DNA of 64,000 nucleotides from Pedobacter sp. WC2423 (lineage in GTDB: Bacteria; Bacteroidota; Bacteroidia; Sphingobacteriales; Sphingobacteriaceae): assembly GCF_040822065.1 (NCBI RefSeq), contig NZ_CP162005.1, positions 2,790,001 through 2,854,000 of the forward strand, read 5' to 3'. Under the pieces are notes generated by a model that searched no databases, was not told the origin of the DNA, and saw only the letters and a program-made list of their open reading frames with translations. Made by a program: the position numbers and the translations under genes. This document shows, one piece after another, positions 1 through 64,000 of the stretch. Numbering within the stretch: position 1 is the first letter of the stretch; each line of letters opens with the position of its first letter.

Positions 1-1062
1 GATTGCGCAGGCCATTAATAATGCAATGAAAGTCAGCAGCATTGTTTCCGTCAGGAATTGGATCATGAGTTGTTTTTTACCACTTCCCATGACCTTGCGT
101 ACACCAACTTCTTTAGACCTGCCTGCCGCTTGTGCAGTAGCCAGGTTAATGAAGTTGATGCATGCGGTAATTAGCAGCAACACACCTATCGCTGTAAGGC
201 CAAGCAGTTCACTTTTACTGGTTATTTTGCCAGAAAAATTACTGAAACGTTCATCTGTATGGATTTCATCAAGCGGTTGAAAAAGATGATCTGGTTTTCC
301 AACTGTCTTTTCGACATAGTATTTTTTCAGGAATGCAACTTTTGGACGCTCCAGATCAGCAATTGTTACACCTGGTTTGAGTAAAATATAGCATTCAGAA
401 TCTGAAGATATTGATCCCCAGCGTTTTTGATTTCTATGTTCAAAGCTTGCATAAGAAATTGCAATATTAATCACATTACTATTATTCTCTGGAATATCAG
501 CGAATACCCCGGTAACTTTAAGATCCTTATCATTTTTAAAATTGATAGTTTTGCCGATGGCCTGATGCCAGTCTCCAAAAAACCGCTCAGCCGTCTTTTG
601 AGAAAGTGCGACTGTATTCGGCTCTTTTAAAGCCTGCTCCGGATTTCCGTGCAACCACTGATAATCAAATATTTTAAAGAAATCAGGCGCTGCATAAAAT
701 GCCCTGTCTTTAATCTTGACTTTCACATTTCCTTTGGAATCTTTGATTTTAATTATTCCCCATACCGATTCTAACGCAGCAACATTTTCCAGCATTCCAA
801 AATCATTGCGCATCGCATTAGCTAAAGGCAAGGGCACTGCATTATCAAATTCTTCACCGCCAGCATAATATGCATGGCTAACTACCCGGTAAATTCTGTC
901 TTTGTTTTTATACCGCTGATCAAAGCTCAATTGATAACTGATAAATAAATAGATCAGGATGCAGCCCGCCATACCAATAGATAAACCCGCTATATTAATC
1001 AAAGTATAACTCTTGTTTTTCCAAAGGTTCCTCAGGGCAATTTTAAGATTGAGTCTGAACAT
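1..1062 (-). CDS. MacB/FtsX-like ABC transporter permease (partial, 3' end outside window)
   Basis: The minus-strand frame starts at ATG 1062-1060 and stays open for 354 codons to the window edge, so the C-terminal half is missing. The N-terminus begins MFRLNLKIALRNLWKNK followed by a transmembrane segment (about residues 20-43). A periplasmic MacB_PCD-like region comes next, then membrane segments and the EVGVRKVMGSGKKQL motif that marks the FtsX coupling region. It begins 2 nt after the stop of the 790-residue permease and shares its layout, so it is the second of two tandem paralogous permeases in an efflux operon (membrane-fusion protein, ATPase, permease, permease). The family works with a MacB-type ATPase and an adaptor to export peptides, drugs or envelope material; the substrate cannot be read from sequence. 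Family membership is firm. Confidence 0.88.
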   Translation of the reverse strand, partial: MFRLNLKIALRNLWKNKSYTLINIAGLSIGMAGCILIYLFISYQLSFDQRYKNKDRIYRVVSHAYYAGGEEFDNAVPLPLANAMRNDFGMLENVAALESVWGIIKIKDSKGNVKVKIKDRAFYAAPDFFKIFDYQWLHGNPEQALKEPNTVALSQKTAERFFGDWHQAIGKTINFKNDKDLKVTGVFADIPENNSNVINIAISYASFEHRNQKRWGSISSDSECYILLKPGVTIADLERPKVAFLKKYYVEKTVGKPDHLFQPLDEIHTDERFSNFSGKITSKSELLGLTAIGVLLLITACINFINLATAQAAGRSKEVGVRKVMGSGKKQLMIQFLTETMLLTFIALLMACAI

Positions 1063-1064
1063 GA

Positions 1065-3437
1065 TTATTCGTATTTTAAAGCTTGGACCGGATTAGTTTT
1101 TGCGGCTTTATAGGTCTGAAGACTTACAGTAATCAGCGCAATTCCTAAAGTGCCTGCAGCGACCAGTACAATGACCAGCCAGTTGATAGTTGTATGAATT
1201 TCAAAATTCCTCAGCCAGCCATTCATGATATAATTTGCAATAGGAATACCAATTACAATAGCGATCAGCACCATTTTCAGAAAACTTAAAGAAAGCAACT
1301 GCATCAGATGTGCTACAGAAGCACCCAGTACCTTTCTAACCCCAATCTCTTTTGTCCTTTGTTCCGCACTAAAGGCAGCCAGTCCGAATAAACCAAGACA
1401 GGAGATAAAAATAGCCAGTCCGCCAAACAGATTAGACAATACACCTAACACCCGCTGTGCATTCAATTTCCCCGCATATAAACGATCTACATAATTCACT
1501 TTTACAGGATAGGCCGGGTTAATTTCTTTAGTAATCTTCTCAATCACTGCCAGGTTAGCCGCAGGTGCATTTGCCGGATTTAAACGCATAATAACTGTTC
1601 CTCCCCATCCCTGGTAAAAACCGATGACCATTGGCCGGTCTACCTGAGCAGGTGAACCCCAGATAAAATCATCGAATACACCTACGATAGTTCGCTTCTC
1701 TCCATGATAAATAACAATCTGGCCAACCGGATTAACTAAATTCATCCTTTTCACAGCCGAACGGCTGACCATCACAGCTGCACTATCAGAAGCAAAATAA
1801 GGAGAGAACTCTCTTCCTTCCAGTAATTTTACACCCGTAGTTTTAATGAAATCATAGGTTGTAGCAATTTGATTAAAGGTAAACAGCTCATCAGCATGAG
1901 TAGATCCCGGCCATTGCATGCCAGTGAAATTTGAACCCTCTACAGTCATACTGGTTGAAGATTGTGCCAATGCAGTTATAGCTCCGGACTGCAATAATTT
2001 AGCTTTTAGTACATCGAATTGATTAACCAGATTACCATCCTGCTCCATTTCTACCAGTTCATTGACTTTGTAACCGACCGGCCTGTTTTTAATATATTGT
2101 ATCTGCTGATAGATCACTGTGGTTGCAATAATCAATATTACTGCAAAACTGAATTGTCCGATGACTAATAACTGCCGGAAACTGATCAATTGTCCCTGGA
2201 TTTTACCGCCTTTTTTCCGAAGGACCTGCACTGGATTAAAAGAAGATAAATAAAAGGCAGGATAACTTCCGGCAATCAGGCCGGTGAGTAAAACTACCGA
2301 AATCAGGCCAGCCCATAGCGCTGTATTTGAATAACTAATACCCAGTTCTATACCCAATAAGTTATTAAACGAAGGTAATGCCAGCTCAATAATAACAATA
2401 GCCATAATTGAACTGCAAAAGGTTAACACCAGTGATTCCATCAGAAACTGACTGATCAGGCTTCCCCTTGTTGCACCAATAGTTTTTTTGATTCCGACTT
2501 CTTTGGCTCTGCGTTCAGATTTTGCAGTGGCCATATTCATAAAATTGACACAGGCAATCAGCAAAATCCCAATACCCAGTCCCATAAATAAATGCACCTG
2601 TTCAATTTTTCCTCCAACACTCTTTCCGTGGACAAAATTACCATAGAGATGGAGTTTGCTTAATGGGTAAACGAAAGCAGAAGCTCTGGCATCAGGTTGT
2701 TTTTTCTCCATAAGCCCTTTGATCTCTTGATTAAACTGTCCGATATCGGTTGATGGATCCAGCCTGACCACAGTTGACCAGTTGAAATTAGTCCACATGG
2801 GTTGTTTTACCCAATCAAGCTGGGTTTCATAAAGTGACCAGGGCATCAAAAAATCAAAATAGACAGAAGTATTACCAGGGATATCTTTAACCACCCCCGT
2901 AATTTTAAGATTAAGCTTATTCTCAAAACGAACCGTTTGATTCAGTACATCCGTTGTCCCAAATAATAATTTAGCAGTAGATTCGGTAACAATTACATTA
3001 TCAGGTGCATTCAGGGCAGTTTTCTGATCACCTGAAATAAAAGTATAATCAAATACATTCAATATAGCTGCATCCGCAAACCGGCCACTCTTTTTAAAAC
3101 TTTTGGTTCCGTTGGCGATTAATTTCGGTCCTCCCCATTCATAACGGCTCATCGCTTTCACAGCAGGATAATTTTCCTTTAACGCTGGCCCGATCATATT
3201 TCCTGTAAGTTCTCCCGTGGCTTCAACCTTTCTGTGAATGTCCAGAAAATTCGTCATCACTTTATAAACATTTCCGGCATCCTTTCCCTGGTTATCATAG
3301 CTCTTTTCGTAAGCAACATACAACATCAGCAATAAGCAGGAAGCCAAACCAATAGCGAGTCCGCTGATATTAATTAACGAAGAAGTTTTATTTCTCCAGA
3401 GATTCCTTAAGGTGATTTTCAGGTTGAGTTTAAACAT
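1065..3437 (-). CDS. MacB/FtsX-like ABC transporter permease
   Basis: A 790-residue inner-membrane permease of the duplicated FtsX type common in Bacteroidota. The N-terminus (MFKLNLKITLRNLWRNK) leads into a transmembrane helix at about 20-43. A periplasmic MacB_PCD domain extends to about residue 280. A first FtsX domain carries EVGIKKTIGATRG (about 315-330), a second periplasmic portion follows, and a C-terminal FtsX domain carries EIGVRKVLGASVAHL (about 675-690). It lies between the ATPase gene (68 nt upstream) and a paralogous permease (2 nt downstream), so it is translated in an operon with both. Such permeases use cytosolic ATP hydrolysis for periplasmic conformational work rather than classical transport through the membrane. 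Which compound is handled is unknown. The length is normal for the two-FtsX Bacteroidota subgroup. Confidence 0.92.
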   Translation of the reverse strand: MFKLNLKITLRNLWRNKTSSLINISGLAIGLASCLLLMLYVAYEKSYDNQGKDAGNVYKVMTNFLDIHRKVEATGELTGNMIGPALKENYPAVKAMSRYEWGGPKLIANGTKSFKKSGRFADAAILNVFDYTFISGDQKTALNAPDNVIVTESTAKLLFGTTDVLNQTVRFENKLNLKITGVVKDIPGNTSVYFDFLMPWSLYETQLDWVKQPMWTNFNWSTVVRLDPSTDIGQFNQEIKGLMEKKQPDARASAFVYPLSKLHLYGNFVHGKSVGGKIEQVHLFMGLGIGILLIACVNFMNMATAKSERRAKEVGIKKTIGATRGSLISQFLMESLVLTFCSSIMAIVIIELALPSFNNLLGIELGISYSNTALWAGLISVVLLTGLIAGSYPAFYLSSFNPVQVLRKKGGKIQGQLISFRQLLVIGQFSFAVILIIATTVIYQQIQYIKNRPVGYKVNELVEMEQDGNLVNQFDVLKAKLLQSGAITALAQSSTSMTVEGSNFTGMQWPGSTHADELFTFNQIATTYDFIKTTGVKLLEGREFSPYFASDSAAVMVSRSAVKRMNLVNPVGQIVIYHGEKRTIVGVFDDFIWGSPAQVDRPMVIGFYQGWGGTVIMRLNPANAPAANLAVIEKITKEINPAYPVKVNYVDRLYAGKLNAQRVLGVLSNLFGGLAIFISCLGLFGLAAFSAEQRTKEIGVRKVLGASVAHLMQLLSLSFLKMVLIAIVIGIPIANYIMNGWLRNFEIHTTINWLVIVLVAAGTLGIALITVSLQTYKAAKTNPVQALKYE

Positions 3438-3505
3438 AAATGAGGTTCAGCTTTAATCGTCAGTGGTTCTTTTACAGGTTGACGCTTTTTAAATGAAAAC
3501 GTTGC

Positions 3506-4204
3506 TTAAATAAGCTCTTCAGACCTTGCTTTATTTACTTTTTCAGAAATTACATGTCCATCTTTCAGGTTAATAATCCGGTTAGAGAAGCTTGCATCGT
3601 GCGAAGAGTGGGTCACCATGACAATGGTAGTTCCTTGTTCATTCAATTCGCAAAGCAGTTCCATCACTTCATTTCCATGAGAGCTGTCCAGGTTACCCGT
3701 AGGCTCATCTGCCAATACCAATTTTGGTTTAGTAACCAAAGCCCTTGCAACTGCTACACGCTGCTGCTGACCTCCGGATAACTGCTGCGGAAAATGGCCG
3801 CTCCGGTTTACGATATTCATCCTTTCAATCATTTCATTGACCAGGCGCTTACGCTCAGGTGCGGCAACCTTATTATAGATCAGCGGCAATTCGATGTTTT
3901 CAAATACCGTAAGCTCATCGATCAGGTTAAAATTCTGGAATACAAAACCCATGTTTCTTTTGCGAAAATTGGAGCGTTCTTTATCATTCATGGTCAGCAG
4001 TTCTGTTTCCAGAAACTTATAACTGCCACTTTCTGGTTTATCCAAAAGCCCCATTACGTTCAATAAAGTAGACTTTCCACAGCCCGACGGGCCCATAATA
4101 GACACAAACTCCCCCGCTTTAACGTGCATATTGATTCCATTCAGTGCGGTTGTTTCTACTTCTTCCGTTTTGTATACTTTTTCCAGGTTCTCAATTTTTA
4201 TCAT
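3506..4204 (-). CDS. ABC transporter ATP-binding protein, MacB/LolD type
   Basis: A 232-residue ATPase with every expected motif: Walker A GPSGCGKST near residue 40, Q-loop FVFQNFNLI near 90, signature LSGGQQQRVAVARAL near 140, Walker B LVLADEPTGNLD near 165, and the switch His in VTHSSH near 200. The closely spaced signature and Walker B and the short length match the MacB/LolD/FtsE group. It lies between the adaptor gene (94 nt upstream, with a tandem repeat in the gap) and the first permease. It should energise the two permeases from the cytoplasmic face. Start ATG at 4204 is chosen because MIKIENLEKVY is the usual beginning of this family. Confidence 0.95.
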   Translation of the reverse strand: MIKIENLEKVYKTEEVETTALNGINMHVKAGEFVSIMGPSGCGKSTLLNVMGLLDKPESGSYKFLETELLTMNDKERSNFRKRNMGFVFQNFNLIDELTVFENIELPLIYNKVAAPERKRLVNEMIERMNIVNRSGHFPQQLSGGQQQRVAVARALVTKPKLVLADEPTGNLDSSHGNEVMELLCELNEQGTTIVMVTHSSHDASFSNRIINLKDGHVISEKVNKARSEELI

Positions 4205-4220
4205 GATATGATGCTTTATA

Positions 4221-4259
4221 TTTTTATGTCTTTTTACGAATTTTTATGTCTTTTACGAA
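4221..4259 (-). repeat. Two-copy tandem repeat of about 20 bp in the adaptor-ATPase gap
   Basis: The plus strand reads TTTTTATGTCTTTTTACGAA (4221-4240) followed directly by a copy lacking one T (4241-4259). It lies inside the operon, just upstream of the ATPase start on the coding strand. It may be a simple slippage duplication; no promoter or hairpin is evident in it. Confidence 0.8.
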
Positions 4260-4298
4260 TTGACTTGCTGATTATTTAATTATACTATTGCTATTTGA

Positions 4299-5543
4299 TT
4301 ATTTACTGACCTCTACAATATCATATTGATTGAATTGATCATAAGAAGAAGTAATCACTTCTTCATCTTTCTGTAAACCTTCCATGATCTCATAATACAA
4401 ATAGTTTTTACGGCCTATTTTTACGTTTCTTTTCTGAGCTTTACCATTCTTCAGCACAAATACCCATGAACCTCCGGTACTTTGAAAAAACTGCCCCTGT
4501 GCCAGTAGCAGAGACTTACTATTATCTGAAAGCGTAAGTTTTACTTGTAAAGATAATCCTCTTCTTAACTCATCAGGTGATTTCCCTTCAAAAACTAATT
4601 CTACCTGGAACTGCCCCGCTGTAACTTCAGGAATCACCTTTCTGACCGTAAGGCGATAAGTTTTCCCATTAAACTCACAATTAGCAGATTGCCCCTCCTT
4701 TACCCTGTTGATATAATATTCATCTACTCCAGCCTGTAACTTATACCCCTGCATCACATCAATCTTTCCAAGCATCTCATTGGCCGTATAAGATTTACCG
4801 ATCACAGGGTCATAAGAAGATAATCTTCCCGAAACTGGGGCTTTAATAGTCATATTCTCTATATTTTTGCGGATAGTTTCCAGGCTCTCATTCATCCTGG
4901 TAACAGAAACATCAATTTGCTGTAACTGCATTGTCCTGCTCTGATTTTCCTGCTTAACTGCCTGTTTTAAGATTGCTTTTCTGTCTTTATTATATTCATA
5001 ATCCTGGCTCGAAGTATTAAACTCTTCCCTGGTAATTACTTTATTCAGGAACAGCGTACTATCAATTTTATATTTCCTGCCCGCCGTTCTCAGTGTATTC
5101 TCGATCACCATCATATCCTGAGCCATTACCCTTTGATTTTGTTCCAGATCCAGACGTACCTTACGCAATTGATTAATCTGTTCTATAATACTGGTTTCGC
5201 TCGAAGTATAATTAGATAATGCATTTGGATTAGCGATTCTTAACAGCGGTGTACCTTTGACAACACTAGCCCCATTCTCTGTAAAAATTTCAGCTACCGT
5301 TCCCCCCTCCGGAGAACTGACAATTACCGAAGTTAAGGGTACTACACTCGCATTCAATAAAACTACATCCTCAAAGTCACCATATTTAACTTTACTTAGC
5401 GTGAGTTTATCTGCATCAGCTTTATAAACCTTATTCAATGACAGCTTATATCCATATCCCACCAAAGCAGCTAACAAAATCCCCCCCGTAATCATTAATA
5501 TCTTTTTAGTACTGAATCTCTTTTTTTCGATGATCTTATCCAT
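4299..5543 (-). CDS. Periplasmic adaptor (HlyD/RND membrane-fusion protein family)
   Basis: A 414-residue membrane-fusion protein. A cytosolic N-terminus (MDKIIEKKRFSTKK) precedes one membrane anchor at about 15-33. A half-motif of the lipoyl domain follows (VSSPEGGTVAEIFTENGASVVKGTPLLRI, about 72-105), then a long coiled-coil hairpin (about 115-235), the second lipoyl half (IKAPVSGRLSSYDPVIGKSY) and beta-barrel domains. In MacAB-type pumps this adaptor links the inner-membrane permease to an outer-membrane TolC channel. No TolC gene is adjacent, so a channel encoded elsewhere is presumably shared. It is the first gene of the leftward operon, 19 nt downstream of the inferred sigma-54 start site. 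Start ATG 5543 gives a sensible basic N-terminus before the anchor. Confidence 0.93.
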   Translation of the reverse strand: MDKIIEKKRFSTKKILMITGGILLAALVGYGYKLSLNKVYKADADKLTLSKVKYGDFEDVVLLNASVVPLTSVIVSSPEGGTVAEIFTENGASVVKGTPLLRIANPNALSNYTSSETSIIEQINQLRKVRLDLEQNQRVMAQDMMVIENTLRTAGRKYKIDSTLFLNKVITREEFNTSSQDYEYNKDRKAILKQAVKQENQSRTMQLQQIDVSVTRMNESLETIRKNIENMTIKAPVSGRLSSYDPVIGKSYTANEMLGKIDVMQGYKLQAGVDEYYINRVKEGQSANCEFNGKTYRLTVRKVIPEVTAGQFQVELVFEGKSPDELRRGLSLQVKLTLSDNSKSLLLAQGQFFQSTGGSWVFVLKNGKAQKRNVKIGRKNYLYYEIMEGLQKDEEVITSSYDQFNQYDIVEVSK

Positions 5544-5574
5544 GATAACTATTGTAATATCTATGTGGCCTTAA

Positions 5575-5589
5575 GCTAAGCATATGCCA
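5575..5589 (-). promoter_or_regulatory. Candidate sigma-54 (-24/-12) promoter of the efflux operon
   Basis: On the minus strand the sequence is TGGCAT-N5-TAGC, against the consensus TGGCAC-N5-TTGC. The invariant GG and GC are 12 nt apart as required. The predicted start site is near 5563, giving a leader of about 20 nt before the adaptor ATG at 5543. The divergent neighbour encodes an NtrC-type activator, which supports the call. No transcript data are available. Confidence 0.62.
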
Positions 5590-5663
5590 AAGCAGAAAAA
5601 CATATTTAAATAACTAAAAATCAATAACTTAAATCATTTTAATAGAAAAATACCGTTCATTAT

Positions 5664-5708
5664 CGGACACCTGTTGTACAGCAACGGACAATTCCGCTAT
5701 TTTTGTCC
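5664..5708. promoter_or_regulatory. Candidate enhancer (UAS) for the NtrC-type regulator
   Basis: CGGACA occurs at 5664-5669 and again at 5685-5690, exactly 21 bp apart (two helical turns). The inverse TGTCC lies at 5704-5708, forming GGACA-N13-TGTCC with the second copy. The cluster sits about 100-145 bp upstream of the predicted sigma-54 start of the efflux operon, the usual distance for bacterial enhancer-binding proteins, and 56 bp before the regulator gene. Binding by that regulator is inferred. Confidence 0.45.
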
Positions 5709-5763
5709 AGCAGCTCTTTAAACTGACCGGATTACCCATTAAAGCTGCCTAAAATCTTACAAA

Positions 5764-7134
5764 ATGACAGAAGCGAACGTTTTAGTAATCGATGACGATG
5801 ATGATATCCTGTTAAGTGCAAAACTTTTTCTGAAGCAGCATTTCAACCAGGTTGTTACCTGTAAATCACCAAAGGAGATCAATGTTCTCCTGAGCCATAA
5901 CGAAATAGATATCATTCTGCTGGACATGAACTATCAGAAAGGAGCCAGCAATGGTCGTGAAGGACTCTACTGGTTAGAACATATTCTATCTATTGATAAA
6001 GATTATGTAGTTATTCTGATGACCGCCTATGGCAATGTGGAGCTGGCTGTACAGGCGATCAAAAAAGGTGCAACAGACTTTATCCTTAAACCCTGGGAAA
6101 ATGAAAAACTCTATGCAACACTTTCCGCTGCCTCTAAATTAAGGCAATCCACTAAAAAAGTCAAAAAACTAGAAAAGATAAACACCTCTATCCAAAACGA
6201 TCAGGCGCGTAAATTTGAGCATATCATCGGCACTTCCGAACCTATCAAACAGCTACAAAACACCCTGATCAAGGTAGCCCCAACCGATGCCAATGTATTA
6301 ATTCTTGGAGAGAACGGTACCGGAAAACAAGTATTCGCCTACGAACTCCATAAACACTCCCTCAGAAAAAACCATATTTTCATGCATGTCGATTTAGGCT
6401 CACTCAATGAAAATCTCTTTGAAAGTGAACTATTCGGTTACGCCAAAGGTGCATTTACAGATGCGCGCGATGACCGTCCCGGCAGATTCGAACTAGCCGA
6501 TAACGGAACTATCTTCCTGGATGAGATCGGGAACCTTTCCTTGCCCCTGCAATCCAAACTTCTTACCGTACTGCAAAACCGGACAGTGACCCGTTTAGGA
6601 GAGAGCAAAGACCGTAAAGTAAACGTAAGGCTTATTACTGCGACCAATATGCCTTTGAACGAAATGGTTACCAAAGGAACCTTTCGTCAGGATTTGCTTT
6701 TCCGGATTAACACCGTAGAACTGGAGCTTCCTCCCCTGCATAAACGCGCAGAAGACATCATACAGCTCGCTAATCATTTTTTACATATATTTAGTACAAA
6801 GTATCATAAAAACATCACCAATATCACTGAAAAAGCAGAAAAGACCTTATTAAACTATCATTGGCCTGGGAATGTCCGGGAATTGCAGCACGTTATTGAA
6901 CGTGCCATTATCATGGCCGATGGTAAAGAGATTACAGAACTGGATTTACAATTGAGTCCACAAAGATTCGGTGGCACCTCTCCCATGCCTGTAACGCTCG
7001 ACCTGGAAGAAATGGAGAAAATGATGGTACAAAAGGCCATAGAAAACCACAAAGGAAATATATCACGTGCAGCAGCAGAACTCGGTCTGACCCGTGCAGC
7101 CTTGTACCGCAGAATAGAAAAATTCGGATTATAG
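5764..7134 (+). CDS. NtrC-family sigma-54-dependent response regulator
   Basis: A 456-residue activator with three domains. The receiver (1-125) has acidic residues near D10-D14, phospho-acceptor D54 (ILLDMN) and the conserved Lys in LKPW near 109. The AAA+ sigma-54 interaction domain (about 150-375) has Walker A GENGTGKQ and the loop motif GAFTDA, the Bacteroidota variant of GAFTGA. The C-terminal Fis-type helix-turn-helix contains NISRAAAELGLTRAALYRRIEKFG. It ends 3 nt before the histidine kinase gene and is divergent from an efflux operon that has a sigma-54 promoter match. It most likely activates that operon when phosphorylated. Start ATG 5764 places the receiver at the extreme N-terminus, as is normal. 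Confidence 0.96.
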   Translation: MTEANVLVIDDDDDILLSAKLFLKQHFNQVVTCKSPKEINVLLSHNEIDIILLDMNYQKGASNGREGLYWLEHILSIDKDYVVILMTAYGNVELAVQAIKKGATDFILKPWENEKLYATLSAASKLRQSTKKVKKLEKINTSIQNDQARKFEHIIGTSEPIKQLQNTLIKVAPTDANVLILGENGTGKQVFAYELHKHSLRKNHIFMHVDLGSLNENLFESELFGYAKGAFTDARDDRPGRFELADNGTIFLDEIGNLSLPLQSKLLTVLQNRTVTRLGESKDRKVNVRLITATNMPLNEMVTKGTFRQDLLFRINTVELELPPLHKRAEDIIQLANHFLHIFSTKYHKNITNITEKAEKTLLNYHWPGNVRELQHVIERAIIMADGKEITELDLQLSPQRFGGTSPMPVTLDLEEMEKMMVQKAIENHKGNISRAAAELGLTRAALYRRIEKFGL

Positions 7135-7137
7135 CTT

Positions 7138-8496
7138 ATGTTTTATCAACGTTTCACTTTCAGGCTGCTCCTTAATCTTTTGCTCATCAATTCGCTGGCT
7201 CTGCTGCTGACTTATCTGATACTCAAAACCCAGCTTTGGTTTACCATTGCCGGTGTCTCCTGTATGCTTTTGATCAGTATCATTTCCCTCTATAACTATA
7301 TCAATCAGATCAGAGCTGATATCAAACGTTTTATACTCGCTATCAAAACCCGTGACCACACCTTAAACTTCAGAAATAAAAGCACCAAAGGCAGCTTTCC
7401 TGACCTTTACAGCTCTTTTGATGACATCATTAAAACCCATAAAGACATCCAGCTGGAACAAGACGCTATGTTTCAGCTCATTAAAACCATCCTTCAGCAG
7501 GTCCCCGTAGGTGTAATCGTACTCAAAGACAACAATACCGTACACGAACAAGCCGAAATCTCCTTCTTTAACGAAGCCGCGGCGGCCTTACTGAAAGTAC
7601 CCGCCTATAAATACTGGCATCGCCTGAAAGAGCACCTTCCACTTTTCGCTGCTGAAATACAGCGCATAGAAAAAGGCGGCAAAAGATTCCTTGAATTAAA
7701 AATCCAGGATAAACTGATCCAGCTCTCTACCGAAGTCATCCCGATCAACCTTTACAATACCAATTACAGAATTATCTCTTTCCAGAACATCAAGGATGAA
7801 ATTGAGCAAAAAGAAATAGAAGCATGGAACAGGCTCATCGGGGTAATCTCCCATGAAATCCTGAATTCCATTACCCCGATCAGCTCCCTTTCCGATACCG
7901 TCAATACGATGGTCACTAACAAAGACTCCCTGAATAAAGAGGAGCTTGAAGACCTCAAACCTGCAATCCAAGCCATTAAAAGGCGTTCTATCGGCCTGTT
8001 GGACTTCGTCAAAGACTACCGTTTAATTGCTGAACTGCCGACCCCCGAACTCGAATCCCATAGCATCGGTGAGATCCTGCAACACATCCAGATTCTGATG
8101 CAACCCTTTGCTTCTGCAAAAAACGTCAAACTAACTGTGGGGCAAACCTCTTCAAAAATCACCATCAACATAGACTTAAAACTGGTAGAGCAGGCCTTAA
8201 TCAATCTGATCACCAACAGCATCCATGCCCTGGAAGACACCACTAATCCTCAAATAGAAATAGACTACCGCCTGGAACAAAACAAACTCTTTATTGACGT
8301 TACTGATAACGGTAAAGGAATTGAACCAGAACTCGCAGAGAAAATCTTCGTCCCATTTTTCACCACCAGGAAAAACGGTTCCGGTATCGGTCTGACCATC
8401 ACCCGTAACATTATGAAAATGCATTACGGCAATCTCGAAGTCAGCTCAATACCCCAGGAAAAGACCATCTTCTCCCTCGTTTTCAATTATGTTTAA
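7138..8496 (+). CDS. Membrane sensor histidine kinase, partner of the NtrC-type regulator
   Basis: A 452-residue kinase. Two membrane helices near residues 9-29 and 33-54 leave almost no periplasmic loop, so it probably senses within the membrane or cytosol. A HAMP-like linker and PAS-like region (about 110-215) follow. The dimerisation/phospho-acceptor helix has H239 in [15 protein letters not shown]. The HATPase domain carries the N box ([13 protein letters not shown]), G1 (DNGKGIEPE) and G2 ([13 protein letters not shown]). This H-box type is typical of NtrB/NtrY-like kinases that pair with NtrC regulators. It starts 3 nt after the regulator stop, so the two are co-translated. The signal is unknown; membrane or antibiotic stress would fit the efflux neighbour (inference). 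Confidence 0.95.
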
Positions 8497-8520
8497 GCGA
8501 CCCTTTATAAAATAAATCGA

Positions 8521-8528
8521 TAGATTTG
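8521..8528 (+). promoter_or_regulatory. Possible Bacteroidota -7 promoter element before the ferredoxin reductase gene
   Basis: TAGATTTG fits the TAnnTTTG -7 consensus of Bacteroidota. It ends 6 nt before ATG 8535, so a start site would fall at or next to the start codon. I see no good -33 TTTG element at the right spacing, so confidence is low. Confidence 0.25.
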
Positions 8529-8534
8529 CATCCT

Positions 8535-9587
8535 ATGACTACCCTGCAATTACGTATTACTGAAATTTCACAACGTCCCGGAAACAACGTCTTCATTCAA
8601 TTTGAACCCGTAAATGGCCTTCCACTAATCTATGAAGCCGGACAATTCCTGACCGTACTCTTTCAGGTTAACAACAAAGAAATCAGGCGTTCCTACTCCA
8701 TTTGCAGCTCACCCGCAATAGACGAACCCCTTAGTATTGCAGTAAAACTCGTAGAAAACGGAGAAATCTCTAAATATCTCCACCACAAAACAGCTGTCGG
8801 AGATATCCTGAACGTACTGCCCCCAACAGGAATTTTCACTTACACTCCTGTCAAAACCATCAAACGTACCGTATTTCTCTTTGCAGCCGGCGTAGGTATT
8901 ACCCCCATTTATTCCATTCTGAAAACGGCCCTGCTACAAGAAGAAAGCTCAAAAATAGTACTGATCTACAGCAACCGTTCCGCCACAACAACCCTTTTTT
9001 ACAAAGAACTGAACCAGTGGCAAAAAGACTACCCCGAACGCTTTAAACTAATCTATCTATTCAGCGACTCTAAAAACCTGCAACTCGCACGCCTCAACAG
9101 CTTTGCATTCCACGATCTTTACAACTCCAACATCCAGTACGACCAATACGATGCCCTATGCTACACCTGCGGCCCCATTGACTACATGGTGATGTGCCGC
9201 ATTTCCCTTTTAGGCTTAGGCTTCCGTATAGACCAGATAAAAAAAGAAACCTATTTCATCCCCGAAGATGAAGCAGACGACGACGACATGACCGAGAAGG
9301 TCATCAAAGACAAAAACACCTACACCGTCATCCTTGAATTCAATAAAAACGTCTACCAATTAGAAGTACCCTGGTATAAAAGAATCCTGGAAGTGGCTCT
9401 TGCGCATAACATCAATGTACCCTACAGCTGCGGAGCCGGAATATGCAGTTCCTGCGTAGCTTCCTGCACCCAAGGCGGCGTCAGAATGGACTATAACGAA
9501 GTCTTAACCGATGAAGAAATAGCAGCCGGAAGAGTGCTGATCTGTACAGGGCACCCTACCCAAAACAACACTAAAATTGTAATCTAA
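8535..9587 (+). CDS. Ferredoxin-NADP reductase-like flavoprotein with C-terminal 2Fe-2S domain (PaaE/Hmp-type)
   Basis: A 350-residue electron-transfer enzyme of the phthalate dioxygenase reductase/PaaE type. An FAD-binding barrel with RRSYSICSSP comes first. The NAD(P)-binding domain has FAAGVGITPIYSIL and the CGP motif (YTCGPIDYMV). A plant-type ferredoxin domain ends the protein, with CGAGICSSCVASC and a later Cys in VLICTGHP, giving the C-x4-C-x2-C-x(n)-C ligand set. It would pass electrons from NAD(P)H through FAD and the cluster to an oxygenase or other acceptor. No oxygenase is nearby, so its partner is unknown. It lies 38 nt after the kinase gene and may be read from it or from its own promoter. 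An upstream in-frame TTG (8526) is possible, but ATG 8535 is preferred. Confidence 0.92.
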   Translation: MTTLQLRITEISQRPGNNVFIQFEPVNGLPLIYEAGQFLTVLFQVNNKEIRRSYSICSSPAIDEPLSIAVKLVENGEISKYLHHKTAVGDILNVLPPTGIFTYTPVKTIKRTVFLFAAGVGITPIYSILKTALLQEESSKIVLIYSNRSATTTLFYKELNQWQKDYPERFKLIYLFSDSKNLQLARLNSFAFHDLYNSNIQYDQYDALCYTCGPIDYMVMCRISLLGLGFRIDQIKKETYFIPEDEADDDDMTEKVIKDKNTYTVILEFNKNVYQLEVPWYKRILEVALAHNINVPYSCGAGICSSCVASCTQGGVRMDYNEVLTDEEIAAGRVLICTGHPTQNNTKIVI

Positions 9588-9728
9588 GACTCCACCAAAC
9601 TCTATATGTAAAAGTTCTGTCTGATCTATCACGCTAAGGTTCTGTATAATTCTATGCCTTAAAATTCTATCAAATTCAAAACTTGAATTCGCATTTAATT
9701 CTGGATTCTTCCAAAAAATCATTAAGAG

Positions 9729-9813
9729 ATAAGCGATCCATAACGATATCTAACCAGCTAGCCATCAACAACAAGTAATAAGCGATCCATAACGATATCT
9801 AACCAGCTAGCCA
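9729..9813. repeat. 36-nt direct repeat, two perfect copies plus a fragment
   Basis: Copies at 9729-9764 and 9778-9813 are identical over 36 nt, beginning ATAAGCGATCCATAACGATA and ending CAGCTAGCCA, with a 49-nt period. A fragment (ATAAGCGAT) recurs at 9839-9847. A diverged relative lies at 38382-38424 in another intergenic gap, which suggests a dispersed extragenic element. Confidence 0.85.
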
Positions 9814-9898
9814 AATTAACCAACCACAAAGTTGTGAAATAAGCGATTGCGTTGTAAACTGATGAAACGGTTATCGGGAAAGGGTTAAAATCTGAATC

Positions 9899-9983
9899 AA
9901 TAAAAAAAGGTTAAGCAATTTTCTGAGCCTCGGATCCCTCTTCAGGGAACGCAAGCCAGAAAACTGCTTAACCTTTTTTTATT
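9899..9983. terminator. Bidirectional terminator with a 27-bp stem
   Basis: The arms 9899-9925 and 9957-9983 are complementary at 26 of 27 positions. Each transcript would end in a U-rich tract (A7 on the left arm, T7 on the right), so the element can work in both directions. It lies between the convergent ferredoxin reductase and glgC genes, as expected. The 31-nt loop holds a further small hairpin, CCCT-CTTC-AGGG. Confidence 0.9.
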
Positions 9984-10000
9984 GACCTTCAGGAGAACCC

Positions 10001-11275
10001 CTACCCAATCACCGTTCCATCAGTAATTACTGCATCCTTCTTCACAACCACAATACCATCCTTAACCGCATAACACTCAAAATCCCCATCCTCTAAATGA
10101 ACCCCACCATTAATCACTACATCATTCCCAATCCTGCAATTCTTATCAACGATCGCGTTAAAAATCTTGCACCTGTCGCCAATTCCAATCAGCGGTCTTC
10201 CCGCAGCATTTTCCTCCGCAATCTCGGCAAGCGTCTGGTACCTGTCACTACCCATGATATAAGTATTCTCTACAGACGTACCATTACCAATCCTTGACCT
10301 GATACCAATCACAGAATGCTTAATAAGGTCCGCATTTAAAATACAACCCTCCGCAATAACCGCTTTCACTAACGAAGTACTTAAAATCTTGGTTGGCGGC
10401 AACATCCTTGGCCTGGTGAATATACTCTGATTACTATCAAACAAATTGAACTTTGGAATATCATCCGTCAACCCTAAATTTGCCTCAAAGAAAGAGCAGA
10501 TATTACCAATATCCGTCCAATACCCCTCATACTGAAAACTCAGTACACGCTGCGTCTTTAACACACGCGGAATAATTTCCTTACCAAAATCCTTTTCCTC
10601 AGGATTCTCCGCAAATATCTTCACCAGTAAATCCCTGTTGAAAATATAAATACCCATTGACGCCAGGTAATTACGACCCTCAGCCTGCATTTCCGGCCCA
10701 GTATCAGAAGCCCAGTCCACCAATAAATCGGCACTCGGTTTCTCAATAAAAGAAGTAATTATATTTTCCTCATTCGCCTTTAAGATACCAAAACTCGTTG
10801 CATCCTTAGCCGTACTCGGGATAGTTGCCAAAGTCACCTCTGCCCCACTCTCCTCATGCGCCAATAACATCTCGTTAAAATCCATCTGGTACAGCTGATC
10901 ACCCGATAAGATCAGGACATATTCAAAATCATGCTGCAACAAATGATGCATCGTCTGACGCACAGCATCAGCCGTTCCCTGAAACCACGTTGGATTATCA
11001 GGCGTTTGCTCTGCCGCAAGAATATCCACAAAAGCATCACTGAAATGGCTGAAATGGTATGTATTTTTAATGTGCTTATTTAAAGAAGCCGAATTAAACT
11101 GAGTAAGGACAAACATGCGGTGAATACCAGAATTCAGACAATTAGAAATAGGAATGTCTACCAAACGATATTTCCCGGCAATTGGAACTGCGGGCTTAGA
11201 ACGGGTCTGCGTAAGCGGCGATAATCTGGAGCCCTGGCCACCGCCAAGGATAACTCCTAGTACTTTTTCAGTCAT
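10001..11275 (-). CDS. glgC: Glucose-1-phosphate adenylyltransferase (ADP-glucose pyrophosphorylase)
   Basis: A 424-residue enzyme that converts glucose-1-phosphate and ATP to ADP-glucose, the donor for glycogen synthesis. The N-terminal nucleotidyltransferase domain begins LGVILGGGQGSRLSPLTQTRSKPAVP, the diagnostic ATP-binding loop. It continues with SGDQLYQMDF (metal-binding Asp), GYWTDIG, and FIEKP for sugar-phosphate binding. A C-terminal left-handed beta-helix (about 300-424) provides the regulatory and oligomerisation part. Its start lies 8 nt after the glgA stop, so glgA-glgC form a two-gene glycogen operon read leftward. Length is normal for bacterial GlgC. Confidence 0.96.
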   Translation of the reverse strand: MTEKVLGVILGGGQGSRLSPLTQTRSKPAVPIAGKYRLVDIPISNCLNSGIHRMFVLTQFNSASLNKHIKNTYHFSHFSDAFVDILAAEQTPDNPTWFQGTADAVRQTMHHLLQHDFEYVLILSGDQLYQMDFNEMLLAHEESGAEVTLATIPSTAKDATSFGILKANEENIITSFIEKPSADLLVDWASDTGPEMQAEGRNYLASMGIYIFNRDLLVKIFAENPEEKDFGKEIIPRVLKTQRVLSFQYEGYWTDIGNICSFFEANLGLTDDIPKFNLFDSNQSIFTRPRMLPPTKILSTSLVKAVIAEGCILNADLIKHSVIGIRSRIGNGTSVENTYIMGSDRYQTLAEIAEENAAGRPLIGIGDRCKIFNAIVDKNCRIGNDVVINGGVHLEDGDFECYAVKDGIVVVKKDAVITDGTVIG

Positions 11276-11283
11276 ATGATAAA

Positions 11284-12690
11284 TTACATTTGGTACAGAT
11301 CTATATATTGTTGGGCTGCCTTATCCCAGGAGTGATCCAATTGCATGGTGAACTTTAAAATTTCCTTTATCTGTTTCTTATTCTGATAAAGGTCATAAGC
11401 TCTTCCAATCGCATGTCCAACATCCTCTACACTTGTTTGGTCATGGCAAATACCAAACCCACCATCACCTATATCCACCACCGTATCTTTTAAACCACCT
11501 ATTCTTCTTACAACCGGTACCGTACCATAACGCAAAGCATACATCTGATTTAACCCGCAAGGCTCTACCCTTGAAGGCATCAATAAGAAGTCCGCTCCAG
11601 CGTAAATCTGGTGAGATAACGTTTCATTGTAACCAATATAAGCGTTATAATTTCCGGGGAACCACTCCTTTAACTCCATCAATTTTTCCTCAACCTCAGG
11701 ATCACCCGATCCCAATACAAGAATATTTATGTTCCCATAGCTATGTGCTAAAGAATTATGGAAAATTGCAGGTAATAAATCCGCCCCTTTCTCTCCTACC
11801 AGCCTGCCAATAAAAGTAAACAGCGGTTTTGAAGGATCTAAATTAAAAACATCACATAAGGCCGCTTTGTTTGCTTTCTTTCCACTTTCTACCGTCCTTA
11901 TCGTGTAATTTTTTGTTAACATAGGATCTTTCTGCGGATCCCATACTTCATTGTCTATACCATTCAGAATTCCGGCAGACTTTCCCCTTTCACTTGCTAA
12001 AAGACCTTCCAGCCCATTTGCATTGTAACTGATTTCTTCCAGGTAACTTGGAGAAACTGTCGTTACGCGCCACGCACACTTAATAGCTGAAGCCAGTGGA
12101 TTAATATCTTTTTTCCATTCCAGCAATCCCGATCTCCAAAGATCAAAAGCTGGCAGGTAAGCTAACTTATCCCATCCAAATTGCCCCTGATATTGTGCAT
12201 TATGGATAGTTAGTATAGTCGGGATATTTCTAAGGTCTTTATATTTCTCACAATTGCCCGTCATAAATGGAACAAGGCCAGTATGATGGTCATGACAATG
12301 GATTACATCCGGACGATGCTCCCACTGGTTAATCCAGTCTAAAACAGCAATCTGGTAAGCAAGAAAACGTTCAGTATCATCCTCATAGCCATACACCTTA
12401 TCACGGTCTGTGAGTCCGGCAATATGAACAAGATAAAGATCGAAACCCAGTTTATTGGTTTTTTCTCTAAAGATACGAACAGGAAAATGACGGGTTCCAA
12501 GATTGCCCCATCCATCATACACCACTTCAAATTCGTTTTGCAGCAGGAATGAGTTGTTATAAGCCGGCATTACCACCTTAGCATAATGGCCTAGTTTAGT
12601 TTGATATTTTGGTAATGCGCCTACTACGTCCCCTAATCCGCCAACTTTAGCTATCGGATAACATTCTGCACTGAGATGAATTATTTCCAT
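11284..12690 (-). CDS. glgA: Glycogen synthase (ADP-glucose-dependent, GT5)
   Basis: A 468-residue GT-B enzyme that adds ADP-glucose-derived glucosyl units to alpha-1,4-glucan. The N-terminus has the KVGGLGDVVGALP loop (residues 16-28) that binds the nucleotide sugar. HCHDHHTGLVP, TIHNAQYQG and NGIDNEVWDP follow. The C-terminal domain carries FIGRLVGEKGADLL and PSRVEPCGLNQMYALRYGTVPVVRRIGGLKD, containing the conserved acidic residue of the active site. It is the first gene of the leftward glgA-glgC pair. The start at ATG 12690 places the glucan loop near the N-terminus as in other GlgA proteins. The 224-bp gap upstream, shared with a divergent lipoprotein gene, should hold its promoter. Confidence 0.96.
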   Translation of the reverse strand: MEIIHLSAECYPIAKVGGLGDVVGALPKYQTKLGHYAKVVMPAYNNSFLLQNEFEVVYDGWGNLGTRHFPVRIFREKTNKLGFDLYLVHIAGLTDRDKVYGYEDDTERFLAYQIAVLDWINQWEHRPDVIHCHDHHTGLVPFMTGNCEKYKDLRNIPTILTIHNAQYQGQFGWDKLAYLPAFDLWRSGLLEWKKDINPLASAIKCAWRVTTVSPSYLEEISYNANGLEGLLASERGKSAGILNGIDNEVWDPQKDPMLTKNYTIRTVESGKKANKAALCDVFNLDPSKPLFTFIGRLVGEKGADLLPAIFHNSLAHSYGNINILVLGSGDPEVEEKLMELKEWFPGNYNAYIGYNETLSHQIYAGADFLLMPSRVEPCGLNQMYALRYGTVPVVRRIGGLKDTVVDIGDGGFGICHDQTSVEDVGHAIGRAYDLYQNKKQIKEILKFTMQLDHSWDKAAQQYIDLYQM

Positions 12691-12914
12691 AAATTATTGG
12701 AATACTGAAATAAGAAGCTGTTTAAATTTGCTATTAAAATATGAGTTATAACCCAAATAAGTGCAGTTTGTTTTTCATTAAATTGTATTATTTTTTTTCA
12801 AAGCCTATCAGGCTTATTTTGTTATTGTTAGGATATTTATTTAAATAAATAAACATTATATGGAAATACAGAAGTAAGTTGAGGTTTTAATTAAATATTA
12901 AATTTATTATTGAT

Positions 12915-13718
12915 ATGGAAATTCACAAAAGATGTTTATCGATCAGCCTGATCTTTTTACTAGGATGCCTGGGCTGTAAAAAGAAAGATGAACCTGTTCA
13001 GTCTCCTGAAATTATTCCCCCGGTAGTGGAGACTGGAAACAGAAAATTAATTCCGGTACAGCTCGGGAGCGGCAAGTCCAAAATAGTCATTAACTATACC
13101 CCTTTGTTTTCTATACTGAAGATCACACACGAAGATGGTGGAAGTATAGCAATCACTTATGACAAGATGGATAAACCGGTGGAATTAGAGCGGCTTAAGA
13201 ATAATGAGCCTGTTTCTGGTACGAACTACGAGCTGGATGAAAAAGGCAGAGTAATCAAGGGTACCACGTATAAGATCAAGGGAAATAAATATACACAGAC
13301 CGGGTTTTACGACCTAGATTACGACACTAACAATCAAGTCATTAAAGTTAGTTATTTCGATGCAAATGACCGAAAGATTGCTGAACAGGAGAAAAAATAT
13401 AATGAGACCGGCAGCCTGACTTTTGAAAAAGGCATTACCAATAACCTGAATTATGATTATGACCTCAAAAATGGGTTATTTAAACAGAGCAACTATATAT
13501 GGTTACTGCAATTGGAAAAAGAGAATAACCTTTTCCCTTCCGGAATAAACCTCTTCCTCTCAGAACGCAATAACATACAGCAATGCAATGACCTGTTAAA
13601 CCCCGGTATGAATCAAAGTTTCAATTACGTTTTTAACAAAGATGGTTATCCTGAAACTATCAATTCAACCGTAGATGGTGTGAAAAGTGTTATAAAGGTG
13701 GTATATAAAGAACTCTGA
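12915..13718 (+). CDS. Hypothetical lipoprotein with RHS/YD-like repeats
   Basis: A 267-residue protein with a lipoprotein signal peptide (MEIHKRCLSISLIFLLGCLG, lipidated Cys at 21). The sequence directly after the Cys is KKKDE, a charged patch of the sort that acts as a surface-export signal in Bacteroidota, so surface exposure is plausible. The mature part contains beta-rich units such as YDKMDKPVELERL, YELDEKGRVIKGTTY and YDTNNQVIKVSYFDANDRKI. These resemble the YD/DUF4595-like repeats of many Bacteroidota lipoproteins. It stands alone between the divergent glgA gene and a terminator. I do not recognise a function. Confidence 0.8.
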   Translation: MEIHKRCLSISLIFLLGCLGCKKKDEPVQSPEIIPPVVETGNRKLIPVQLGSGKSKIVINYTPLFSILKITHEDGGSIAITYDKMDKPVELERLKNNEPVSGTNYELDEKGRVIKGTTYKIKGNKYTQTGFYDLDYDTNNQVIKVSYFDANDRKIAEQEKKYNETGSLTFEKGITNNLNYDYDLKNGLFKQSNYIWLLQLEKENNLFPSGINLFLSERNNIQQCNDLLNPGMNQSFNYVFNKDGYPETINSTVDGVKSVIKVVYKEL

Positions 13719-13725
13719 CAGACTC

Positions 13726-13772
13726 AACAGGTGCAGGACTAATTATTGAATCAGCACTGCACCTGTTTTTTT
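13726..13772 (+). terminator. Rho-independent terminator after the lipoprotein gene
   Basis: Arms AACAGGTGCAG (13726-13736) and CTGCACCTGTT (13757-13767) form an 11-bp stem followed by a run of seven T. It begins 7 nt after the lipoprotein stop and lies in front of a convergent gene. Confidence 0.9.
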
Positions 13773-13780
13773 ATAAAATC

Positions 13781-16375
13781 TTAGAAATTAAATCCTACTG
13801 AGATATAAGGCATCGTACTTTCTTTTGAAAAACCTACTGCTGCCTGGATCAGGATTAAATCTGCCGGAACAATGTAAATGCCACCACCATAACCGTGGTG
13901 CCACTGGTTGGAAGTTTGTCCCGGCACCCATACACGGCCCACGTCATTAAAGCCTAAAAGGCCCAGTGAACCTGGTACAATGTAAGAAGTAAAGTCAAAT
14001 AACTTCAAACGCAGATCAAGATTGTAATACAACATAGACTTCCCAGTAAAGCGGTTGGTATGAAAACCACGAAGATTATGCACCCCACCTAACTGCATTT
14101 GCTGGAAAAATTCAGGATCCCCAACCGTTGTACCTCCACCCAAACGGTTCGCAATCACAAAACCAGATTGTCCCGGATTCATATAATAACGGAACTCTGA
14201 TTGTATTTTTCCATAACGTTCATGATCTCCGTTAAGCTGCTGATTAGCAGTAATCCTGGTATTCCAATACATTCCCTTTTTAGGAATAGAGATATTATCT
14301 CTGGAATCATATTTCACTTCAGTAATCAGACCTGCATAAATACGATCTGAGAAAACTGATTCTTCCGGATTACTCTGGTTAAAGTCATTCAGGAACCGCT
14401 TTTCATTCCCTGAACGGCTGCTGGTATAGTATTCAGTAGCCAGTCCGCCACCAACTGTCCATTTATCTGCTTTTTTATAAGCCTGAAAATCTGCCGTCAG
14501 GTAATCATATCGGTTACGGTAATAGGACATCCCTTTAGGATCCTCTTTGATAAACGCAGTTTCATTACCCAGGCCAAAGAAGTTACTCAGGTTATTTGGT
14601 CCCAGCAGGTTCGCATTGACCTTTAGATTAGTATTTCCAATCGCTTTTTTAAAATCTCCGGCGTAATTTAGAATAAAGGATTTACGGCCCGTTGAATAAT
14701 CTACCCAAAACTCCTGATGAGAAGCATAAGGAGTTCTTCTGAATCCCTGTTTCTCCAGTATCAGCCCTACGCCTGCCTGTATTCCCTGGTCAATATTATA
14801 ATTGACATGAAACAGCGGACCAAACTGATCAAATACAAAACTTCTTTTATTGTACTGATTTACAGCTGTATCCGTTGACAAACGAAGTTTAGCCACACTA
14901 GCAGCTGGAATTTCATTGTCCTGATCTGAACGGTCATAAATATAAGTATTGGATTTATGGTTCAATGCTTTATCGATTACAAACTGATCATTGCCATCTC
15001 CACCAATCATCCGGACTTTGACCGGGGATTTAGTTTCTCCGGTAACTTCAAAAATATCGTCCCCTCCCATTCCATACAACCTGATTTCGTGAGTTAACTT
15101 AGGATCAAAAGTACGGTGATATAACTTTCTGCCTGTTTCACCACTCTTTTTAATATTGCTGACCGTCAGTTCTATATTTCCATTTTTTTTATGCTTCACC
15201 TCAAAATACTCTCTTTTGTCGGAAGCCGGAATTTCAACTGTAGCCGCAAGGAAACGATAATAAGTCATTGCACTTTTCTCCAGGTTATCTTTCCTGGCAA
15301 TCATGATTTGCAGCGTCTGCTCTCCGCCCTGAGCAAAAATATCAGCTGGCATCAGCAGCATTGATTTCCGTAAAATGGCAGGCGTCAGTTTCTGCTGTAC
15401 ATATTTGATTTCTTCCTGCCAGTCTTTTTCACTCAGTCCGCTCAGGAAATACCTGTCAAAATAACGCTGATAAAAGTTCCACTGGTCAACCGCTCTGATA
15501 TTTGGTTCATAAGGCTGATGTTTAGCATTGAGCCATTGATGAGATAGAATCCACGGAAATACACCAGAAGACTTAAAAAACACTTTATCCCGGTCACGCG
15601 GAACAGGAACATATTCCTTATCTCCCTTGTTATCTTCCAGTTTCAGCCATCTCCAGTTATCCTCATGTCTGTCCCAGTCTCCTACAATAAAATCAAGCAA
15701 TCTTGCTCTCAATACCAGTTTTTGGTTGAAATGGATATCATTATCCTCTTCTGCTTTTCGCTGCGCCTTGATAGTATTATCACTTTTCTCATAACCGGTT
15801 GGCATCCGTTCTTCCAGCAAATAAACCGCATTGGCAAAATCCTTTCTGTACTGCCCCAGTGCAGGATCATCTCCAACATATACAATTTCGGGATTCGCAT
15901 GAGGAAGGTCAAGCACATCGGCCAGCGGAGGAACGATTAACGCAGAATAAGGATGACTCGTAGAGATCTGATCCTGTACAATATCTTTTGCAATCGTTGC
16001 TCTCAGATTTTCAGGTAAGCCTCTTTCAGAATACTTTTGTACCGTTCTTAATACCCATTCCCTGCCCGAAGCATCCTCTAAACGCATCGAACGGGTTTGC
16101 ATCCCACCGCCCATTTGCAGGAATTTCATTCCGCCATGTTCTTGCTGCAAATCAACAATCCGCATCTTTACAGGCGTAGCCCATTGTTTACGGTAATTCT
16201 CCCCTAAAAAGAAACGGTGTGTTTTGGATACCGCGTCATATTCAGGAGCAATCGCTATGGTAATAGAATCCTTTGTACGCTGAAGCTGGGCATTTGTCAA
16301 TAGTGGAAAACTAAAAAACAGAGCAGTTAATGATACTGTCAGGTTTATCCTATTCTTTCTGGAAATTATGATCAT
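13781..16375 (-). CDS. Outer-membrane beta-barrel (Omp85/BamA-like) protein with N-terminal kinase-like domain
   Basis: An 864-residue exported protein. A signal peptide ends near LLTNAQ (residue 30). Residues about 85-400 look like an atypical kinase fold: a strand with RLEDASGREWVLRTVQK (98-114), then LLDFIVGDWDRHEDNW (226-241), whose DRHxxN matches the catalytic loop of PI3K, HipA and FAM20-type kinases, then VPRDRDKVFF (258-267) as a possible metal-binding site. A short beta-rich region with GGDDIFEV and GGDGNDQFVI follows. The C-terminal third is a surface-antigen/Omp85 barrel with LGGVHNLRGFHTNRF (the VRGF-type motif) and a final aromatic residue (GFNF). It is the last gene of the polyphosphate kinase operon, 11 nt after the GAF-domain gene. 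The barrel is confident. The kinase-like assignment comes from motifs only. Confidence 0.85.
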   Translation of the reverse strand: MIIISRKNRINLTVSLTALFFSFPLLTNAQLQRTKDSITIAIAPEYDAVSKTHRFFLGENYRKQWATPVKMRIVDLQQEHGGMKFLQMGGGMQTRSMRLEDASGREWVLRTVQKYSERGLPENLRATIAKDIVQDQISTSHPYSALIVPPLADVLDLPHANPEIVYVGDDPALGQYRKDFANAVYLLEERMPTGYEKSDNTIKAQRKAEEDNDIHFNQKLVLRARLLDFIVGDWDRHEDNWRWLKLEDNKGDKEYVPVPRDRDKVFFKSSGVFPWILSHQWLNAKHQPYEPNIRAVDQWNFYQRYFDRYFLSGLSEKDWQEEIKYVQQKLTPAILRKSMLLMPADIFAQGGEQTLQIMIARKDNLEKSAMTYYRFLAATVEIPASDKREYFEVKHKKNGNIELTVSNIKKSGETGRKLYHRTFDPKLTHEIRLYGMGGDDIFEVTGETKSPVKVRMIGGDGNDQFVIDKALNHKSNTYIYDRSDQDNEIPAASVAKLRLSTDTAVNQYNKRSFVFDQFGPLFHVNYNIDQGIQAGVGLILEKQGFRRTPYASHQEFWVDYSTGRKSFILNYAGDFKKAIGNTNLKVNANLLGPNNLSNFFGLGNETAFIKEDPKGMSYYRNRYDYLTADFQAYKKADKWTVGGGLATEYYTSSRSGNEKRFLNDFNQSNPEESVFSDRIYAGLITEVKYDSRDNISIPKKGMYWNTRITANQQLNGDHERYGKIQSEFRYYMNPGQSGFVIANRLGGGTTVGDPEFFQQMQLGGVHNLRGFHTNRFTGKSMLYYNLDLRLKLFDFTSYIVPGSLGLLGFNDVGRVWVPGQTSNQWHHGYGGGIYIVPADLILIQAAVGFSKESTMPYISVGFNF

Positions 16376-16386
16376 TTAATCTGTTT

Positions 16387-18741
16387 TTAAACTGCAACTG
16401 TTACGCGCAATGCTTTAAGTCCTTCCACCCCCTGTAATTCTTCGACCTCCAGGTACTCCACCTGATCGGTCAGTAAGCCCTGTTGCTGTAATTTATGGAT
16501 ATAAAGCATATATTCATCTGCCTCTGAACCATTAAAATAGACAATTGCTATTTTACCCGGCTGCGTCAAACGCTCTGAGCTTTCTTTGACATGTGCTTTA
16601 TCAATCCTTTTCTTCACCATCTGATACCGGATATTGTAACTTCCCTCCACATCAAATCTTTGCTCATCAATACGGAAACTAATGTCAATAATCTTCTCAT
16701 AAACAAAGATTAGCTGTGTCGTTTCCAAAGGAATTGGCAAGGTTGGTTTCAGCTCATGTGTGAGCCTGGTAATCTCCGCAATAGCTTTCAGTTGTCTCAA
16801 CCGGAAATCAGCTACCAGCTCATCGCCAAATTCTCTGTCAGGAGCAATCGAATGCCCCAGGTAAATATCAAACTCAACCCCATCAGTTCTGAATTTCTCA
16901 AAATAACAAGGATGTTCCTCTTGTAATTCCGCGTTGAACTGATCCAGATGTTTATTCACTGCATGGTTGATCGCCTGCATACTTTGCTCATAATTATCCC
17001 TGTTTTCAAAGATCTTTCCTCCCTGGCGTGTCAGCTCAAAATATTCATTAATAATCCCTTCAGCTCCAGGATAAATTTCTTTAAGCACATTCAGATACGG
17101 AGGAAGCTGATGTTGTAAATAATCATCAGTTTTCATGATTTCCCGGTCAGAGATTTCATCAAAACCTTTATGGTCCCAGGAAGAGTGCTGTCTTGGAAAA
17201 TCATCCTCTACAATTTCCGGGATAATAGCTTTCAGGTTTCTCAATGCACTTTCCAGGATCTCAAAATGTGCAAATAAATCTTTCCTGATCATCAGGTTTC
17301 GTTCAATACTAGAATTCCTGATATCAATTGCCCCATAAAAAGGATGAACATCCTTAAAATAAACGGATTCAATAGGGAGGTTTTTCTTCCACTTTCCAGA
17401 TTGCATATAATGGTAAGCAACCTCGTTGAAACGCCATTTCACAGCAGATTGAAGGGCTGTAAATTTATCGGTTACAATGGCCGTGATCTCGTTGTTAAAA
17501 TCAACAATGATATTCTGGTAAAGCTGGGCAAGTAAAGGAAACGCACTCTCAATTCTGGACAAAGTATTGCCATTGAAAGCAGTGCTGTCTTTCGTATAAA
17601 GTTCCAGACAGCCTATAAGTTTAGCATTGTAATACAATGGAAAAATAGCATAAGACTTAATTCCAGCATCCGCAACCAGCGTCAGCATTGGAAAAGTGGA
17701 ATACTCTTCTATATTAACCTCAGGAAAGATCAGTCTGCGCGGGTTGGCCACAAAGTCTTCTACGAGTTTAGAATATTCCAGTTCACTGATCCCATTTACT
17801 TTTGCCTGCTGAATAATTACACTTTGAAAACCTTCGTGAAAGTAAGGTAAGACCTTATCGTTCAACTTCAGATAAGGCAATAATCCGAAGGAGATCTGAT
17901 CACTGCCCACTAAAGACTTCAATGCCGTCGAAATTGAGGAAGTACTCCATCCTATCTGACATTGGTTATGTGATATAATAGCATTTTTAATAGACTCTAA
18001 AGCATATTCTGCGGTAATATCTACTAAGCTTACAATAGAAACCCCTTCCACACGGAACATTTCTGAAGGCAGCAGCGTCATTAAGGTATCCAGGCTGTTA
18101 GTTTCATCCTGCATATACTCCTTTACATTTTGAAGCGTTAGTTCCGGTAAAGGTTTAATACTGGTCACTTCTACAAAACGGGTATCTACATTTAATTTAT
18201 AATATTTTAATAATTGCGTATCGTGGTCAATGATTGATTTGATCACATGCTGATCTGTTCCCAGGCTAAAGTTGTAAAACTTTTGCAACACCAGGTTGTA
18301 CAGCGTGGTCAGCATCGTCTTTTGCATTTCCTGTTGAGATGGTAAAGCCAGATCTGTATTCAAACCTTCCTTTTTATCATCCATCAGCACTTTATAAAAA
18401 GCATTTGTACCGTAGTGAAAACAAGGGCAAACCGGTTTACTTAAAGCCCAAAGCTGTTCTTTTTCTTCATTGATAATCGGCGACAGCGCAGTATAAATCA
18501 ATTCATACAAGTGATTGTATTTAGTCACATTGGCAGCAGGAATTGGATCCTTCAATTCTGGAAAAGCAGAAAATTCCCCCAGCAGATAGTTATAGAAATT
18601 TATTTTGGCTGTCTTTTCTACCTTAATCTTTTCCGTCAGAAAAGTGATAAATGGTTTCAAGGAAAGCCGGATATCAGCTTTCATCCCATTTACTTCATCT
18701 CCGCACACGTACTTGTTAAAGTCAATCGTTATTGCCTGCAT
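16387..18741 (-). CDS. Large GAF-domain-containing protein of unknown function
   Basis: A 784-residue, probably cytosolic protein with no signal peptide or membrane helix. A central stretch (about 290-420), including SYAIFPLYYNAKLIGCLELYTKDSTAFN, has the shape of a GAF sensor domain, with the usual strand pattern ending in a switch to helix. The flanking N-terminal (1-280) and C-terminal (430-784) parts are helix-rich and I do not recognise them. No kinase, cyclase, phosphodiesterase or HTH motif is visible, so this looks like a ligand-sensing scaffold rather than an enzyme. It lies between the SdiA-regulated-type lipoprotein gene (58 nt upstream) and the kinase-like/barrel gene (11 nt downstream) in the polyphosphate operon. 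The 58-nt gap could hold an internal promoter. Confidence 0.75.
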   Translation of the reverse strand: MQAITIDFNKYVCGDEVNGMKADIRLSLKPFITFLTEKIKVEKTAKINFYNYLLGEFSAFPELKDPIPAANVTKYNHLYELIYTALSPIINEEKEQLWALSKPVCPCFHYGTNAFYKVLMDDKKEGLNTDLALPSQQEMQKTMLTTLYNLVLQKFYNFSLGTDQHVIKSIIDHDTQLLKYYKLNVDTRFVEVTSIKPLPELTLQNVKEYMQDETNSLDTLMTLLPSEMFRVEGVSIVSLVDITAEYALESIKNAIISHNQCQIGWSTSSISTALKSLVGSDQISFGLLPYLKLNDKVLPYFHEGFQSVIIQQAKVNGISELEYSKLVEDFVANPRRLIFPEVNIEEYSTFPMLTLVADAGIKSYAIFPLYYNAKLIGCLELYTKDSTAFNGNTLSRIESAFPLLAQLYQNIIVDFNNEITAIVTDKFTALQSAVKWRFNEVAYHYMQSGKWKKNLPIESVYFKDVHPFYGAIDIRNSSIERNLMIRKDLFAHFEILESALRNLKAIIPEIVEDDFPRQHSSWDHKGFDEISDREIMKTDDYLQHQLPPYLNVLKEIYPGAEGIINEYFELTRQGGKIFENRDNYEQSMQAINHAVNKHLDQFNAELQEEHPCYFEKFRTDGVEFDIYLGHSIAPDREFGDELVADFRLRQLKAIAEITRLTHELKPTLPIPLETTQLIFVYEKIIDISFRIDEQRFDVEGSYNIRYQMVKKRIDKAHVKESSERLTQPGKIAIVYFNGSEADEYMLYIHKLQQQGLLTDQVEYLEVEELQGVEGLKALRVTVAV

Positions 18742-18799
18742 TTTTTGTTTTCAATTATAAGAGTCATTAATTGGCATTCATATAAATTTAATCAGATTC

Positions 18800-19669
18800 T
18801 CAGGGTTTACGCTTAAACTTTAAAATATTTCCAGAACTCAGTTCATCACCTTCATTAGAAATGTACAAGTTCATCTGGTTATCAAAAGCTATTCCTTCGG
18901 GCTGAGCAAAAATAGCAGAATTTAACCGGTGTACGCTTTTAACTTTCCAGTCCGGACTGGCTACAATCAGCAGCTTATTCACCGAAGAAAGAATATACCA
19001 ATCTCCTGAATGCGGATCTTTTGTTAATGCGGAAGCTTTCAAACCAGTTTTCAGAATCTGTCCGGAAGTTACCAGCCCGCTAAGGTCCATAGAGAAATTG
19101 CCAGAAGCAATCAATTCATTTTTCGCCGGATTATAAGTAAAAATAGAACCAGACATCGTCTGGTTTTTTTTATCTCCTTTACAGTTTTTACACAGCAGGT
19201 AAACCTGGTTGGTTTGCTGGTCGGCATAGATACTCTCGTATTCACCATCCGGAAGGATATCGTTCCATTCTTTAATTTTTTTCACTTTCGGCTGAATAGC
19301 CGCTGTAAAAGGAAAAGTGAAAAGTGTGCCATCACTTCTTAAGATAATGACTGTCTCATTTAAAATTGTCAGATCTTCATAATCTCCCTTTTTACCAAAA
19401 ATTGCATGCTGTTGTTTTTTATTTCCCCAGGCTTGTCTGTAAAGGCGGCCTTCCTCATCCTGTATAGAATAGACAGTATCACTTTTGCCTTTGTAAAAAG
19501 CAATTCCAGAGATTTCGTGCAAACTTTCAGGCATGATAAATTTCTCAGGATGATTGAAATCATATCCTTTAGGGCTTGAATAAGATTGTTTTGCAGGCTT
19601 ACAGGCATAAAAACCGATCAAAATCAGTAGTGGCAAAAGGTAACTCAGCTTTTTAAGAAATGCTTTCAT
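18800..19669 (-). CDS. SdiA-regulated-family lipoprotein (beta-propeller-like)
   Basis: A 289-residue lipoprotein. The N-terminus (MKAFLKKLSYLLPLLILIGFYAC) ends in a lipobox with lipidated Cys at 23. The mature part shows propeller-type units: LHEISGIAFYKGKSDTVYSIQDEEGRLYR, GDYEDLTILNETVIILRSDGTLFTF and AQPEGIAFDNQMNLYISNEGDELSSGNIL. These match the SdiA-regulated (YjiK-like) family, whose biochemical role is unclear. Its start codon overlaps the end of ppk1 by 4 nt, giving translational coupling. It should sit in the periplasm or outer membrane. Its repeated co-location with polyphosphate kinase is worth testing, but sequence alone gives no mechanism. Confidence 0.82.
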   Translation of the reverse strand: MKAFLKKLSYLLPLLILIGFYACKPAKQSYSSPKGYDFNHPEKFIMPESLHEISGIAFYKGKSDTVYSIQDEEGRLYRQAWGNKKQQHAIFGKKGDYEDLTILNETVIILRSDGTLFTFPFTAAIQPKVKKIKEWNDILPDGEYESIYADQQTNQVYLLCKNCKGDKKNQTMSGSIFTYNPAKNELIASGNFSMDLSGLVTSGQILKTGLKASALTKDPHSGDWYILSSVNKLLIVASPDWKVKSVHRLNSAIFAQPEGIAFDNQMNLYISNEGDELSSGNILKFKRKP

Positions 19670-21732
19670 GATGCGTTAAGTTCAATGGGATGTGCAGTAG
19701 TAGTCTCTTTCAGAAAATTATAAATAGCATGTTGAGAGCGGATTTTAACTTCACCAGCGCAATAATTATTTTGCAACTCTGCGTTAAGTTCAACCGCCTG
19801 AACAGTATCGTTTAATTGTAAATTTAAGATTGTTATCAGTTTCATTTTTAATTCCTGGTCGCAGATAGGAAAACAGACTTCTATTCTTCCATAAATATTC
19901 CTGTTCATCCAGTCGGCCGATCCCATATAAACCTCTTTCTCCCCGTTGTTATGGAAAAGAAAGATCCGGCCATGTTCCAGGTAACGATCTACGATACGTT
20001 TCACCGTAATATTTTCACTTTGACCTTCAATTCCCGGGATCAGACAACAGACACTGCGCACAATCAATTGTATTTTTACTCCTGCAGCTGAAGCTTCATA
20101 AAGCTTGGAAATTAAGACGCGCTCCTCCAGGTTATTCATTTTGATCACAATTCCACAGGACAGTCCTTTTTTGGCATTGCTGATTTCACGGTCTATCAAT
20201 GCTATAAATTTCTGCTGCAAATTGAATTGAGCCACTAATAAATGTTCAAAATTAATAGCGTCTTCCAGCTGTGGTTTTTTCTTTTTCTTATTCAGGAAAC
20301 CAAATAGCTGTTTCAGCTCTGCGAGCATGGCCTGGTTAGCCGTCAATAAAATATGATCCGTATAAAAACGTGCTGTTGATTCGTTCAGGTTTCCTGTAGC
20401 CAGCAATCCGAGATAATGACTTTGATTCCTGACCGTTCTTTTAACCAGAGCTACCTTTGCATGTACTTTCAGTTCTTTGTTGCTATAAATGATTTTTACG
20501 CCCGCAGCTTTCATGCGGGAAGCCCATTTGATATTATTAGCTTCATCAAATCTGGCTTTCAGCTCCACCATTACAGCAACCTTTTTCCCGTTTTTTGCAG
20601 CCGTCATTAAAGCATTCACAATCCTGGAATTGTCAGCAACCCGGTAAAGCGTCACATAAATTTCTTCTGTGAAACTATCATTTGCAGCTTCATTAAAAAA
20701 TCTTAATATCGGATCATAGTTCTGATAAGGCACATGAACCATCAGATCCTTTTTAAATATCTGCTCAAAAAGAGTTTCTTCCTTTTTGAGCAGCAGACCT
20801 GGCAATGCCGGCCACTTCGGATAGTTTAATTCTGCTTCATGGAGTGGGAAATTACTCAGATCTTTCATATTGTGGTAATACCCACCCGCTACAACCGAAG
20901 AATTGGCCAGATTAAGTGCGTAAATAATCTTGTAAAGATGTCTTAGTGGTATTCCGGGCTGACATAAAAACCGGGTAGCTGTACCCAGATCCCTTTTCTT
21001 TAACTCTTTTTCCAGCGCAATCGTGATATCTTCATCCAGATCTTCGATTTCTTCTTTAAGATTCATCTCCGCATTTCTGGTGATTTTAATATTAAAAACC
21101 CCTTTGATCTCTTCGGCAGGAAAAAGATAGTCCAGATTATTTCTGATAATATCATCCAGAAAAACAACATATTTCTGATCCTCTTTATTGACAGTATACA
21201 ATCTTGGTAACGCGTCAGAAGGAATGGTAATCAACTCCAGACGCTCTATACCAGCCGCGTCCGACAGGATCACCGCCTGGTATAACCTGTTATTTTCAGC
21301 AAAGAAACCATCTTCATCCTTCGCTACTGAAAACAACCTGATGTAAGCCAGTACCTCATTAAAGAAAATCCGGGATAATTCGTCTGTTATAGATTCAGGA
21401 ATCACTTCATTGTATAACCAGTGGATATCTTTTGCTTTTAAGGCCGGTAAAAGATGATTTGCCAGTAAATGCCCGAACCTTTGCTGCTGCTGATTGATTA
21501 AAAACTGAGCTTTATAATAGTTATTATTTAATCCGGTACTATCGTCAAAATTATCAATAGCCATCAAAACCGGCATCCTGACGCGGTAAAATTCATCCAG
21601 ATTGGAAGAATAAATAGACAGAAACCTGATGCGTTCCAATAAAGGGACCTGCTCATTTTCGGCTTCCATCAGCACACGCTCATTAAAACTTAACCAGCTC
21701 AGATCACGGTTAAAAAAGGTATATTCTGTCAT
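19666..21732 (-). CDS. ppk1: Polyphosphate kinase 1
   Basis: A 688-residue PPK1, the normal length, which reversibly polymerises the ATP gamma-phosphate into polyphosphate. The N-terminal helical domain has FFNRDLSWLSFNERVLMEAE, the hallmark start. The central region has YYHNMKDLSNFPL and the basic HVPYQNYDPILRFFNEAA loop. Two phospholipase D-like domains follow. The autophosphorylated His is H424 in LKVHAKVALV, and the second conserved His is H587 in YLEHGRIFLF. Conserved TGNLNESTARFYTDH and GSADWMNRN are also present. It starts 7 nt after the HD-PycTM gene and overlaps the following lipoprotein gene by 4 nt. All expected catalytic residues are seen. Confidence 0.96.
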   Translation of the reverse strand: MTEYTFFNRDLSWLSFNERVLMEAENEQVPLLERIRFLSIYSSNLDEFYRVRMPVLMAIDNFDDSTGLNNNYYKAQFLINQQQQRFGHLLANHLLPALKAKDIHWLYNEVIPESITDELSRIFFNEVLAYIRLFSVAKDEDGFFAENNRLYQAVILSDAAGIERLELITIPSDALPRLYTVNKEDQKYVVFLDDIIRNNLDYLFPAEEIKGVFNIKITRNAEMNLKEEIEDLDEDITIALEKELKKRDLGTATRFLCQPGIPLRHLYKIIYALNLANSSVVAGGYYHNMKDLSNFPLHEAELNYPKWPALPGLLLKKEETLFEQIFKKDLMVHVPYQNYDPILRFFNEAANDSFTEEIYVTLYRVADNSRIVNALMTAAKNGKKVAVMVELKARFDEANNIKWASRMKAAGVKIIYSNKELKVHAKVALVKRTVRNQSHYLGLLATGNLNESTARFYTDHILLTANQAMLAELKQLFGFLNKKKKKPQLEDAINFEHLLVAQFNLQQKFIALIDREISNAKKGLSCGIVIKMNNLEERVLISKLYEASAAGVKIQLIVRSVCCLIPGIEGQSENITVKRIVDRYLEHGRIFLFHNNGEKEVYMGSADWMNRNIYGRIEVCFPICDQELKMKLITILNLQLNDTVQAVELNAELQNNYCAGEVKIRSQHAIYNFLKETTTAHPIELNAS

Positions 21733-21739
21733 CGTATTT

Positions 21740-22981
21740 TTATAAAGCGACTATCGCACTGGCAATAACAAAGGCAAGAACCGAAGCAATGATACCGAAC
21801 ATAAACACATTATAGGCAATCCTCAGCAAACGGTATTTACGACCTAAAACTACACCCTGAGAATATAAATCACGGATTAAACTACCATAAAGGAAATCTC
21901 TGTCTTCCATCATTTTCTGCATTCCGTTCACATAATCAGGCAGTGCCATCCGGTAAAAATTACCAAAGAACAATAAGTTCACCTTTTTTTCTTCGATATC
22001 CTGTGGAGTAAAAGTTCCCGGGGGTACAGTAGGCCTGGTTGCCAGGATCGAGAAGACCATGGTTACCACACAAATAATCAACAAGATCAATGTCGGAATG
22101 ATCAAATGAGGATTATCTTCCAGTTTACGCAGCAGTACACTTAAAGTAACTGACAAAATGATAGAATTGGTGGAGATCATGATATGCGCTTTATTATCTG
22201 CCATATCACTTAAACGCTGATGGTTACCAGAAGAAATCCGGAACATGGTTTCTATCCCTTTATCAGGACGGTCACTTTTCTCCTTTTTATCTTTATTTTT
22301 TTTCTCCGCTACTACTTCCGTATGTTTTTCTGAGCTAACCGGAGCAGCATCATGAAGAGCCTCTTCTTTGGCTTTTCCATGTTTGTCTTTAAACACTTTT
22401 TCTTTCAATTCGTTCAGGTTTGATTCTTTTTTTGCGGCCAGTAAATCCTGGCAATAATCGGTATGGTAATGGTGCATTTCGAAAAGGACAATGGTTTTTG
22501 CACGCCATTCTTCTTTATCGATAGCTCTTCCTATAAAGGCAATTGCTTCTTTACGGATCAGTTTATTTCGTTCCTTAAAATCTTCACTGCCCAGGTGAAA
22601 AAGATCGGCATCACACACAATCTCTTCTAACAATCCAACCGGATGCTGAGGCATTTTTGTAGCCAGAATACAATTGGTCACCAAACCCGTTAATTCTGGT
22701 TCCGCGCCCTTTGATTCCAGAAATTCCTTAGCCAGTGCTGCCCCGCGCTCTTCATGCTTTTCACAGTTGATCAGGTAACCAATATCGTGAAACCACGCGG
22801 CTACGCTGACTACAAAAAAATCATGATCTGACAATTGATAATGATTGGCTATTTTAACTACAGCTTTAACCACCTGCTCAGTATGCAGCAAGTTATGGTA
22901 AGTTAATCTCTCGTCTTTATTAATGTGAAACAAGTTTGAGACATGCGCTCTGACCTGATCTAGTATATCCAGGTAATTCAT
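21740..22981 (-). CDS. HD-domain protein fused to a Pycsar-type TM effector domain (PycTM)
   Basis: A 413-residue fusion when begun at ATG 22981. An upstream in-frame TTG at 23026 would overlap the TetR gene and is less likely. Residues 1-200 form an HD phosphohydrolase domain with metal-binding H33, H65-D66 (WFHDIGY), H76 and D124 (CDADLFHLG). A charged Lys/Glu-rich linker (about 200-250) follows. The C-terminal part (about 255-413) matches the PycTM family: ETMFRISSGNHQRLSDMADNKAHIMI, two membrane helices, a cytosolic insert and a final pair of helices. In Pycsar antiphage systems PycTM proteins respond to cyclic pyrimidine nucleotides made by PycC, but no cyclase is encoded in this window. 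The position next to ppk1 suggests a housekeeping or nucleotide/polyphosphate stress role (inference). Confidence 0.87.
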   Translation of the reverse strand: MNYLDILDQVRAHVSNLFHINKDERLTYHNLLHTEQVVKAVVKIANHYQLSDHDFFVVSVAAWFHDIGYLINCEKHEERGAALAKEFLESKGAEPELTGLVTNCILATKMPQHPVGLLEEIVCDADLFHLGSEDFKERNKLIRKEAIAFIGRAIDKEEWRAKTIVLFEMHHYHTDYCQDLLAAKKESNLNELKEKVFKDKHGKAKEEALHDAAPVSSEKHTEVVAEKKNKDKKEKSDRPDKGIETMFRISSGNHQRLSDMADNKAHIMISTNSIILSVTLSVLLRKLEDNPHLIIPTLILLIICVVTMVFSILATRPTVPPGTFTPQDIEEKKVNLLFFGNFYRMALPDYVNGMQKMMEDRDFLYGSLIRDLYSQGVVLGRKYRLLRIAYNVFMFGIIASVLAFVIASAIVAL

Positions 22982-23006
22982 CTTATAAATATGGAGGTTT
23001 AAATTC

Positions 23007-23600
23007 TTAATTCCCAATACCTTCAATGAGCATATCTACCAGCTCATCAAAATATTCATGGGATTGTACTGCTGAAGGATTAATGGAAAGCGGAAAGTGC
23101 AGGCCTCTGAAAGCAACAATCAGTACAAAAGACATCTTATGAATACTTTCAGCAGAAAGATCTTTGAATTCACCACTCTGTGTCCCTCCCAAAATAATTT
23201 CACTGATCATACCCAGCTGCATCTGTTCATATTTTAAACGAAGGGGCAGCAACATCCTCCTGGATTCAATCATATCTACAAAAATCACTTGATAAAGACT
23301 GCGGAATTCCAGGATAGCTGTACTTTGAAAATTCAGAAAAGCCTTCAGTTTATCTTTCGCAGAAAGTACCCCGTTTACTGTTTCGCGCAAATTCTTAATC
23401 ACTGCTTTCATCTCATCTTTAACCACGGCAGCGAAGATTTCATTTTTACCGGGGAAATAATAATAAAGCGTACTTTTCCCTTTTCCGGCTGCCGCAGAGA
23501 TATCTTCTATAGTGGTCTTTTTTAATCCGAACTTCCCAAACAAAGATTTGGCAGCAATTAAGATCTCACTAATTACGATTTCATCTTTATCCATAAGCAT
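23007..23600 (-). CDS. TetR/AcrR-family transcriptional regulator
   Basis: A 197-residue regulator with the typical TetR N-terminal DNA-binding domain: ILIAAKSLFGKFGLKKTTIEDISAAAGKGKSTLYYYFPGKNEIFAAVV (about 12-60). It carries the helix-turn-helix and the conserved YYYF segment. The C-terminal ligand domain is helical and diverged, so the effector cannot be predicted. It heads the leftward operon (HD-PycTM, ppk1 and others), with a 25-nt gap to the next ATG, and is divergent from the NRPS cluster across a 457-bp region. ATG 23600 is used; a second ATG at 23594 is equally possible. An inverted repeat just upstream may be its operator, so it could autoregulate the polyphosphate operon, the biosynthetic cluster or both. 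Confidence 0.92.
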   Translation of the reverse strand: MLMDKDEIVISEILIAAKSLFGKFGLKKTTIEDISAAAGKGKSTLYYYFPGKNEIFAAVVKDEMKAVIKNLRETVNGVLSAKDKLKAFLNFQSTAILEFRSLYQVIFVDMIESRRMLLPLRLKYEQMQLGMISEIILGGTQSGEFKDLSAESIHKMSFVLIVAFRGLHFPLSINPSAVQSHEYFDELVDMLIEGIGN

Positions 23601-24057
23601 TGTTTCAATAGGTTCTGCTGAACAAGTCTGCTAAATTTCAGACCGCTTTCCGAATTCCAAAAGTATTGAATTTAACTGGGGAAAATAATACCCTGATGAA
23701 TAAAAAGAAACCCTTTCGTCCCTGAATACAGACCAGATCAAATGGTAACAAAATAATGACAATTTGTTTTAAACCGAAACAGCAACAAGTTATTCCGGAC
23801 TGGTTTTTCCAATCCTCAGAACAGGAACGATCTTTGTTCATTATTCTTTAAACACCAAAAATAAAAGAATGCTTAATTTAGCAGCTCAACCAAAATTTGA
23901 AGTCATATTTAATAATGCAACAAATAAGTTCAATAACCCATAGCAGAAACAGGCTGATTGTATTTAAATAATTAAGAGAATTTCACCTGATTTTCCTTAT
24001 ATTAAGATCATACCAGTCAGCACGTAATTTTAACGCAAAATCAACCGCATTCTTAGG
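23601..24057. other. Divergent intergenic region between the TetR gene and the biosynthetic cluster
   Basis: This 457-bp AT-rich gap shows no convincing ORF or RNA gene. It must hold the promoters for both the leftward polyphosphate operon and the rightward FkbM/NRPS cluster. A TAATTTTA at 24025-24032 is a 7-of-8 match to the Bacteroidota -7 element but lacks a clear -33 partner. One inverted repeat lies near the TetR start. Confidence 0.6.
23626..23643. promoter_or_regulatory. Candidate TetR operator (inverted repeat)
   Basis: GTCTG (23626-23630) and CAGAC (23639-23643) form a perfect inverted repeat with an 8-nt AT-rich spacer. It lies 26 bp upstream of the TetR start codon, the usual place for an autoregulatory TetR site. 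The half-sites are short, so chance occurrence is possible. Confidence 0.4.
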
Positions 24058-24849
24058 ATGGCAACTCAATTTATCAAAAGAATGCTTGGCATTCATCATC
24101 AATCGAACGTACAACCATTGAAAAACTTAAGCTACTTCGGCTCTCCAAGACATGGATATATGGTCCCTGATCACTTTTTAGGATCACATTCCATCTGTTA
24201 CTGTGTGGGTGCCGGCGAAGACATCTCTTTCGATACAGAGCTTAAAATAACTTTCGACGCCAGGGTTTACATTTTTGATCCCTCCCCTTATGGTATTAAC
24301 CATTTTAATGAAGTTAAAGATTATGTGAATCATGGAACACCCCTTACACTGGATAAAACCCTTGCTCCTTACGTTTATAAGATCAGCAGTAAACAATTTT
24401 CCGAAATAGAATTTATTCCGGTTGGTCTTTGGGACGAGAAAAAAACATTGAAATTCTATGATCCTGAAAGAGAGAACTATTCCTCTCATTCCGCCATTTT
24501 ATTTACGGAATCAAAGAATTTTATTGAGGCACCTGTTGATCGTTTAAGTAATCTCATGAAAGCGCTGCATCATGAGCACATAGACCTGCTCAAAATAGAG
24601 ATAGAAGGTGCTGAGTATAAAGTGATTGACACAATTATTGAAGATAAGCTAAATGTTAAAGCTATTTTGGTGGAATTCGACGAAATTTACAACACAAAGG
24701 ATAAATCATTCCATTTCAGAATCAAAAGAAGCTGTGATAAATTAAGGAAAGCCGGTTATGTACTGGCACATTCCACGGTTGCAATGAAACGCCTGTTTAT
24801 CAGGAAAGACATATATGATCAGTTAAAAAAATCAGAAATTAATGCATAA
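24058..24849 (+). CDS. FkbM-family methyltransferase
   Basis: A 263-residue SAM-dependent methyltransferase. SICYCVGAGEDISFDTEL holds the glycine-rich SAM loop (about residues 46-63). VYIFDPSP supplies the acidic residue that binds the ribose. DLLKIEIEGAEYKVIDTII (about 178-196) is the hallmark FkbM motif. Family members O-methylate natural products or sugars, and some act on proteins. The end overlaps the start of the NRPS-PKS gene by 8 nt, so the two are translationally coupled and this enzyme most likely tailors the assembly-line product. The methylated position cannot be predicted. It is the first gene of the cluster. Confidence 0.88.
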   Translation: MATQFIKRMLGIHHQSNVQPLKNLSYFGSPRHGYMVPDHFLGSHSICYCVGAGEDISFDTELKITFDARVYIFDPSPYGINHFNEVKDYVNHGTPLTLDKTLAPYVYKISSKQFSEIEFIPVGLWDEKKTLKFYDPERENYSSHSAILFTESKNFIEAPVDRLSNLMKALHHEHIDLLKIEIEGAEYKVIDTIIEDKLNVKAILVEFDEIYNTKDKSFHFRIKRSCDKLRKAGYVLAHSTVAMKRLFIRKDIYDQLKKSEINA

Positions 24850-27800
24850 CATTACTAAACAGGATTTTATTGATTTGGGAGCTGTTCCTTCTGTTTATTC
24901 TCTTTTTGAGGATACGGCAAAGCATTTCCCAGAACTTACTGCGCTTTCTTTCGGGCAGGAGCAGCTCTCTTATGACATACTCTTACAAAGAGTCACTGAC
25001 TTAAGTGCAAAAATCACTGAATTAACCAATGAAGAGCTTATTGGCTTAAGTACAACCCGGTCTGCCGATATGATTATCGCCATACTCGCCATACTGAAGT
25101 CCGGGAAAGCCTATCTTCCTTTAGATCCCGCTTATCCGCAACAAAGATTACAGCAGATCATTACTGATTCGGGAATTAAAACCTGTATTTGTCCACTGGA
25201 AGAGCAGGAAATTTTTGGTTCTGCATTAAATATTATTGCACATCACACTGCTTTTATACCACAGCATCAGGAGAAAGAACTGCACGTTACGCAAAATCCC
25301 AATGCTTATGTACTGTATACATCAGGTTCTACAGGCACGCCTAAAGGAGTTTACATGACACAGGCTGCCCTGGTCAATCTTATTTTATGGCAGCAAAAGA
25401 ATTCAATAACAGGTCCGGGCAGTAAAACCTTACAATTTGCACCGATCACCTTTGATGTGTCTTTTCAGGAAATATTCTGCACATTAACTACAGGGGCAAC
25501 TTTAGTCCTTATTCAGGATGATTTAAGACTCGATCCTGTTAACCTGCTTAATTTCATCAGCGAAGCTGCTATAGACCGGATTTTCCTTCCTTTTGTAGCC
25601 CTGCAATTTTTAGCTGAAGCTGCTACCGGTAATCAACAATATCCTGCACATTTAAAAGAAATCATGACTGCTGGTGAGCAATTGAAAATCACTCCGCAAG
25701 TCAGAGAATTCTTTGAAGGATTAAATAACTGTGTACTTTTTAACCAGTACGGACCTACAGAATGTCATGTAGTTACTGAACTTAAACTAACCGGAGCACC
25801 TGCCAGCTGGCCATTACTGCCAAATATTGGCCGGCCGGTCTCCAATACAAGTATTTACATTTTAGACCAGGACAAAAATCTGCTGCAGGCAGGAGAAACC
25901 GGAGAATTGGCAATTGCAGGAAGCAGCCTTGCCGAAGGTTATCTGAACAGGCCGGAGTTAACCGCAGAAAAATTCGTCCGGATTCCTGTAAATGGTACGC
26001 AAACCCGGGTTTATCTGACCGGCGACCTTGCCCGTTATGAAAATGATGGCACTATTGAGTTCCTGGGAAGAAAGGACGATCAGGTTAAAATCAGAGGTTA
26101 CAGAATTGAATTGGGTGAAATTGAAGTTATCCTCAACCAGATCAAAGGTATCAGACAAGCTGTAGTTACCGCTAAAGCGGATTTAAGTGGCCAGTACAGG
26201 TTACTTGCCTATCTGGTTGCCGATCCTGAAAACAGAAATACAAGTCTGATCAGGCAGGAACTTGAAACACAATTGCCTGAATATATGATCCCTTCCGCTT
26301 TAATCTGGATGGAAGATCTGCCCAAAACAACCAGCGGTAAAGTAGACAAGAAAAACCTTCCTTTACCCGAACGTAAAAGACCTGAGTTAGCCGTACTTTA
26401 TAGTCCGGCCAGGACTCCACTGGAAAAAAGAATTGCTGCAATCTGGGCCCGCGTACTGGAAATAGACCAGATCGGGATCAATGATAATTTCTTTGAACTG
26501 GGTGGGAACTCCCTTTTAGCTTTAAAAACAGTTTCTTCTTTAAGAACTGAATATCATATCGAACTGCCCATTACTAAACTTTATCAATTCCCGCAAATCA
26601 GCGGGCTCGTTAAATATCTTGATGCGGCATCAGCAGTGCCAAAAAAACAAAGAGAACGGATTTCAGATCCGGGACAGCCTGTTGCAATTATTGGCATGGC
26701 TGGTAAATTTCCAGGTGCGGATACCATAGAAGAATTGTGGGAAGTATTACGCCATGGGAAAGAAACGATAACTTTCTTTAAAGACCTTGATTCTTCTATT
26801 CCCGATGAGCTCAGAAATGATCCGCAATATGTAAAAGCGAGAGGTATTTTAAATGGGGCTGATTTGTTTGATCCTGCATTTTTCGGGATCAATCCTAAGC
26901 TTGCCGAACTCATGGATCCCCAGCAAAGGATATTCCTGGAGATCAGCAGAGATGTACTGGAAAAATCAGGACATTTACCTGCAGTTTATGATGGACTGAT
27001 CGGCGTATTTGCAGGCTCCGGAAATAACAGTTATTTCCAGCATAATGTAGCAGGAAATACCGACCTGATTAACCAGGTTGGAAGCTTCCAGGTCATGACG
27101 GTCAATGAAAAAGATTATATCTCTTCCCGCACAGCCTATGAACTGGACTTGAAAGGCCCTGCAGTAAGTGTTTTCTCTGCTTGCTCTACTTCGCTGCTTG
27201 CGGTAACCCAGGCAGTAGAAAGTTTGCGGAAAAACCAATGTGATGTCGCAATTGCTGGCGGGGCAAGTATTACTTCGCCTATCCATAGCGGACATATCTA
27301 CCAGGAAGGCGCCATGTTAAGCCGCGATGGCCATTGTCGTTCTTTTGATGCAGAGGCTACCGGAACAGTATTCAGTGACGGGGCAGGAGTTGTCCTTTTA
27401 AAAACACTGGCTGCTGCTTTACAAGACGGAGATACCATTTACGGACTCATTAAAGGTGTTGGTGTCAACAATGACGGAGGCACTAAAGGGAGTTTTACTG
27501 CCCCAAGTACCGATGGACAAGCTGCTGCAATTGCAATGGCTATTGCGGATGCCAGTATTGATCCTGCTACAATTTCTTATGTGGAAACACATGGAACAGC
27601 TACCCCATTAGGTGATCCGATTGAAATTGAAGGGTTGAAACAGGCTTTCGGAGCGCAGACTGCCCAGCAATTTTGTGCCATAGGCTCTATTAAAAGCAAC
27701 ATGGGCCATATGACTGCTGCTGCTGGTGTGGCCGGTCTGATCAAAACAACCCTTGCTTTATATTATAAGCAGATCCCTCCTTCTATCAATTTTGAGAAGC

Positions 27801-30800
27801 CCAATCCGGATATACTATTTGCCGGTTCGCCATTTTATGTCAACACACATTTAAAACCCTGGGATACGGCTCAAATCAGAAGAGCAGGTGTAAGTTCTTT
27901 TGGTGTCGGAGGAACAAATGTTCACGTCATTGTAGAAGAACATGACCATTTAAAAGCATTGAATGAAGATCAGGGCCGGTTAAAAAACCTGTTTACCTGG
28001 TCAGCTAAATCAGCGGACAGCTTACAAGCTTATGAATCGGTTTTAAAAACATACCTTCATACACAAGCTGAACTTAACCATGCTGACGTTGCTTATACCC
28101 TGCAAACCACAAGAGCAGATTTCTTACAGCGCAGTTTTTTTGTTGCTGGTACTACAGAGGATTTAACAGCAGAAAATAAGGTATCTACGGCTATTGTTAA
28201 AACACTGCCCGGCGAAACGGTATTTCTATTTCCTGGTCAGGGTGCACAGTACCCTGGAATGGGCGTTGAACTCTATAAAAACGAACCTGTTTATCAAGCA
28301 GCCATTGATGAATGTGCATCGATTTTAATGGCTTATCTGGATCAGGATATCAGGCAGCTGATTTACGCAGCAGCTGATGACCTGCAAGCTGGCATACTGT
28401 TAAACAACACAAAATACACACAACCTGCTTTATTTATCACTTCTTATGCCATTGCCCGTTTGTGGATGAGCTGGGGAATACAGCCTTCTATCCTTTGCGG
28501 ACATAGTATTGGAGAATACGTTGCTGCACATTTAGCAGGGGTTTTCACTTTAGAAGATGGTCTTAAACTTATTGCTTCCCGTGGTGCAATGGTCAGCGAA
28601 TTACCAGAAGGAAGTATGTTAAGTGTCAGGGCTTCTGCTTTGGAAATTGAGCAATTCCTTCCGGAAACTTTAGCTATTGCAGCAATAAACAGCCCTAAAT
28701 TATGTGTTGTTGCCGGAAAAAATGAAGATATTGATGCCTTTCAGCTTAATCTTGATGAAAAGCTGATCTTACATAAAAGATTACTAACCAGCCATGCTTT
28801 TCACTCTGCGATGATGGATCCTATCCTCAAAGACTTTAGTGAAATTGTAAGTCAGGTCAAATTAAACAGACCACAAAAACCAATTGTTTCTACAGTTACG
28901 GGTGATTTCCTGACCGATGCACAAGCACAGAACCCTGGTTACTGGACAGAACATTTAAGAAAAACAGTTCGTTTTTCTCCAGCCATGGATACCATACTGG
29001 CACTGGATCACCCGGTATTGATTGAAGCAGGTCCGGGAAATACCTGTACCACGCTGGCCTGGCAGCATGAAGCGAAAACTACCTTTACTGCAATTGCCAG
29101 TCTGGATAAAAAAGAGGCCGCAGGTTCTTATGATGCGATTTTAACTGCTTTGGGAAAAACCTGGTTAGCAGGATTAACCCCAGACTGGAAAGCATTCTAC
29201 CACAACCAGCACAGGCGGAGCATTGAGCTGCCTGCTTACCGTTATCATAAAAAAAGATACTGGGCAGAACCTAAAAACAAGATCAGACAAAACACACTAA
29301 CCAATACTCACCAAATCACTACAAATCCCCTGACTGCCATGAGGAAAGATACACTGATTGAAAAGATCAAACACTTACTGGAAAATGCCTCTGGAATTGA
29401 AATGGATGGTGTTACCCCAGATAGAAGTTTTATTGAGATCGGACTGGATTCATTGCTGCTGACACAGGTCGCAATTACCTTTAAAAAAGAATTCTCTCTG
29501 CCGGTCAGCTTCAGACAACTGAATGAAGAATATTCAACTATTGATGCACTTGCTTCTTATATAGCTAAAAATACGGCACAGGAACCAGCTCCCGCAGCCA
29601 CACCCGTTTCACCTGACTATAACCAGGCTGTGAACAGGTCTGCTGCTTTTGCCCCTGCCGACACTGCTCTTGGATTAATCGCCCAGCAGTTACAGTTATT
29701 GACTAAACAGGTGGAATTGATGAGTGGATCTGCGCCTTCGGTTTACCGTGATGCGGTTTCTTCTGCACCCATACGAACACCAGACACCACAACAACAGCT
29801 ATTTCTGCGGAGGAGTTAATAGAAATTAAAAAACCATTTGGGGCTACTGCAAGAATTGAAAAAAGTTCAGCTGCTTTAACGCCTGAACAAAAAGAATTCT
29901 TAACGCAATTAACCCAGCGTTACAATCAAAAAACTGCTGCCAGTAAAGCTTATACACAAAAACACAGGGCTCATATGGCAGATCCCCGTGTGGTATCCGG
30001 ATTTAAACCTTATACCAAAGAAATCGTTTATTCTATTGTCGCCAATAAATCTCTTGGAAGCCATTTATGGGATATTGATGGAAATGAATACATCGATGCT
30101 TTGAATGGCTTTGGCTCAAACTTATTGGGTTATCAGCACCCTGTATTGAAAAGTGCAATTCTCGAACAGGTAGAAAAAGGATATGAAATAGGTCCGCAGC
30201 ATGAGCTTGCCGGTGAGGTCAGCCAGCTGATTTGTGAATTTACTGGTTTTGACCGTGCTGCCCTATGTAATACTGGCTCTGAGGCTGTTTTAGGAGCAAT
30301 GAGAATTGCCAGAACAGTGACCGGGCGTTCTTTAATCGTTTCCTTTTCGGGCTCTTACCATGGAATTAACGATGAAGTTATTATCAGGGGAACTAAAAAA
30401 TTAAAAAGCTTTCCGGCAGCTCCGGGCATTATGCCCGAGGCTGTACAAAATATGCTGGTCCTGGATTATGGGACTGAAGAATCATTAAATATCATCAGAG
30501 AAAGAGCACATGAAATTGCTGCGGTTCTGGTAGAGCCTGTACAAAGCAGAAGACCAGAATTTCAGCCGGTTGACTTTCTGAAAGAAATCAGGGAAATTAC
30601 GCTGAAATCTGAAACAGTACTGATCTTTGATGAAGTAATTACTGGTTTCCGTGCTCATCAGGGTGGCGCACAGGCCATATTTGGCATTCAGGCTGACCTG
30701 GGTACTTATGGAAAAGTAATTGGCGGAGGTTTACCTATCGGAGCTATCGCCGGAAAAAAACAATTCATGGATGCACTGGATGGTGGCTTCTGGTCTTATG

Positions 30801-31387
30801 GTGACGCCTCCTATCCGGAAGCAGGAGTTACTTATTTTGCCGGAACCTTTGTCAGACACCCGCTGGCACTGGCGGCTGGTAAAGCCAGTCTGGAATATAT
30901 GAAAGCAAAAGGTCATGAATTCCAGCTCAAATTAAATAACAATACCACTTATCTGGCCGGCTTATTAAATGAGATCATTGAGGAATTGAACCTGCCGCTG
31001 TTTGCTGCTCATTTTGGTTCTTTGTGGAAGCTCAAATTTACAACAGAATATCCATACAGTGAGCTGCTATTTACCTTGATGCGGTATAAAGGGATTCATA
31101 TCTGGGATGGTTTTCCTTGTTTTGTGACCGAAGCGCATACACTGGATGAGATCAATCAGATTGCAGCAAAATTCAAAGAAAGTGCAAGTGAATTAATTAA
31201 AGCCGGGTTGATCCCCTTAAATGAATCTCCGTCTTTAACAGAAGCAGGCCGTTCCAATGGAATCTCCGTACTTCAACCGCCTGTTCCAGGTGCAAGACTA
31301 GGAAGAGATCAATCAGGAAATCCTGCCTGGTTTATCACCGATCCGGAAAATCCGGAAAAATATCTTCAGGTAGAGTCAAATAGTTAA
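24842..31387 (+). CDS. Hybrid NRPS-PKS: A-PCP-KS-AT-ACP-aminotransferase
   Basis: A 2181-residue megasynthase with no N-terminal C domain, so a loading protein. The A domain (about 20-510) has YTSGSTGTPKG, FDVSFQE with D205, and NQYGPTECHVV. PCP Ser557 lies in LGGNSL. The KS (about 612-1035) has C781, H917 and H956 intact. The AT (about 1125-1410) has S1222 in GHSIG and HAFH (1318-1321), the malonyl-CoA signature. ACP Ser1537 lies in GLDSL. A class III PLP aminotransferase (about 1690-2110) has K1958 in YGKVIGGGLPIGA. No KR, DH, ER or E domain is present. The beta-ketoacyl intermediate should therefore be transaminated to a beta-amino acid, as in iturin/mycosubtilin and microcystin assembly. 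The A-pocket code reads DVQFMAQVVK by motif alignment; it resembles proline codes but with Gln in place of His, so the substrate is uncertain. Confidence 0.95.
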   Translation: MHNITKQDFIDLGAVPSVYSLFEDTAKHFPELTALSFGQEQLSYDILLQRVTDLSAKITELTNEELIGLSTTRSADMIIAILAILKSGKAYLPLDPAYPQQRLQQIITDSGIKTCICPLEEQEIFGSALNIIAHHTAFIPQHQEKELHVTQNPNAYVLYTSGSTGTPKGVYMTQAALVNLILWQQKNSITGPGSKTLQFAPITFDVSFQEIFCTLTTGATLVLIQDDLRLDPVNLLNFISEAAIDRIFLPFVALQFLAEAATGNQQYPAHLKEIMTAGEQLKITPQVREFFEGLNNCVLFNQYGPTECHVVTELKLTGAPASWPLLPNIGRPVSNTSIYILDQDKNLLQAGETGELAIAGSSLAEGYLNRPELTAEKFVRIPVNGTQTRVYLTGDLARYENDGTIEFLGRKDDQVKIRGYRIELGEIEVILNQIKGIRQAVVTAKADLSGQYRLLAYLVADPENRNTSLIRQELETQLPEYMIPSALIWMEDLPKTTSGKVDKKNLPLPERKRPELAVLYSPARTPLEKRIAAIWARVLEIDQIGINDNFFELGGNSLLALKTVSSLRTEYHIELPITKLYQFPQISGLVKYLDAASAVPKKQRERISDPGQPVAIIGMAGKFPGADTIEELWEVLRHGKETITFFKDLDSSIPDELRNDPQYVKARGILNGADLFDPAFFGINPKLAELMDPQQRIFLEISRDVLEKSGHLPAVYDGLIGVFAGSGNNSYFQHNVAGNTDLINQVGSFQVMTVNEKDYISSRTAYELDLKGPAVSVFSACSTSLLAVTQAVESLRKNQCDVAIAGGASITSPIHSGHIYQEGAMLSRDGHCRSFDAEATGTVFSDGAGVVLLKTLAAALQDGDTIYGLIKGVGVNNDGGTKGSFTAPSTDGQAAAIAMAIADASIDPATISYVETHGTATPLGDPIEIEGLKQAFGAQTAQQFCAIGSIKSNMGHMTAAAGVAGLIKTTLALYYKQIPPSINFEKPNPDILFAGSPFYVNTHLKPWDTAQIRRAGVSSFGVGGTNVHVIVEEHDHLKALNEDQGRLKNLFTWSAKSADSLQAYESVLKTYLHTQAELNHADVAYTLQTTRADFLQRSFFVAGTTEDLTAENKVSTAIVKTLPGETVFLFPGQGAQYPGMGVELYKNEPVYQAAIDECASILMAYLDQDIRQLIYAAADDLQAGILLNNTKYTQPALFITSYAIARLWMSWGIQPSILCGHSIGEYVAAHLAGVFTLEDGLKLIASRGAMVSELPEGSMLSVRASALEIEQFLPETLAIAAINSPKLCVVAGKNEDIDAFQLNLDEKLILHKRLLTSHAFHSAMMDPILKDFSEIVSQVKLNRPQKPIVSTVTGDFLTDAQAQNPGYWTEHLRKTVRFSPAMDTILALDHPVLIEAGPGNTCTTLAWQHEAKTTFTAIASLDKKEAAGSYDAILTALGKTWLAGLTPDWKAFYHNQHRRSIELPAYRYHKKRYWAEPKNKIRQNTLTNTHQITTNPLTAMRKDTLIEKIKHLLENASGIEMDGVTPDRSFIEIGLDSLLLTQVAITFKKEFSLPVSFRQLNEEYSTIDALASYIAKNTAQEPAPAATPVSPDYNQAVNRSAAFAPADTALGLIAQQLQLLTKQVELMSGSAPSVYRDAVSSAPIRTPDTTTTAISAEELIEIKKPFGATARIEKSSAALTPEQKEFLTQLTQRYNQKTAASKAYTQKHRAHMADPRVVSGFKPYTKEIVYSIVANKSLGSHLWDIDGNEYIDALNGFGSNLLGYQHPVLKSAILEQVEKGYEIGPQHELAGEVSQLICEFTGFDRAALCNTGSEAVLGAMRIARTVTGRSLIVSFSGSYHGINDEVIIRGTKKLKSFPAAPGIMPEAVQNMLVLDYGTEESLNIIRERAHEIAAVLVEPVQSRRPEFQPVDFLKEIREITLKSETVLIFDEVITGFRAHQGGAQAIFGIQADLGTYGKVIGGGLPIGAIAGKKQFMDALDGGFWSYGDASYPEAGVTYFAGTFVRHPLALAAGKASLEYMKAKGHEFQLKLNNNTTYLAGLLNEIIEELNLPLFAAHFGSLWKLKFTTEYPYSELLFTLMRYKGIHIWDGFPCFVTEAHTLDEINQIAAKFKESASELIKAGLIPLNESPSLTEAGRSNGISVLQPPVPGARLGRDQSGNPAWFITDPENPEKYLQVESNS

Positions 31388-31388
31388 A

Positions 31389-34300
31389 ATGAGCGTACGT
31401 AAACAAAACATAACCTACAAACAAGTTGATTTTGACCCTTTTATAGCTGGAGAAATCATTCGTACTGCACCATCAACGGAGCCTCAGATAGAAATCTGGA
31501 CTTCTTGTATGCTGGGTGGGAATGATGCGAGCAGAGCTTATAACGAATCTGTTTCACTCCGTCTGAAAGGAAATATTGAGCCTGAATTATTAAAAGATAC
31601 GATCAAAAGAGTAGCACAGCGTCATGAGGCCTTAAGGTCTGCTTTTAGCAGAGACGGTGCGACTATCCTTATTTTTGACCAGGTAAAAGATGAACTGGTC
31701 TACACAGATTTATCTGCATTGAGCTCAGCGCAGCAGGAACAGGAGATCAGACAATACGTAAATGGTGACGCCTTGTTCCTGTTTGATCTCTTAAATGGCC
31801 CGCTGTTTAAAACCGGTCTGCAAAAGCTTTCCGATCAGGAATACCATTTCACTTTTACAGGACATCATATCATCTGTGATGGCTGGTCACTGGGAATAAT
31901 TTTGCAGGACATCAGTAAAATCTATACTGCACTGGTCAAAAAGGCCAATCCCGATTTAGCGAAAGTGACCTCCTTAACTGATTTTGCCTATGAGCAGCTG
32001 GCTTTCTCCGGGAGTGCAGCGCGCAAAGCAAATGAACAGTTCTGGCTCAGCCAGTATGAACAGCAGATCCCGGTACTGGATGTACCCACTGATCATGAAC
32101 GTCCGCAACTCAGGACCTTTAAAAGTAACCGGTTAGATTTCCACGTTTCCCAACAACTGATCCATGCACTGAAAGCAACCGGAAAAGCTGAAGGAAGCAG
32201 CCTGGTGATCACTTTCCTGGCTGCATTTGAAGTTTTCCTGCACCTGTTAACCGGGCAGAGAGACATTGTTGTCGGTTTACCGGCTTCCGGACAATCCGTT
32301 ACCGGGCATTATAACCTGGTAGGACATTGTGTAAACTTCCTGCCTGTCAGAAGTTATCCGAATAAAAACTACAGTTTCAAAGAATACCTGAAGCTCAGAA
32401 AATCAGCTGTACTGGATGCTTTCGATCATCAGCAGATTACCTGGGGTAATCTGCTGAAAAACCTGAAGATTGCAAGAGACCCTTCCAGGATCCCCCTGGC
32501 TCCTGTTGTTTTCAATGTAGACATGGGTTTAGATGACGGCGTTTCTTTTGATAACCTTGATTATCAATTGATCAGTAACCCAAGGGCTTTTGAAAGCTTT
32601 GAACTGTTCATCAATGCCAGCGGCTCAGAAAATTCTTTTGTACTGGAATGGTCTTATAATACGCAGTTATTTGAACAGCAGACCATCCAGCAAATGATGG
32701 CTGGTTTTGAAAACATTTTAAAGTTTATCACCACACATCCTGAGCAGAAACTCAAAGCATTAGTTCAGCAGGATAATCCATATTTTCTTTCAGCCCCCGT
32801 ATTTAAAAGAAGTACGGCTATTGCAGCAGTAACCACGACCGATTTCAGCGCAGAAATTGCTGCTTTGAAAGCGTTCACCGTCCAGGGTTTATTTGAAAAA
32901 GCGGCAGCCATTTTTAAAGATCAGACTGCGATTACTTTTCAGGATGAATCTATCAGCTACAGCAACCTGGATATCAGGGCTGATAACCTGAGCAGGGCTA
33001 TCCTGAACCGTGCACCCAACGAAGAAATCATCGGGATCAGCACTACCCGCGGCATTAACATGATTGTTGCTATCCTTGCGATTCTTAAAGCAGGAAAAGC
33101 TTATCTGCCGCTTGACCCTAATTATCCCGAAATCAGGCTGAGCCAGATTATCAATGACTCAAATCTCCATTTTTGTATTGCCGGAGCTGTAGAAAACAAG
33201 TTCTTTCAACAACTGGATTTACAAACGATAGACTTTGACCTCACCTATAGTCTGCCCGTACAAAACAGCAAACAGCAGAACCCGAACGGGTATGTTTTAT
33301 ATACTTCAGGCTCTACCGGAAAACCTAAGGGCGTTTATATGACACAGCTTGCCCTGGTCAATTTAATCCAGTGGCAAATGATCAATTCAATTGCCGGCGC
33401 CGGAAGTATAACCCTGCAATTTGCACCTTTAACTTTTGATGTATCCTTTCAGGAAATATTCTGCACGCTTTGTGCTGGCGGACAATTGATCCTGATTGAT
33501 GATGTGCTCCGGTTAAATCCTGATAACCTGCTCGATAAGATTGAATTAAAAAAAATCAACAGGATTTATCTGCCTTTTGTGGCCTTACAATTCCTGGCCG
33601 AAACCGCAGCCAGCATGGGTAAATTCCCCAAAGCTTTAAAAGAAGTGATGACTGCCGGCGAGCAATTAAAAATTACCCCGCAGATCGAACAATTTTTCCG
33701 GGCTGTTCCGGGCTGTATACTTTACAATCAATACGGCCCTACTGAATGTCATGTAGTTACGCAGTTGAAATTAACAGGAAACCCATCAAAATGGCCGGCT
33801 TTACCTCATATAGGAAGCCCGGTTTCCAATACGGCCATTCATATTACTACAGAAAATCTGGAAATACTGGCTCCCGGAGAAATCGGGGAATTGTGTATCT
33901 CTGGTGCCAGCCTTGCTGCCGGTTATTTAAACAAGCCGGAACTGACTGCCGAAAAATTTGTCATTTTAACTTTATCTGACGGAAAACAGGTACGTGCTTA
34001 CCGTACAGGAGATTTAGCCAGGATTTTACCCGATGGGAATATTGAGTTCCTTGGTCGTAATGATGATCAGGTTAAAATAAGGGGTTACCGGATTGAGCTT
34101 GGAGAAGTAGAAGCAGTATTAAACCGTATTCCGGGGATTGCACAAGTTGTGGTAACCGCGAAGGAAGATCATAACGGACGCAAAAGGCTGGTTGCTTATT
34201 TAGCTTCTGCCACCGGAAATCAGGATACCGCTTTTGTAAGGAATGAGATACAGAGCAGATTACCCGCTTTTATGATCCCTTCTGTATTTGTCTGGGTTTT

Positions 34301-35453
34301 GGAATTTCCAAGAACCAGCAGCGGTAAAATAGACAAGAAATTATTGCCTGCACCTGACCATCTGCATGCTGGTGATTTCAGCAAATATACCGCGCCGCAG
34401 ACTCCAACTGAAACCACCATCGTCAAACTATGGGAAGAATTACTCGATGTTAAAGAGATTGGTATTGACGATAATTTCTTTGAACTGGGCGGACATTCAC
34501 TCATCGCCATTCAGTTCATGATCCATATAGAAAAAGTCAATGGACATGGTTTGCCGCTGGCTACATTATTTGAATATCCGACCATCCGGACTTTAGGTAA
34601 ATTACTGGACGGACAGAACAAGCCCACTACTTATACTTCATTGGTTCCCATTAAACCATCGGGAACAAAAACCCCGATATATATTGTTCATGGAGGCGGG
34701 TATAATGTCCTTAACTTTAGTGGCATCGGACTCCATGTAGACCAGGAACAACCAGTGTTTGGCATTCAGGCACAAGGATTGGATGGCGTGGAAGAACCTA
34801 TGGACAACATGGAAGACATTGCCCGTTATTATATCGAAAGCATACTGGCCCAGAATCCACACGGTCCATATGCCCTTGCAGGATATTCTTTTGGAGGTTA
34901 TGTGGTGATCGAAATGGCCAGACAATTAAGAGAACTGGGACATGAGATTAAAATGCTGGGTATTTTTGATACCAATGCAAAAAACCTGGACTTCCACGGA
35001 AATAATTTCTCCGTTTTTAAAGAAAGAGTAAAGAAACAGCTGCCAAAATTCTGGTGGATCATCACTTCATTCCTGAAGGACCCTAAAGCAACAGTTAACT
35101 ATCAAAGACATATCATCACCACCAGGTTAAAGGAAATCTTTGGCGGCCAGCACCAAACCGAAGCAGAAGCAGAATCAGGAGGAATATATGAGATCATGAG
35201 GCGGATTGACAAGAAGTATGATATTGCTTACCAGGCTTATAAACTGGCGCCTTTCGAAGAGAAAATACATTTGTTCAGAGCGACCGATAATGTTTACTTT
35301 GTGGAAGATTTCAAATACCTCGGATGGCAGAAATATGCCTTGAAAGGAGTAGAAGTACATGATGTCCCCGGAGATCATAAAACAATGCTGCTGGCTCCTA
35401 ACGATAAAGAATTTGCAAGGACTTTACAGCAGGTATTAGATAGTGTCTCTTAA
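31389..35453 (+). CDS. NRPS termination module: C-A-PCP-TE
   Basis: A 1354-residue synthetase starting 1 nt after the hybrid gene. The C domain (about 30-470) has the catalytic HHIICDG at 159-165. The A domain (about 495-1005) has YTSGSTGKPKG, D684 in FDVSFQE and NQYGPTECHVV near 780. Its pocket reads DVQYMAQVVK, differing from the upstream A domain only by Tyr for Phe (Y727). PCP Ser1037 lies in LGGHSL. The type I thioesterase (about 1085-1354) has S1167 in GYSFGG and H1330 in GDHKTML. No epimerase or methyltransferase domain is present. It should condense the beta-aminoacyl intermediate with a second amino acid and release the product by hydrolysis or cyclisation. All active-site residues appear intact. 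Confidence 0.95.
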   Translation: MSVRKQNITYKQVDFDPFIAGEIIRTAPSTEPQIEIWTSCMLGGNDASRAYNESVSLRLKGNIEPELLKDTIKRVAQRHEALRSAFSRDGATILIFDQVKDELVYTDLSALSSAQQEQEIRQYVNGDALFLFDLLNGPLFKTGLQKLSDQEYHFTFTGHHIICDGWSLGIILQDISKIYTALVKKANPDLAKVTSLTDFAYEQLAFSGSAARKANEQFWLSQYEQQIPVLDVPTDHERPQLRTFKSNRLDFHVSQQLIHALKATGKAEGSSLVITFLAAFEVFLHLLTGQRDIVVGLPASGQSVTGHYNLVGHCVNFLPVRSYPNKNYSFKEYLKLRKSAVLDAFDHQQITWGNLLKNLKIARDPSRIPLAPVVFNVDMGLDDGVSFDNLDYQLISNPRAFESFELFINASGSENSFVLEWSYNTQLFEQQTIQQMMAGFENILKFITTHPEQKLKALVQQDNPYFLSAPVFKRSTAIAAVTTTDFSAEIAALKAFTVQGLFEKAAAIFKDQTAITFQDESISYSNLDIRADNLSRAILNRAPNEEIIGISTTRGINMIVAILAILKAGKAYLPLDPNYPEIRLSQIINDSNLHFCIAGAVENKFFQQLDLQTIDFDLTYSLPVQNSKQQNPNGYVLYTSGSTGKPKGVYMTQLALVNLIQWQMINSIAGAGSITLQFAPLTFDVSFQEIFCTLCAGGQLILIDDVLRLNPDNLLDKIELKKINRIYLPFVALQFLAETAASMGKFPKALKEVMTAGEQLKITPQIEQFFRAVPGCILYNQYGPTECHVVTQLKLTGNPSKWPALPHIGSPVSNTAIHITTENLEILAPGEIGELCISGASLAAGYLNKPELTAEKFVILTLSDGKQVRAYRTGDLARILPDGNIEFLGRNDDQVKIRGYRIELGEVEAVLNRIPGIAQVVVTAKEDHNGRKRLVAYLASATGNQDTAFVRNEIQSRLPAFMIPSVFVWVLEFPRTSSGKIDKKLLPAPDHLHAGDFSKYTAPQTPTETTIVKLWEELLDVKEIGIDDNFFELGGHSLIAIQFMIHIEKVNGHGLPLATLFEYPTIRTLGKLLDGQNKPTTYTSLVPIKPSGTKTPIYIVHGGGYNVLNFSGIGLHVDQEQPVFGIQAQGLDGVEEPMDNMEDIARYYIESILAQNPHGPYALAGYSFGGYVVIEMARQLRELGHEIKMLGIFDTNAKNLDFHGNNFSVFKERVKKQLPKFWWIITSFLKDPKATVNYQRHIITTRLKEIFGGQHQTEAEAESGGIYEIMRRIDKKYDIAYQAYKLAPFEEKIHLFRATDNVYFVEDFKYLGWQKYALKGVEVHDVPGDHKTMLLAPNDKEFARTLQQVLDSVS

Positions 35454-35463
35454 ATTTTGATTG

Positions 35464-36219
35464 ATGTCCGCCCGATTATTTTGCCAGTATACCGAGACCC
35501 TGCCTGTAAATCCAGTTCACCCGGAATTGACAGCGAATGCGCTGCTGGCCTGGACTATTGATACCGGTCTTTACCTGAACAGGATCGCCTTACTGGAAAA
35601 AGTCCTTTCTGTGGAAGAGAAAAACCGGGCCCATCGTTTTCATTTTGAAAGAGACACCAACAGATTTATCGTCAGAAGAGCGCTGTTAAAAATCCTGCTG
35701 GCCGCTTATCTGGGCTGCGAAACGCAGGAACTAAATTTCGTTACCGGTACCAATGGCAAACCACATTTAGCGGGGAACACAGCGCTGCATTTTAATACTT
35801 CACACAGTGATAGTCATGCCATTATTGCGCTCTCCCGTCATCAGCTGGGCGTGGATATTGAACTGGCACGTCCGGATTTTGATTTCCGACCGGTTGCAGA
35901 AGTCCTTTTTTCTAAGGCTGAACTGGATTTTTTAGCCGCCAGTACTAACCCCGTCAAAGATTTCTTTATCCTCTGGACCAGAAAGGAAGCTTTTGTAAAA
36001 GCAACGGGCAAAGGGTTGGATAACCATGTTCAGTTACTGAGTTGTCTGGATGGAACGCAACTCATCCCTTCGTTGCTGACAACCACTGCTGAACACTGGA
36101 ATATGCAGACTACCACGTTAGCTGCTGATTATTTACTCAGTATAGTTACACCGGCCGCATCAGTGCCCATCAATACTACTTTAGTAACCTTCAATGATGA
36201 TTTATTACTAAACCGCTAA
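35464..36219 (+). CDS. Sfp-type 4'-phosphopantetheinyl transferase
   Basis: A 251-residue enzyme that transfers phosphopantetheine from CoA to the PCP and ACP serines of the neighbouring synthases. It has the family motifs GVDIEL (D131, E133: magnesium ligands) and FILWTRKEAFVKATGKGL (W171, K174, E175, K179), plus an upstream NGKPHL and FNTSHS. It begins 10 nt after the NRPS stop, so it is the last gene of the cluster operon. ATG 35464 is preferred over the TTG just before it. Having its own PPTase makes the cluster self-sufficient for carrier-protein activation. The gene ends 12 nt from a convergent glycosyltransferase gene. Confidence 0.94.
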   Translation: MSARLFCQYTETLPVNPVHPELTANALLAWTIDTGLYLNRIALLEKVLSVEEKNRAHRFHFERDTNRFIVRRALLKILLAAYLGCETQELNFVTGTNGKPHLAGNTALHFNTSHSDSHAIIALSRHQLGVDIELARPDFDFRPVAEVLFSKAELDFLAASTNPVKDFFILWTRKEAFVKATGKGLDNHVQLLSCLDGTQLIPSLLTTTAEHWNMQTTTLAADYLLSIVTPAASVPINTTLVTFNDDLLLNR

Positions 36220-36231
36220 AAACGCTTAAAA

Positions 36232-37401
36232 TCAGGTTTTCCTTTTCGACTTTTCCCAGGCAGCACTTTGGTTTTTCTGATAATACCGGACAATCCCGGC
36301 CAGTACAGCATAATTCATCATGCAGAAATAATAAGGAACGAATAAGGCCTTTACCCGGATATTCCGCTGTTCAAAATAAAACCCGATGACACTTAGTCCA
36401 TAGAAAAGCACTTGCAAAGCAAATAACCACTGGTAAAAGGCTTCAGGCCAGGTCAATGCAATGATGCCGTTAAGTACAAAAACCAGGATCAAAAGAAAAG
36501 GTACAATCGTCCACCTTAAAACCCGGTGGCTGATATATTGAAAAGTAAATACAAAATTACGGAATGGATTTGCTGCTTTTTTAAGGCGCAGGATAGATTG
36601 TATCCCTCCTGCTGCTATTCTGATCTTTCTTTTAAGCTCTTCTTTGACATCTGCCGATGCAGTTTCCATGGCATAAGCAGCCGGTTCATAAGCAATCATA
36701 TAACCATTTTCCGCGATGCGCATCGCAATCATGTGGTCATCAATGATCGTATCACTTTCAACAGGCTGATACAAGGCAGTTCTGATACTGAACAGTTCTC
36801 CTGCTGCCCCTACATTTGAATATAATTCATAATCCAGCTTCTTTAGTTTAGATTCATATTTCCAGTAAAATCCTTCCCCTGCCGAACTGGCATCGGCCGA
36901 AGCTTCCACCAGGATTCTTTTCTCTCCTGCAACAGCACCAACTTTGGGATTCTGGTAATGTTTCACCAATTCTTTAATCGCTTCCGTATTTAAAAAAGTA
37001 TTCGCATCGGTAAATACGGTAATTGCCCCGTTAATCAAAGGGATAGCCCGTTTAATTGCGGCCATCTTCCCTGCTCTTAAATCCTGATGTAAAAGTGTTA
37101 TTTCTTTAAACTGACCTACCTTTGCTGCGGTTTGGTCGGAAGAACCGTCGGTAATAAAAATCAGCTGAAGCTTATCTTCAGGGTAATCCAGCTCCAAAGT
37201 ATTTTTTATCTTTTCTTCAATAATATCTTCTTCATTGTAGGCTGCGACCATTAATGTAACCGATGGCAAAACTGCATCTGCTTTAAAAACGAATGGTTTA
37301 CTGAATAACCGCTTAATTTTCACCAGCAGATAAAGTATAAAACCATAACCCACAAACGTATATACAATCAGAAAAATGCTGATCCAAAAAACTATAATCA
37401 T
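36232..37401 (-). CDS. Membrane glycosyltransferase family 2
   Basis: A processive-type GT2 of 389 residues from ATG 37401 (the TTG before it is less likely). An N-terminal membrane helix (about 3-25) precedes the catalytic domain: VTLMVAAYNEEDIIEEKI, FITDGSSDQTAA and TVFTDANTFLN, with the D-x-N site for the metal. DDHMIAMRI resembles an acceptor-binding acidic motif. Three membrane helices occupy about 285-365. The layout resembles poly-GlcNAc synthase and hyaluronan synthase-type enzymes, so it may build or extend a polysaccharide at the inner membrane. It lies 6 nt after a second GT2 gene and is convergent with the PPTase gene. Donor and linkage are unknown. Confidence 0.88.
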   Translation of the reverse strand: MIIVFWISIFLIVYTFVGYGFILYLLVKIKRLFSKPFVFKADAVLPSVTLMVAAYNEEDIIEEKIKNTLELDYPEDKLQLIFITDGSSDQTAAKVGQFKEITLLHQDLRAGKMAAIKRAIPLINGAITVFTDANTFLNTEAIKELVKHYQNPKVGAVAGEKRILVEASADASSAGEGFYWKYESKLKKLDYELYSNVGAAGELFSIRTALYQPVESDTIIDDHMIAMRIAENGYMIAYEPAAYAMETASADVKEELKRKIRIAAGGIQSILRLKKAANPFRNFVFTFQYISHRVLRWTIVPFLLILVFVLNGIIALTWPEAFYQWLFALQVLFYGLSVIGFYFEQRNIRVKALFVPYYFCMMNYAVLAGIVRYYQKNQSAAWEKSKRKT

Positions 37402-37407
37402 CAATAT

Positions 37408-38319
37408 TTATATTTTAAAGCCTAAATCGTTACTATCTTTTGAATGGGTAAAATTCCATTTCAAACCCATAAACACCCAATGGATCAAATCTTTCCTATT
37501 CTTTCTGCTATACATCAATACCTGTTTCGGGCTGGCAATACCGATATAATACAAACTAAAAAGCAACGCATTCAGCCAGCTGGTATTTCTGCGGATAAAC
37601 AGCATTCTGTTGCGGGTCATAAAGTAGGTTTTGATCTTACTTTCTTTTCCCACACTCATAGATTCTTTATGGTAAACCAGGGTACGGCCGGTAAACCAGA
37701 TCTTTTTACCTGCTTTTTTAAATTTCTCGCACCAGTCCAGCTCTTCATAATACAGGAAAAAGTTATTTTCCATTAATCCTGCTATTTCCAGATCAGCCTT
37801 ACGGCACATCATAGCAGCACCATGACAAAAAGCCGTTTCCTCAAAAACCTTGTCATATTGTCCCCGGTTAGTTTCCAGCGCGCCAATCGTCCTGTTCCGG
37901 CAGGTGATATAATTCATTTTGGTTGAACCTGCATACTGAATCACCTCCGGCGCATCAAAATACAATAACAAAGGAGAGATTAAACCGATTTCCGGATTTT
38001 TATCCAGCGCTCCGGTCAGCTCACTCACCAGGTTTCCGGTAATTTCGGTATCATTATTCAGAAATAAAAGATATTCACCTGTTGCTCTTGCAATTCCGAG
38101 GTTATTTCCACCTGCAAAGCCCAGGTTTTCAGCAGAAGAAATATAAATAAGTTCAGGATATGCTTTCAGAAAAACAGCAGAATGATCTTCACTGCTTCCG
38201 TTATCGACTAAAATAACCTCCACCCCGGCCAGATGCGTATGAAGCTTTACCGATTGAAGGAAATCCAGGGTTACTTCCGGCTGATTAAAATTAACGGTTA
38301 TGATTGAAGTGCGTTTCAT
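37408..38319 (-). CDS. Glycosyltransferase family 2, rhamnosyltransferase-like
   Basis: A 303-residue GT2 of the WbbL/RfbF-like subgroup: SIITVNFNQPEVTLDFL at the N-terminus, VILVDNGSSED, YISSAENLGFAGGNNLGI (the NxGFxxGxN motif), YLLFLNNDTEIT as the DxD-like site, and FFLYYEELDWCEKFKKAG. These features are shared by many dTDP-rhamnosyltransferases, but the donor cannot be fixed from sequence. A short hydrophobic C-terminal stretch suggests peripheral membrane contact. It precedes the membrane GT2 gene by 6 nt on the same strand, forming a two-gene unit separate from the main EPS operon. Confidence 0.88.
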   Translation of the reverse strand: MKRTSIITVNFNQPEVTLDFLQSVKLHTHLAGVEVILVDNGSSEDHSAVFLKAYPELIYISSAENLGFAGGNNLGIARATGEYLLFLNNDTEITGNLVSELTGALDKNPEIGLISPLLLYFDAPEVIQYAGSTKMNYITCRNRTIGALETNRGQYDKVFEETAFCHGAAMMCRKADLEIAGLMENNFFLYYEELDWCEKFKKAGKKIWFTGRTLVYHKESMSVGKESKIKTYFMTRNRMLFIRRNTSWLNALLFSLYYIGIASPKQVLMYSRKNRKDLIHWVFMGLKWNFTHSKDSNDLGFKI

Positions 38320-38673
38320 TCCTTGTAAAAGTAATAATTTCCGTACAGTAAACGGATACTAATGATTATGCCGTTGTGAGCAATAAGTAATCCAAAACGA
38401 TAAGCGATAATTTTAGCCAGCTAAAAAGATTTTATAAATTCAGATTGTACAAGAGGATCTACAATTTGGGCAAAAAATGAGATTAAGAACTTTAAATTGA
38501 AATCAGCAATGAACAACAGTGATAAAATATTAAATTTATTGCCTGTTAGCATTTAAACATTAATTATTATAAAATAGCATTGCGCATTTTAATCACTTTT
38601 TAATACTGGCACCATTTTTTCTATAGGGTCGGTGTTACAGTTGACACGAAAACTTCATTAACTCTACCTGAAA
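38320..38673. other. Divergent intergenic region with a repeat relative
   Basis: A 354-bp AT-rich gap between divergent glycosyltransferase genes, without a credible ORF. It should hold promoters for both. It contains a diverged relative of the 9729 repeat and a TGGCAC-N5-TTTC that only partly resembles a sigma-54 site. Confidence 0.6.
38382..38424. repeat. Diverged copy of the 36-nt intergenic repeat
   Basis: The stretch starts AATAAGTAATCCAAAACGAT, contains ATAAGCGAT, and ends TAGCCAGCTA. It shares these blocks in a similar order with the repeat at 9729-9813, with a few insertions and changes. The relation was judged by eye. Confidence 0.5.
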
Positions 38674-39534
38674 ATGCGTATTGCCCATTTGATCCTTACT
38701 TATACCAATCCTGAACAAACAGAGCGAATGATCAAAAGTTTATCTCATCCTAATTTTGATTTCTATATTCATGTAGATAAGAAATTTGACATCAATCCCC
38801 ATTTATTCCTTAAAGATACCCCTAACGTTTATTTCATTAACAACAGGATCGATGTCAAATGGGCAGGTTTCAGTACAGTGACCGCAACCTTTGAATGTAT
38901 CAAAGAAATTTCAAGAACAGGTATCAGGTATGATTTTATTAATTTTCTGAGCGGACAAGATTATCCGCTTAAATCTGCCGATCATATTAATGATTTCTTC
39001 ATCAAAAACAAAGGTAAAGAGTTCTTAAGTTACCGTGACATCAAAAACGACTGGAAAGAAGGGCTGATCAGAATGGAAAAATATTTCCTGAGCAGCTATA
39101 ACTTCGTTGGCAAATACAGGCTGGAAAACCTGATCAATAAAATCATGCCTAAAAGAAAACTCCCTTATAACCTGCATCCCTATGGTAAATCTATGTTCTG
39201 GATGTTAAGCCCGGAAGTTGCCTTACACGTAGTTCACACCGTCGAGAATGATAAGAAACTTAAATACTTCTTTTCTTTATGCTGGGCGAGTGATGAATTT
39301 GTTTTCCAGACCATACTATTGAATTCCAGGTACAAAGATAGAATTGTCAATAACAATTACCGGTATATTGACTGGTCAGCAGGGGGAGCTAACCCGAAAA
39401 CGCTGGATGAAAGTGACTTCGAAAAAATTGCAGCTTCAGAAATGCTGTTTGCAAGAAAATTTAATATGTCCGAGCATCCGGAAATCCTCAATTTAATAGA
39501 CAAGAACTTATTAGCAAATGGCGCACATACTTAA
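38674..39534 (+). CDS. GT14-type (core-2/I-branching) N-acetylglucosaminyltransferase-like protein
   Basis: A 286-residue enzyme of the bacterial beta-1,6-N-acetylglucosaminyltransferase-like family (GT14). Diagnostic segments are MRIAHLILTYTNPEQTERMIKSL, FDFYIHVDKKFDI, FINFLSGQDYPLKSADHI, FWMLSPEVALHVVH and SDEFVFQTILLNS. It is soluble or peripheral, with no membrane helix. It probably adds a branching sugar to an EPS or surface glycan. The end overlaps the sugar ketoisomerase gene by 17 nt, so it is coupled to the deoxysugar module. A paralogue lies at 42788-43654 on the other strand. Confidence 0.88.
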   Translation: MRIAHLILTYTNPEQTERMIKSLSHPNFDFYIHVDKKFDINPHLFLKDTPNVYFINNRIDVKWAGFSTVTATFECIKEISRTGIRYDFINFLSGQDYPLKSADHINDFFIKNKGKEFLSYRDIKNDWKEGLIRMEKYFLSSYNFVGKYRLENLINKIMPKRKLPYNLHPYGKSMFWMLSPEVALHVVHTVENDKKLKYFFSLCWASDEFVFQTILLNSRYKDRIVNNNYRYIDWSAGGANPKTLDESDFEKIAASEMLFARKFNMSEHPEILNLIDKNLLANGAHT

Positions 39535-39889
39535 TATACAAACTTTTAAAGACAGCAGAGGCATTTTGACAGTGCTTGATAATATTGTTCCTTTCGAAAT
39601 TAAAAGACTATTCTACATCTACTCTGTAGATGATACTGACCGCGGAGGTCACAGACATCATGAAACCCATCAGGCCGCTATCTGTATCAAAGGATCCTGC
39701 AAAATCACCAACAATAACGGAAAAAAAACAGAGGTTTTTGACTTAGACAACCCTGAAAAATGTTTAATGCTCTTACCCGAAGACTGGCATGTGATGCACG
39801 ATTTTTCAGCAGATGCAATTCTTTTAGTACTGGCCTCTACCGCATTTGATCCTAAAGACTATATCTATGAGCCTTATGATTCCATATGA
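39518..39889 (+). CDS. dTDP-4-oxo-6-deoxyglucose 3,4-ketoisomerase (FdtA/QdtA family)
   Basis: A 123-residue single cupin of the WxcM-like/FdtA family. Family members isomerise dTDP-4-keto-6-deoxyglucose to the 3-keto sugar, the step before 3-amino-3,6-dideoxyhexoses. Key features are FKDSRGILTVLD, GGHRHHETHQAAICIKGSCKI with the histidine cluster of the active site, and LMLLPEDWHVMHDFS. Gluco versus galacto outcome (QdtA or FdtA) cannot be told reliably, so no symbol is given. It overlaps the GT14 gene upstream and the aminotransferase gene downstream, which confirms the pathway context. No dTDP-glucose 4,6-dehydratase or thymidylyltransferase gene is in this window. Confidence 0.9.
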   Translation: MAHILNIQTFKDSRGILTVLDNIVPFEIKRLFYIYSVDDTDRGGHRHHETHQAAICIKGSCKITNNNGKKTEVFDLDNPEKCLMLLPEDWHVMHDFSADAILLVLASTAFDPKDYIYEPYDSI

Positions 39890-40970
39890 AAGCCTGAAAA
39901 TACTCAACCGTCCATTTGAAGAAAAGTTTAAAAGTAAGTTTGCTGATTTTCTGGATAAGGGATGGTATATACTCGGAGAAGAAGTTGCGCAGTTTGAACA
40001 GGAATATGCAGCTTACCACCAGGCAAATTATGTAGTTGGGGTGGCCAATGGCCTGGATGCACTGATCCTTTCCCTGCAATGCTGCAAATTCCGGAAAGGT
40101 GACGAAGTCATTGTCCCTTCTAACACCTATATCGCTACTATTCTGGCCATTATTCAGTGCGGCCTGACTCCTGTACTGGTTGAACCAGACAGTCATACCT
40201 ATAATATTGATCCTGCAAAAATCTCCCTTGCCATTACCCCAAAAACTGTGGCTATCATGGTCGTTCATTTATATGGCCAATGCTGTGACATGGACCCCAT
40301 ACTGGAACTTGCCGGACAACATCAGCTGAAAGTAATTGAAGATTGCGCACAAGCACATGGCGCAAAATATAAAGGAAAATTAGCCGGAACTTTTGGTGAT
40401 TTTGGTGCTTTTAGTTTTTATCCGACAAAGAATTTAGGTGCTCTGGGTGATGCAGGAGCTATTTTATGCCGCACAGCATCAGACTACGATAAACTCAAAC
40501 AATTAAGAAATTATGGTTCGGAAAAGAAGTATCATAACGGAGTAATCGGTTATAATTCAAGACTGGACGAATTACAAGCTTCTTTTCTAAGGATTAAACT
40601 GCCTCACCTGGATGAAATTAATACCCATAAAAGAAAACTGGCAGCAATTTATACGGAACATTTGAGCGATTCATTTGTGAAGCCAAAATTAAATCCGGAT
40701 TTTTATAATGTATATCATATCTATAACATCCTGCACCCGGAAAGAGATCAGCTGAAACAATATTTACTAGAGCACCAGATTGGTACGGAAGTTCATTATC
40801 CGGTAGCCCCCCAGGATCAGGTGGCTTTAAAAGATATACTTCAAAGTTTCGATTACCCGATCTCAGCAAAAATACACCAGCAAACGCTCAGTCTGCCTTG
40901 TTCTTTTGCACATACAGAAGAAGAAATTTTCCGCGTCACTGAAGTCATGAATAAGTTTCATTTAAAATAA
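39876..40970 (+). CDS. DegT/DnrJ/EryC1 PLP aminotransferase (FdtB/QdtB-like)
   Basis: A 364-residue sugar aminotransferase from ATG 39876 (MIPYESLKIL). ATG 39867 and an earlier TTG are possible but extend further into the ketoisomerase gene. Features are VGVANGLDALILSL, VIVPSNTYIATILAI, VIEDCAQAHGAKYKGKLAGTFGDFGAFSFYPTKNLGALGDAGAI with the PLP-binding Lys in PTKN, and YNSRLDELQASFLRIKL. The context with a 3,4-ketoisomerase predicts C3 amination of dTDP-3-keto-6-deoxyhexose, giving dTDP-3-amino-3,6-dideoxy-glucose or -galactose. The start overlaps the ketoisomerase end by 14 nt; a methyltransferase gene follows after 6 nt. Confidence 0.92.
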   Translation: MIPYESLKILNRPFEEKFKSKFADFLDKGWYILGEEVAQFEQEYAAYHQANYVVGVANGLDALILSLQCCKFRKGDEVIVPSNTYIATILAIIQCGLTPVLVEPDSHTYNIDPAKISLAITPKTVAIMVVHLYGQCCDMDPILELAGQHQLKVIEDCAQAHGAKYKGKLAGTFGDFGAFSFYPTKNLGALGDAGAILCRTASDYDKLKQLRNYGSEKKYHNGVIGYNSRLDELQASFLRIKLPHLDEINTHKRKLAAIYTEHLSDSFVKPKLNPDFYNVYHIYNILHPERDQLKQYLLEHQIGTEVHYPVAPQDQVALKDILQSFDYPISAKIHQQTLSLPCSFAHTEEEIFRVTEVMNKFHLK

Positions 40971-40976
40971 CGAAGG

Positions 40977-41792
40977 ATGTTCTATTTATTGAAAGAACTT
41001 GCCCCTCCTATTGTAAATACTTTAAGATGGTATAGTTTTAAATATGGCTGGAAAGGTAATTACAAGACCTATGAACAGGCTAAAGAGAAATGCAAAGGTT
41101 ATGATGAAGATCATATCCTGAACCGGATTATCGAAACGACTTACCAGGTTAAAAATAAGGAGATTGCCTATGAACGGGACGGGATAACCTATGATACCGT
41201 TCAGATGAATTTCCCTTTACTCAAAACACTGTTATACATTGCCTCTACTCATGATAATGAGCTGACTGTAATAGACTTTGGCGGCTCTCTGGGCACTACT
41301 TATTATCAAAACTATCCCTACCTGAAGCATTTAAAGAAATTAAAGTGGTGCATTATCGAACAGCCAAAATTCGTGGAAGCAGGAAAGAAACACTTTGAGA
41401 ATGAACATATTAAATTCTACAGCAGCATCCAGGAGTGTCTGGCAGAAAACAAACCTCAGCTCTTTCTGATCTGTAGTGTGCTGCAGTATATTGACAAACC
41501 CTATCAATTGCTGGATGAAGTTAAAGAAACCAGAATCCCCTATATTATGCTGGATTATGTAGGCTATAACAACAGCAATACCGACAGGATCACTATTCAG
41601 CATGTTCCCCCGGTATTTTACGGAATTGAAGCCTCCTATCCATGCTATTTCTTTAGCAGGGCCAAAATCCAGGATAAACTCTGTGAAAATTACGGGAAAG
41701 AATATGAATTCATTGCAGCGAATGAAAAATATTATGTCCAGTTCAAACCATTCCGGTATGAAGGATCATTGTGGAAAATCAGGCCGCAATAG
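40977..41792 (+). CDS. Methyltransferase-like protein, TIGR04325 type
   Basis: A 271-residue protein whose N-terminus (about 30-60, GWKGNYKTYEQAKEKCKGYD) and SAM-like loop (TVIDFGGSLGTTYYQNYPYL, about 98-117) match the TIGR04325 putative methyltransferase family found in polysaccharide clusters. IEQPKFVEAGKKHF and LFLICSVLQYIDKPYQLLDEV follow as the rest of the Rossmann core. It probably methylates a sugar, perhaps the amino-deoxyhexose made by the two genes before it (inference). It starts 6 nt after the aminotransferase gene and ends 4 nt from a convergent gene. Confidence 0.8.
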   Translation: MFYLLKELAPPIVNTLRWYSFKYGWKGNYKTYEQAKEKCKGYDEDHILNRIIETTYQVKNKEIAYERDGITYDTVQMNFPLLKTLLYIASTHDNELTVIDFGGSLGTTYYQNYPYLKHLKKLKWCIIEQPKFVEAGKKHFENEHIKFYSSIQECLAENKPQLFLICSVLQYIDKPYQLLDEVKETRIPYIMLDYVGYNNSNTDRITIQHVPPVFYGIEASYPCYFFSRAKIQDKLCENYGKEYEFIAANEKYYVQFKPFRYEGSLWKIRPQ

Positions 41793-41796
41793 CCTG

Positions 41797-42819
41797 CTAT
41801 TTTCTTTTTGTGCTTGCTGCTGTAATTAACTCTTTATACAATAAAAGGTTAAAAGGGTCTTTAAGCAATACTTGTGCACTCTTTTTCAGCCCATATAACC
41901 ACGATCCCAAAGAAAGCGCAATTGCTGCCTGTTCCTGAATTATATCAACTTCAACTTTGAACTTCCAGCGCGCTGCTGTTTTTCTGAGCAGTGTTTTATC
42001 TTTTAATGCGGTCAGGTTATATTTACGGAAGAAATTAATCAGCAGCTGATCCAGCATCACCTTCTGACGTTTGCCCCAGTAATGCAGTACAAATTCATCT
42101 GCCTCCTGTAAAATCTTTCTCCGCTGTAAGATCAATGAAAAAGCAATCTGCTCACTGATAAACCAGCGGGAGTTCTCATAAAATTCATCATTTAACCTGA
42201 ATACATCAGGCATATATTCCGCAAAACTACTGTGTAAACCTAATACCCCCGAATTCCAGCCATAATCATGCCTGGTAAACCTTTCCGGTTTCCCGCCAAT
42301 CATTAAATCACGGTCAGCAATATAGTCGATAAATGCTTGTGGAAATTCTCCCTCATTAAAGCTCTTAAAAATACCCAGCCCCTGTTCAAAAGTATATTCA
42401 CGTTTGTGCATGAAAGCATGATCTTTAGTTATTCCTTGTAAGAGTAAGGTCGCATCCCCCGTAAAAAAGGTATCTGAATCAATAAAAATCACATTGTCTT
42501 GCGGGTACTTCTTCAAAGTCATGTCAATGGAAGCAATCTTCCGGCGATGATAGAATACTGTCCCTCCTAACATTTCTTCCATCAGTGCAGGAGTCATTAG
42601 AACATATTCAATTTCCGGCTCATCCAGATACGTTTGAAAAAAATGGGGCTGGTCGGTATAAACGAGAATCCTTGTCCGCCCCAGTTCACTGGCAGCTGCC
42701 CAGGCATAAAAACTTAAAATACTAAAGATAGCTCTGCGAAATTCAGACTCAGCACCGTAAGAAAGAAAGACTAAATTCTGATCAGGACTAAGCCCGGTTA
42801 ATTTGGGAGGTATGTTCAT
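41797..42819 (-). CDS. Putative GT-A glycosyltransferase (nucleotide-diphospho-sugar transferase type)
   Basis: A 340-residue protein from ATG 42819; a TTG three bases earlier is not preferred. NVIFIDSDTFFTGD (near 103-116) is a DxD motif in the position of GT8-like GT-A enzymes, preceded by RTRILVYTDQPHFF. GWNSGVLGLH (near 195) and FISEQIAFSLILQ resemble the acceptor side of GT8 and nucleotide-sugar transferase families. No signal peptide is seen. The N-terminal end overlaps the 3' end of the GT14 gene by 32 nt, so the two are co-translated. Family assignment beyond GT-A fold is uncertain. Confidence 0.75.
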   Translation of the reverse strand: MNIPPKLTGLSPDQNLVFLSYGAESEFRRAIFSILSFYAWAAASELGRTRILVYTDQPHFFQTYLDEPEIEYVLMTPALMEEMLGGTVFYHRRKIASIDMTLKKYPQDNVIFIDSDTFFTGDATLLLQGITKDHAFMHKREYTFEQGLGIFKSFNEGEFPQAFIDYIADRDLMIGGKPERFTRHDYGWNSGVLGLHSSFAEYMPDVFRLNDEFYENSRWFISEQIAFSLILQRRKILQEADEFVLHYWGKRQKVMLDQLLINFFRKYNLTALKDKTLLRKTAARWKFKVEVDIIQEQAAIALSLGSWLYGLKKSAQVLLKDPFNLLLYKELITAASTKRK

Positions 42820-43654
42820 CAATTGCAGCTAAAATATCAATATCTATACCAGTATCAAACTTCCTGGCAAAAAGCATGTTAGAAGAAATCATTTTATCCA
42901 GATCTGCCAGCCTTAGAATTTTTGGATTCGCCATACCATCCGGAAAATCTATATAACGTAAGTTATCATTGATAATATAATCCTTTTGTGGTGAATTCAT
43001 TAAGATGGTAGGGATCACAAACTCATCTGTTCCCCAGCAAAACTTCAGAAACTTCTTGATTTTATGCGCTGAGTCGAAATAATTAGCGAGATAGGCGGCA
43101 CTTTTTTTATTGATGCTCCACCAGCTCGACTTGCTTCCTCCGTACAACTTCATTGCCAGCGGGAACTTACGTACAGGAAGTATTTTATTCAGCAGGTTTT
43201 CTATAAAGAACTTGCCGCTGAAATTAAAGTCAGTCAGATGATAACGCTGAAATCTATAAACTGCGCCTTCCCACCACCTGGAATCTTCAGCCTCATAATA
43301 GATAAATGACTTATCTGCATTCTGCTGAAAAAACGAATTGATCTCTTCATTGCTTTTCAGCGGATAATCCTGGGCACTTAACAGGTTATAAAACCCATAT
43401 TCCTTTTCATTCAGCAATACTTCTTTCAGGGAATTTACCATGGCCTGAAGCGTACTATACCCTCCCCAATTACAAATTGATCTGTGCTGTATGAATTTAA
43501 CCCCCTCAATAGCTCCCATAAATTCATAAGGCCTGATATCAACCTTCTTGTCTACGTGGATATAAAAATCAAAATCAGGATGCTGCATCTTTAACAAAAG
43601 ACGGTTCAGCTGTTCAGGATTTTTATGGGCAATTATGATGTAAGCTATACGCAT
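42788..43654 (-). CDS. GT14-type (core-2/I-branching) N-acetylglucosaminyltransferase-like protein
   Basis: A 288-residue paralogue of the enzyme at 38674, with the same landmarks: MRIAYIIIAHKNPEQLNRLLLKM, FDFYIHVDKKVDI, FYNLLSAQDYPLKSNEEI, SSWWSINKKSAAYL and GTDEFVIPTILMNS. It overlaps the following GT-A gene by 32 nt. A role in adding a branch sugar to the surface polysaccharide is likely; the donor may be UDP-GlcNAc as in the family (inference). Together the two GT14 genes flank the deoxysugar module in opposite orientations. ATG 43654 is well placed because MRIAYIII is the conserved N-terminus. Confidence 0.88.
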   Translation of the reverse strand: MRIAYIIIAHKNPEQLNRLLLKMQHPDFDFYIHVDKKVDIRPYEFMGAIEGVKFIQHRSICNWGGYSTLQAMVNSLKEVLLNEKEYGFYNLLSAQDYPLKSNEEINSFFQQNADKSFIYYEAEDSRWWEGAVYRFQRYHLTDFNFSGKFFIENLLNKILPVRKFPLAMKLYGGSKSSWWSINKKSAAYLANYFDSAHKIKKFLKFCWGTDEFVIPTILMNSPQKDYIINDNLRYIDFPDGMANPKILRLADLDKMISSNMLFARKFDTGIDIDILAAIDEHTSQINRA

Positions 43655-44030
43655 AGAAAAATTAAATTAACTCCAATTATAAATCCGCATTGCGTTATAT
43701 TTTTCATGAGCTGTATTCATCTAAAGAGAGCTCTAAAATAGTGCAAAACTAATCATAAATAAAAATGATTATGCTATTTCTGGCAAAAACGACTGATAAT
43801 CAGCACCTGATAAATCAATCCCGGTCAAATTAGTTGTTTTTGGCAGCAATTTTCGATTCAGCAATATAGCCCCATCCTGCCAAAAATTATTCAAACACAT
43901 TTCTATGGTGTTAATCAATTTACAGCAACCCATGCAATCGGGAAATAATTACCCAAATTTCCCCATTTTTATCAATAATATTCTTTGGTTTATAAATATA
44001 TGTGTAACTATGCATCAAGCTGAAAAAATA
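43655..44030. other. Divergent intergenic region upstream of the beta-helix lipoprotein gene
   Basis: This 376-bp AT-rich region lies between divergent genes. In the last 126 bp an in-frame ATG (43905) would extend the lipoprotein N-terminally, but the extension lacks signal-peptide character and is judged non-coding. No hairpin or operator stands out. Confidence 0.55.
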
Positions 44031-45434
44031 ATGGACAAAACTATACCACTAAAAATGAGAACATTATCAATTATATTCATCTTTTCTCTTTCCTCGATTC
44101 TATTATTAGCTTCTTGTAAAAAGAATATTATTGAAAATCCCGATGTTTCGGTGATTGTTCCCGGACAAGGGCCTGATACGAGCAAAGCGCCCGCACCAGT
44201 TGTTTATAAAAGAACGGTAAGTATTGGCACAGGTTCAGGAGTTTTGAATTTTGACGGTGCTACCTTTGGTATACAATGTAATGACCTGATTAAAATCAAA
44301 GGAGGAAACTATACTTCTATCAATATCAAGAATGTAATCTCTGCCGATGGATGTCCGATTACCTTCAAAAATGACGGGCTGGTAGAACTTGCAGGAAATT
44401 ATAATGCCATGTCTCTTGAAAACTTAAAAAATGTATATATCTCCGGAGACGGAACCCCGGGACTGGCTAAAGGATTCTCATTCAGAGATAACTCTTACAG
44501 AGCAGTAGTCATTACAGGCAGCCTGAATAAATTCACATTTCAATACGCATCTTTTAAAAATATCGGTGATCTGGATATTACCTTCAAATACAATGATATT
44601 TATGACGGCACAGAAGGCTCTTATTCCAAAGACCTCAGATTCCTGAACATGTCTTGTGACAACACAGCTCAGTTCCTGACTACAGGAGGATATATTCAGG
44701 GCGGAGTTGTTTATGGTTTAGTGAAGAACATTGAAGTTGCCAACATTGACTTCCAGAATTCGCCTGATGTGGGTACGGTTGTTTTTATGGGAAATGTAGA
44801 AGACTATAACATCCACAACAACAAAATCAACAATATCAACACCAGCAATAATAACCATAACGGTATCTTTCAGATTGCAGGAAACGGAAGATTTCACGAT
44901 AACTTAGTGACCAACCACCAGGGAAATGCAATCCGTGCCTGGGGACACACTGTTGGCAGTACCCCAAAAGACATTCTGATCTATAACAACATTGTTTTAA
45001 ACTCCCGTAAATATTCAGGTTTTGAAGTTCAGGCTTATGCAGATAGGATTACGCCAGGAAAAACAACATTTACCAATGCCATTATCTTCAATAATACCTG
45101 TGGTAATTTAAATCTTTCGAATGACTGGCAGGCAGCTGTAGTTGACGTATACGGCATGTCGGGCGGTAAAGTTGATGTTTACAATAACCTTGGATTCAAC
45201 TTCATGCCAAACCAGAAACTGACTGCTTTACAATGGGCTGAAGTTATTCCAAACGCTTCGTATAATGTATATGATGAAACCGCTACACAAGCCGGAATCT
45301 CAGATCAGACTTCATTCAATTTAACAAGCACTTCACCTGCAAAATACAAAGGCAGACCAACACCATTTGTCATTACCGATTTTTATGGTAAAGCAAGAAG
45401 TGCAACCGCTCCTTCTATTGGCGCTGTGGAATAA
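44031..45434 (+). CDS. Lipoprotein with right-handed parallel beta-helix
   Basis: A 467-residue exported protein from ATG 44031. The signal peptide SIIFIFSLSSILLLASC ends in a lipobox with Cys29. A short Pro/Ala-rich linker leads into a parallel beta-helix (about 80-440). Its rungs are spaced about 22-25 residues and rich in Asn, such as VEDYNIHNNKINNINTSNNNHNGIFQIAGNGRFHDNLVTNHQGNAIRAWG. Such helices are used by polysaccharide lyases, epimerases and glycan-binding proteins. No catalytic set is obvious, so enzyme activity is unproven. The gene stands alone between a divergent GT14 gene and a strong terminator. It may modify or bind the locus polysaccharide at the cell surface (inference). An earlier ATG (43905) was rejected because it would bury the signal peptide. 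Confidence 0.82.
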   Translation: MDKTIPLKMRTLSIIFIFSLSSILLLASCKKNIIENPDVSVIVPGQGPDTSKAPAPVVYKRTVSIGTGSGVLNFDGATFGIQCNDLIKIKGGNYTSINIKNVISADGCPITFKNDGLVELAGNYNAMSLENLKNVYISGDGTPGLAKGFSFRDNSYRAVVITGSLNKFTFQYASFKNIGDLDITFKYNDIYDGTEGSYSKDLRFLNMSCDNTAQFLTTGGYIQGGVVYGLVKNIEVANIDFQNSPDVGTVVFMGNVEDYNIHNNKINNINTSNNNHNGIFQIAGNGRFHDNLVTNHQGNAIRAWGHTVGSTPKDILIYNNIVLNSRKYSGFEVQAYADRITPGKTTFTNAIIFNNTCGNLNLSNDWQAAVVDVYGMSGGKVDVYNNLGFNFMPNQKLTALQWAEVIPNASYNVYDETATQAGISDQTSFNLTSTSPAKYKGRPTPFVITDFYGKARSATAPSIGAVE

Positions 45435-45453
45435 GCAACAAAAATATAAATTA

Positions 45454-45489
45454 AGATCTCAGCTCATTTATGAACTGAGATTTTTTTTT
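45454..45489 (+). terminator. Rho-independent terminator after the beta-helix lipoprotein gene
   Basis: ATCTCAG (45456-45462) pairs with CTGAGAT (45475-45481), extended by partly matching inner bases, and is followed by a run of nine T. It lies about 20 nt after the stop codon. Confidence 0.88.
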
Positions 45490-45557
45490 GGCACTCTATC
45501 TGCCTAGTTGTCAAACAAACTTATTACATTTATATTCATTAGCCGGGCAATTCATAG

Positions 45558-46349
45558 ATGATGAACACTCCATACCACTTTAAAAGCGTTACTTTACTCA
45601 TTACCCATTACAATAGATGTAAGTCGCTGGAGCGGCTCCTAAAGGCTTTTAAAGAGTTAAACTGTCATTTCGGCGACATCGTTATTTCTGACGACGGCAG
45701 CGAAAAAAGTCAATTGCACTACATCGGAAAACTACAGGAGGATTATACTTTCAGGTTAATTACTACCCCAGTAAATAAAGGATTGGGGAATAATATAAAC
45801 AAAGGCCAGGATAGCGTCCATACAGAATACACACTGTACATACAGGAAGATTTCGTTCCTAAAGATACTTTCCCCGAACATTTCACCGATGCCCTGCAAA
45901 TTATGCAGCAAGATAAGCAATGGGATATGGTCACTTTGTATTCCTATTCGCCCTACCCTTATATGACACCATATAAGCTTGGCTTCTCTGAAAAAGTATT
46001 TCACCTGGCCCCATGGTATACCAATAACCTGAAGTTTTATCTGTACGGTGACCATCCGCATTTACGCAGATCAACCTTCCTTAAAGACTTTGGCAGATAC
46101 CCTGAAGGCCTGAATGGTGACCAGACTGAAATGCAGATGAGTTTTGCTTTTATTAAAAACAAAGGCAGGTGCCTTTTCTATGATGATCATTATGGTTTAT
46201 TGACACAGGAAAATTCAGCAGAAGAACCAAGTACAGCAACTTTCAGGAAATCATGGAAGAGCGGCAATAGTGTTCCTTTTATTGCTGCCAAATGGCTCTA
46301 TGCAAAATACAAGTTTTTAAAACTTAATGCGCAGCTGCTCACTAAATAA
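45558..46349 (+). CDS. Glycosyltransferase family 2 (paralogue set A)
   Basis: A 263-residue GT2: VTLLITHYNRCKSLERLLKAF, DIVISDDGSEKSQ, LITTPVNKGLGNNINKGQDSV and YTLYIQEDFVPKD (acidic site QED). It then has PYPYMTPYKLGFSEKVFHLAPWYTNNLKFYLYGDHPHLRRSTF. The same segments recur in the genes at 51059 and 52755, so these three are one paralogous family. No membrane segment is seen. It begins 68 nt after a terminator and is followed by a GT8 gene on the same strand, a GT2-GT8 pairing that is repeated in the main operon. Donor and acceptor are unknown. Confidence 0.87.
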   Translation: MMNTPYHFKSVTLLITHYNRCKSLERLLKAFKELNCHFGDIVISDDGSEKSQLHYIGKLQEDYTFRLITTPVNKGLGNNINKGQDSVHTEYTLYIQEDFVPKDTFPEHFTDALQIMQQDKQWDMVTLYSYSPYPYMTPYKLGFSEKVFHLAPWYTNNLKFYLYGDHPHLRRSTFLKDFGRYPEGLNGDQTEMQMSFAFIKNKGRCLFYDDHYGLLTQENSAEEPSTATFRKSWKSGNSVPFIAAKWLYAKYKFLKLNAQLLTK

Positions 46350-46409
46350 TGAAATGGGTTTAAGACCTGAATTAGATATATTTATAAAAAAAGAACTACG
46401 TTAAAATTG

Positions 46410-47303
46410 ATGGAAAAATCGGATCCTATTGCTATAATTTGTGTTTGTGATAATCACTATGCTATTTTACTGGCAGCATTAATCAAATCTATTGAGGTAA
46501 ACCATCATTCTGGTGAAAAACTGGAGTTCTTTATCGTAGAAGATGGCATTACCAATAAAAATAAGGCGAGAATACGCAATGCCAGCAATCAGGAGCTCAC
46601 GACCATTCACTGGATGGCGATGTCAGAATGCCTGCCGAAGGATGCGAAGCTGCCTGTTGACAAAAGCAGTCTGCCCTTAAATATATATACCAGGTTGTTC
46701 ATCCCTCATTTCATCCCTAAACATATCAAGAAAATCATCTTTCTGGATGTAGACATGATTATGCTGGAAGATGTCAGTAAGTTATGGCATACCGATCTGG
46801 GCAATAACATTGTTGGCGCTGTTCAGGATCAGTTTATACAGGTCGTAACCCGTTGGGGTGGAATCAGTAATTACGAAGAATTAGGCATACCAGCCGATAA
46901 TAAATATTTCAATGCCGGATTAATGGTGCTGGATATTGATAAATGGGAAAATGCAGACATTACCAATAAAGTATTGACCTGCCTTACCCAGCATAAAAAA
47001 CACGCCGTATTTCAGGATCAGTATGGGCTGAATGCCGTGCTGGCACTCCACTGGCAGGAACTGGATCCACTATGGAACCGTTTTGCTTACTCTGAAGAAG
47101 AAAGACCGTTCCTGATCCACTTTACCGGAAGAAAGCCGATTTATAAATCTTATGAATTCAGTGAAAAGTATAAAGAAATATTTTTCTCTTACCTGAACAT
47201 GACAGCGTGGAAAAACTTCAAACCAATTGGTGAAAGTTCAAGATATTTAAAGAAATTCTATAACATTCTGGAAAAACTCAGAAACCTGGTGGGTCTTAAA
47301 TAA
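46410..47303 (+). CDS. Glycosyltransferase family 8 (paralogue set B)
   Basis: A 297-residue GT8, a retaining GT-A enzyme of the LPS galactosyl/glucosyltransferase type. It starts at ATG 46410; the TTG three bases earlier is not preferred. Landmarks are AIICVCDNHYAILLAALIKSIEVNH, NIYTRLFIPHFIPKHIKKIIFLDVDMIMLEDVSKLW (DVD metal site), KYFNAGLMVLDIDKW, FQDQYGLNAVL and LIHFTGRKPIYKSYEF. The C-terminal LNMTAWKNFKPIGESSRYLKK nearly repeats that of the GT8 at 51871. It forms a unit with the GT2 60 nt upstream. It should add a sugar to the EPS repeat unit. Confidence 0.9.
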   Translation: MEKSDPIAIICVCDNHYAILLAALIKSIEVNHHSGEKLEFFIVEDGITNKNKARIRNASNQELTTIHWMAMSECLPKDAKLPVDKSSLPLNIYTRLFIPHFIPKHIKKIIFLDVDMIMLEDVSKLWHTDLGNNIVGAVQDQFIQVVTRWGGISNYEELGIPADNKYFNAGLMVLDIDKWENADITNKVLTCLTQHKKHAVFQDQYGLNAVLALHWQELDPLWNRFAYSEEERPFLIHFTGRKPIYKSYEFSEKYKEIFFSYLNMTAWKNFKPIGESSRYLKKFYNILEKLRNLVGLK

Positions 47304-47346
47304 CCCACCCTGTACATTATAAGTCACGCTGTAAATTATAAGTCAC
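47288..47346. repeat. Hairpin and 18-nt tandem repeat at convergent gene ends
   Basis: GGTGGGT (47288-47294) can pair with ACCCACC (47303-47309) across the GT8 stop codon, a weak convergent terminator. Directly after it CTGTACATTATAAGTCAC (47310-47327) is repeated with one change at 47329-47346. The second copy contains the last codons and stop of the convergent GMC gene. Confidence 0.7.
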
Positions 47347-49033
47347 CCTTCTTTAATTGCTCATAAGCAAACTGGCTCGCTCTTGCAGTTAAGGCCATAT
47401 AAGTTAAAGATGGATTCTGACAGGCAGAGGACGTCATACAGCTGCCATCAGTAATAAAAACATTCTTCGCCTCATGCATCTGGTTAAACTTGTTTAAAAC
47501 AGATGTTTTGGGGTCATGTCCCATACGGGCAGTTCCCATTTCATGGATGGTTGAACCTCCCGGTTTGTTATAATTAAAAGTATCAATATTCTTGAACCCA
47601 GCTTTTTCAAACATTTCGGCAGAGGTATGCTGAATATCACTCATCATGTTATGCTCATTTTCACGGAAAGCAAAGTCAATTTTAAGTAAGGGCTGTCCCC
47701 ACTTATCTTTCCGGGAATTATCCAATGAGACTTTATTATCAAAGTACGGCAGGCATTCCCCCCATCCGGCCATCCATATCGTCCATGGGCCTGGTGTGGT
47801 CAGCTGCGCTTTAAAATCTTCCCCGAATCCGTTTATGCTTTGCGTTTTATCCATCCATTCCTGACGTTCACCATGTCCCTGGATGTTATACCCTCTTTTA
47901 AAATTCAGGCTTTTATCCTCCTGGAGGTTTCTGTATCTCGGGATCAAAAATCCGCAGGGCCTTCTTCCTTTATAATACTGATCTGTATAACCTTCATGTA
48001 CCCCGTATGCACCCGCCGAAGAATGGTGATCCATCAGGTTATGTCCTAACTGTCCGCTTCCGTTACCGAATCCGTCAGGGAACCTCGGAGAAACAGAATT
48101 CAGTAGCAAACCCGCAGTTGCAATAGTAGAAGCATTGACAAAAACAATCTTCGCATAAAACTCATGCACCTCATGGCTTAAAGTATCAATTACCCGCACT
48201 CCTTTAGCCTTTTGCTTATGTTCATCAAACAATAGCTCAGTTACAATCGAAAACGGTCTTAAAGTCAGGTTACCCGTAGCCATAGCCGCAGGAATAGTCG
48301 AGCTGTTACTGCTAAAGTATCCGCCGAAAGGGCATCCTCTGTTACAAAGATTCCTGTTTTGACAAGGACCGCGGTGATCCCACCCCCTGGTTAAATTAGC
48401 CACTCTTGCAATCGTTAATAACCGGTGTTCATCATGCTTGCGGATAGAATCGCCCAAATGCTTTTCAATACAATTCAGCTCCATCGGTGTTAAAAATTCA
48501 CCATCCGGCAACTGCGCCAGGTTTTCCCGGTTTCCGCTTACCCCAATAAATGATTCTGCATAACTGTACCACTGCTCCAGGTCTTTATACCGGATTGGCC
48601 AGTCCACACCGGAACCATCTTTATGGTTGGCCTCAAAGTCAAGATCACTCAGCCGGTAACATTGTCTGCCCCAGGTCAGTGACCTGCCACCCACCTGATA
48701 GCCTCTGTACCAGTTAAACGGCTTTTCCTGTACATAAGGATGCTCAGCGTCACTGACATAAAAATGTTTGTCAGCGGGGCTGTAAGCCGCACTCTGAACA
48801 GGATCAATCTCCCGGTCCTTCATGGTATTGTTCAACCCTGCTTTAAAATCCCAGGGATTGAGCATTGCAGTGGGATAATCCACTATATGTTTCACATCCC
48901 GGCCTCTTTCCAAAAGCAGCGTCTTTAACCCTTTTTTACAAAGTTCCATGGCAGCCCACCCTCCACTGATTCCCGAACCAATTACGATGGCATCATAAGT
49001 ATTGAGCTGTTTATTTTTATCGCTGATGTACAT
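47336..49033 (-). CDS. GMC-family FAD-dependent oxidoreductase (gluconate/sugar dehydrogenase type)
   Basis: A 565-residue flavoprotein of the GMC family. The N-terminal FAD site is YDAIVIGSGISGGWAAMELCKKGLKTLLLERG. The middle contains QVGGRSLTWGRQCYR and CNRGCPFGGYFSS with cysteine pairs. The C-terminus has GGSTIHEMGTARMG and NPSLTYMALTARA, the conserved GMC active-site region. Its downstream partner family, gluconate 2-dehydrogenase subunit 3, is encoded 3 nt upstream in the same operon, so the two likely form one dehydrogenase complex. It would oxidise a sugar or alcohol and pass electrons to a quinone or cytochrome. No cytochrome subunit is seen here. It is the last gene of the EPS operon, an unusual place for such an enzyme. 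Confidence 0.9.
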   Translation of the reverse strand: MYISDKNKQLNTYDAIVIGSGISGGWAAMELCKKGLKTLLLERGRDVKHIVDYPTAMLNPWDFKAGLNNTMKDREIDPVQSAAYSPADKHFYVSDAEHPYVQEKPFNWYRGYQVGGRSLTWGRQCYRLSDLDFEANHKDGSGVDWPIRYKDLEQWYSYAESFIGVSGNRENLAQLPDGEFLTPMELNCIEKHLGDSIRKHDEHRLLTIARVANLTRGWDHRGPCQNRNLCNRGCPFGGYFSSNSSTIPAAMATGNLTLRPFSIVTELLFDEHKQKAKGVRVIDTLSHEVHEFYAKIVFVNASTIATAGLLLNSVSPRFPDGFGNGSGQLGHNLMDHHSSAGAYGVHEGYTDQYYKGRRPCGFLIPRYRNLQEDKSLNFKRGYNIQGHGERQEWMDKTQSINGFGEDFKAQLTTPGPWTIWMAGWGECLPYFDNKVSLDNSRKDKWGQPLLKIDFAFRENEHNMMSDIQHTSAEMFEKAGFKNIDTFNYNKPGGSTIHEMGTARMGHDPKTSVLNKFNQMHEAKNVFITDGSCMTSSACQNPSLTYMALTARASQFAYEQLKKGDL

Positions 49034-49036
49034 AAT

Positions 49037-49615
49037 TTACTTGGTTGCCCAGGATTTCTGGTTTTTAAGGAGTGGGATACAGGCTTCAAAAGTATGGGGT
49101 ATATAATCATAGGCAAGCCCTTGCGTAGCTCCTAACCGGGATTGACAATAACCTTCAACAGTGAGTTCTCTGAGCTTCAGGAAAAATGGTTTCCCAAAAA
49201 TCTTGTTGTTAATCTTATTCAGGATTTTGTAAGAATAACCTGATGAATTTTCAGCCATATGCTTTAACACGGCTTTTCTTTCTGCCGGGCTGCATTTCAA
49301 AAACTCTTTACCATACTGATCAGCGGTATAGTCTTCTAATTCGGCAATTCCATCAATAAACTTGTTTTGTTCCTTTGCGGGCGTACAGTTCAGCATAACC
49401 GCCAGGATATAATCTTCTACCATCGCAGCTTTTGCTCCCGGTGTATCCGTTTGAGGGATGATCAGTTCTGCAAGCTCAGCCAGCATTTCTTTTTTTTGAA
49501 TCAGATCTGCAGGGACGATGGCCCTGTTTATACTTACCCATTTAAAAATAGAAAAAGAAGCTGCTCCTGCTACAACCAGACCGAAGACACTCTTAATATA
49601 TAATCTTCTGTCCAC
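49037..49615 (-). CDS. Gluconate 2-dehydrogenase subunit 3 family protein
   Basis: A 192-residue protein that begins with GTG at 49615. The next Met is around residue 44, after the signal region, so GTG is the best start. The N-terminus DRRLYIKSVFGLVVAGAASFSIFKW has a twin Arg followed by a hydrophobic stretch, so Tat export or membrane anchoring is likely. The mature part (about 40-190) matches the gluconate 2-dehydrogenase small subunit family, with LAELIIPQTDTPGAKAAMVEDYI and GYCQSRLGATQGLAYDYIPHTFEAC. Small subunits of this family help fold and export the GMC catalytic subunit, which is encoded 3 nt downstream. The gene follows directly on the flippase stop codon. Confidence 0.87.
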   Translation of the reverse strand: MDRRLYIKSVFGLVVAGAASFSIFKWVSINRAIVPADLIQKKEMLAELAELIIPQTDTPGAKAAMVEDYILAVMLNCTPAKEQNKFIDGIAELEDYTADQYGKEFLKCSPAERKAVLKHMAENSSGYSYKILNKINNKIFGKPFFLKLRELTVEGYCQSRLGATQGLAYDYIPHTFEACIPLLKNQKSWATK

Positions 49616-51052
49616 TTACAAGGATTGCTTTAGGTTTTTAATTTCAGAGAATGATAATTTATATTTCAATGTTAAGCCCGCATAAACCAGTCCACCCAAA
49701 GCAATCTGAACCAGGGTATGGAAAGTCCCCGTATTTCCTATAAACTGCTTATACAATAAGATAACTACCGCCATGGCCACACTGAATAAAATCGGCTTGG
49801 CAATATTTTCCAGAAACGTTTTCATAAAATCACCCACCATAAACTGAATCAGGAAGAAGTTCATCACCAGTGTGATAAAAGTAGTGATCAGGAATCCATA
49901 AGCAATTCCCATAATTCCATAATGTTTGGCCATGATGTAAATCAACGGGAATTTAATCACCAGGGTGATCAGGTTCAGGTAAAACAACAATTTCGGTTTA
50001 CCCGTAGAATAAGCTACTGTAGAAAGCGGGTACATCAGACAAGAAAATATACCTGTAAAAACAAAGATCTTAATCAGTGGAACTGTCGCATCCCATCCCG
50101 GACCATAAATTAATGGGATCACGTTGGCAGACATTAAAAATAAGCCGGCCAACAGCGGAATATTTACATAAGAAAGAAAATCAACAATCTTCAGATAGGC
50201 ACCTTTCAGCTGTTCCAGGTTCTCTTTCATTCTGGCCATGATCGGATAACAGATCTGTACAATAATCGGACAGATCCTTGCCACCGGATAAATTGCAACC
50301 TGCGAGGCAATCGTGTAATAACCCAGTTCTTTGACCCCTAATAAACCACCAATCAGGATCGTATCCATATTGCTGTTCGCAAAACCTAAAAGACTGTCCC
50401 CGATATTATAGATACCAAACATCAGGTGTTCTTTAATCTCCTTCAGCTTAAAATACCATACCGGAGAAAAATATACCCTTCCAATTACATTCTGAACGAG
50501 CATTTTGAGTGTCTGCCCAGCTAAAAGACCGAACACTAATGACTTGGCCTGAAAGCCTTTATAAGCGAGTATAATCGTGATTGTGGTTGCTAATATGGAA
50601 CATACAATTTCCGTTAAAGCCAGAGACTTGAATTTAAGTTCTTTTTCCAGCAGGATATTGTAAATCTGCCCCAGAAAAACGATAGGGAAATAAAAAGCGG
50701 AAATATGAAGTACTTCCAGTAAACGCGGCTCTTTATAGTACATGACCAGCAGCGGTGCACCGAAATAAATGATCACGAACATCGCAGCACCGATCATCAG
50801 GTTCAGAAAATAAATAGTAGATAACACTTTATTGTCACTTTCCTGTTTATAAACGATAGAGTTGGAGAAACCAAAATGGGCAAAAATCCCCAAAAAGGTA
50901 ATCACCAAAGTACTGATACTGACAATACCGAAAGAAGAAGGCTCCAGCAACCTGGCCAAAATCGCTATCTGGGCAAATTGAAGCACGGTATTGACAACAG
51001 TTGAAATGGTTGTCCATTTTGCACCGGAGATAGCTAATTTTTTATTACTCAT
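49616..51052 (-). CDS. wzx: Wzx-type lipopolysaccharide/EPS flippase (MOP superfamily)
   Basis: A 478-residue membrane protein with about 12-14 helices and the oligosaccharide flippase N-terminus SGAKWTTISTVVNTVLQFAQIAILARLLEPSSFGIVSIS. This resembles WzxC/colanic acid-type exporters. It should move the undecaprenyl-linked repeat unit from the cytosolic to the periplasmic face for polymerisation. It lies in the EPS operon after a GT2 gene (6 nt) and directly before the gluconate dehydrogenase subunit gene (0 nt). With the polymerase-like protein and the Wzc-like protein further upstream, it makes a Wzx/Wzy-type export system. Start ATG 51052 yields a short cytosolic lead before the first helix. 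Confidence 0.93.
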   Translation of the reverse strand: MSNKKLAISGAKWTTISTVVNTVLQFAQIAILARLLEPSSFGIVSISTLVITFLGIFAHFGFSNSIVYKQESDNKVLSTIYFLNLMIGAAMFVIIYFGAPLLVMYYKEPRLLEVLHISAFYFPIVFLGQIYNILLEKELKFKSLALTEIVCSILATTITIILAYKGFQAKSLVFGLLAGQTLKMLVQNVIGRVYFSPVWYFKLKEIKEHLMFGIYNIGDSLLGFANSNMDTILIGGLLGVKELGYYTIASQVAIYPVARICPIIVQICYPIMARMKENLEQLKGAYLKIVDFLSYVNIPLLAGLFLMSANVIPLIYGPGWDATVPLIKIFVFTGIFSCLMYPLSTVAYSTGKPKLLFYLNLITLVIKFPLIYIMAKHYGIMGIAYGFLITTFITLVMNFFLIQFMVGDFMKTFLENIAKPILFSVAMAVVILLYKQFIGNTGTFHTLVQIALGGLVYAGLTLKYKLSFSEIKNLKQSL

Positions 51053-51058
51053 AGGTCA

Positions 51059-51859
51059 CTATTTATTCAGTACAAAAGATACCGTATCCTTCATCAGTTT
51101 ATATTTCAGATAAGCCCAGTATAAAGGCTTAATATCTGCATAAGTTTTGGTCTTCACCTTATCTGGCCTGAAAAGTCCGGGTTCATCTTCCGGATTATCA
51201 TGTTCAAACAACTCCTTATAATTTTTATAATAGAGTGCCCTGCCCTTATTTTTCAGGAAAGACCTGCACATTTTCATCTCTGTAACATCTCCGTTCGGCG
51301 CTTCAAAGTAACGGCCGAACTTCTCTGTAAAGCCCGCTCTTTTCAAATGCGGATGATCACTGTACACATGAAATTTAAGATGGTTGGTATACCATGGCAA
51401 TAAGCTAAAGACCATTTTAGAGAAGCCCTTTTGATAAGGCTTCAAATAAGGATAAGGTGACCATGGAAAAGAGTAAAAACGGACAATATCCCATTGCCCC
51501 TCTGATTTCATGATTTCCAGCCCGTCTTTTAAGGCCGTAATAAAAGCAGCTTTAGGTACAAAATCTTCCTGTATGTACAGGATATAAGGAGATTTCACTG
51601 CATCCATACCTTTGTTGATATTGTTGCCCAATCCTTTGTTAACCGGGGTTGTAATCAGCGTAAAGCCTAATTCCTGCTGCATCTCTTTTAAACGATCCTG
51701 ATGTTCCTTTTTACTGCCGTCATCAGAAACGATAATCTCCTCAAAAGAAATGTCATGCCCGGCTATCGTTTTTAACAACCGCAGTAAAGACTCACTTCTG
51801 TTATAATGCGTAATGAGTAACGTAACACCAGAAATAAGCTGATTTGAATTCTTCGTCAT
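51059..51859 (-). CDS. Glycosyltransferase family 2 (paralogue set A)
   Basis: A 266-residue GT2 closely similar to the one at 45558: GVTLLITHYNRSESLLRLLKTI, EIIVSDDGSKKEH, LITTPVNKGLGNNINKGMDAV, YILYIQEDFVPKA and PWSPYPYLKPYQKGFSKMVFSLLPWYTNHLKFHVYSDHPHLKRAGF. The C-terminal tail differs, which suggests a different acceptor. It lies between the GT8 gene (11 nt upstream) and the flippase gene (6 nt downstream) in the EPS operon. No membrane helix is seen. The donor cannot be predicted. Confidence 0.87.
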   Translation of the reverse strand: MTKNSNQLISGVTLLITHYNRSESLLRLLKTIAGHDISFEEIIVSDDGSKKEHQDRLKEMQQELGFTLITTPVNKGLGNNINKGMDAVKSPYILYIQEDFVPKAAFITALKDGLEIMKSEGQWDIVRFYSFPWSPYPYLKPYQKGFSKMVFSLLPWYTNHLKFHVYSDHPHLKRAGFTEKFGRYFEAPNGDVTEMKMCRSFLKNKGRALYYKNYKELFEHDNPEDEPGLFRPDKVKTKTYADIKPLYWAYLKYKLMKDTVSFVLNK

Positions 51860-51870
51860 TGAGCGCCTTG

Positions 51871-52752
51871 TTAGAATAACAGTTTTATCTTCTCAAAGAT
51901 ATTATTAATCTTTTTCATATACCGGGTTGTTTCTCCGATTGGTTTAAAACCCTTCCATGCGGTTAGGTTAAGGTAATGAAAAAATTCTTCTCTATAGTTG
52001 TAAGCGTAGGTTTTATAAATAGGCTTTCTATGAAAATAATGGATCAGTTTAGGCTTTGGATCTGTACAAACTGAAAAGCAGTTCCACATTCTGTCAATTT
52101 CATGCCAGTTCCCGCATAAAGATATATTCAGACCATACTGATCACCCAAACCAGCGTATTTTTTATTGTTATTGATCGCATCAAAGGTTTTCTGCGTAAT
52201 ATCCTGCTCCAGCCACCGCTTTGTATTGATCAGTTGAAGGCCTGCATTAAAGTATTTTTGATTTGGATCAAGCCCTAATTCCTTATAGTTTTCGATACCT
52301 TCAGCAATCGTTTTCTCATGGTCACCAGCATTATCATTGACTGCGCCGATCACCTTATCCCCGATTTCGATATTCCATAAGTTACTGATATCATCCAGCA
52401 TAATCATGTCAACATCTAAAAAGATAACTTTTTTAATCTCTTCAGGCATAAAATAAGGAATCAGCAACCTGATGTAAGTATTCAGCGGATAGGAATTATT
52501 AACCAGTGGCAGTTTAACTCCTTCCGGGATAATCTCACTCATTTTTAACCAGATCAGGTTAATCTTTTTCAAGACCAGTGATCCGGTGAGCTTGCTCTTA
52601 TTAGTTTTAGAGATATGATCATCAACGATATAAATATCCACAATATGATCACTCAAATGATTCATTTCAATTGATTTCAATAAGGCGGCCATTAAGATCA
52701 CATAGTGATTATCACAAGCCACTACAACAGATATGCGAGAATTAGTTTCCAT
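51871..52752 (-). CDS. Glycosyltransferase family 8 (paralogue set B)
   Basis: A 293-residue GT8 paralogous to the gene at 46410: ISVVVACDNHYVILMAALLKSIEMNH, NTYIRLLIPYFMPEEIKKVIFLDVDMIMLDDISNLW (DVD site), KYFNAGLQLINTKRW, GDQYGLNISLCG and LIHYFHRKPIYKTYAY. The tail LNLTAWKGFKPIGETTRYMKK is nearly the same. It lies between two GT2 genes of set A, with spacings of 11 nt downstream and 2 nt upstream. It probably adds a hexose in alpha linkage, as GT8 enzymes retain the donor configuration; the sugar is unknown. Confidence 0.9.
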   Translation of the reverse strand: METNSRISVVVACDNHYVILMAALLKSIEMNHLSDHIVDIYIVDDHISKTNKSKLTGSLVLKKINLIWLKMSEIIPEGVKLPLVNNSYPLNTYIRLLIPYFMPEEIKKVIFLDVDMIMLDDISNLWNIEIGDKVIGAVNDNAGDHEKTIAEGIENYKELGLDPNQKYFNAGLQLINTKRWLEQDITQKTFDAINNNKKYAGLGDQYGLNISLCGNWHEIDRMWNCFSVCTDPKPKLIHYFHRKPIYKTYAYNYREEFFHYLNLTAWKGFKPIGETTRYMKKINNIFEKIKLLF

Positions 52753-52754
52753 AA

Positions 52755-53564
52755 TTATTTACGTCTTTTGAACCTGGTATTGAGATGAAGATCATAGTTA
52801 TACTTAATTTGCCTGTAGACCAGCCTGACGAGGGAGATTAACGGGTTCCCGCTTTGTCTCCAGTTACTTCTGGTTACTGTACTGGGCTCTGCCGAAGAAT
52901 TCTCCTGCAAGAACAAACTATCATACTGGTCATAAAATAGTGCTCTTCCTTTATTTTGAATAAAAGATAAACACATTTCATATTCCGTTTTGTCAGACTT
53001 TATGCCCTCAGTATATAGACCGAAACGCTCAAAAAATGAAGAACGGCGCAAATGAGGGTGATCACTATAATTGTATATTTTGTTTTTATCTGTAAACCAT
53101 GGCTTGTACACCATCGTAGAGAAACCTTTTTGATAAGGCTTTAAATAAGGATAAGGGCCATAAGCATAAAATCTGACCAGGTCCAGATCTGCTTCTGCAT
53201 GCATCATGTCCATCGCATCCTTAAAATGCTCCGCAAAAGCAGGCAGCGGAATAAAATCTTCCTGCACATATAAAGTATAAGGCGTTTTTACTTCCAGCTG
53301 GCCTTTATTCAGGTTATTTCCTAATCCGCCATTGATTTTTGCTTTAATCAGCCTGTAGTTATAAACCTGTGCCATCTTTTCCAGCTGGCCCAAATGAGCA
53401 CTATCACTACAGTCATCAGAAACAATAATCTCCTTAAAACCGACCTGCTGTTCTTGAAAAGTACGCAGCAGGCGTTCCAGAGAACTACTCCTGTTATAGT
53501 GGGTAATCAGCAGGGTAACATCATCAAACAGGTTCTCCTTTGCATTTACTGGCATTGTGGACAT
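52755..53564 (-). CDS. Glycosyltransferase family 2 (paralogue set A)
   Basis: A 269-residue GT2, third member of the paralogous set: VTLLITHYNRSSSLERLLRTFQEQ, EIIVSDDCSDSAH, LIKAKINGGLGNNLNKGQLEV, YTLYVQEDFIPLP and YGPYPYLKPYQKGFSTMVYKPWFTDKNKIYNYSDHPHLRRSSF. The C-terminal LFLQENSSAEPSTVTRSNWRQSG recalls that of the 45558 gene (LTQENSAEEPST). It starts 3 nt after another GT2 gene and ends 2 nt before the GT8 gene, consistent with an operon. Substrate unknown. Confidence 0.87.
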   Translation of the reverse strand: MSTMPVNAKENLFDDVTLLITHYNRSSSLERLLRTFQEQQVGFKEIIVSDDCSDSAHLGQLEKMAQVYNYRLIKAKINGGLGNNLNKGQLEVKTPYTLYVQEDFIPLPAFAEHFKDAMDMMHAEADLDLVRFYAYGPYPYLKPYQKGFSTMVYKPWFTDKNKIYNYSDHPHLRRSSFFERFGLYTEGIKSDKTEYEMCLSFIQNKGRALFYDQYDSLFLQENSSAEPSTVTRSNWRQSGNPLISLVRLVYRQIKYNYDLHLNTRFKRRK

Positions 53565-53567
53565 ATA

Positions 53568-54398
53568 TTAATTTCGCGTAATAAAATTATACTTAAATCT
53601 TTTAAGGTCTTCTTTGATTCTGGAAATTACAATATTATAAAAAGATCCGTTCTGGCTCAGTGTTCTTACTCCTGTCCATACCCGCGCCTTTCTGGATTTT
53701 ACCTGCCTGATTTTACCATAGCGCATCAAATCCATACAAAGTTGTCCATCTTCACCTCTCCTGTTGATTTTGATAAAGCCAATTTTAAGGCCAAATTCTT
53801 TCACATACCCCATACTGATACCAAAAGTATTGAAATAAGGCTGTTTAATATGCCTGATTTCGGCCATGGCATCTTTTAATTTCTCCAATATCCTGAGTTT
53901 CCACCTCGGAAAACCCGGTTCTCCGATAAAAGAATATCTTCCATACACGCAGACTACATCTTTTTGTGTAAGTACACGCATCATTTCATCTACCCAGACT
54001 TCAGGGTAAAAGCAGTCAGCATCAGCGGTTAAGATATATTTGCCCAAAGCATTTTCCTGTCCTTTTTGTCTGGCCGGCCCTGCACCCTGGGTCAGCTCAT
54101 TAAAAGATTTCACATGCAGCTGATCGATCGTTTGCTGTGTTTTATCTTTTGAATTATTATTCACCACAATAATCTCAAAAGGGATCTGAGTAACCATTTT
54201 AGACAAAGAAGCCACACAGCGCAGGATATTTATCTCCTCATTCCATGCAATTACGACCACACTTACCAGCGGCTCTTTACTTTGTACCTGGTCAAGATCC
54301 TTATTGACTGCCGAAAATACAGCAGGATCAATATCCTCATACTTCTCATAAGTATAAAGAAACTGATCTATCCAGACGGGATTATATTGATGTTTCAT
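53568..54398 (-). CDS. Glycosyltransferase family 2
   Basis: A 276-residue inverting GT2 of a different subgroup from its neighbours. An N-terminal lead (about 1-35) precedes LVSVVVIAWNEEINILRCVASL, FEIIVVNNNSKDKTQQTI, GAGPARQKGQENALGKYILTADADCFYPEVWVDEM (DAD metal site) and a conserved RGEDGQLCMDLMRYGKI in place of the usual ED-Y acceptor motif. No membrane helix is evident. It lies 31 nt after the acyltransferase gene and 3 nt before the next GT2 gene in the EPS operon. The donor is unknown. Confidence 0.88.
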   Translation of the reverse strand: MKHQYNPVWIDQFLYTYEKYEDIDPAVFSAVNKDLDQVQSKEPLVSVVVIAWNEEINILRCVASLSKMVTQIPFEIIVVNNNSKDKTQQTIDQLHVKSFNELTQGAGPARQKGQENALGKYILTADADCFYPEVWVDEMMRVLTQKDVVCVYGRYSFIGEPGFPRWKLRILEKLKDAMAEIRHIKQPYFNTFGISMGYVKEFGLKIGFIKINRRGEDGQLCMDLMRYGKIRQVKSRKARVWTGVRTLSQNGSFYNIVISRIKEDLKRFKYNFITRN

Positions 54399-54429
54399 AA
54401 CGTTCAGCTTTGGAAGGATAAACTCAAAG

Positions 54430-55047
54430 TTATTTTACCTTTTCCCATATCTTATTTTCAAAATTATATACTTTTATCACCCTTGCCGGATTTCCAACCG
54501 CAACAGCATAATCAGGTATATCTTTAGTCACTACACTTCCGGCACCAATTATCGCATGTTTACCAATGGTAACTCCAGCTGTAATTACGCAATTTGCACC
54601 AATCCAGACTTCATCTCCGACCGTTATATTTTTAGTAACCGTTTGCTGCTCACTTGGAGGGATATCAATTAATTCATAGCCATGATTCAGTCCTGAAATT
54701 ACAATATTTTGCGCTAACATCACATGATTTCCGATCACAACCGGGCCAATGACTGTACAACCAATCCCGATGATGGTTTTTTCACCGATCACTACATCTC
54801 CAACGCCATTATTGATGGTCGAAAAATCTTCAATCAGGCTGTAATTGCCCAATTCAAAATGATTGAAAGGAAAAACATCAATCCTGGTCCTGAACCTGAC
54901 AATTGACCCCTTTCCTCTTTTATGTTTAAAAGGATTTATAAATAATCTAACCCATAATCTTGGTCTGAAATCGTTAGCAGGAATCAACATTCGGTGTGCT
55001 ATCTTTTTCAGTACCGGATTTGCTTTTATTTTCGCGGATAATGACAT
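54430..55047 (-). CDS. Left-handed beta-helix acyltransferase (WcaF/serine acetyltransferase-like)
   Basis: A 205-residue hexapeptide-repeat acyltransferase. Repeats run from about 65 to 185: VVIGEKTIIGIGCTVIGPVV, the loop SGLNHGYELIDIPPSEQQTV with the catalytic His, then ITVGDEVWIGANCVITAGVTIGKHAIIGAGSVVTKDIPDYAVAVGNPARVI. This ending is typical of WcaF/NodL-type O-acetyltransferases acting on sugars. It probably acetylates a sugar of the repeat unit. It could instead N-acetylate the 3-amino-sugar made by the module at 39518-40970, but it lies far from it. It is set 6 nt after a GT-B gene in the EPS operon. Confidence 0.87.
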   Translation of the reverse strand: MSLSAKIKANPVLKKIAHRMLIPANDFRPRLWVRLFINPFKHKRGKGSIVRFRTRIDVFPFNHFELGNYSLIEDFSTINNGVGDVVIGEKTIIGIGCTVIGPVVIGNHVMLAQNIVISGLNHGYELIDIPPSEQQTVTKNITVGDEVWIGANCVITAGVTIGKHAIIGAGSVVTKDIPDYAVAVGNPARVIKVYNFENKIWEKVK

Positions 55048-55053
55048 TTATAT

Positions 55054-56268
55054 TTATATAACTTGATTAATAGCCTTATACAATTCACCTACACTATTTT
55101 CCCAGGAATGTGAATGTGCAATTTTCACCCGGTAAGTTGCTGATTCTTCTGTATTTTCCGCTAAGCCTTTTTCAATTAATGTAACAAAACTCTCTTTATT
55201 TTCAGCAAGGTAAACCGTTTCTTCAAAAATCGTTACGGCCTCGGTATGGGTAGCGACCACAGGTTTCCCCATCGCCAGGTACTCATCAATTTTCCTTGGA
55301 TAGTTTCCGATGGTCACCTGGTTCACCAGCTGAGGATTAATACATAAATCAAATGCATTGATATACTGCGGTAAATCTTCAGGTTTCTGCGCACCCAGAA
55401 AATGGATGTTCGGAATTTCATGTAATTTACTCATTTTAAACACATCATCTTCAGGGCCTACCAGAATGATATTCCAATCTGGTTTGGTTACTGCAATATG
55501 CGCAATCAATTCTATATCCAGGCGAATACTTTGTAATGCGCCTACATAGCCGATTTTAGCCCCTTTTAAGCGATCAATAGCTGGTATGACAGGTAAAGCC
55601 GCTGAACTGGTGAAAATATCAAGCTCACAGCCCTGACCAATATAAAAAGAAGCCGGATTATATTGTTTACAGTAATTACTTAAATAAGTGGAATTTGCAA
55701 CACACAGGTCACTTTTTTTAATCAGTGCCGGTTCAATTCTCGTCCCGTGTTTTTTCCAGTAATCCACAGCCAGCATAAAATCTCTGGAATAATAAATACT
55801 TAACGAAGGATGCAGAAATTCTTTCAGGTAAAAACTCTTGAACATATCATTATCATTGAAGAGTATGATATCCTTAAAGCCCAGTAATGCAGTTGTTTTT
55901 AAAATTGATTTCGCAAAAAGCCTGTTATTCCGTTTATTTAACCAGTCGAAAAGGTTGAAATTATTAATCCAGTTCACAGATTCTATCAATACATCCGGAT
56001 ATAAAGTCCATAAGTTATCAGTAACCGGGATCAAACCATTCTCTTTTCCTTTAATGACCGCCTTACGTTTGATAATCTTACTATCTTTTCTGTTCCGGAG
56101 CAAAGTTATTCTGTCTAATGCAGAGTTCACATATAAAACCCGATTATGCTTAGCCAGCTCAATAGCAATATTTTTGCAATTGCTGCCAATATTAACATCC
56201 CATGGCTGCTGACCGACAATGACGATATCTCTTCCCGAAATGATTTCTTCCTGTGGTTGACTAATCAT
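55054..56268 (-). CDS. GT-B glycosyltransferase (GT4-like)
   Basis: A 404-residue GT-B enzyme. The N-terminal domain begins DIVIVGQQPWDVNIGSNCKNIAIELAKHNRVLYV. The C-terminal domain carries GAKIGYVGALQSIRLDIELIAHIA, NIILVGPEDDVFKM, FLGAQKPEDLPQYINAFDLCINPQ and YPRKIDEYLAMGKPVVATHTEAV, which holds the conserved KxxEYLAxGKPVV site that binds the nucleotide. This pattern is typical of GT4-like EPS enzymes in Bacteroidota. It lies 5 nt after a membrane GT2 gene. No signal peptide is seen; it should act at the cytosolic face. The donor is unknown. Confidence 0.88.
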   Translation of the reverse strand: MISQPQEEIISGRDIVIVGQQPWDVNIGSNCKNIAIELAKHNRVLYVNSALDRITLLRNRKDSKIIKRKAVIKGKENGLIPVTDNLWTLYPDVLIESVNWINNFNLFDWLNKRNNRLFAKSILKTTALLGFKDIILFNDNDMFKSFYLKEFLHPSLSIYYSRDFMLAVDYWKKHGTRIEPALIKKSDLCVANSTYLSNYCKQYNPASFYIGQGCELDIFTSSAALPVIPAIDRLKGAKIGYVGALQSIRLDIELIAHIAVTKPDWNIILVGPEDDVFKMSKLHEIPNIHFLGAQKPEDLPQYINAFDLCINPQLVNQVTIGNYPRKIDEYLAMGKPVVATHTEAVTIFEETVYLAENKESFVTLIEKGLAENTEESATYRVKIAHSHSWENSVGELYKAINQVI

Positions 56269-56273
56269 ATAAT

Positions 56274-57428
56274 TTATGAGGTAACATCATGTTTAGTGGC
56301 AACAGAGCGTTTATTAGCTTGCTTTGCGTGCACTAAAGATAACAATTGAAAAAATATAAACTTAGGAATGTTAATTAAGGATTTGTAAATTCTGGAATCC
56401 GTAGGATAACGCAGCAGTGCGATCAGGAAACCAGCCGCAAAAAGTCCAAAAGCGATGAACCAGATCAAAGCATAAAAAGGGAAAATAAACAAATTGATAA
56501 AGGCGCAGATCATGGATAACAAGATGAACATAAACAAAGGCGGCCTTAACAAGATCAGACCAAATAGAAACTGGTTCCAGTTCAATCCTTTGATTCCCTT
56601 AAATAAAATATCAAACCCGTAGCCAAAATACTTAAACCAGGTATTGATCCATCTGGAACGCTGATTAACCAGCTGTGCGGAATTGGTAGTTTTCTCATCA
56701 AATACAATTGCATTTTCAGCAAATGCAATCCGTTTTCCCTGCTTTAAAAGCTGTGCCTGTAATACCTTATCAAATCCTGCCCCGGTGATATCCAGGTTTT
56801 CAAAACATGCTTTGTACAAGTCTGTTTTGAAAGCCATTCCAGATCCGGCCAGTGTAGCAGATGAGCCCAGTTCAAATAAGATTTCCCCATCATAAAAATG
56901 ATAATAGATATCTCTTGCTGCATCCAGACAGGCAAAAGTTGTATTCAGGTTTTTAGCCGCCCTGACGCCTTGTACAGCCTCAAATCCCTGGTCAAAAAAC
57001 ACATTTAATTCATGGAGATATTCAGGGTCAGTCAAGTTATCGCTATCAATAATAGTCAGGATCTCATGCGCTCTTTTAAAATGGCTGATTGCGTAAAGAT
57101 GTGACCTGGTATTACTCGCTAAAACAGTCTCTGGCCTGAGCAGGATTACTTTTTCGTTGTTAAAATGCAGATTGGAAATATCACAGTTATCAGCTACGAC
57201 ATAAATCAGGTAGTTTTTATAATTCAGCTGCAACAAAGAATCCACCACCTGGTGCAAAAGCCCGGTTTGCTCATAGGCAGTCACAATGATGGCGTAATCA
57301 TAGTCTGTTTGATACAGCGTGTTCCTTCTCTTTTTGCTTAAGAGCTTATAAAACAGGAAAAGTACTATTGGAAGCACAAGATTGTATCCAATAATAATTT
57401 GCAGAACTATCCAGAGCGTTATCTTCAT
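56274..57428 (-). CDS. Membrane glycosyltransferase family 2
   Basis: A 384-residue GT2 from ATG 57428; the TTG two codons before is less likely. An N-terminal membrane helix (about 2-27) comes first. The catalytic core has YDYAIIVTAYEQTGLLHQVVDSL, YLIYVVADNCDISN, LTIIDSDNLTDPEYL (DSD metal site), GSGMAFKTDLY and the acceptor motif QRSRWINTWF, which matches the Q-x-x-RW signature of processive GT2 enzymes such as cellulose and hyaluronan synthases. Two to four helices follow at about 275-360. It may thus extend a glycan chain or act on a lipid carrier. It starts 15 nt after the small membrane peptide gene. Confidence 0.88.
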   Translation of the reverse strand: MKITLWIVLQIIIGYNLVLPIVLFLFYKLLSKKRRNTLYQTDYDYAIIVTAYEQTGLLHQVVDSLLQLNYKNYLIYVVADNCDISNLHFNNEKVILLRPETVLASNTRSHLYAISHFKRAHEILTIIDSDNLTDPEYLHELNVFFDQGFEAVQGVRAAKNLNTTFACLDAARDIYYHFYDGEILFELGSSATLAGSGMAFKTDLYKACFENLDITGAGFDKVLQAQLLKQGKRIAFAENAIVFDEKTTNSAQLVNQRSRWINTWFKYFGYGFDILFKGIKGLNWNQFLFGLILLRPPLFMFILLSMICAFINLFIFPFYALIWFIAFGLFAAGFLIALLRYPTDSRIYKSLINIPKFIFFQLLSLVHAKQANKRSVATKHDVTS

Positions 57429-57443
57429 GAGCAATCCTTTTTA

Positions 57444-57551
57444 TTAATTATTTTCTTCTTTTGCCTGCTGCTGCTCAAAGTACTTTCTGGACTTATAAAA
57501 TCCATAAGCAAAGAAGAGTAAACCAGGAATAAGAAATATTTCAAATGGCAT
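57444..57551 (-). CDS. Small membrane peptide, 35 residues
   Basis: A short ORF from ATG 57551 to TAA at 57444 encodes a 35-residue protein starting MPFEIFLIPGLLFFAYGFYK. It has one hydrophobic helix (about 4-20) followed by a basic and Gln/Glu-rich tail (KSRKYFEQQQAKEENN). It exactly fills the gap between the polymerase gene (11 nt) and the membrane GT2 gene (15 nt), with spacing typical of an operon member. A signal-anchor topology with the basic tail in the cytosol is likely by the positive-inside rule. Function is unknown. It could help assemble the polymerase or glycosyltransferase in the membrane. Confidence 0.55.
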   Translation of the reverse strand: MPFEIFLIPGLLFFAYGFYKSRKYFEQQQAKEENN

Positions 57552-57562
57552 GACGGGTCTGA

Positions 57563-59050
57563 TTAAATAGGTTTAACTACAATGAGGCTGCTGTTATCAA
57601 GGTTACTCGTATCAATTACTAAGTTCTCCTGTGCAATTTCTTTATCAAATTTCGGTCCCAGATAAACCAGCACAAATGAAATACAGACAATTAAAGAAGA
57701 AGGCATATTATTGATCACCTCATTTCCATAACTGCAAAAGAAAATCCCGGCACTGGCTGATAGGATTGCAATCAGTTTTACTTTCAGTTTTTTATCCTGT
57801 ATCATCCAGATAATCCCGCAGCATTTTCCTAAAATATACATCAGCATACTAAACCACAGCGTTAAACCCACAATGCCATACATGGCCCAGATTTTAACCC
57901 AGTAGCTATCCGGCTGTATAATGGAGAGAAATTTATCCTGGTTATACTCCGAGAAGGCCCCTAAAACGCCCAATCCACCACCAAAAGGCCTCGAACTAAG
58001 ATATTCCCTCAAAATCCGCTGTGTATTGAAACGAACATTCAAGGATGGATCTTCAGGATCCAGAGAACTTCTGAAACGGTTAATTTCATAATAGTTACTT
58101 CCGATAGTCGTGTATTTCAATCCACCTAAAAAGACGGCCATAAACAAACCACCTAAAAACAATACCTTGAAATTTTTAGTCAGAAATATCGCAAAAACTG
58201 CCGCGACAACCAGGGCAAAAAATGCCCCTCTTGTACCGGAAAGCAACATTGCATAGCCGTAAAAACCAGCAAGAGTTAATAAAGTTACTTTTTTCCAAAG
58301 CCTGGACGAGCCCAAAGCCAGTACCACAGCCATCACTACAAATACAGCCTCAAATGCACCAAACTGCCCTGCATCATAAAAGGAGAATGCACGCAGTTTG
58401 CCGAAAATCAAATGGGTAGCGCCACCCGGCCCGTCAATAAACCGCTGTTCACCAGGAAATAAGCCAAAATGTATCTGTTTAATCCCATTCAATGCAGCCA
58501 CAAGAGCTAAACCAAGAATCAGTTTAATGAAAAGATCAAGATCACTCTTCTTGTTAAATACAATAAAACTCAAAGGAATAAGCAATACCGGATACAGGGC
58601 AACAGACCTGATTTCCATCAGCCAGCCCATTACACTTGCTCCGGCAGGATTAATAACTTCGATGACGCTGACAATAAACCAGATCAGGAATAATAAGCTC
58701 AGGTCATTACGGATCACCAGCCAGTCTTCCTTTTTATAATAAATCAAGGAGGACAGCCAGGTCAGGACCAGCAGTAATTCAATCCCCATTCCATAAGACA
58801 GGCCCCCTATTTCCCTGCCCAGAAAGCCCAGTAAAAAACAGTAAATGACTAAGGTTACCAGCCCTACCTTTGGATTTCTGAAAAGAAAAATCAGGTAAAC
58901 AGTAAATACGGCCAGCAGCGCTAATACTACCGGAACTAAAAATTCCAGTTTTGCAACCGCAAAACTGGATATTCCCGCTATTAAAAGACCAAAAATTAAA
59001 AACTTTATTCTCGACTTCTTTAAAAACAGGTGATTAGAATCTCGCTGCAT
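57563..59050 (-). CDS. O-antigen ligase/Wzy-like polymerase family membrane protein
   Basis: A 495-residue protein with about 11-12 membrane helices. The central stretch FYGYAMLLSGTRGAFFALVVAAVFAIF (about 265-290) is the SGTRGA motif of the O-antigen ligase/polymerase domain. The large periplasmic loop after it contains RFNTQRILREYLSSRPFGGGLGVLG, with the R-x(n)-G-x-G pattern usual in Wzy/WaaL. With the flippase and chain-length protein of the same operon, polymerase (Wzy) is the more likely role than ligase. It starts 21 nt after the Wzc-like gene and ends 11 nt before the small membrane peptide gene. Homologues differ widely, so specificity is unknown. Confidence 0.87.
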   Translation of the reverse strand: MQRDSNHLFLKKSRIKFLIFGLLIAGISSFAVAKLEFLVPVVLALLAVFTVYLIFLFRNPKVGLVTLVIYCFLLGFLGREIGGLSYGMGIELLLVLTWLSSLIYYKKEDWLVIRNDLSLLFLIWFIVSVIEVINPAGASVMGWLMEIRSVALYPVLLIPLSFIVFNKKSDLDLFIKLILGLALVAALNGIKQIHFGLFPGEQRFIDGPGGATHLIFGKLRAFSFYDAGQFGAFEAVFVVMAVVLALGSSRLWKKVTLLTLAGFYGYAMLLSGTRGAFFALVVAAVFAIFLTKNFKVLFLGGLFMAVFLGGLKYTTIGSNYYEINRFRSSLDPEDPSLNVRFNTQRILREYLSSRPFGGGLGVLGAFSEYNQDKFLSIIQPDSYWVKIWAMYGIVGLTLWFSMLMYILGKCCGIIWMIQDKKLKVKLIAILSASAGIFFCSYGNEVINNMPSSLIVCISFVLVYLGPKFDKEIAQENLVIDTSNLDNSSLIVVKPI

Positions 59051-59071
59051 AATTAAATATCTACCGCTAAA

Positions 59072-61222
59072 TTAACCATCAATTCCGGCTAATTTTATTT
59101 TATTTATCACCCAGCCCATAAATCCAGGCTGTTTCTTAAGAAAGGCTATTAAATCTTTGTCTGAACCAGTCAATGTTTTGCCTGCTTCAAATACAGCAAC
59201 GTTCTTCTCTGTAAATGAAAGCCATTCTTTGGCCAGGTTAATATTCAATAAGCTATTGACATCAATGATAATGATATCAAATTGTTTTTTAAGTACATCA
59301 AATCCAGCTCTCAGATTTCTTTCACTCTGGATTTCCAGTAAAGATCTGGTTTCATCAATCTTATTCAGACGGGTAATCATGTCATCAATCTGTATTTCTC
59401 TTTTCACCAAAAAGGTCTCAAAGTTCTGACTGATTTGTAACTGTTTAGAGTCTGACAAGACCGGGGCTACCTGATCACCACCAATCAATAATACTTTTTT
59501 ACCAGTCATCGCATAAGCATAAGCCAGGTTCGAAGCCAGGAATGTTTTTCCTTCTCCTACACCTAAACTTGTAATCCCCAATACGCGGCTGTCTTCCTTC
59601 GCCATTTCATCACCAATCTCAAACCTTAATGATCTCAGCAAATCTTTATGGATCGTATAGTTATTATTTTTAGTATCATTCCAGATCGATTTGATATCTG
59701 TAACCTGCTCAGGAATATAATTCAAACTACCCAGTACACGCATTTTGGTCGCAGCTTCCAGCTGGTGAATGGTATTGATAGAATGGTCTGTTATAAACAG
59801 CAATACCAGAAGAGAGAAACAAACTGCAAAAGTAGCAATACCCGATAAAGCGATATATACAATAGTTTTTGAAGCTTCAGCAGAACCAGGTAAACCCACC
59901 TGTGCAACCTGAAGTTTTAAACCCGTATTTTGCTCTGTACGGCTTGTATTGGTCCGTTCCAGTGCGGCCATATAGTCTTTGGTCGCAATATCAGCATCAC
60001 GCTCATAATTTTGTATGCCGGCATCAAAAGGAACCATTGTATTGTATTGTCCTTTCAACTTCGCCAGTTGTTTATCAATAGAGCTGATCGTATTTTTAAT
60101 CTGTTCTGTTGAAATCTCCAGGTTATTTTTTTGCTGTATTAATCCTTGTTTCGCAATCTGGGGGTCTACTACATTTTTATCAGAATTTCTTGCAGACTGT
60201 CTGGATATTAAAGTCTGCAGAGAATCTATTTTACGTTTATCAGACTGTCTGAAACTGTTATCAATATAACGATCATTAGCTGCTTTCAATTCGCTCTTTA
60301 AATTCAGAATGGTATTGTTATCCTCTACAACAGTCCCCCCCATGTAAGGGTCCCCAACTCCTCTTAATTTGTTCTTGATCGCAGAAAGTGCACCCTGGTT
60401 TGCCTGAATATCACGGATTGCCTGTGCTTTTCTTTCCTCATACTGAGAAATTTGAGAATAAACTGTAGCTGCCTGTTCGTTCAGGTTCAGTACCCCATTT
60501 TTCATTTTGAAGCCTTTCAACGCTCCGTTTTTAGCATTCATTTCTCTTTCCTTCTTTTTCAGCAAGGAATCAAGCACAGCTATAGAGTTATTCTGATTGT
60601 TATAAACATCAATACTATAATTGCTGATAAATTCAGTGGCTAAAGTATTGACCACATAAGCAGATAAAAGCGGATCCTCTGAAGTAAAATCGATATTGAC
60701 AAAATCACTGTTATCAGGTCTGTAAATCATCATTTTTTTATTCAGGGCAGCTTCACCATAACCCATCGATTGCAGGATATCATATAATTTGAATTTCCCT
60801 TTGTTATCATAAACGGTAACCGGAACCTTTTGCGCAAGTCTTTTCTTGTAGGTATTCAGCAATTCCGATTTCTGCGCAGCAGGAAGAGAATCCAGTTTAG
60901 GACTGTATTTTCTGAACGCAGCTTTCGGATTTTCCAGGTCATGAATAATCAGATTATAAGAAAGAATACTCATGATCTTTCTCATTTTCATCTTTTCAAT
61001 AATATTACTGAACTGCTGACTGGTCTTGAAATAATCGTTCTGTGTCTGTGAAGACAATTGCTTGGACTGATCTACCAGACCAGTAGAAATCTGAACCTGA
61101 GATTTATACTCTTTAGGAATATTTTTAGATAGAAAATAAGTGATAACGGCAGCGACTACAGGTACCAGTATCAGTATCCATATATATCTTTTGAGCAGCT
61201 TTAAAAATCTTTGAATGTCCAT
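59072..61222 (-). CDS. Wzc-like chain-length/co-polymerase protein with divergent tyrosine-kinase domain
   Basis: A 716-residue inner-membrane protein. Two helices (about 13-31 and 447-476) enclose a Wzz domain with long coiled coils (about 195-420). The cytosolic part is BY-kinase-like: Walker A ITSLGVGEGKTFLASN near 552-567 is intact. Walker A-prime is VLLIGGDQ, with Gly where the catalytic Asp is normally found. Walker B is IIIIDVN. The C-terminus GFMGWVINKIKLAGIDG has no tyrosine cluster, so classical autophosphorylation is unlikely. The protein should control chain length of the polymer made by the Wzy-like protein and may act through nucleotide binding alone. It lies 24 nt after the TolC-family gene in the operon. 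Confidence 0.9.
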   Translation of the reverse strand: MDIQRFLKLLKRYIWILILVPVVAAVITYFLSKNIPKEYKSQVQISTGLVDQSKQLSSQTQNDYFKTSQQFSNIIEKMKMRKIMSILSYNLIIHDLENPKAAFRKYSPKLDSLPAAQKSELLNTYKKRLAQKVPVTVYDNKGKFKLYDILQSMGYGEAALNKKMMIYRPDNSDFVNIDFTSEDPLLSAYVVNTLATEFISNYSIDVYNNQNNSIAVLDSLLKKKEREMNAKNGALKGFKMKNGVLNLNEQAATVYSQISQYEERKAQAIRDIQANQGALSAIKNKLRGVGDPYMGGTVVEDNNTILNLKSELKAANDRYIDNSFRQSDKRKIDSLQTLISRQSARNSDKNVVDPQIAKQGLIQQKNNLEISTEQIKNTISSIDKQLAKLKGQYNTMVPFDAGIQNYERDADIATKDYMAALERTNTSRTEQNTGLKLQVAQVGLPGSAEASKTIVYIALSGIATFAVCFSLLVLLFITDHSINTIHQLEAATKMRVLGSLNYIPEQVTDIKSIWNDTKNNNYTIHKDLLRSLRFEIGDEMAKEDSRVLGITSLGVGEGKTFLASNLAYAYAMTGKKVLLIGGDQVAPVLSDSKQLQISQNFETFLVKREIQIDDMITRLNKIDETRSLLEIQSERNLRAGFDVLKKQFDIIIIDVNSLLNINLAKEWLSFTEKNVAVFEAGKTLTGSDKDLIAFLKKQPGFMGWVINKIKLAGIDG

Positions 61223-61246
61223 TTTCAGTAATAAACTTGAATTATT

Positions 61247-61939
61247 TTATTTAATGTCGGTAAGTTTTCTGCCAACAATCTCTTCTAATGCATCTTTCGC
61301 ATTCAGAAAATTCACTTCAGTCTGTATTTTAGCAGAATTAGAATCTGACAATTGAACTCTGCTTCCATTATAAGCATCCAACGGAATCTCACCTTTTTCA
61401 AATCTGCGGCGTTGATTTTCAGCTACCCCATTGTTATCCTGTGCAGTCTGAGTTTTAATTTTCAGTTCACTTAACATTTGAATATAGGTATAATATCTTT
61501 TTTTCACTTCATTTACTAAAGCATAATCATAATCAGCTGTTTGTAACTGAGCAACTTTATAGTCAGCTTTTGCACGTTTAACTAAAAATGGTTTCTGCAG
61601 GAAAGCGCCCAGGTTTAAGCTGATCCCATACTGAATACCATTTACAATATACGGATTTGCAGTCTGGCCAGGTGTACTGATTGCTTGTTTATCACCAGGG
61701 CGATAAAAATAAGAAGCACTGAACATATCAAGATAAGATATTTCTGCTACAGCTATACCAGTTTTAATTGCATCTTCCTGTGCTTTTAGTATCTTGCGTT
61801 TTGGATAGTTTTCTTTTGCAGCCTGGATATATTTGTCCAGCATGCCGTAATTGATGTCTCCGATAATCGAGTCCTGTGCAGATACGTGCAGGCATAGAAA
61901 CGACAGTAAAAGAACTGTGAGAGCAGATACTTTTTTCAT
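61247..61939 (-). CDS. Half-length TolC-family protein
   Basis: A 230-residue exported protein with a signal peptide (MKKVSALTVLLLSFLCLHVSA). The mature part has the features of one TolC/OEP repeat: YIQAAKENYPKRKILKAQEDAIKTGIAVAEISYLDMFSASYFYRP, a beta segment, and RRRFEKGEIPLDAYNGSRVQLSDSNSAKIQTEVNFLNAKDALEEIVG. Usual TolC proteins carry two such repeats in about 430-480 residues, so this is half size. The frame is complete, with its own start, signal peptide and stop, and is followed by an operon neighbour, so a compact form is more likely than a broken gene. No Wza-type export lipoprotein is in the window; this protein might take part in the outer-membrane step instead (inference). Confidence 0.82.
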   Translation of the reverse strand: MKKVSALTVLLLSFLCLHVSAQDSIIGDINYGMLDKYIQAAKENYPKRKILKAQEDAIKTGIAVAEISYLDMFSASYFYRPGDKQAISTPGQTANPYIVNGIQYGISLNLGAFLQKPFLVKRAKADYKVAQLQTADYDYALVNEVKKRYYTYIQMLSELKIKTQTAQDNNGVAENQRRRFEKGEIPLDAYNGSRVQLSDSNSAKIQTEVNFLNAKDALEEIVGRKLTDIK

Positions 61940-61985
61940 TTGATTATTATTTTAATTGATTATTAATAGGGTTGATTTTATCTAT

Positions 61986-63053
61986 TTATACTTTTTCTCT
62001 CTGGAACAAGGCAGGGAAGGTTTTTAACATGATACTCATATCAAACCATACGGAGTAATTCCTTGCATAAAAGTTATCGAGTTTTTTACGTTCTGTATCA
62101 GACATATCTGCTTTTCCTCTTTTGCTGATCTGCCATAGGCCAGTGAGACCTGAGGGGCCTAAAAACCGCATTGACCATTCATTGGACGTTAACATTTCGG
62201 CCTCATATAAAGGCAAAGGCCTGTTTCCTACTAAAGACATATCCCCTTTCAGGACGTTCAGTAATTGTGGAATTTCATCTATGCTGGAGCTTCTTAAGAA
62301 GTTACCCAGTTTAGTTACACGCGGGTCATTTTTAATTTTCACAAACGCATTCGTACCACTTCCATCATCTGCATACTGATTCAGGGCCGATAAATTTATA
62401 AGTTCCTTATCCGCACCGGCTTTCATTGATCTGAACTTATAAAAATCAAAGATCTTGTAACCAGTACCTACTCTTTTACTTTTATAGATGACAGGCCCTT
62501 TTGAATCCAGTTTGATAAATAATGCGACAATCAGTAAAAATGGGGATAAAACGAGCAATACCCCGCCGGCAGCTACCACATCAAAAATCCTCTTGGAAGT
62601 TGGTATAATATATTCTTTTTGTTTTTTAATCACAGAAAGCTGTTCGATGTTCGGTTTGATCAGTTTAAATTTGATTAAGAAATTCAACCTGTCTTTCAGA
62701 TCTTCCATTTGATAAGGAAGGAAATACAAATCATGTATTTTCGCTTTAATTGCCCTTGCTCTTAACTTCGCATCATGTTGCTGTGCCAACAATACAATGA
62801 TCAGTCCGCTGGTCAGCGGGTTATTCTTGATCTTCGCAATAATAGCAAAGACTGCTTCCTGTTGTTGCGCTCCAACCTCGATCATAATCACATCAGGTGT
62901 CGAGAACAATGATAAAGAACTTAAATAGGCCTCTAATTTAGAGGAGTCATCCAGGTGGACAATATTATACTCCTGCCCTAAAATCACAGCTGATTCAGCT
63001 GAAAGTTCAGTACCGCAGTAAACCAACCTCATTCCTTTGTAATTATAATCCAT
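61986..63053 (-). CDS. Sugar-phosphate transferase (WcaJ/WbaP-like) with N-terminal pseudoreceiver domain
   Basis: A 355-residue protein. Residues 1-125 have the fold pattern of a receiver domain (RLVYCGTEL, PDVIMIEVGAQQQ, GLIIVLLAQQ, LPYQMEDLKDRL). The usual phospho-acceptor Asp is replaced by Glu in IMIEV, so it is a pseudoreceiver. After a linker, residues about 155-355 form the bacterial sugar transferase domain: TSKRIFDVVAAGGVLLVLSPFLLIVALFIKLDSKGPVIYKSKRVG, FYKFRSM, NDPRVTKLGNFLRSSSIDEIPQLLNVLKGDMSLVGNRPLP and GLTGLWQISKRG. This domain attaches the first sugar phosphate to undecaprenyl phosphate. It lies 7 nt after the CheY-like gene, so the fusion and the regulator may work together. 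Confidence 0.92.
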   Translation of the reverse strand: MDYNYKGMRLVYCGTELSAESAVILGQEYNIVHLDDSSKLEAYLSSLSLFSTPDVIMIEVGAQQQEAVFAIIAKIKNNPLTSGLIIVLLAQQHDAKLRARAIKAKIHDLYFLPYQMEDLKDRLNFLIKFKLIKPNIEQLSVIKKQKEYIIPTSKRIFDVVAAGGVLLVLSPFLLIVALFIKLDSKGPVIYKSKRVGTGYKIFDFYKFRSMKAGADKELINLSALNQYADDGSGTNAFVKIKNDPRVTKLGNFLRSSSIDEIPQLLNVLKGDMSLVGNRPLPLYEAEMLTSNEWSMRFLGPSGLTGLWQISKRGKADMSDTERKKLDNFYARNYSVWFDMSIMLKTFPALFQREKV

Positions 63054-63060
63054 TATTTCT

Positions 63061-63462
63061 TTAAATAGCAGTTGTTAATGTAGCTAAGACTCTGGCAATT
63101 TCATTTTTCAAACTCTCCGGGTTAAAAGGTTTAGGAAAGTATGCTTCTACTTTGAATGGTAAATTTGCAACAATTTTATCCAGATCTTCTGCTGCTGATA
63201 AAATAATAACAGGGATTTCCCGGTAATAACCACTGATCTTAATACTTTTCAGAAAAGAAGTACCATCAAAATGAGGCATGTGCAAATCCAGAATAATAAT
63301 GTCAGGAAAATTTCCTTCTTCTAACCACAAGTGCGCTTTATATCCACTCTCCTTTGCATGAACAGCGTACTGCTTTGAGAGGATGAAGTTGAGTAGTTTT
63401 AAGATACTTGGCTCATCGTCAACTATTAAAATTTGCTTTTTACCAAATGAGACATTTTCCAT
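63061..63462 (-). CDS. Single-domain response regulator (CheY-like)
   Basis: A 133-residue receiver domain with no output domain: ILIVDDEPS (D15, D16), phospho-acceptor D59 in IIILDLHMP, Ser89 in VIILSAAED and K111 in FPKPF. All phosphorylation residues are present. It is the first gene of the EPS operon and lies 7 nt before the pseudoreceiver/sugar transferase fusion, which suggests that EPS initiation is controlled by phosphorylation. No histidine kinase gene is adjacent, so the phosphodonor is unknown. ATG 63462 gives the normal N-terminal length. Confidence 0.92.
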   Translation of the reverse strand: MENVSFGKKQILIVDDEPSILKLLNFILSKQYAVHAKESGYKAHLWLEEGNFPDIIILDLHMPHFDGTSFLKSIKISGYYREIPVIILSAAEDLDKIVANLPFKVEAYFPKPFNPESLKNEIARVLATLTTAI

Positions 63463-64000
63463 TTAAAGGGGAATTTAAGATGTAGATTAATATTATTCAG
63501 AAATTTATTATTTGATTAAATAACCGCATTTTATTGTATCAAAACCATGACAATCAATTCTTATGCAAGTTATACATCCTATCAACAATTACGAATTAAA
63601 ATAAACATCAGTTTTATAATTTAATATGGATTGATAAAATAATTTCCAATTATCAGTACCTATTGTATTTACATTCTATATTCCCAATATCTTGCCAAAA
63701 TCAGCGGCGAAATATAATTCCTGAAGGAGTGCTTTGGAAAAACTATAAATCAAGAGCTAAAATAAGGTAATTTATTTAACCTGAAGCCCGGAATATTAGC
63801 AAACAGCCTGTTCAAGGCAATAAAGGTATATATATCAGTTTAATTTGATACCATTGATGTTTTATAAAGATAATCACATTTTTAATTTCCCGATTTGGCA
63901 ATAAATGCCCCAGAAGCTTAAAATTAGGGGAATTATCTCAACTAACTGTAAAATTTATACCCCCAGTGCTCTGAATGAGCGTATTTGCAGGAATTAAACT
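63463..64000. other. AT-rich region upstream of the EPS operon, no gene seen
   Basis: This 538-bp stretch to the window edge shows no credible ORF, RNA gene or repeat. It should contain the EPS operon promoter. A minus-strand TGGCAA-N5-TGGG near 63680-63697 recalls sigma-54 spacing but lacks the essential GC, so it is not called. Confidence 0.6.

Follow-up and report, generated by a model that had tools for sequence, protein, structure and literature searches.

The locus described here raises the question of whether a protein exported from the cytoplasm and held in the outer membrane could nevertheless carry a working kinase-like domain, as ATP is believed to be scarce in the periplasm. The gene lies in a window of 64,000 nucleotides from Pedobacter sp. 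WC2423. Its open reading frame comprises 864 codons from an ATG start on the minus strand and is free of internal stops; the plus strand of the same interval holds many stops. The parts of the protein and the genes that accompany it are listed in Table 1.

Table 1. Features of the kinase-barrel gene and of its co-directional neighbours, as positions in the window.
Feature	Residues	Position	Strand	Basis or remark
Whole gene: signal peptide, kinase-like domain, beta linker, Omp85-type barrel	864 aa	13781..16375	-	
Putative Sec signal peptide (basic n-region, hydrophobic core, ...LTNA/Q)	1-29	16289..16375	-	by eye
Kinase-like domain	37-377	15245..16267	-	AlphaFold2 and PI4KII/CotH/CtkA/HipA/Fam20A structural matches
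GGGMQ, glycine-rich loop at the strand 1/strand 2 junction	89-93	16097..16111	-	conservation and predicted secondary structure
EWVLRTVQK, strand 3, with R110 and K114 (candidate donor-phosphate-binding residues)		16034..16060	-	AlphaFold2 model, conservation
GDWDRHEDNW, catalytic loop, candidate catalytic D235	232-241	15653..15682	-	conservation, profile comparisons
PRDRD (DRD 261-263), candidate metal-binding DFG-equivalent	259-263	15587..15601	-	conservation, profile comparison
All-beta linker domain	~378-510	14846..15244	-	full-length model
16-stranded Omp85-type barrel	517-864	13784..14827	-	Pfam Omp85, model, Foldseek
LRGF, Omp85 loop-6 (V/I/L)RG(F/Y) signature	768-771	14063..14074	-	sequence
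784-aa protein, GAF-like stretch, 11 bp upstream; conserved neighbour		16387..18741	-	GAF-like stretch by eye
SdiA-regulated-family protein, probable lipoprotein; conserved neighbour		18800..19669	-	lipoprotein by eye
Polyphosphate kinase 1 (ppk1), one of two genome copies		19666..21732	-	
HD domain and PycTM membrane protein, most tightly co-occurring partner		21740..23026	-	
TetR regulator, first gene of co-directional run		23007..23600	-	overlaps next ORF

The C-terminal part had been described in advance as an Omp85-like barrel, and it is one. Pfam Omp85 scores 46.7 bits (cut-off 24; E=4e-12), the model of the whole protein (pLDDT 88) consists of the kinase-like domain, an all-beta linker (379–500 in this model) and 16 barrel strands (517–862), and BamA and TamA are on top when the barrel is compared with the PDB by Foldseek (best 5.8e-12). 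The loop-6 signature (V/I)RG(F/Y) is found as LRGF, with L replacing V/I. Pfam gave no match to a POTRA domain, and the linker is not POTRA-like in its predicted secondary structure; POTRA domains are usual but not universal, as an Omp85 subfamily without an N-terminal extension is recognised (PMC4104836). The Sec-type signal, read by eye, and the position of the kinase-like domain ahead of the barrel imply that this domain is placed in the periplasm, in line with what the preliminary description had proposed. The arrangement resembles that of the patatin-Omp85 protein PlpD (type Vd), in which an N-terminal enzyme likewise sits on an Omp85 barrel, although PlpD has another enzyme fold and a POTRA domain where the window protein has its all-beta linker. 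Within this linker, residues 437–465 (approximately 14981–15067, minus strand) hold GGDDIFE and GGDGNDQF repeats that resemble calcium-binding RTX-type motifs, and similar letters occur in several relatives that stand alone.

The proposal of a kinase was originally made to depend on the predicted topology, and the predicted structure has this topology. An AlphaFold2 model of residues 30–409, built from 71 aligned sequences (pLDDT 93.4, pTM 0.92), has the two-lobed fold of the protein kinase-like (PKL) superfamily, and the predicted elements follow one another in kinase order: strand 1, GGG, strand 2, strand 3 (R110), a helix (D135), strands 4 and 5, the hinge (E188), a helix, GDWDRHEDNW, further strands and PRDRD. 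The five best Foldseek matches in the PDB are all Helicobacter CtkA (best 1.4e-5), followed by Rio2, PI4KII, HipT and others, with DrFam20C1 at 4.4e-3. VIA-align 2, a program for which middling Z scores can be common, gave Z 14.4 for PI4KII beta over 264 residues (13% identity), a match that spans most of the domain, and 13.8 for CotH, 13.0 for CtkA, 10.9 for HipA and 10.2 for Fam20A; by our reading all matches listed are kinases or HipA/HipT-type kinase toxins except LepB (rank 39, Z 10.5). With the top solved matches coming from the PI4K/HipA/CotH/Fam20 group of atypical kinases, residues 37–377 are predicted with high confidence to form an atypical-kinase fold nearest to PI4KII, CotH, CtkA, HipA and Fam20A.

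At the level of sequence these relationships are distant. No Pfam or NCBIfam model scored above its cut-off for residues 30–405, in the single protein or in 36 relatives, and this includes the curated Pfam cut-offs for the PI3/PI4 kinase and Fam20 families. The cut-off of CotH (PF08757) was reached by none of the 36 relatives (best E=0.075, one sequence), and no CotH match was found in the host genome. HipA_C (PF07804) also stayed below its cut-off, with a weak profile comparison (p=0.1), and when the single protein was compared with the PDB by sequence alone, nothing but a barrel match and chance matches came back. Profile comparison was more informative for 22 Bacteroidota CotH sequences, where LDFIVGDWD...PVPRDRD aligned with IDVLTGNWD...IPYDYD (p=5.6e-4), so that the catalytic and the metal-binding Asp are both aligned with those of CotH; the family profile also aligned with CtkA at ADTLLGNFDRHNGNW, a match that is weak by itself (E=0.22). 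The fold and the main residues fit the PKL superfamily, but as none of the curated CotH, HipA, PI3/PI4K or Fam20 models was reached, the domain is not assigned to any of these subfamilies. It appears to be a new kinase-fold family, as judged against Pfam, NCBIfam and the PDB rather than libraries of predicted structures, and the literature searched, in which few subscription journals are included, yielded no account of an Omp85 barrel that carries a kinase domain.

Conservation of the active site was counted in 112 relatives gathered without a motif filter; a set of 80 relatives (L063–L142) was left out since the scan that retrieved them required DxxxGDWDRH-like letters, which makes their motif conservation circular. 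The active-site positions are retained in about 90–97% of the 112, a level that chance does not explain. The catalytic loop has D235 in 104 relatives, R236 in 109 and H237 in 100, and the putative metal motif has D261 in 105 and D263 in 103. The glycine-rich loop that joins strand 1 to strand 2, as expected in the PKL superfamily, has G89 and G90 in 104 of 112. R110 (103/112), K114 (107/112) and D135 (108/112) are near-invariant and may stand where the superfamily has the Lys-Glu pair of strand 3 and helix C. The hinge E188 is found in 109/112 and G271 in every relative. DRHEDN had been noted at 235–240 inside VGDWDRHEDNW, preceded by a basic strand and followed by DRD, and all of these are found, on the minus strand, with R110 and K114 in the basic strand. 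The further reading of this segment as a PI3K/HipA/FAM20-type catalytic loop and metal site, with a DRHxxN loop, agrees with the fold match and with the conservation of D235, R236, H237, D261 and D263 but does not extend to the family at position 240, where the Asn of the window protein is shared by 16 of 112 relatives and Gln is found in 92. DRHxxN was rejected as a family motif for this reason. Kinases usually have Lys in beta-3 and Glu in helix C; the present family departs from this with Arg in beta-3 and Asp in helix C, and with a loop residue that is mostly Gln.

To the computed fold, motif conservation, barrel, architectures and partners, catalysis and a periplasmic side can be added by reasoning, and the protein is probably a metal-dependent phosphotransferase of an atypical PI4KII/CotH/CtkA/Fam20 type, anchored in the outer membrane and facing the periplasm. 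The signal peptide would direct export and the Omp85-type barrel would hold the protein in the outer membrane, with the N-terminal kinase-fold domain hanging into the periplasm. D235 would then serve as the catalytic base, the metal would be bound by D261 and D263, and the GGG loop together with R110 and K114 may hold the phosphates of the donor, which could be ATP at trace levels, polyphosphate or a different phosphoanhydride.

The genes next to the kinase-barrel gene bear on this reading. They form a run in one direction (TetR, HD-PycTM, ppk1, SdiA-regulated, 784-aa protein and the kinase-barrel gene), parts of which recur in Pedobacter, Mucilaginibacter, Sphingobacterium, Chitinophaga and others; the 784-aa protein has no match in Pfam, NCBIfam or PADLOC. 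The operon had been said to encode a polyphosphate kinase, and ppk1 does belong to the run. It lies within 15 kb of the kinase-like domain in at least 19 of the 52 genomes with the domain and ppk1 among the matches listed, where roughly 0.6 would be expected if shared ancestry is ignored, and 14 of these 19 genomes belong to one family (f43). PPK1 is expected in the cytoplasm, and the second ppk1 of the host (G000:C1:5856122) is far from the window. As main partner ppk1 was rejected, as HD-PycTM, which the preliminary description had not mentioned, co-occurs far more tightly: 76 genomes have both the kinase-like domain and strong PycTM, 15 only the former and 3 only the latter (shared ancestry again ignored), and of the 81 PycTM genes 64 lie no more than 15 kb from the kinase-like domain. 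The PycTM domain is named after Pycsar phage-defence effectors. Here the HD-PycTM gene is part of an operon conserved across Bacteroidota that is not defence-island-like in look, and in PADLOC the kinase-barrel protein has no match and only the PycTM part of the neighbour does, so that a role in defence is without direct support.

The kinase-fold domain could conceivably act as a pseudoenzyme or as a sensor, which binds a periplasmic nucleotide or phospho-ligand and controls the barrel or HD-PycTM with no phosphotransfer. The active site is not intact in 12 of 195 sequences, classified as degenerate, so a non-catalytic role of the fold is possible, and the classical Asn is mostly missing, with Arg and Asp where Lys and Glu are usual. 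Two loci, L143 and L144, even hold an intact copy beside a degenerate paralogue (7439–9151 and 4433–6055, respectively) in which GDWDRHE is replaced by GDWSRRE, an arrangement that recalls the kinase/pseudokinase pair of Fam20C and Fam20A. On the other hand the Asp, His and Arg of the active site are kept in most members, and their loss tracks the absence of the strong PycTM partner: none of nine genomes with only degenerate retrieved copies has a strong PycTM (three have weak matches), compared to 76 of 81 other genomes (p=3e-9, shared ancestry ignored). This suggests that the remaining members are catalytic, and the pseudoenzyme explanation is considered unlikely.

A phosphotransferase of this fold need not phosphorylate protein, and the transfer could be a different one, e.g., of a nucleotidyl group, or of phosphate to a lipid or sugar. 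By VIA Z the lipid kinase PI4KII ranks first among solved folds; it differs from the window protein as the latter is bacterial, exported and fused to a barrel. CotH and CtkA are described as protein kinases. They are about equally close, and closeness of fold does not decide the substrate. The spore-coat kinase CotH (5jda, 5jd9) shares the fold, and its catalytic loop and DxD align with those of the family, whereas the window protein has DRH in place of the CotH loop and carries a barrel; in CtkA the loop DRHNGNW aligns with DRHEDNW, but CtkA and the HipA-like kinases are without a barrel fusion. The Fam20 secretory kinases are a structural match and also lie outside the cytosol, but they are eukaryotic, lack a barrel and share no Pfam match with the window protein. 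Kinase-fold families with other chemistry are known (PMC10870513), and transfer of another kind seems improbable rather than far-fetched. As an active translocator, a role put forward in the past for PlpD, the barrel would bring the kinase-like domain onto the surface of the cell or set it free; this is very unlikely, although Omp85 barrels include translocators and the loop-6 motif is present, as the N-terminal enzyme domain of PlpD was shown to remain periplasmic on its barrel (PMC11116518) and standalone relatives begin, by eye, with a lipobox-like segment or a transmembrane helix or other membrane anchor.

The proposed periplasm-facing phosphotransferase is also to be seen against the variants of its architecture. 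The kinase-like domain was found in 91 of 247 Bacteroidota genomes sampled, in proteins of about 860 aa (kinase and barrel), 1200–1400 aa, or 420–590 aa without a barrel. Three architectures occur, i.e., kinase and barrel, a purple-acid-phosphatase-like domain followed by kinase and barrel, and a separately anchored kinase. The host itself has a 1201-aa paralogue (L002) whose kinase-like part is preceded by a PF00149 domain; the nearest solved structures of this PF00149 domain are purple acid phosphatases (TRAP, 5.8e-8), and the window gene is without it. At L148 a kinase-like lipoprotein, a phosphatase and a barrel are encoded by three consecutive genes. With protein length as a proxy, architecture changes 14 times on the FastTree tree, and at least 8 of the changes concern the phosphatase form and are forced by well-supported branches; on this tree, the phosphatase module is one that has been gained or lost repeatedly. 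As sister proteins have the phosphatase-like domain fused or encoded next door, the two activities may be a reversible phosphorylation pair that would act on an envelope substrate.

Proteins with PF00149 and an Omp85-type barrel, as in L002 and other relatives, were named the 'Metallo' subfamily by Heinz and Lithgow (2014), who called the domain a metalloprotease and in whose text the word kinase is absent (PMC4104836). From the architecture we infer that those sequences are the same proteins as the kinase-like relatives. In the relatives the PF00149 domain is purple-acid-phosphatase-like, which corrects the metalloprotease reading, and a further kinase-fold domain of about 340 aa, previously unremarked, separates it from the barrel. 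The phosphatase-barrel architecture has thus been known since 2014, and the kinase-fold family appears to be new.

If the proposed activity is true, a phosphate group would be transferred in a compartment thought to be without ATP, the usual donor, and this across the phylum Bacteroidota. As for polyphosphate, a hypothetical donor, the ppk1 linkage agrees with it and no other result speaks for it. A wider scheme, in which the Bacteroidota periplasm has a reversible phosphorylation made up of an outer-membrane kinase-fold protein with a donor other than ATP (e.g., polyphosphate), the purple-acid-phosphatase-like domain and an inner-membrane HD-PycTM protein, is quite unlikely to hold in full. 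Because a phosphatase is often the partner and HD-PycTM co-occurs so strongly, the system is open to genetic tests in cultured strains of Pedobacter, Sphingobacterium or Mucilaginibacter. A distant relative (24% identity over 94% of the protein), annotated as 'hypothetical protein', is also carried by a plasmid of the gut species Parabacteroides distasonis (NZ_OY725747.1).
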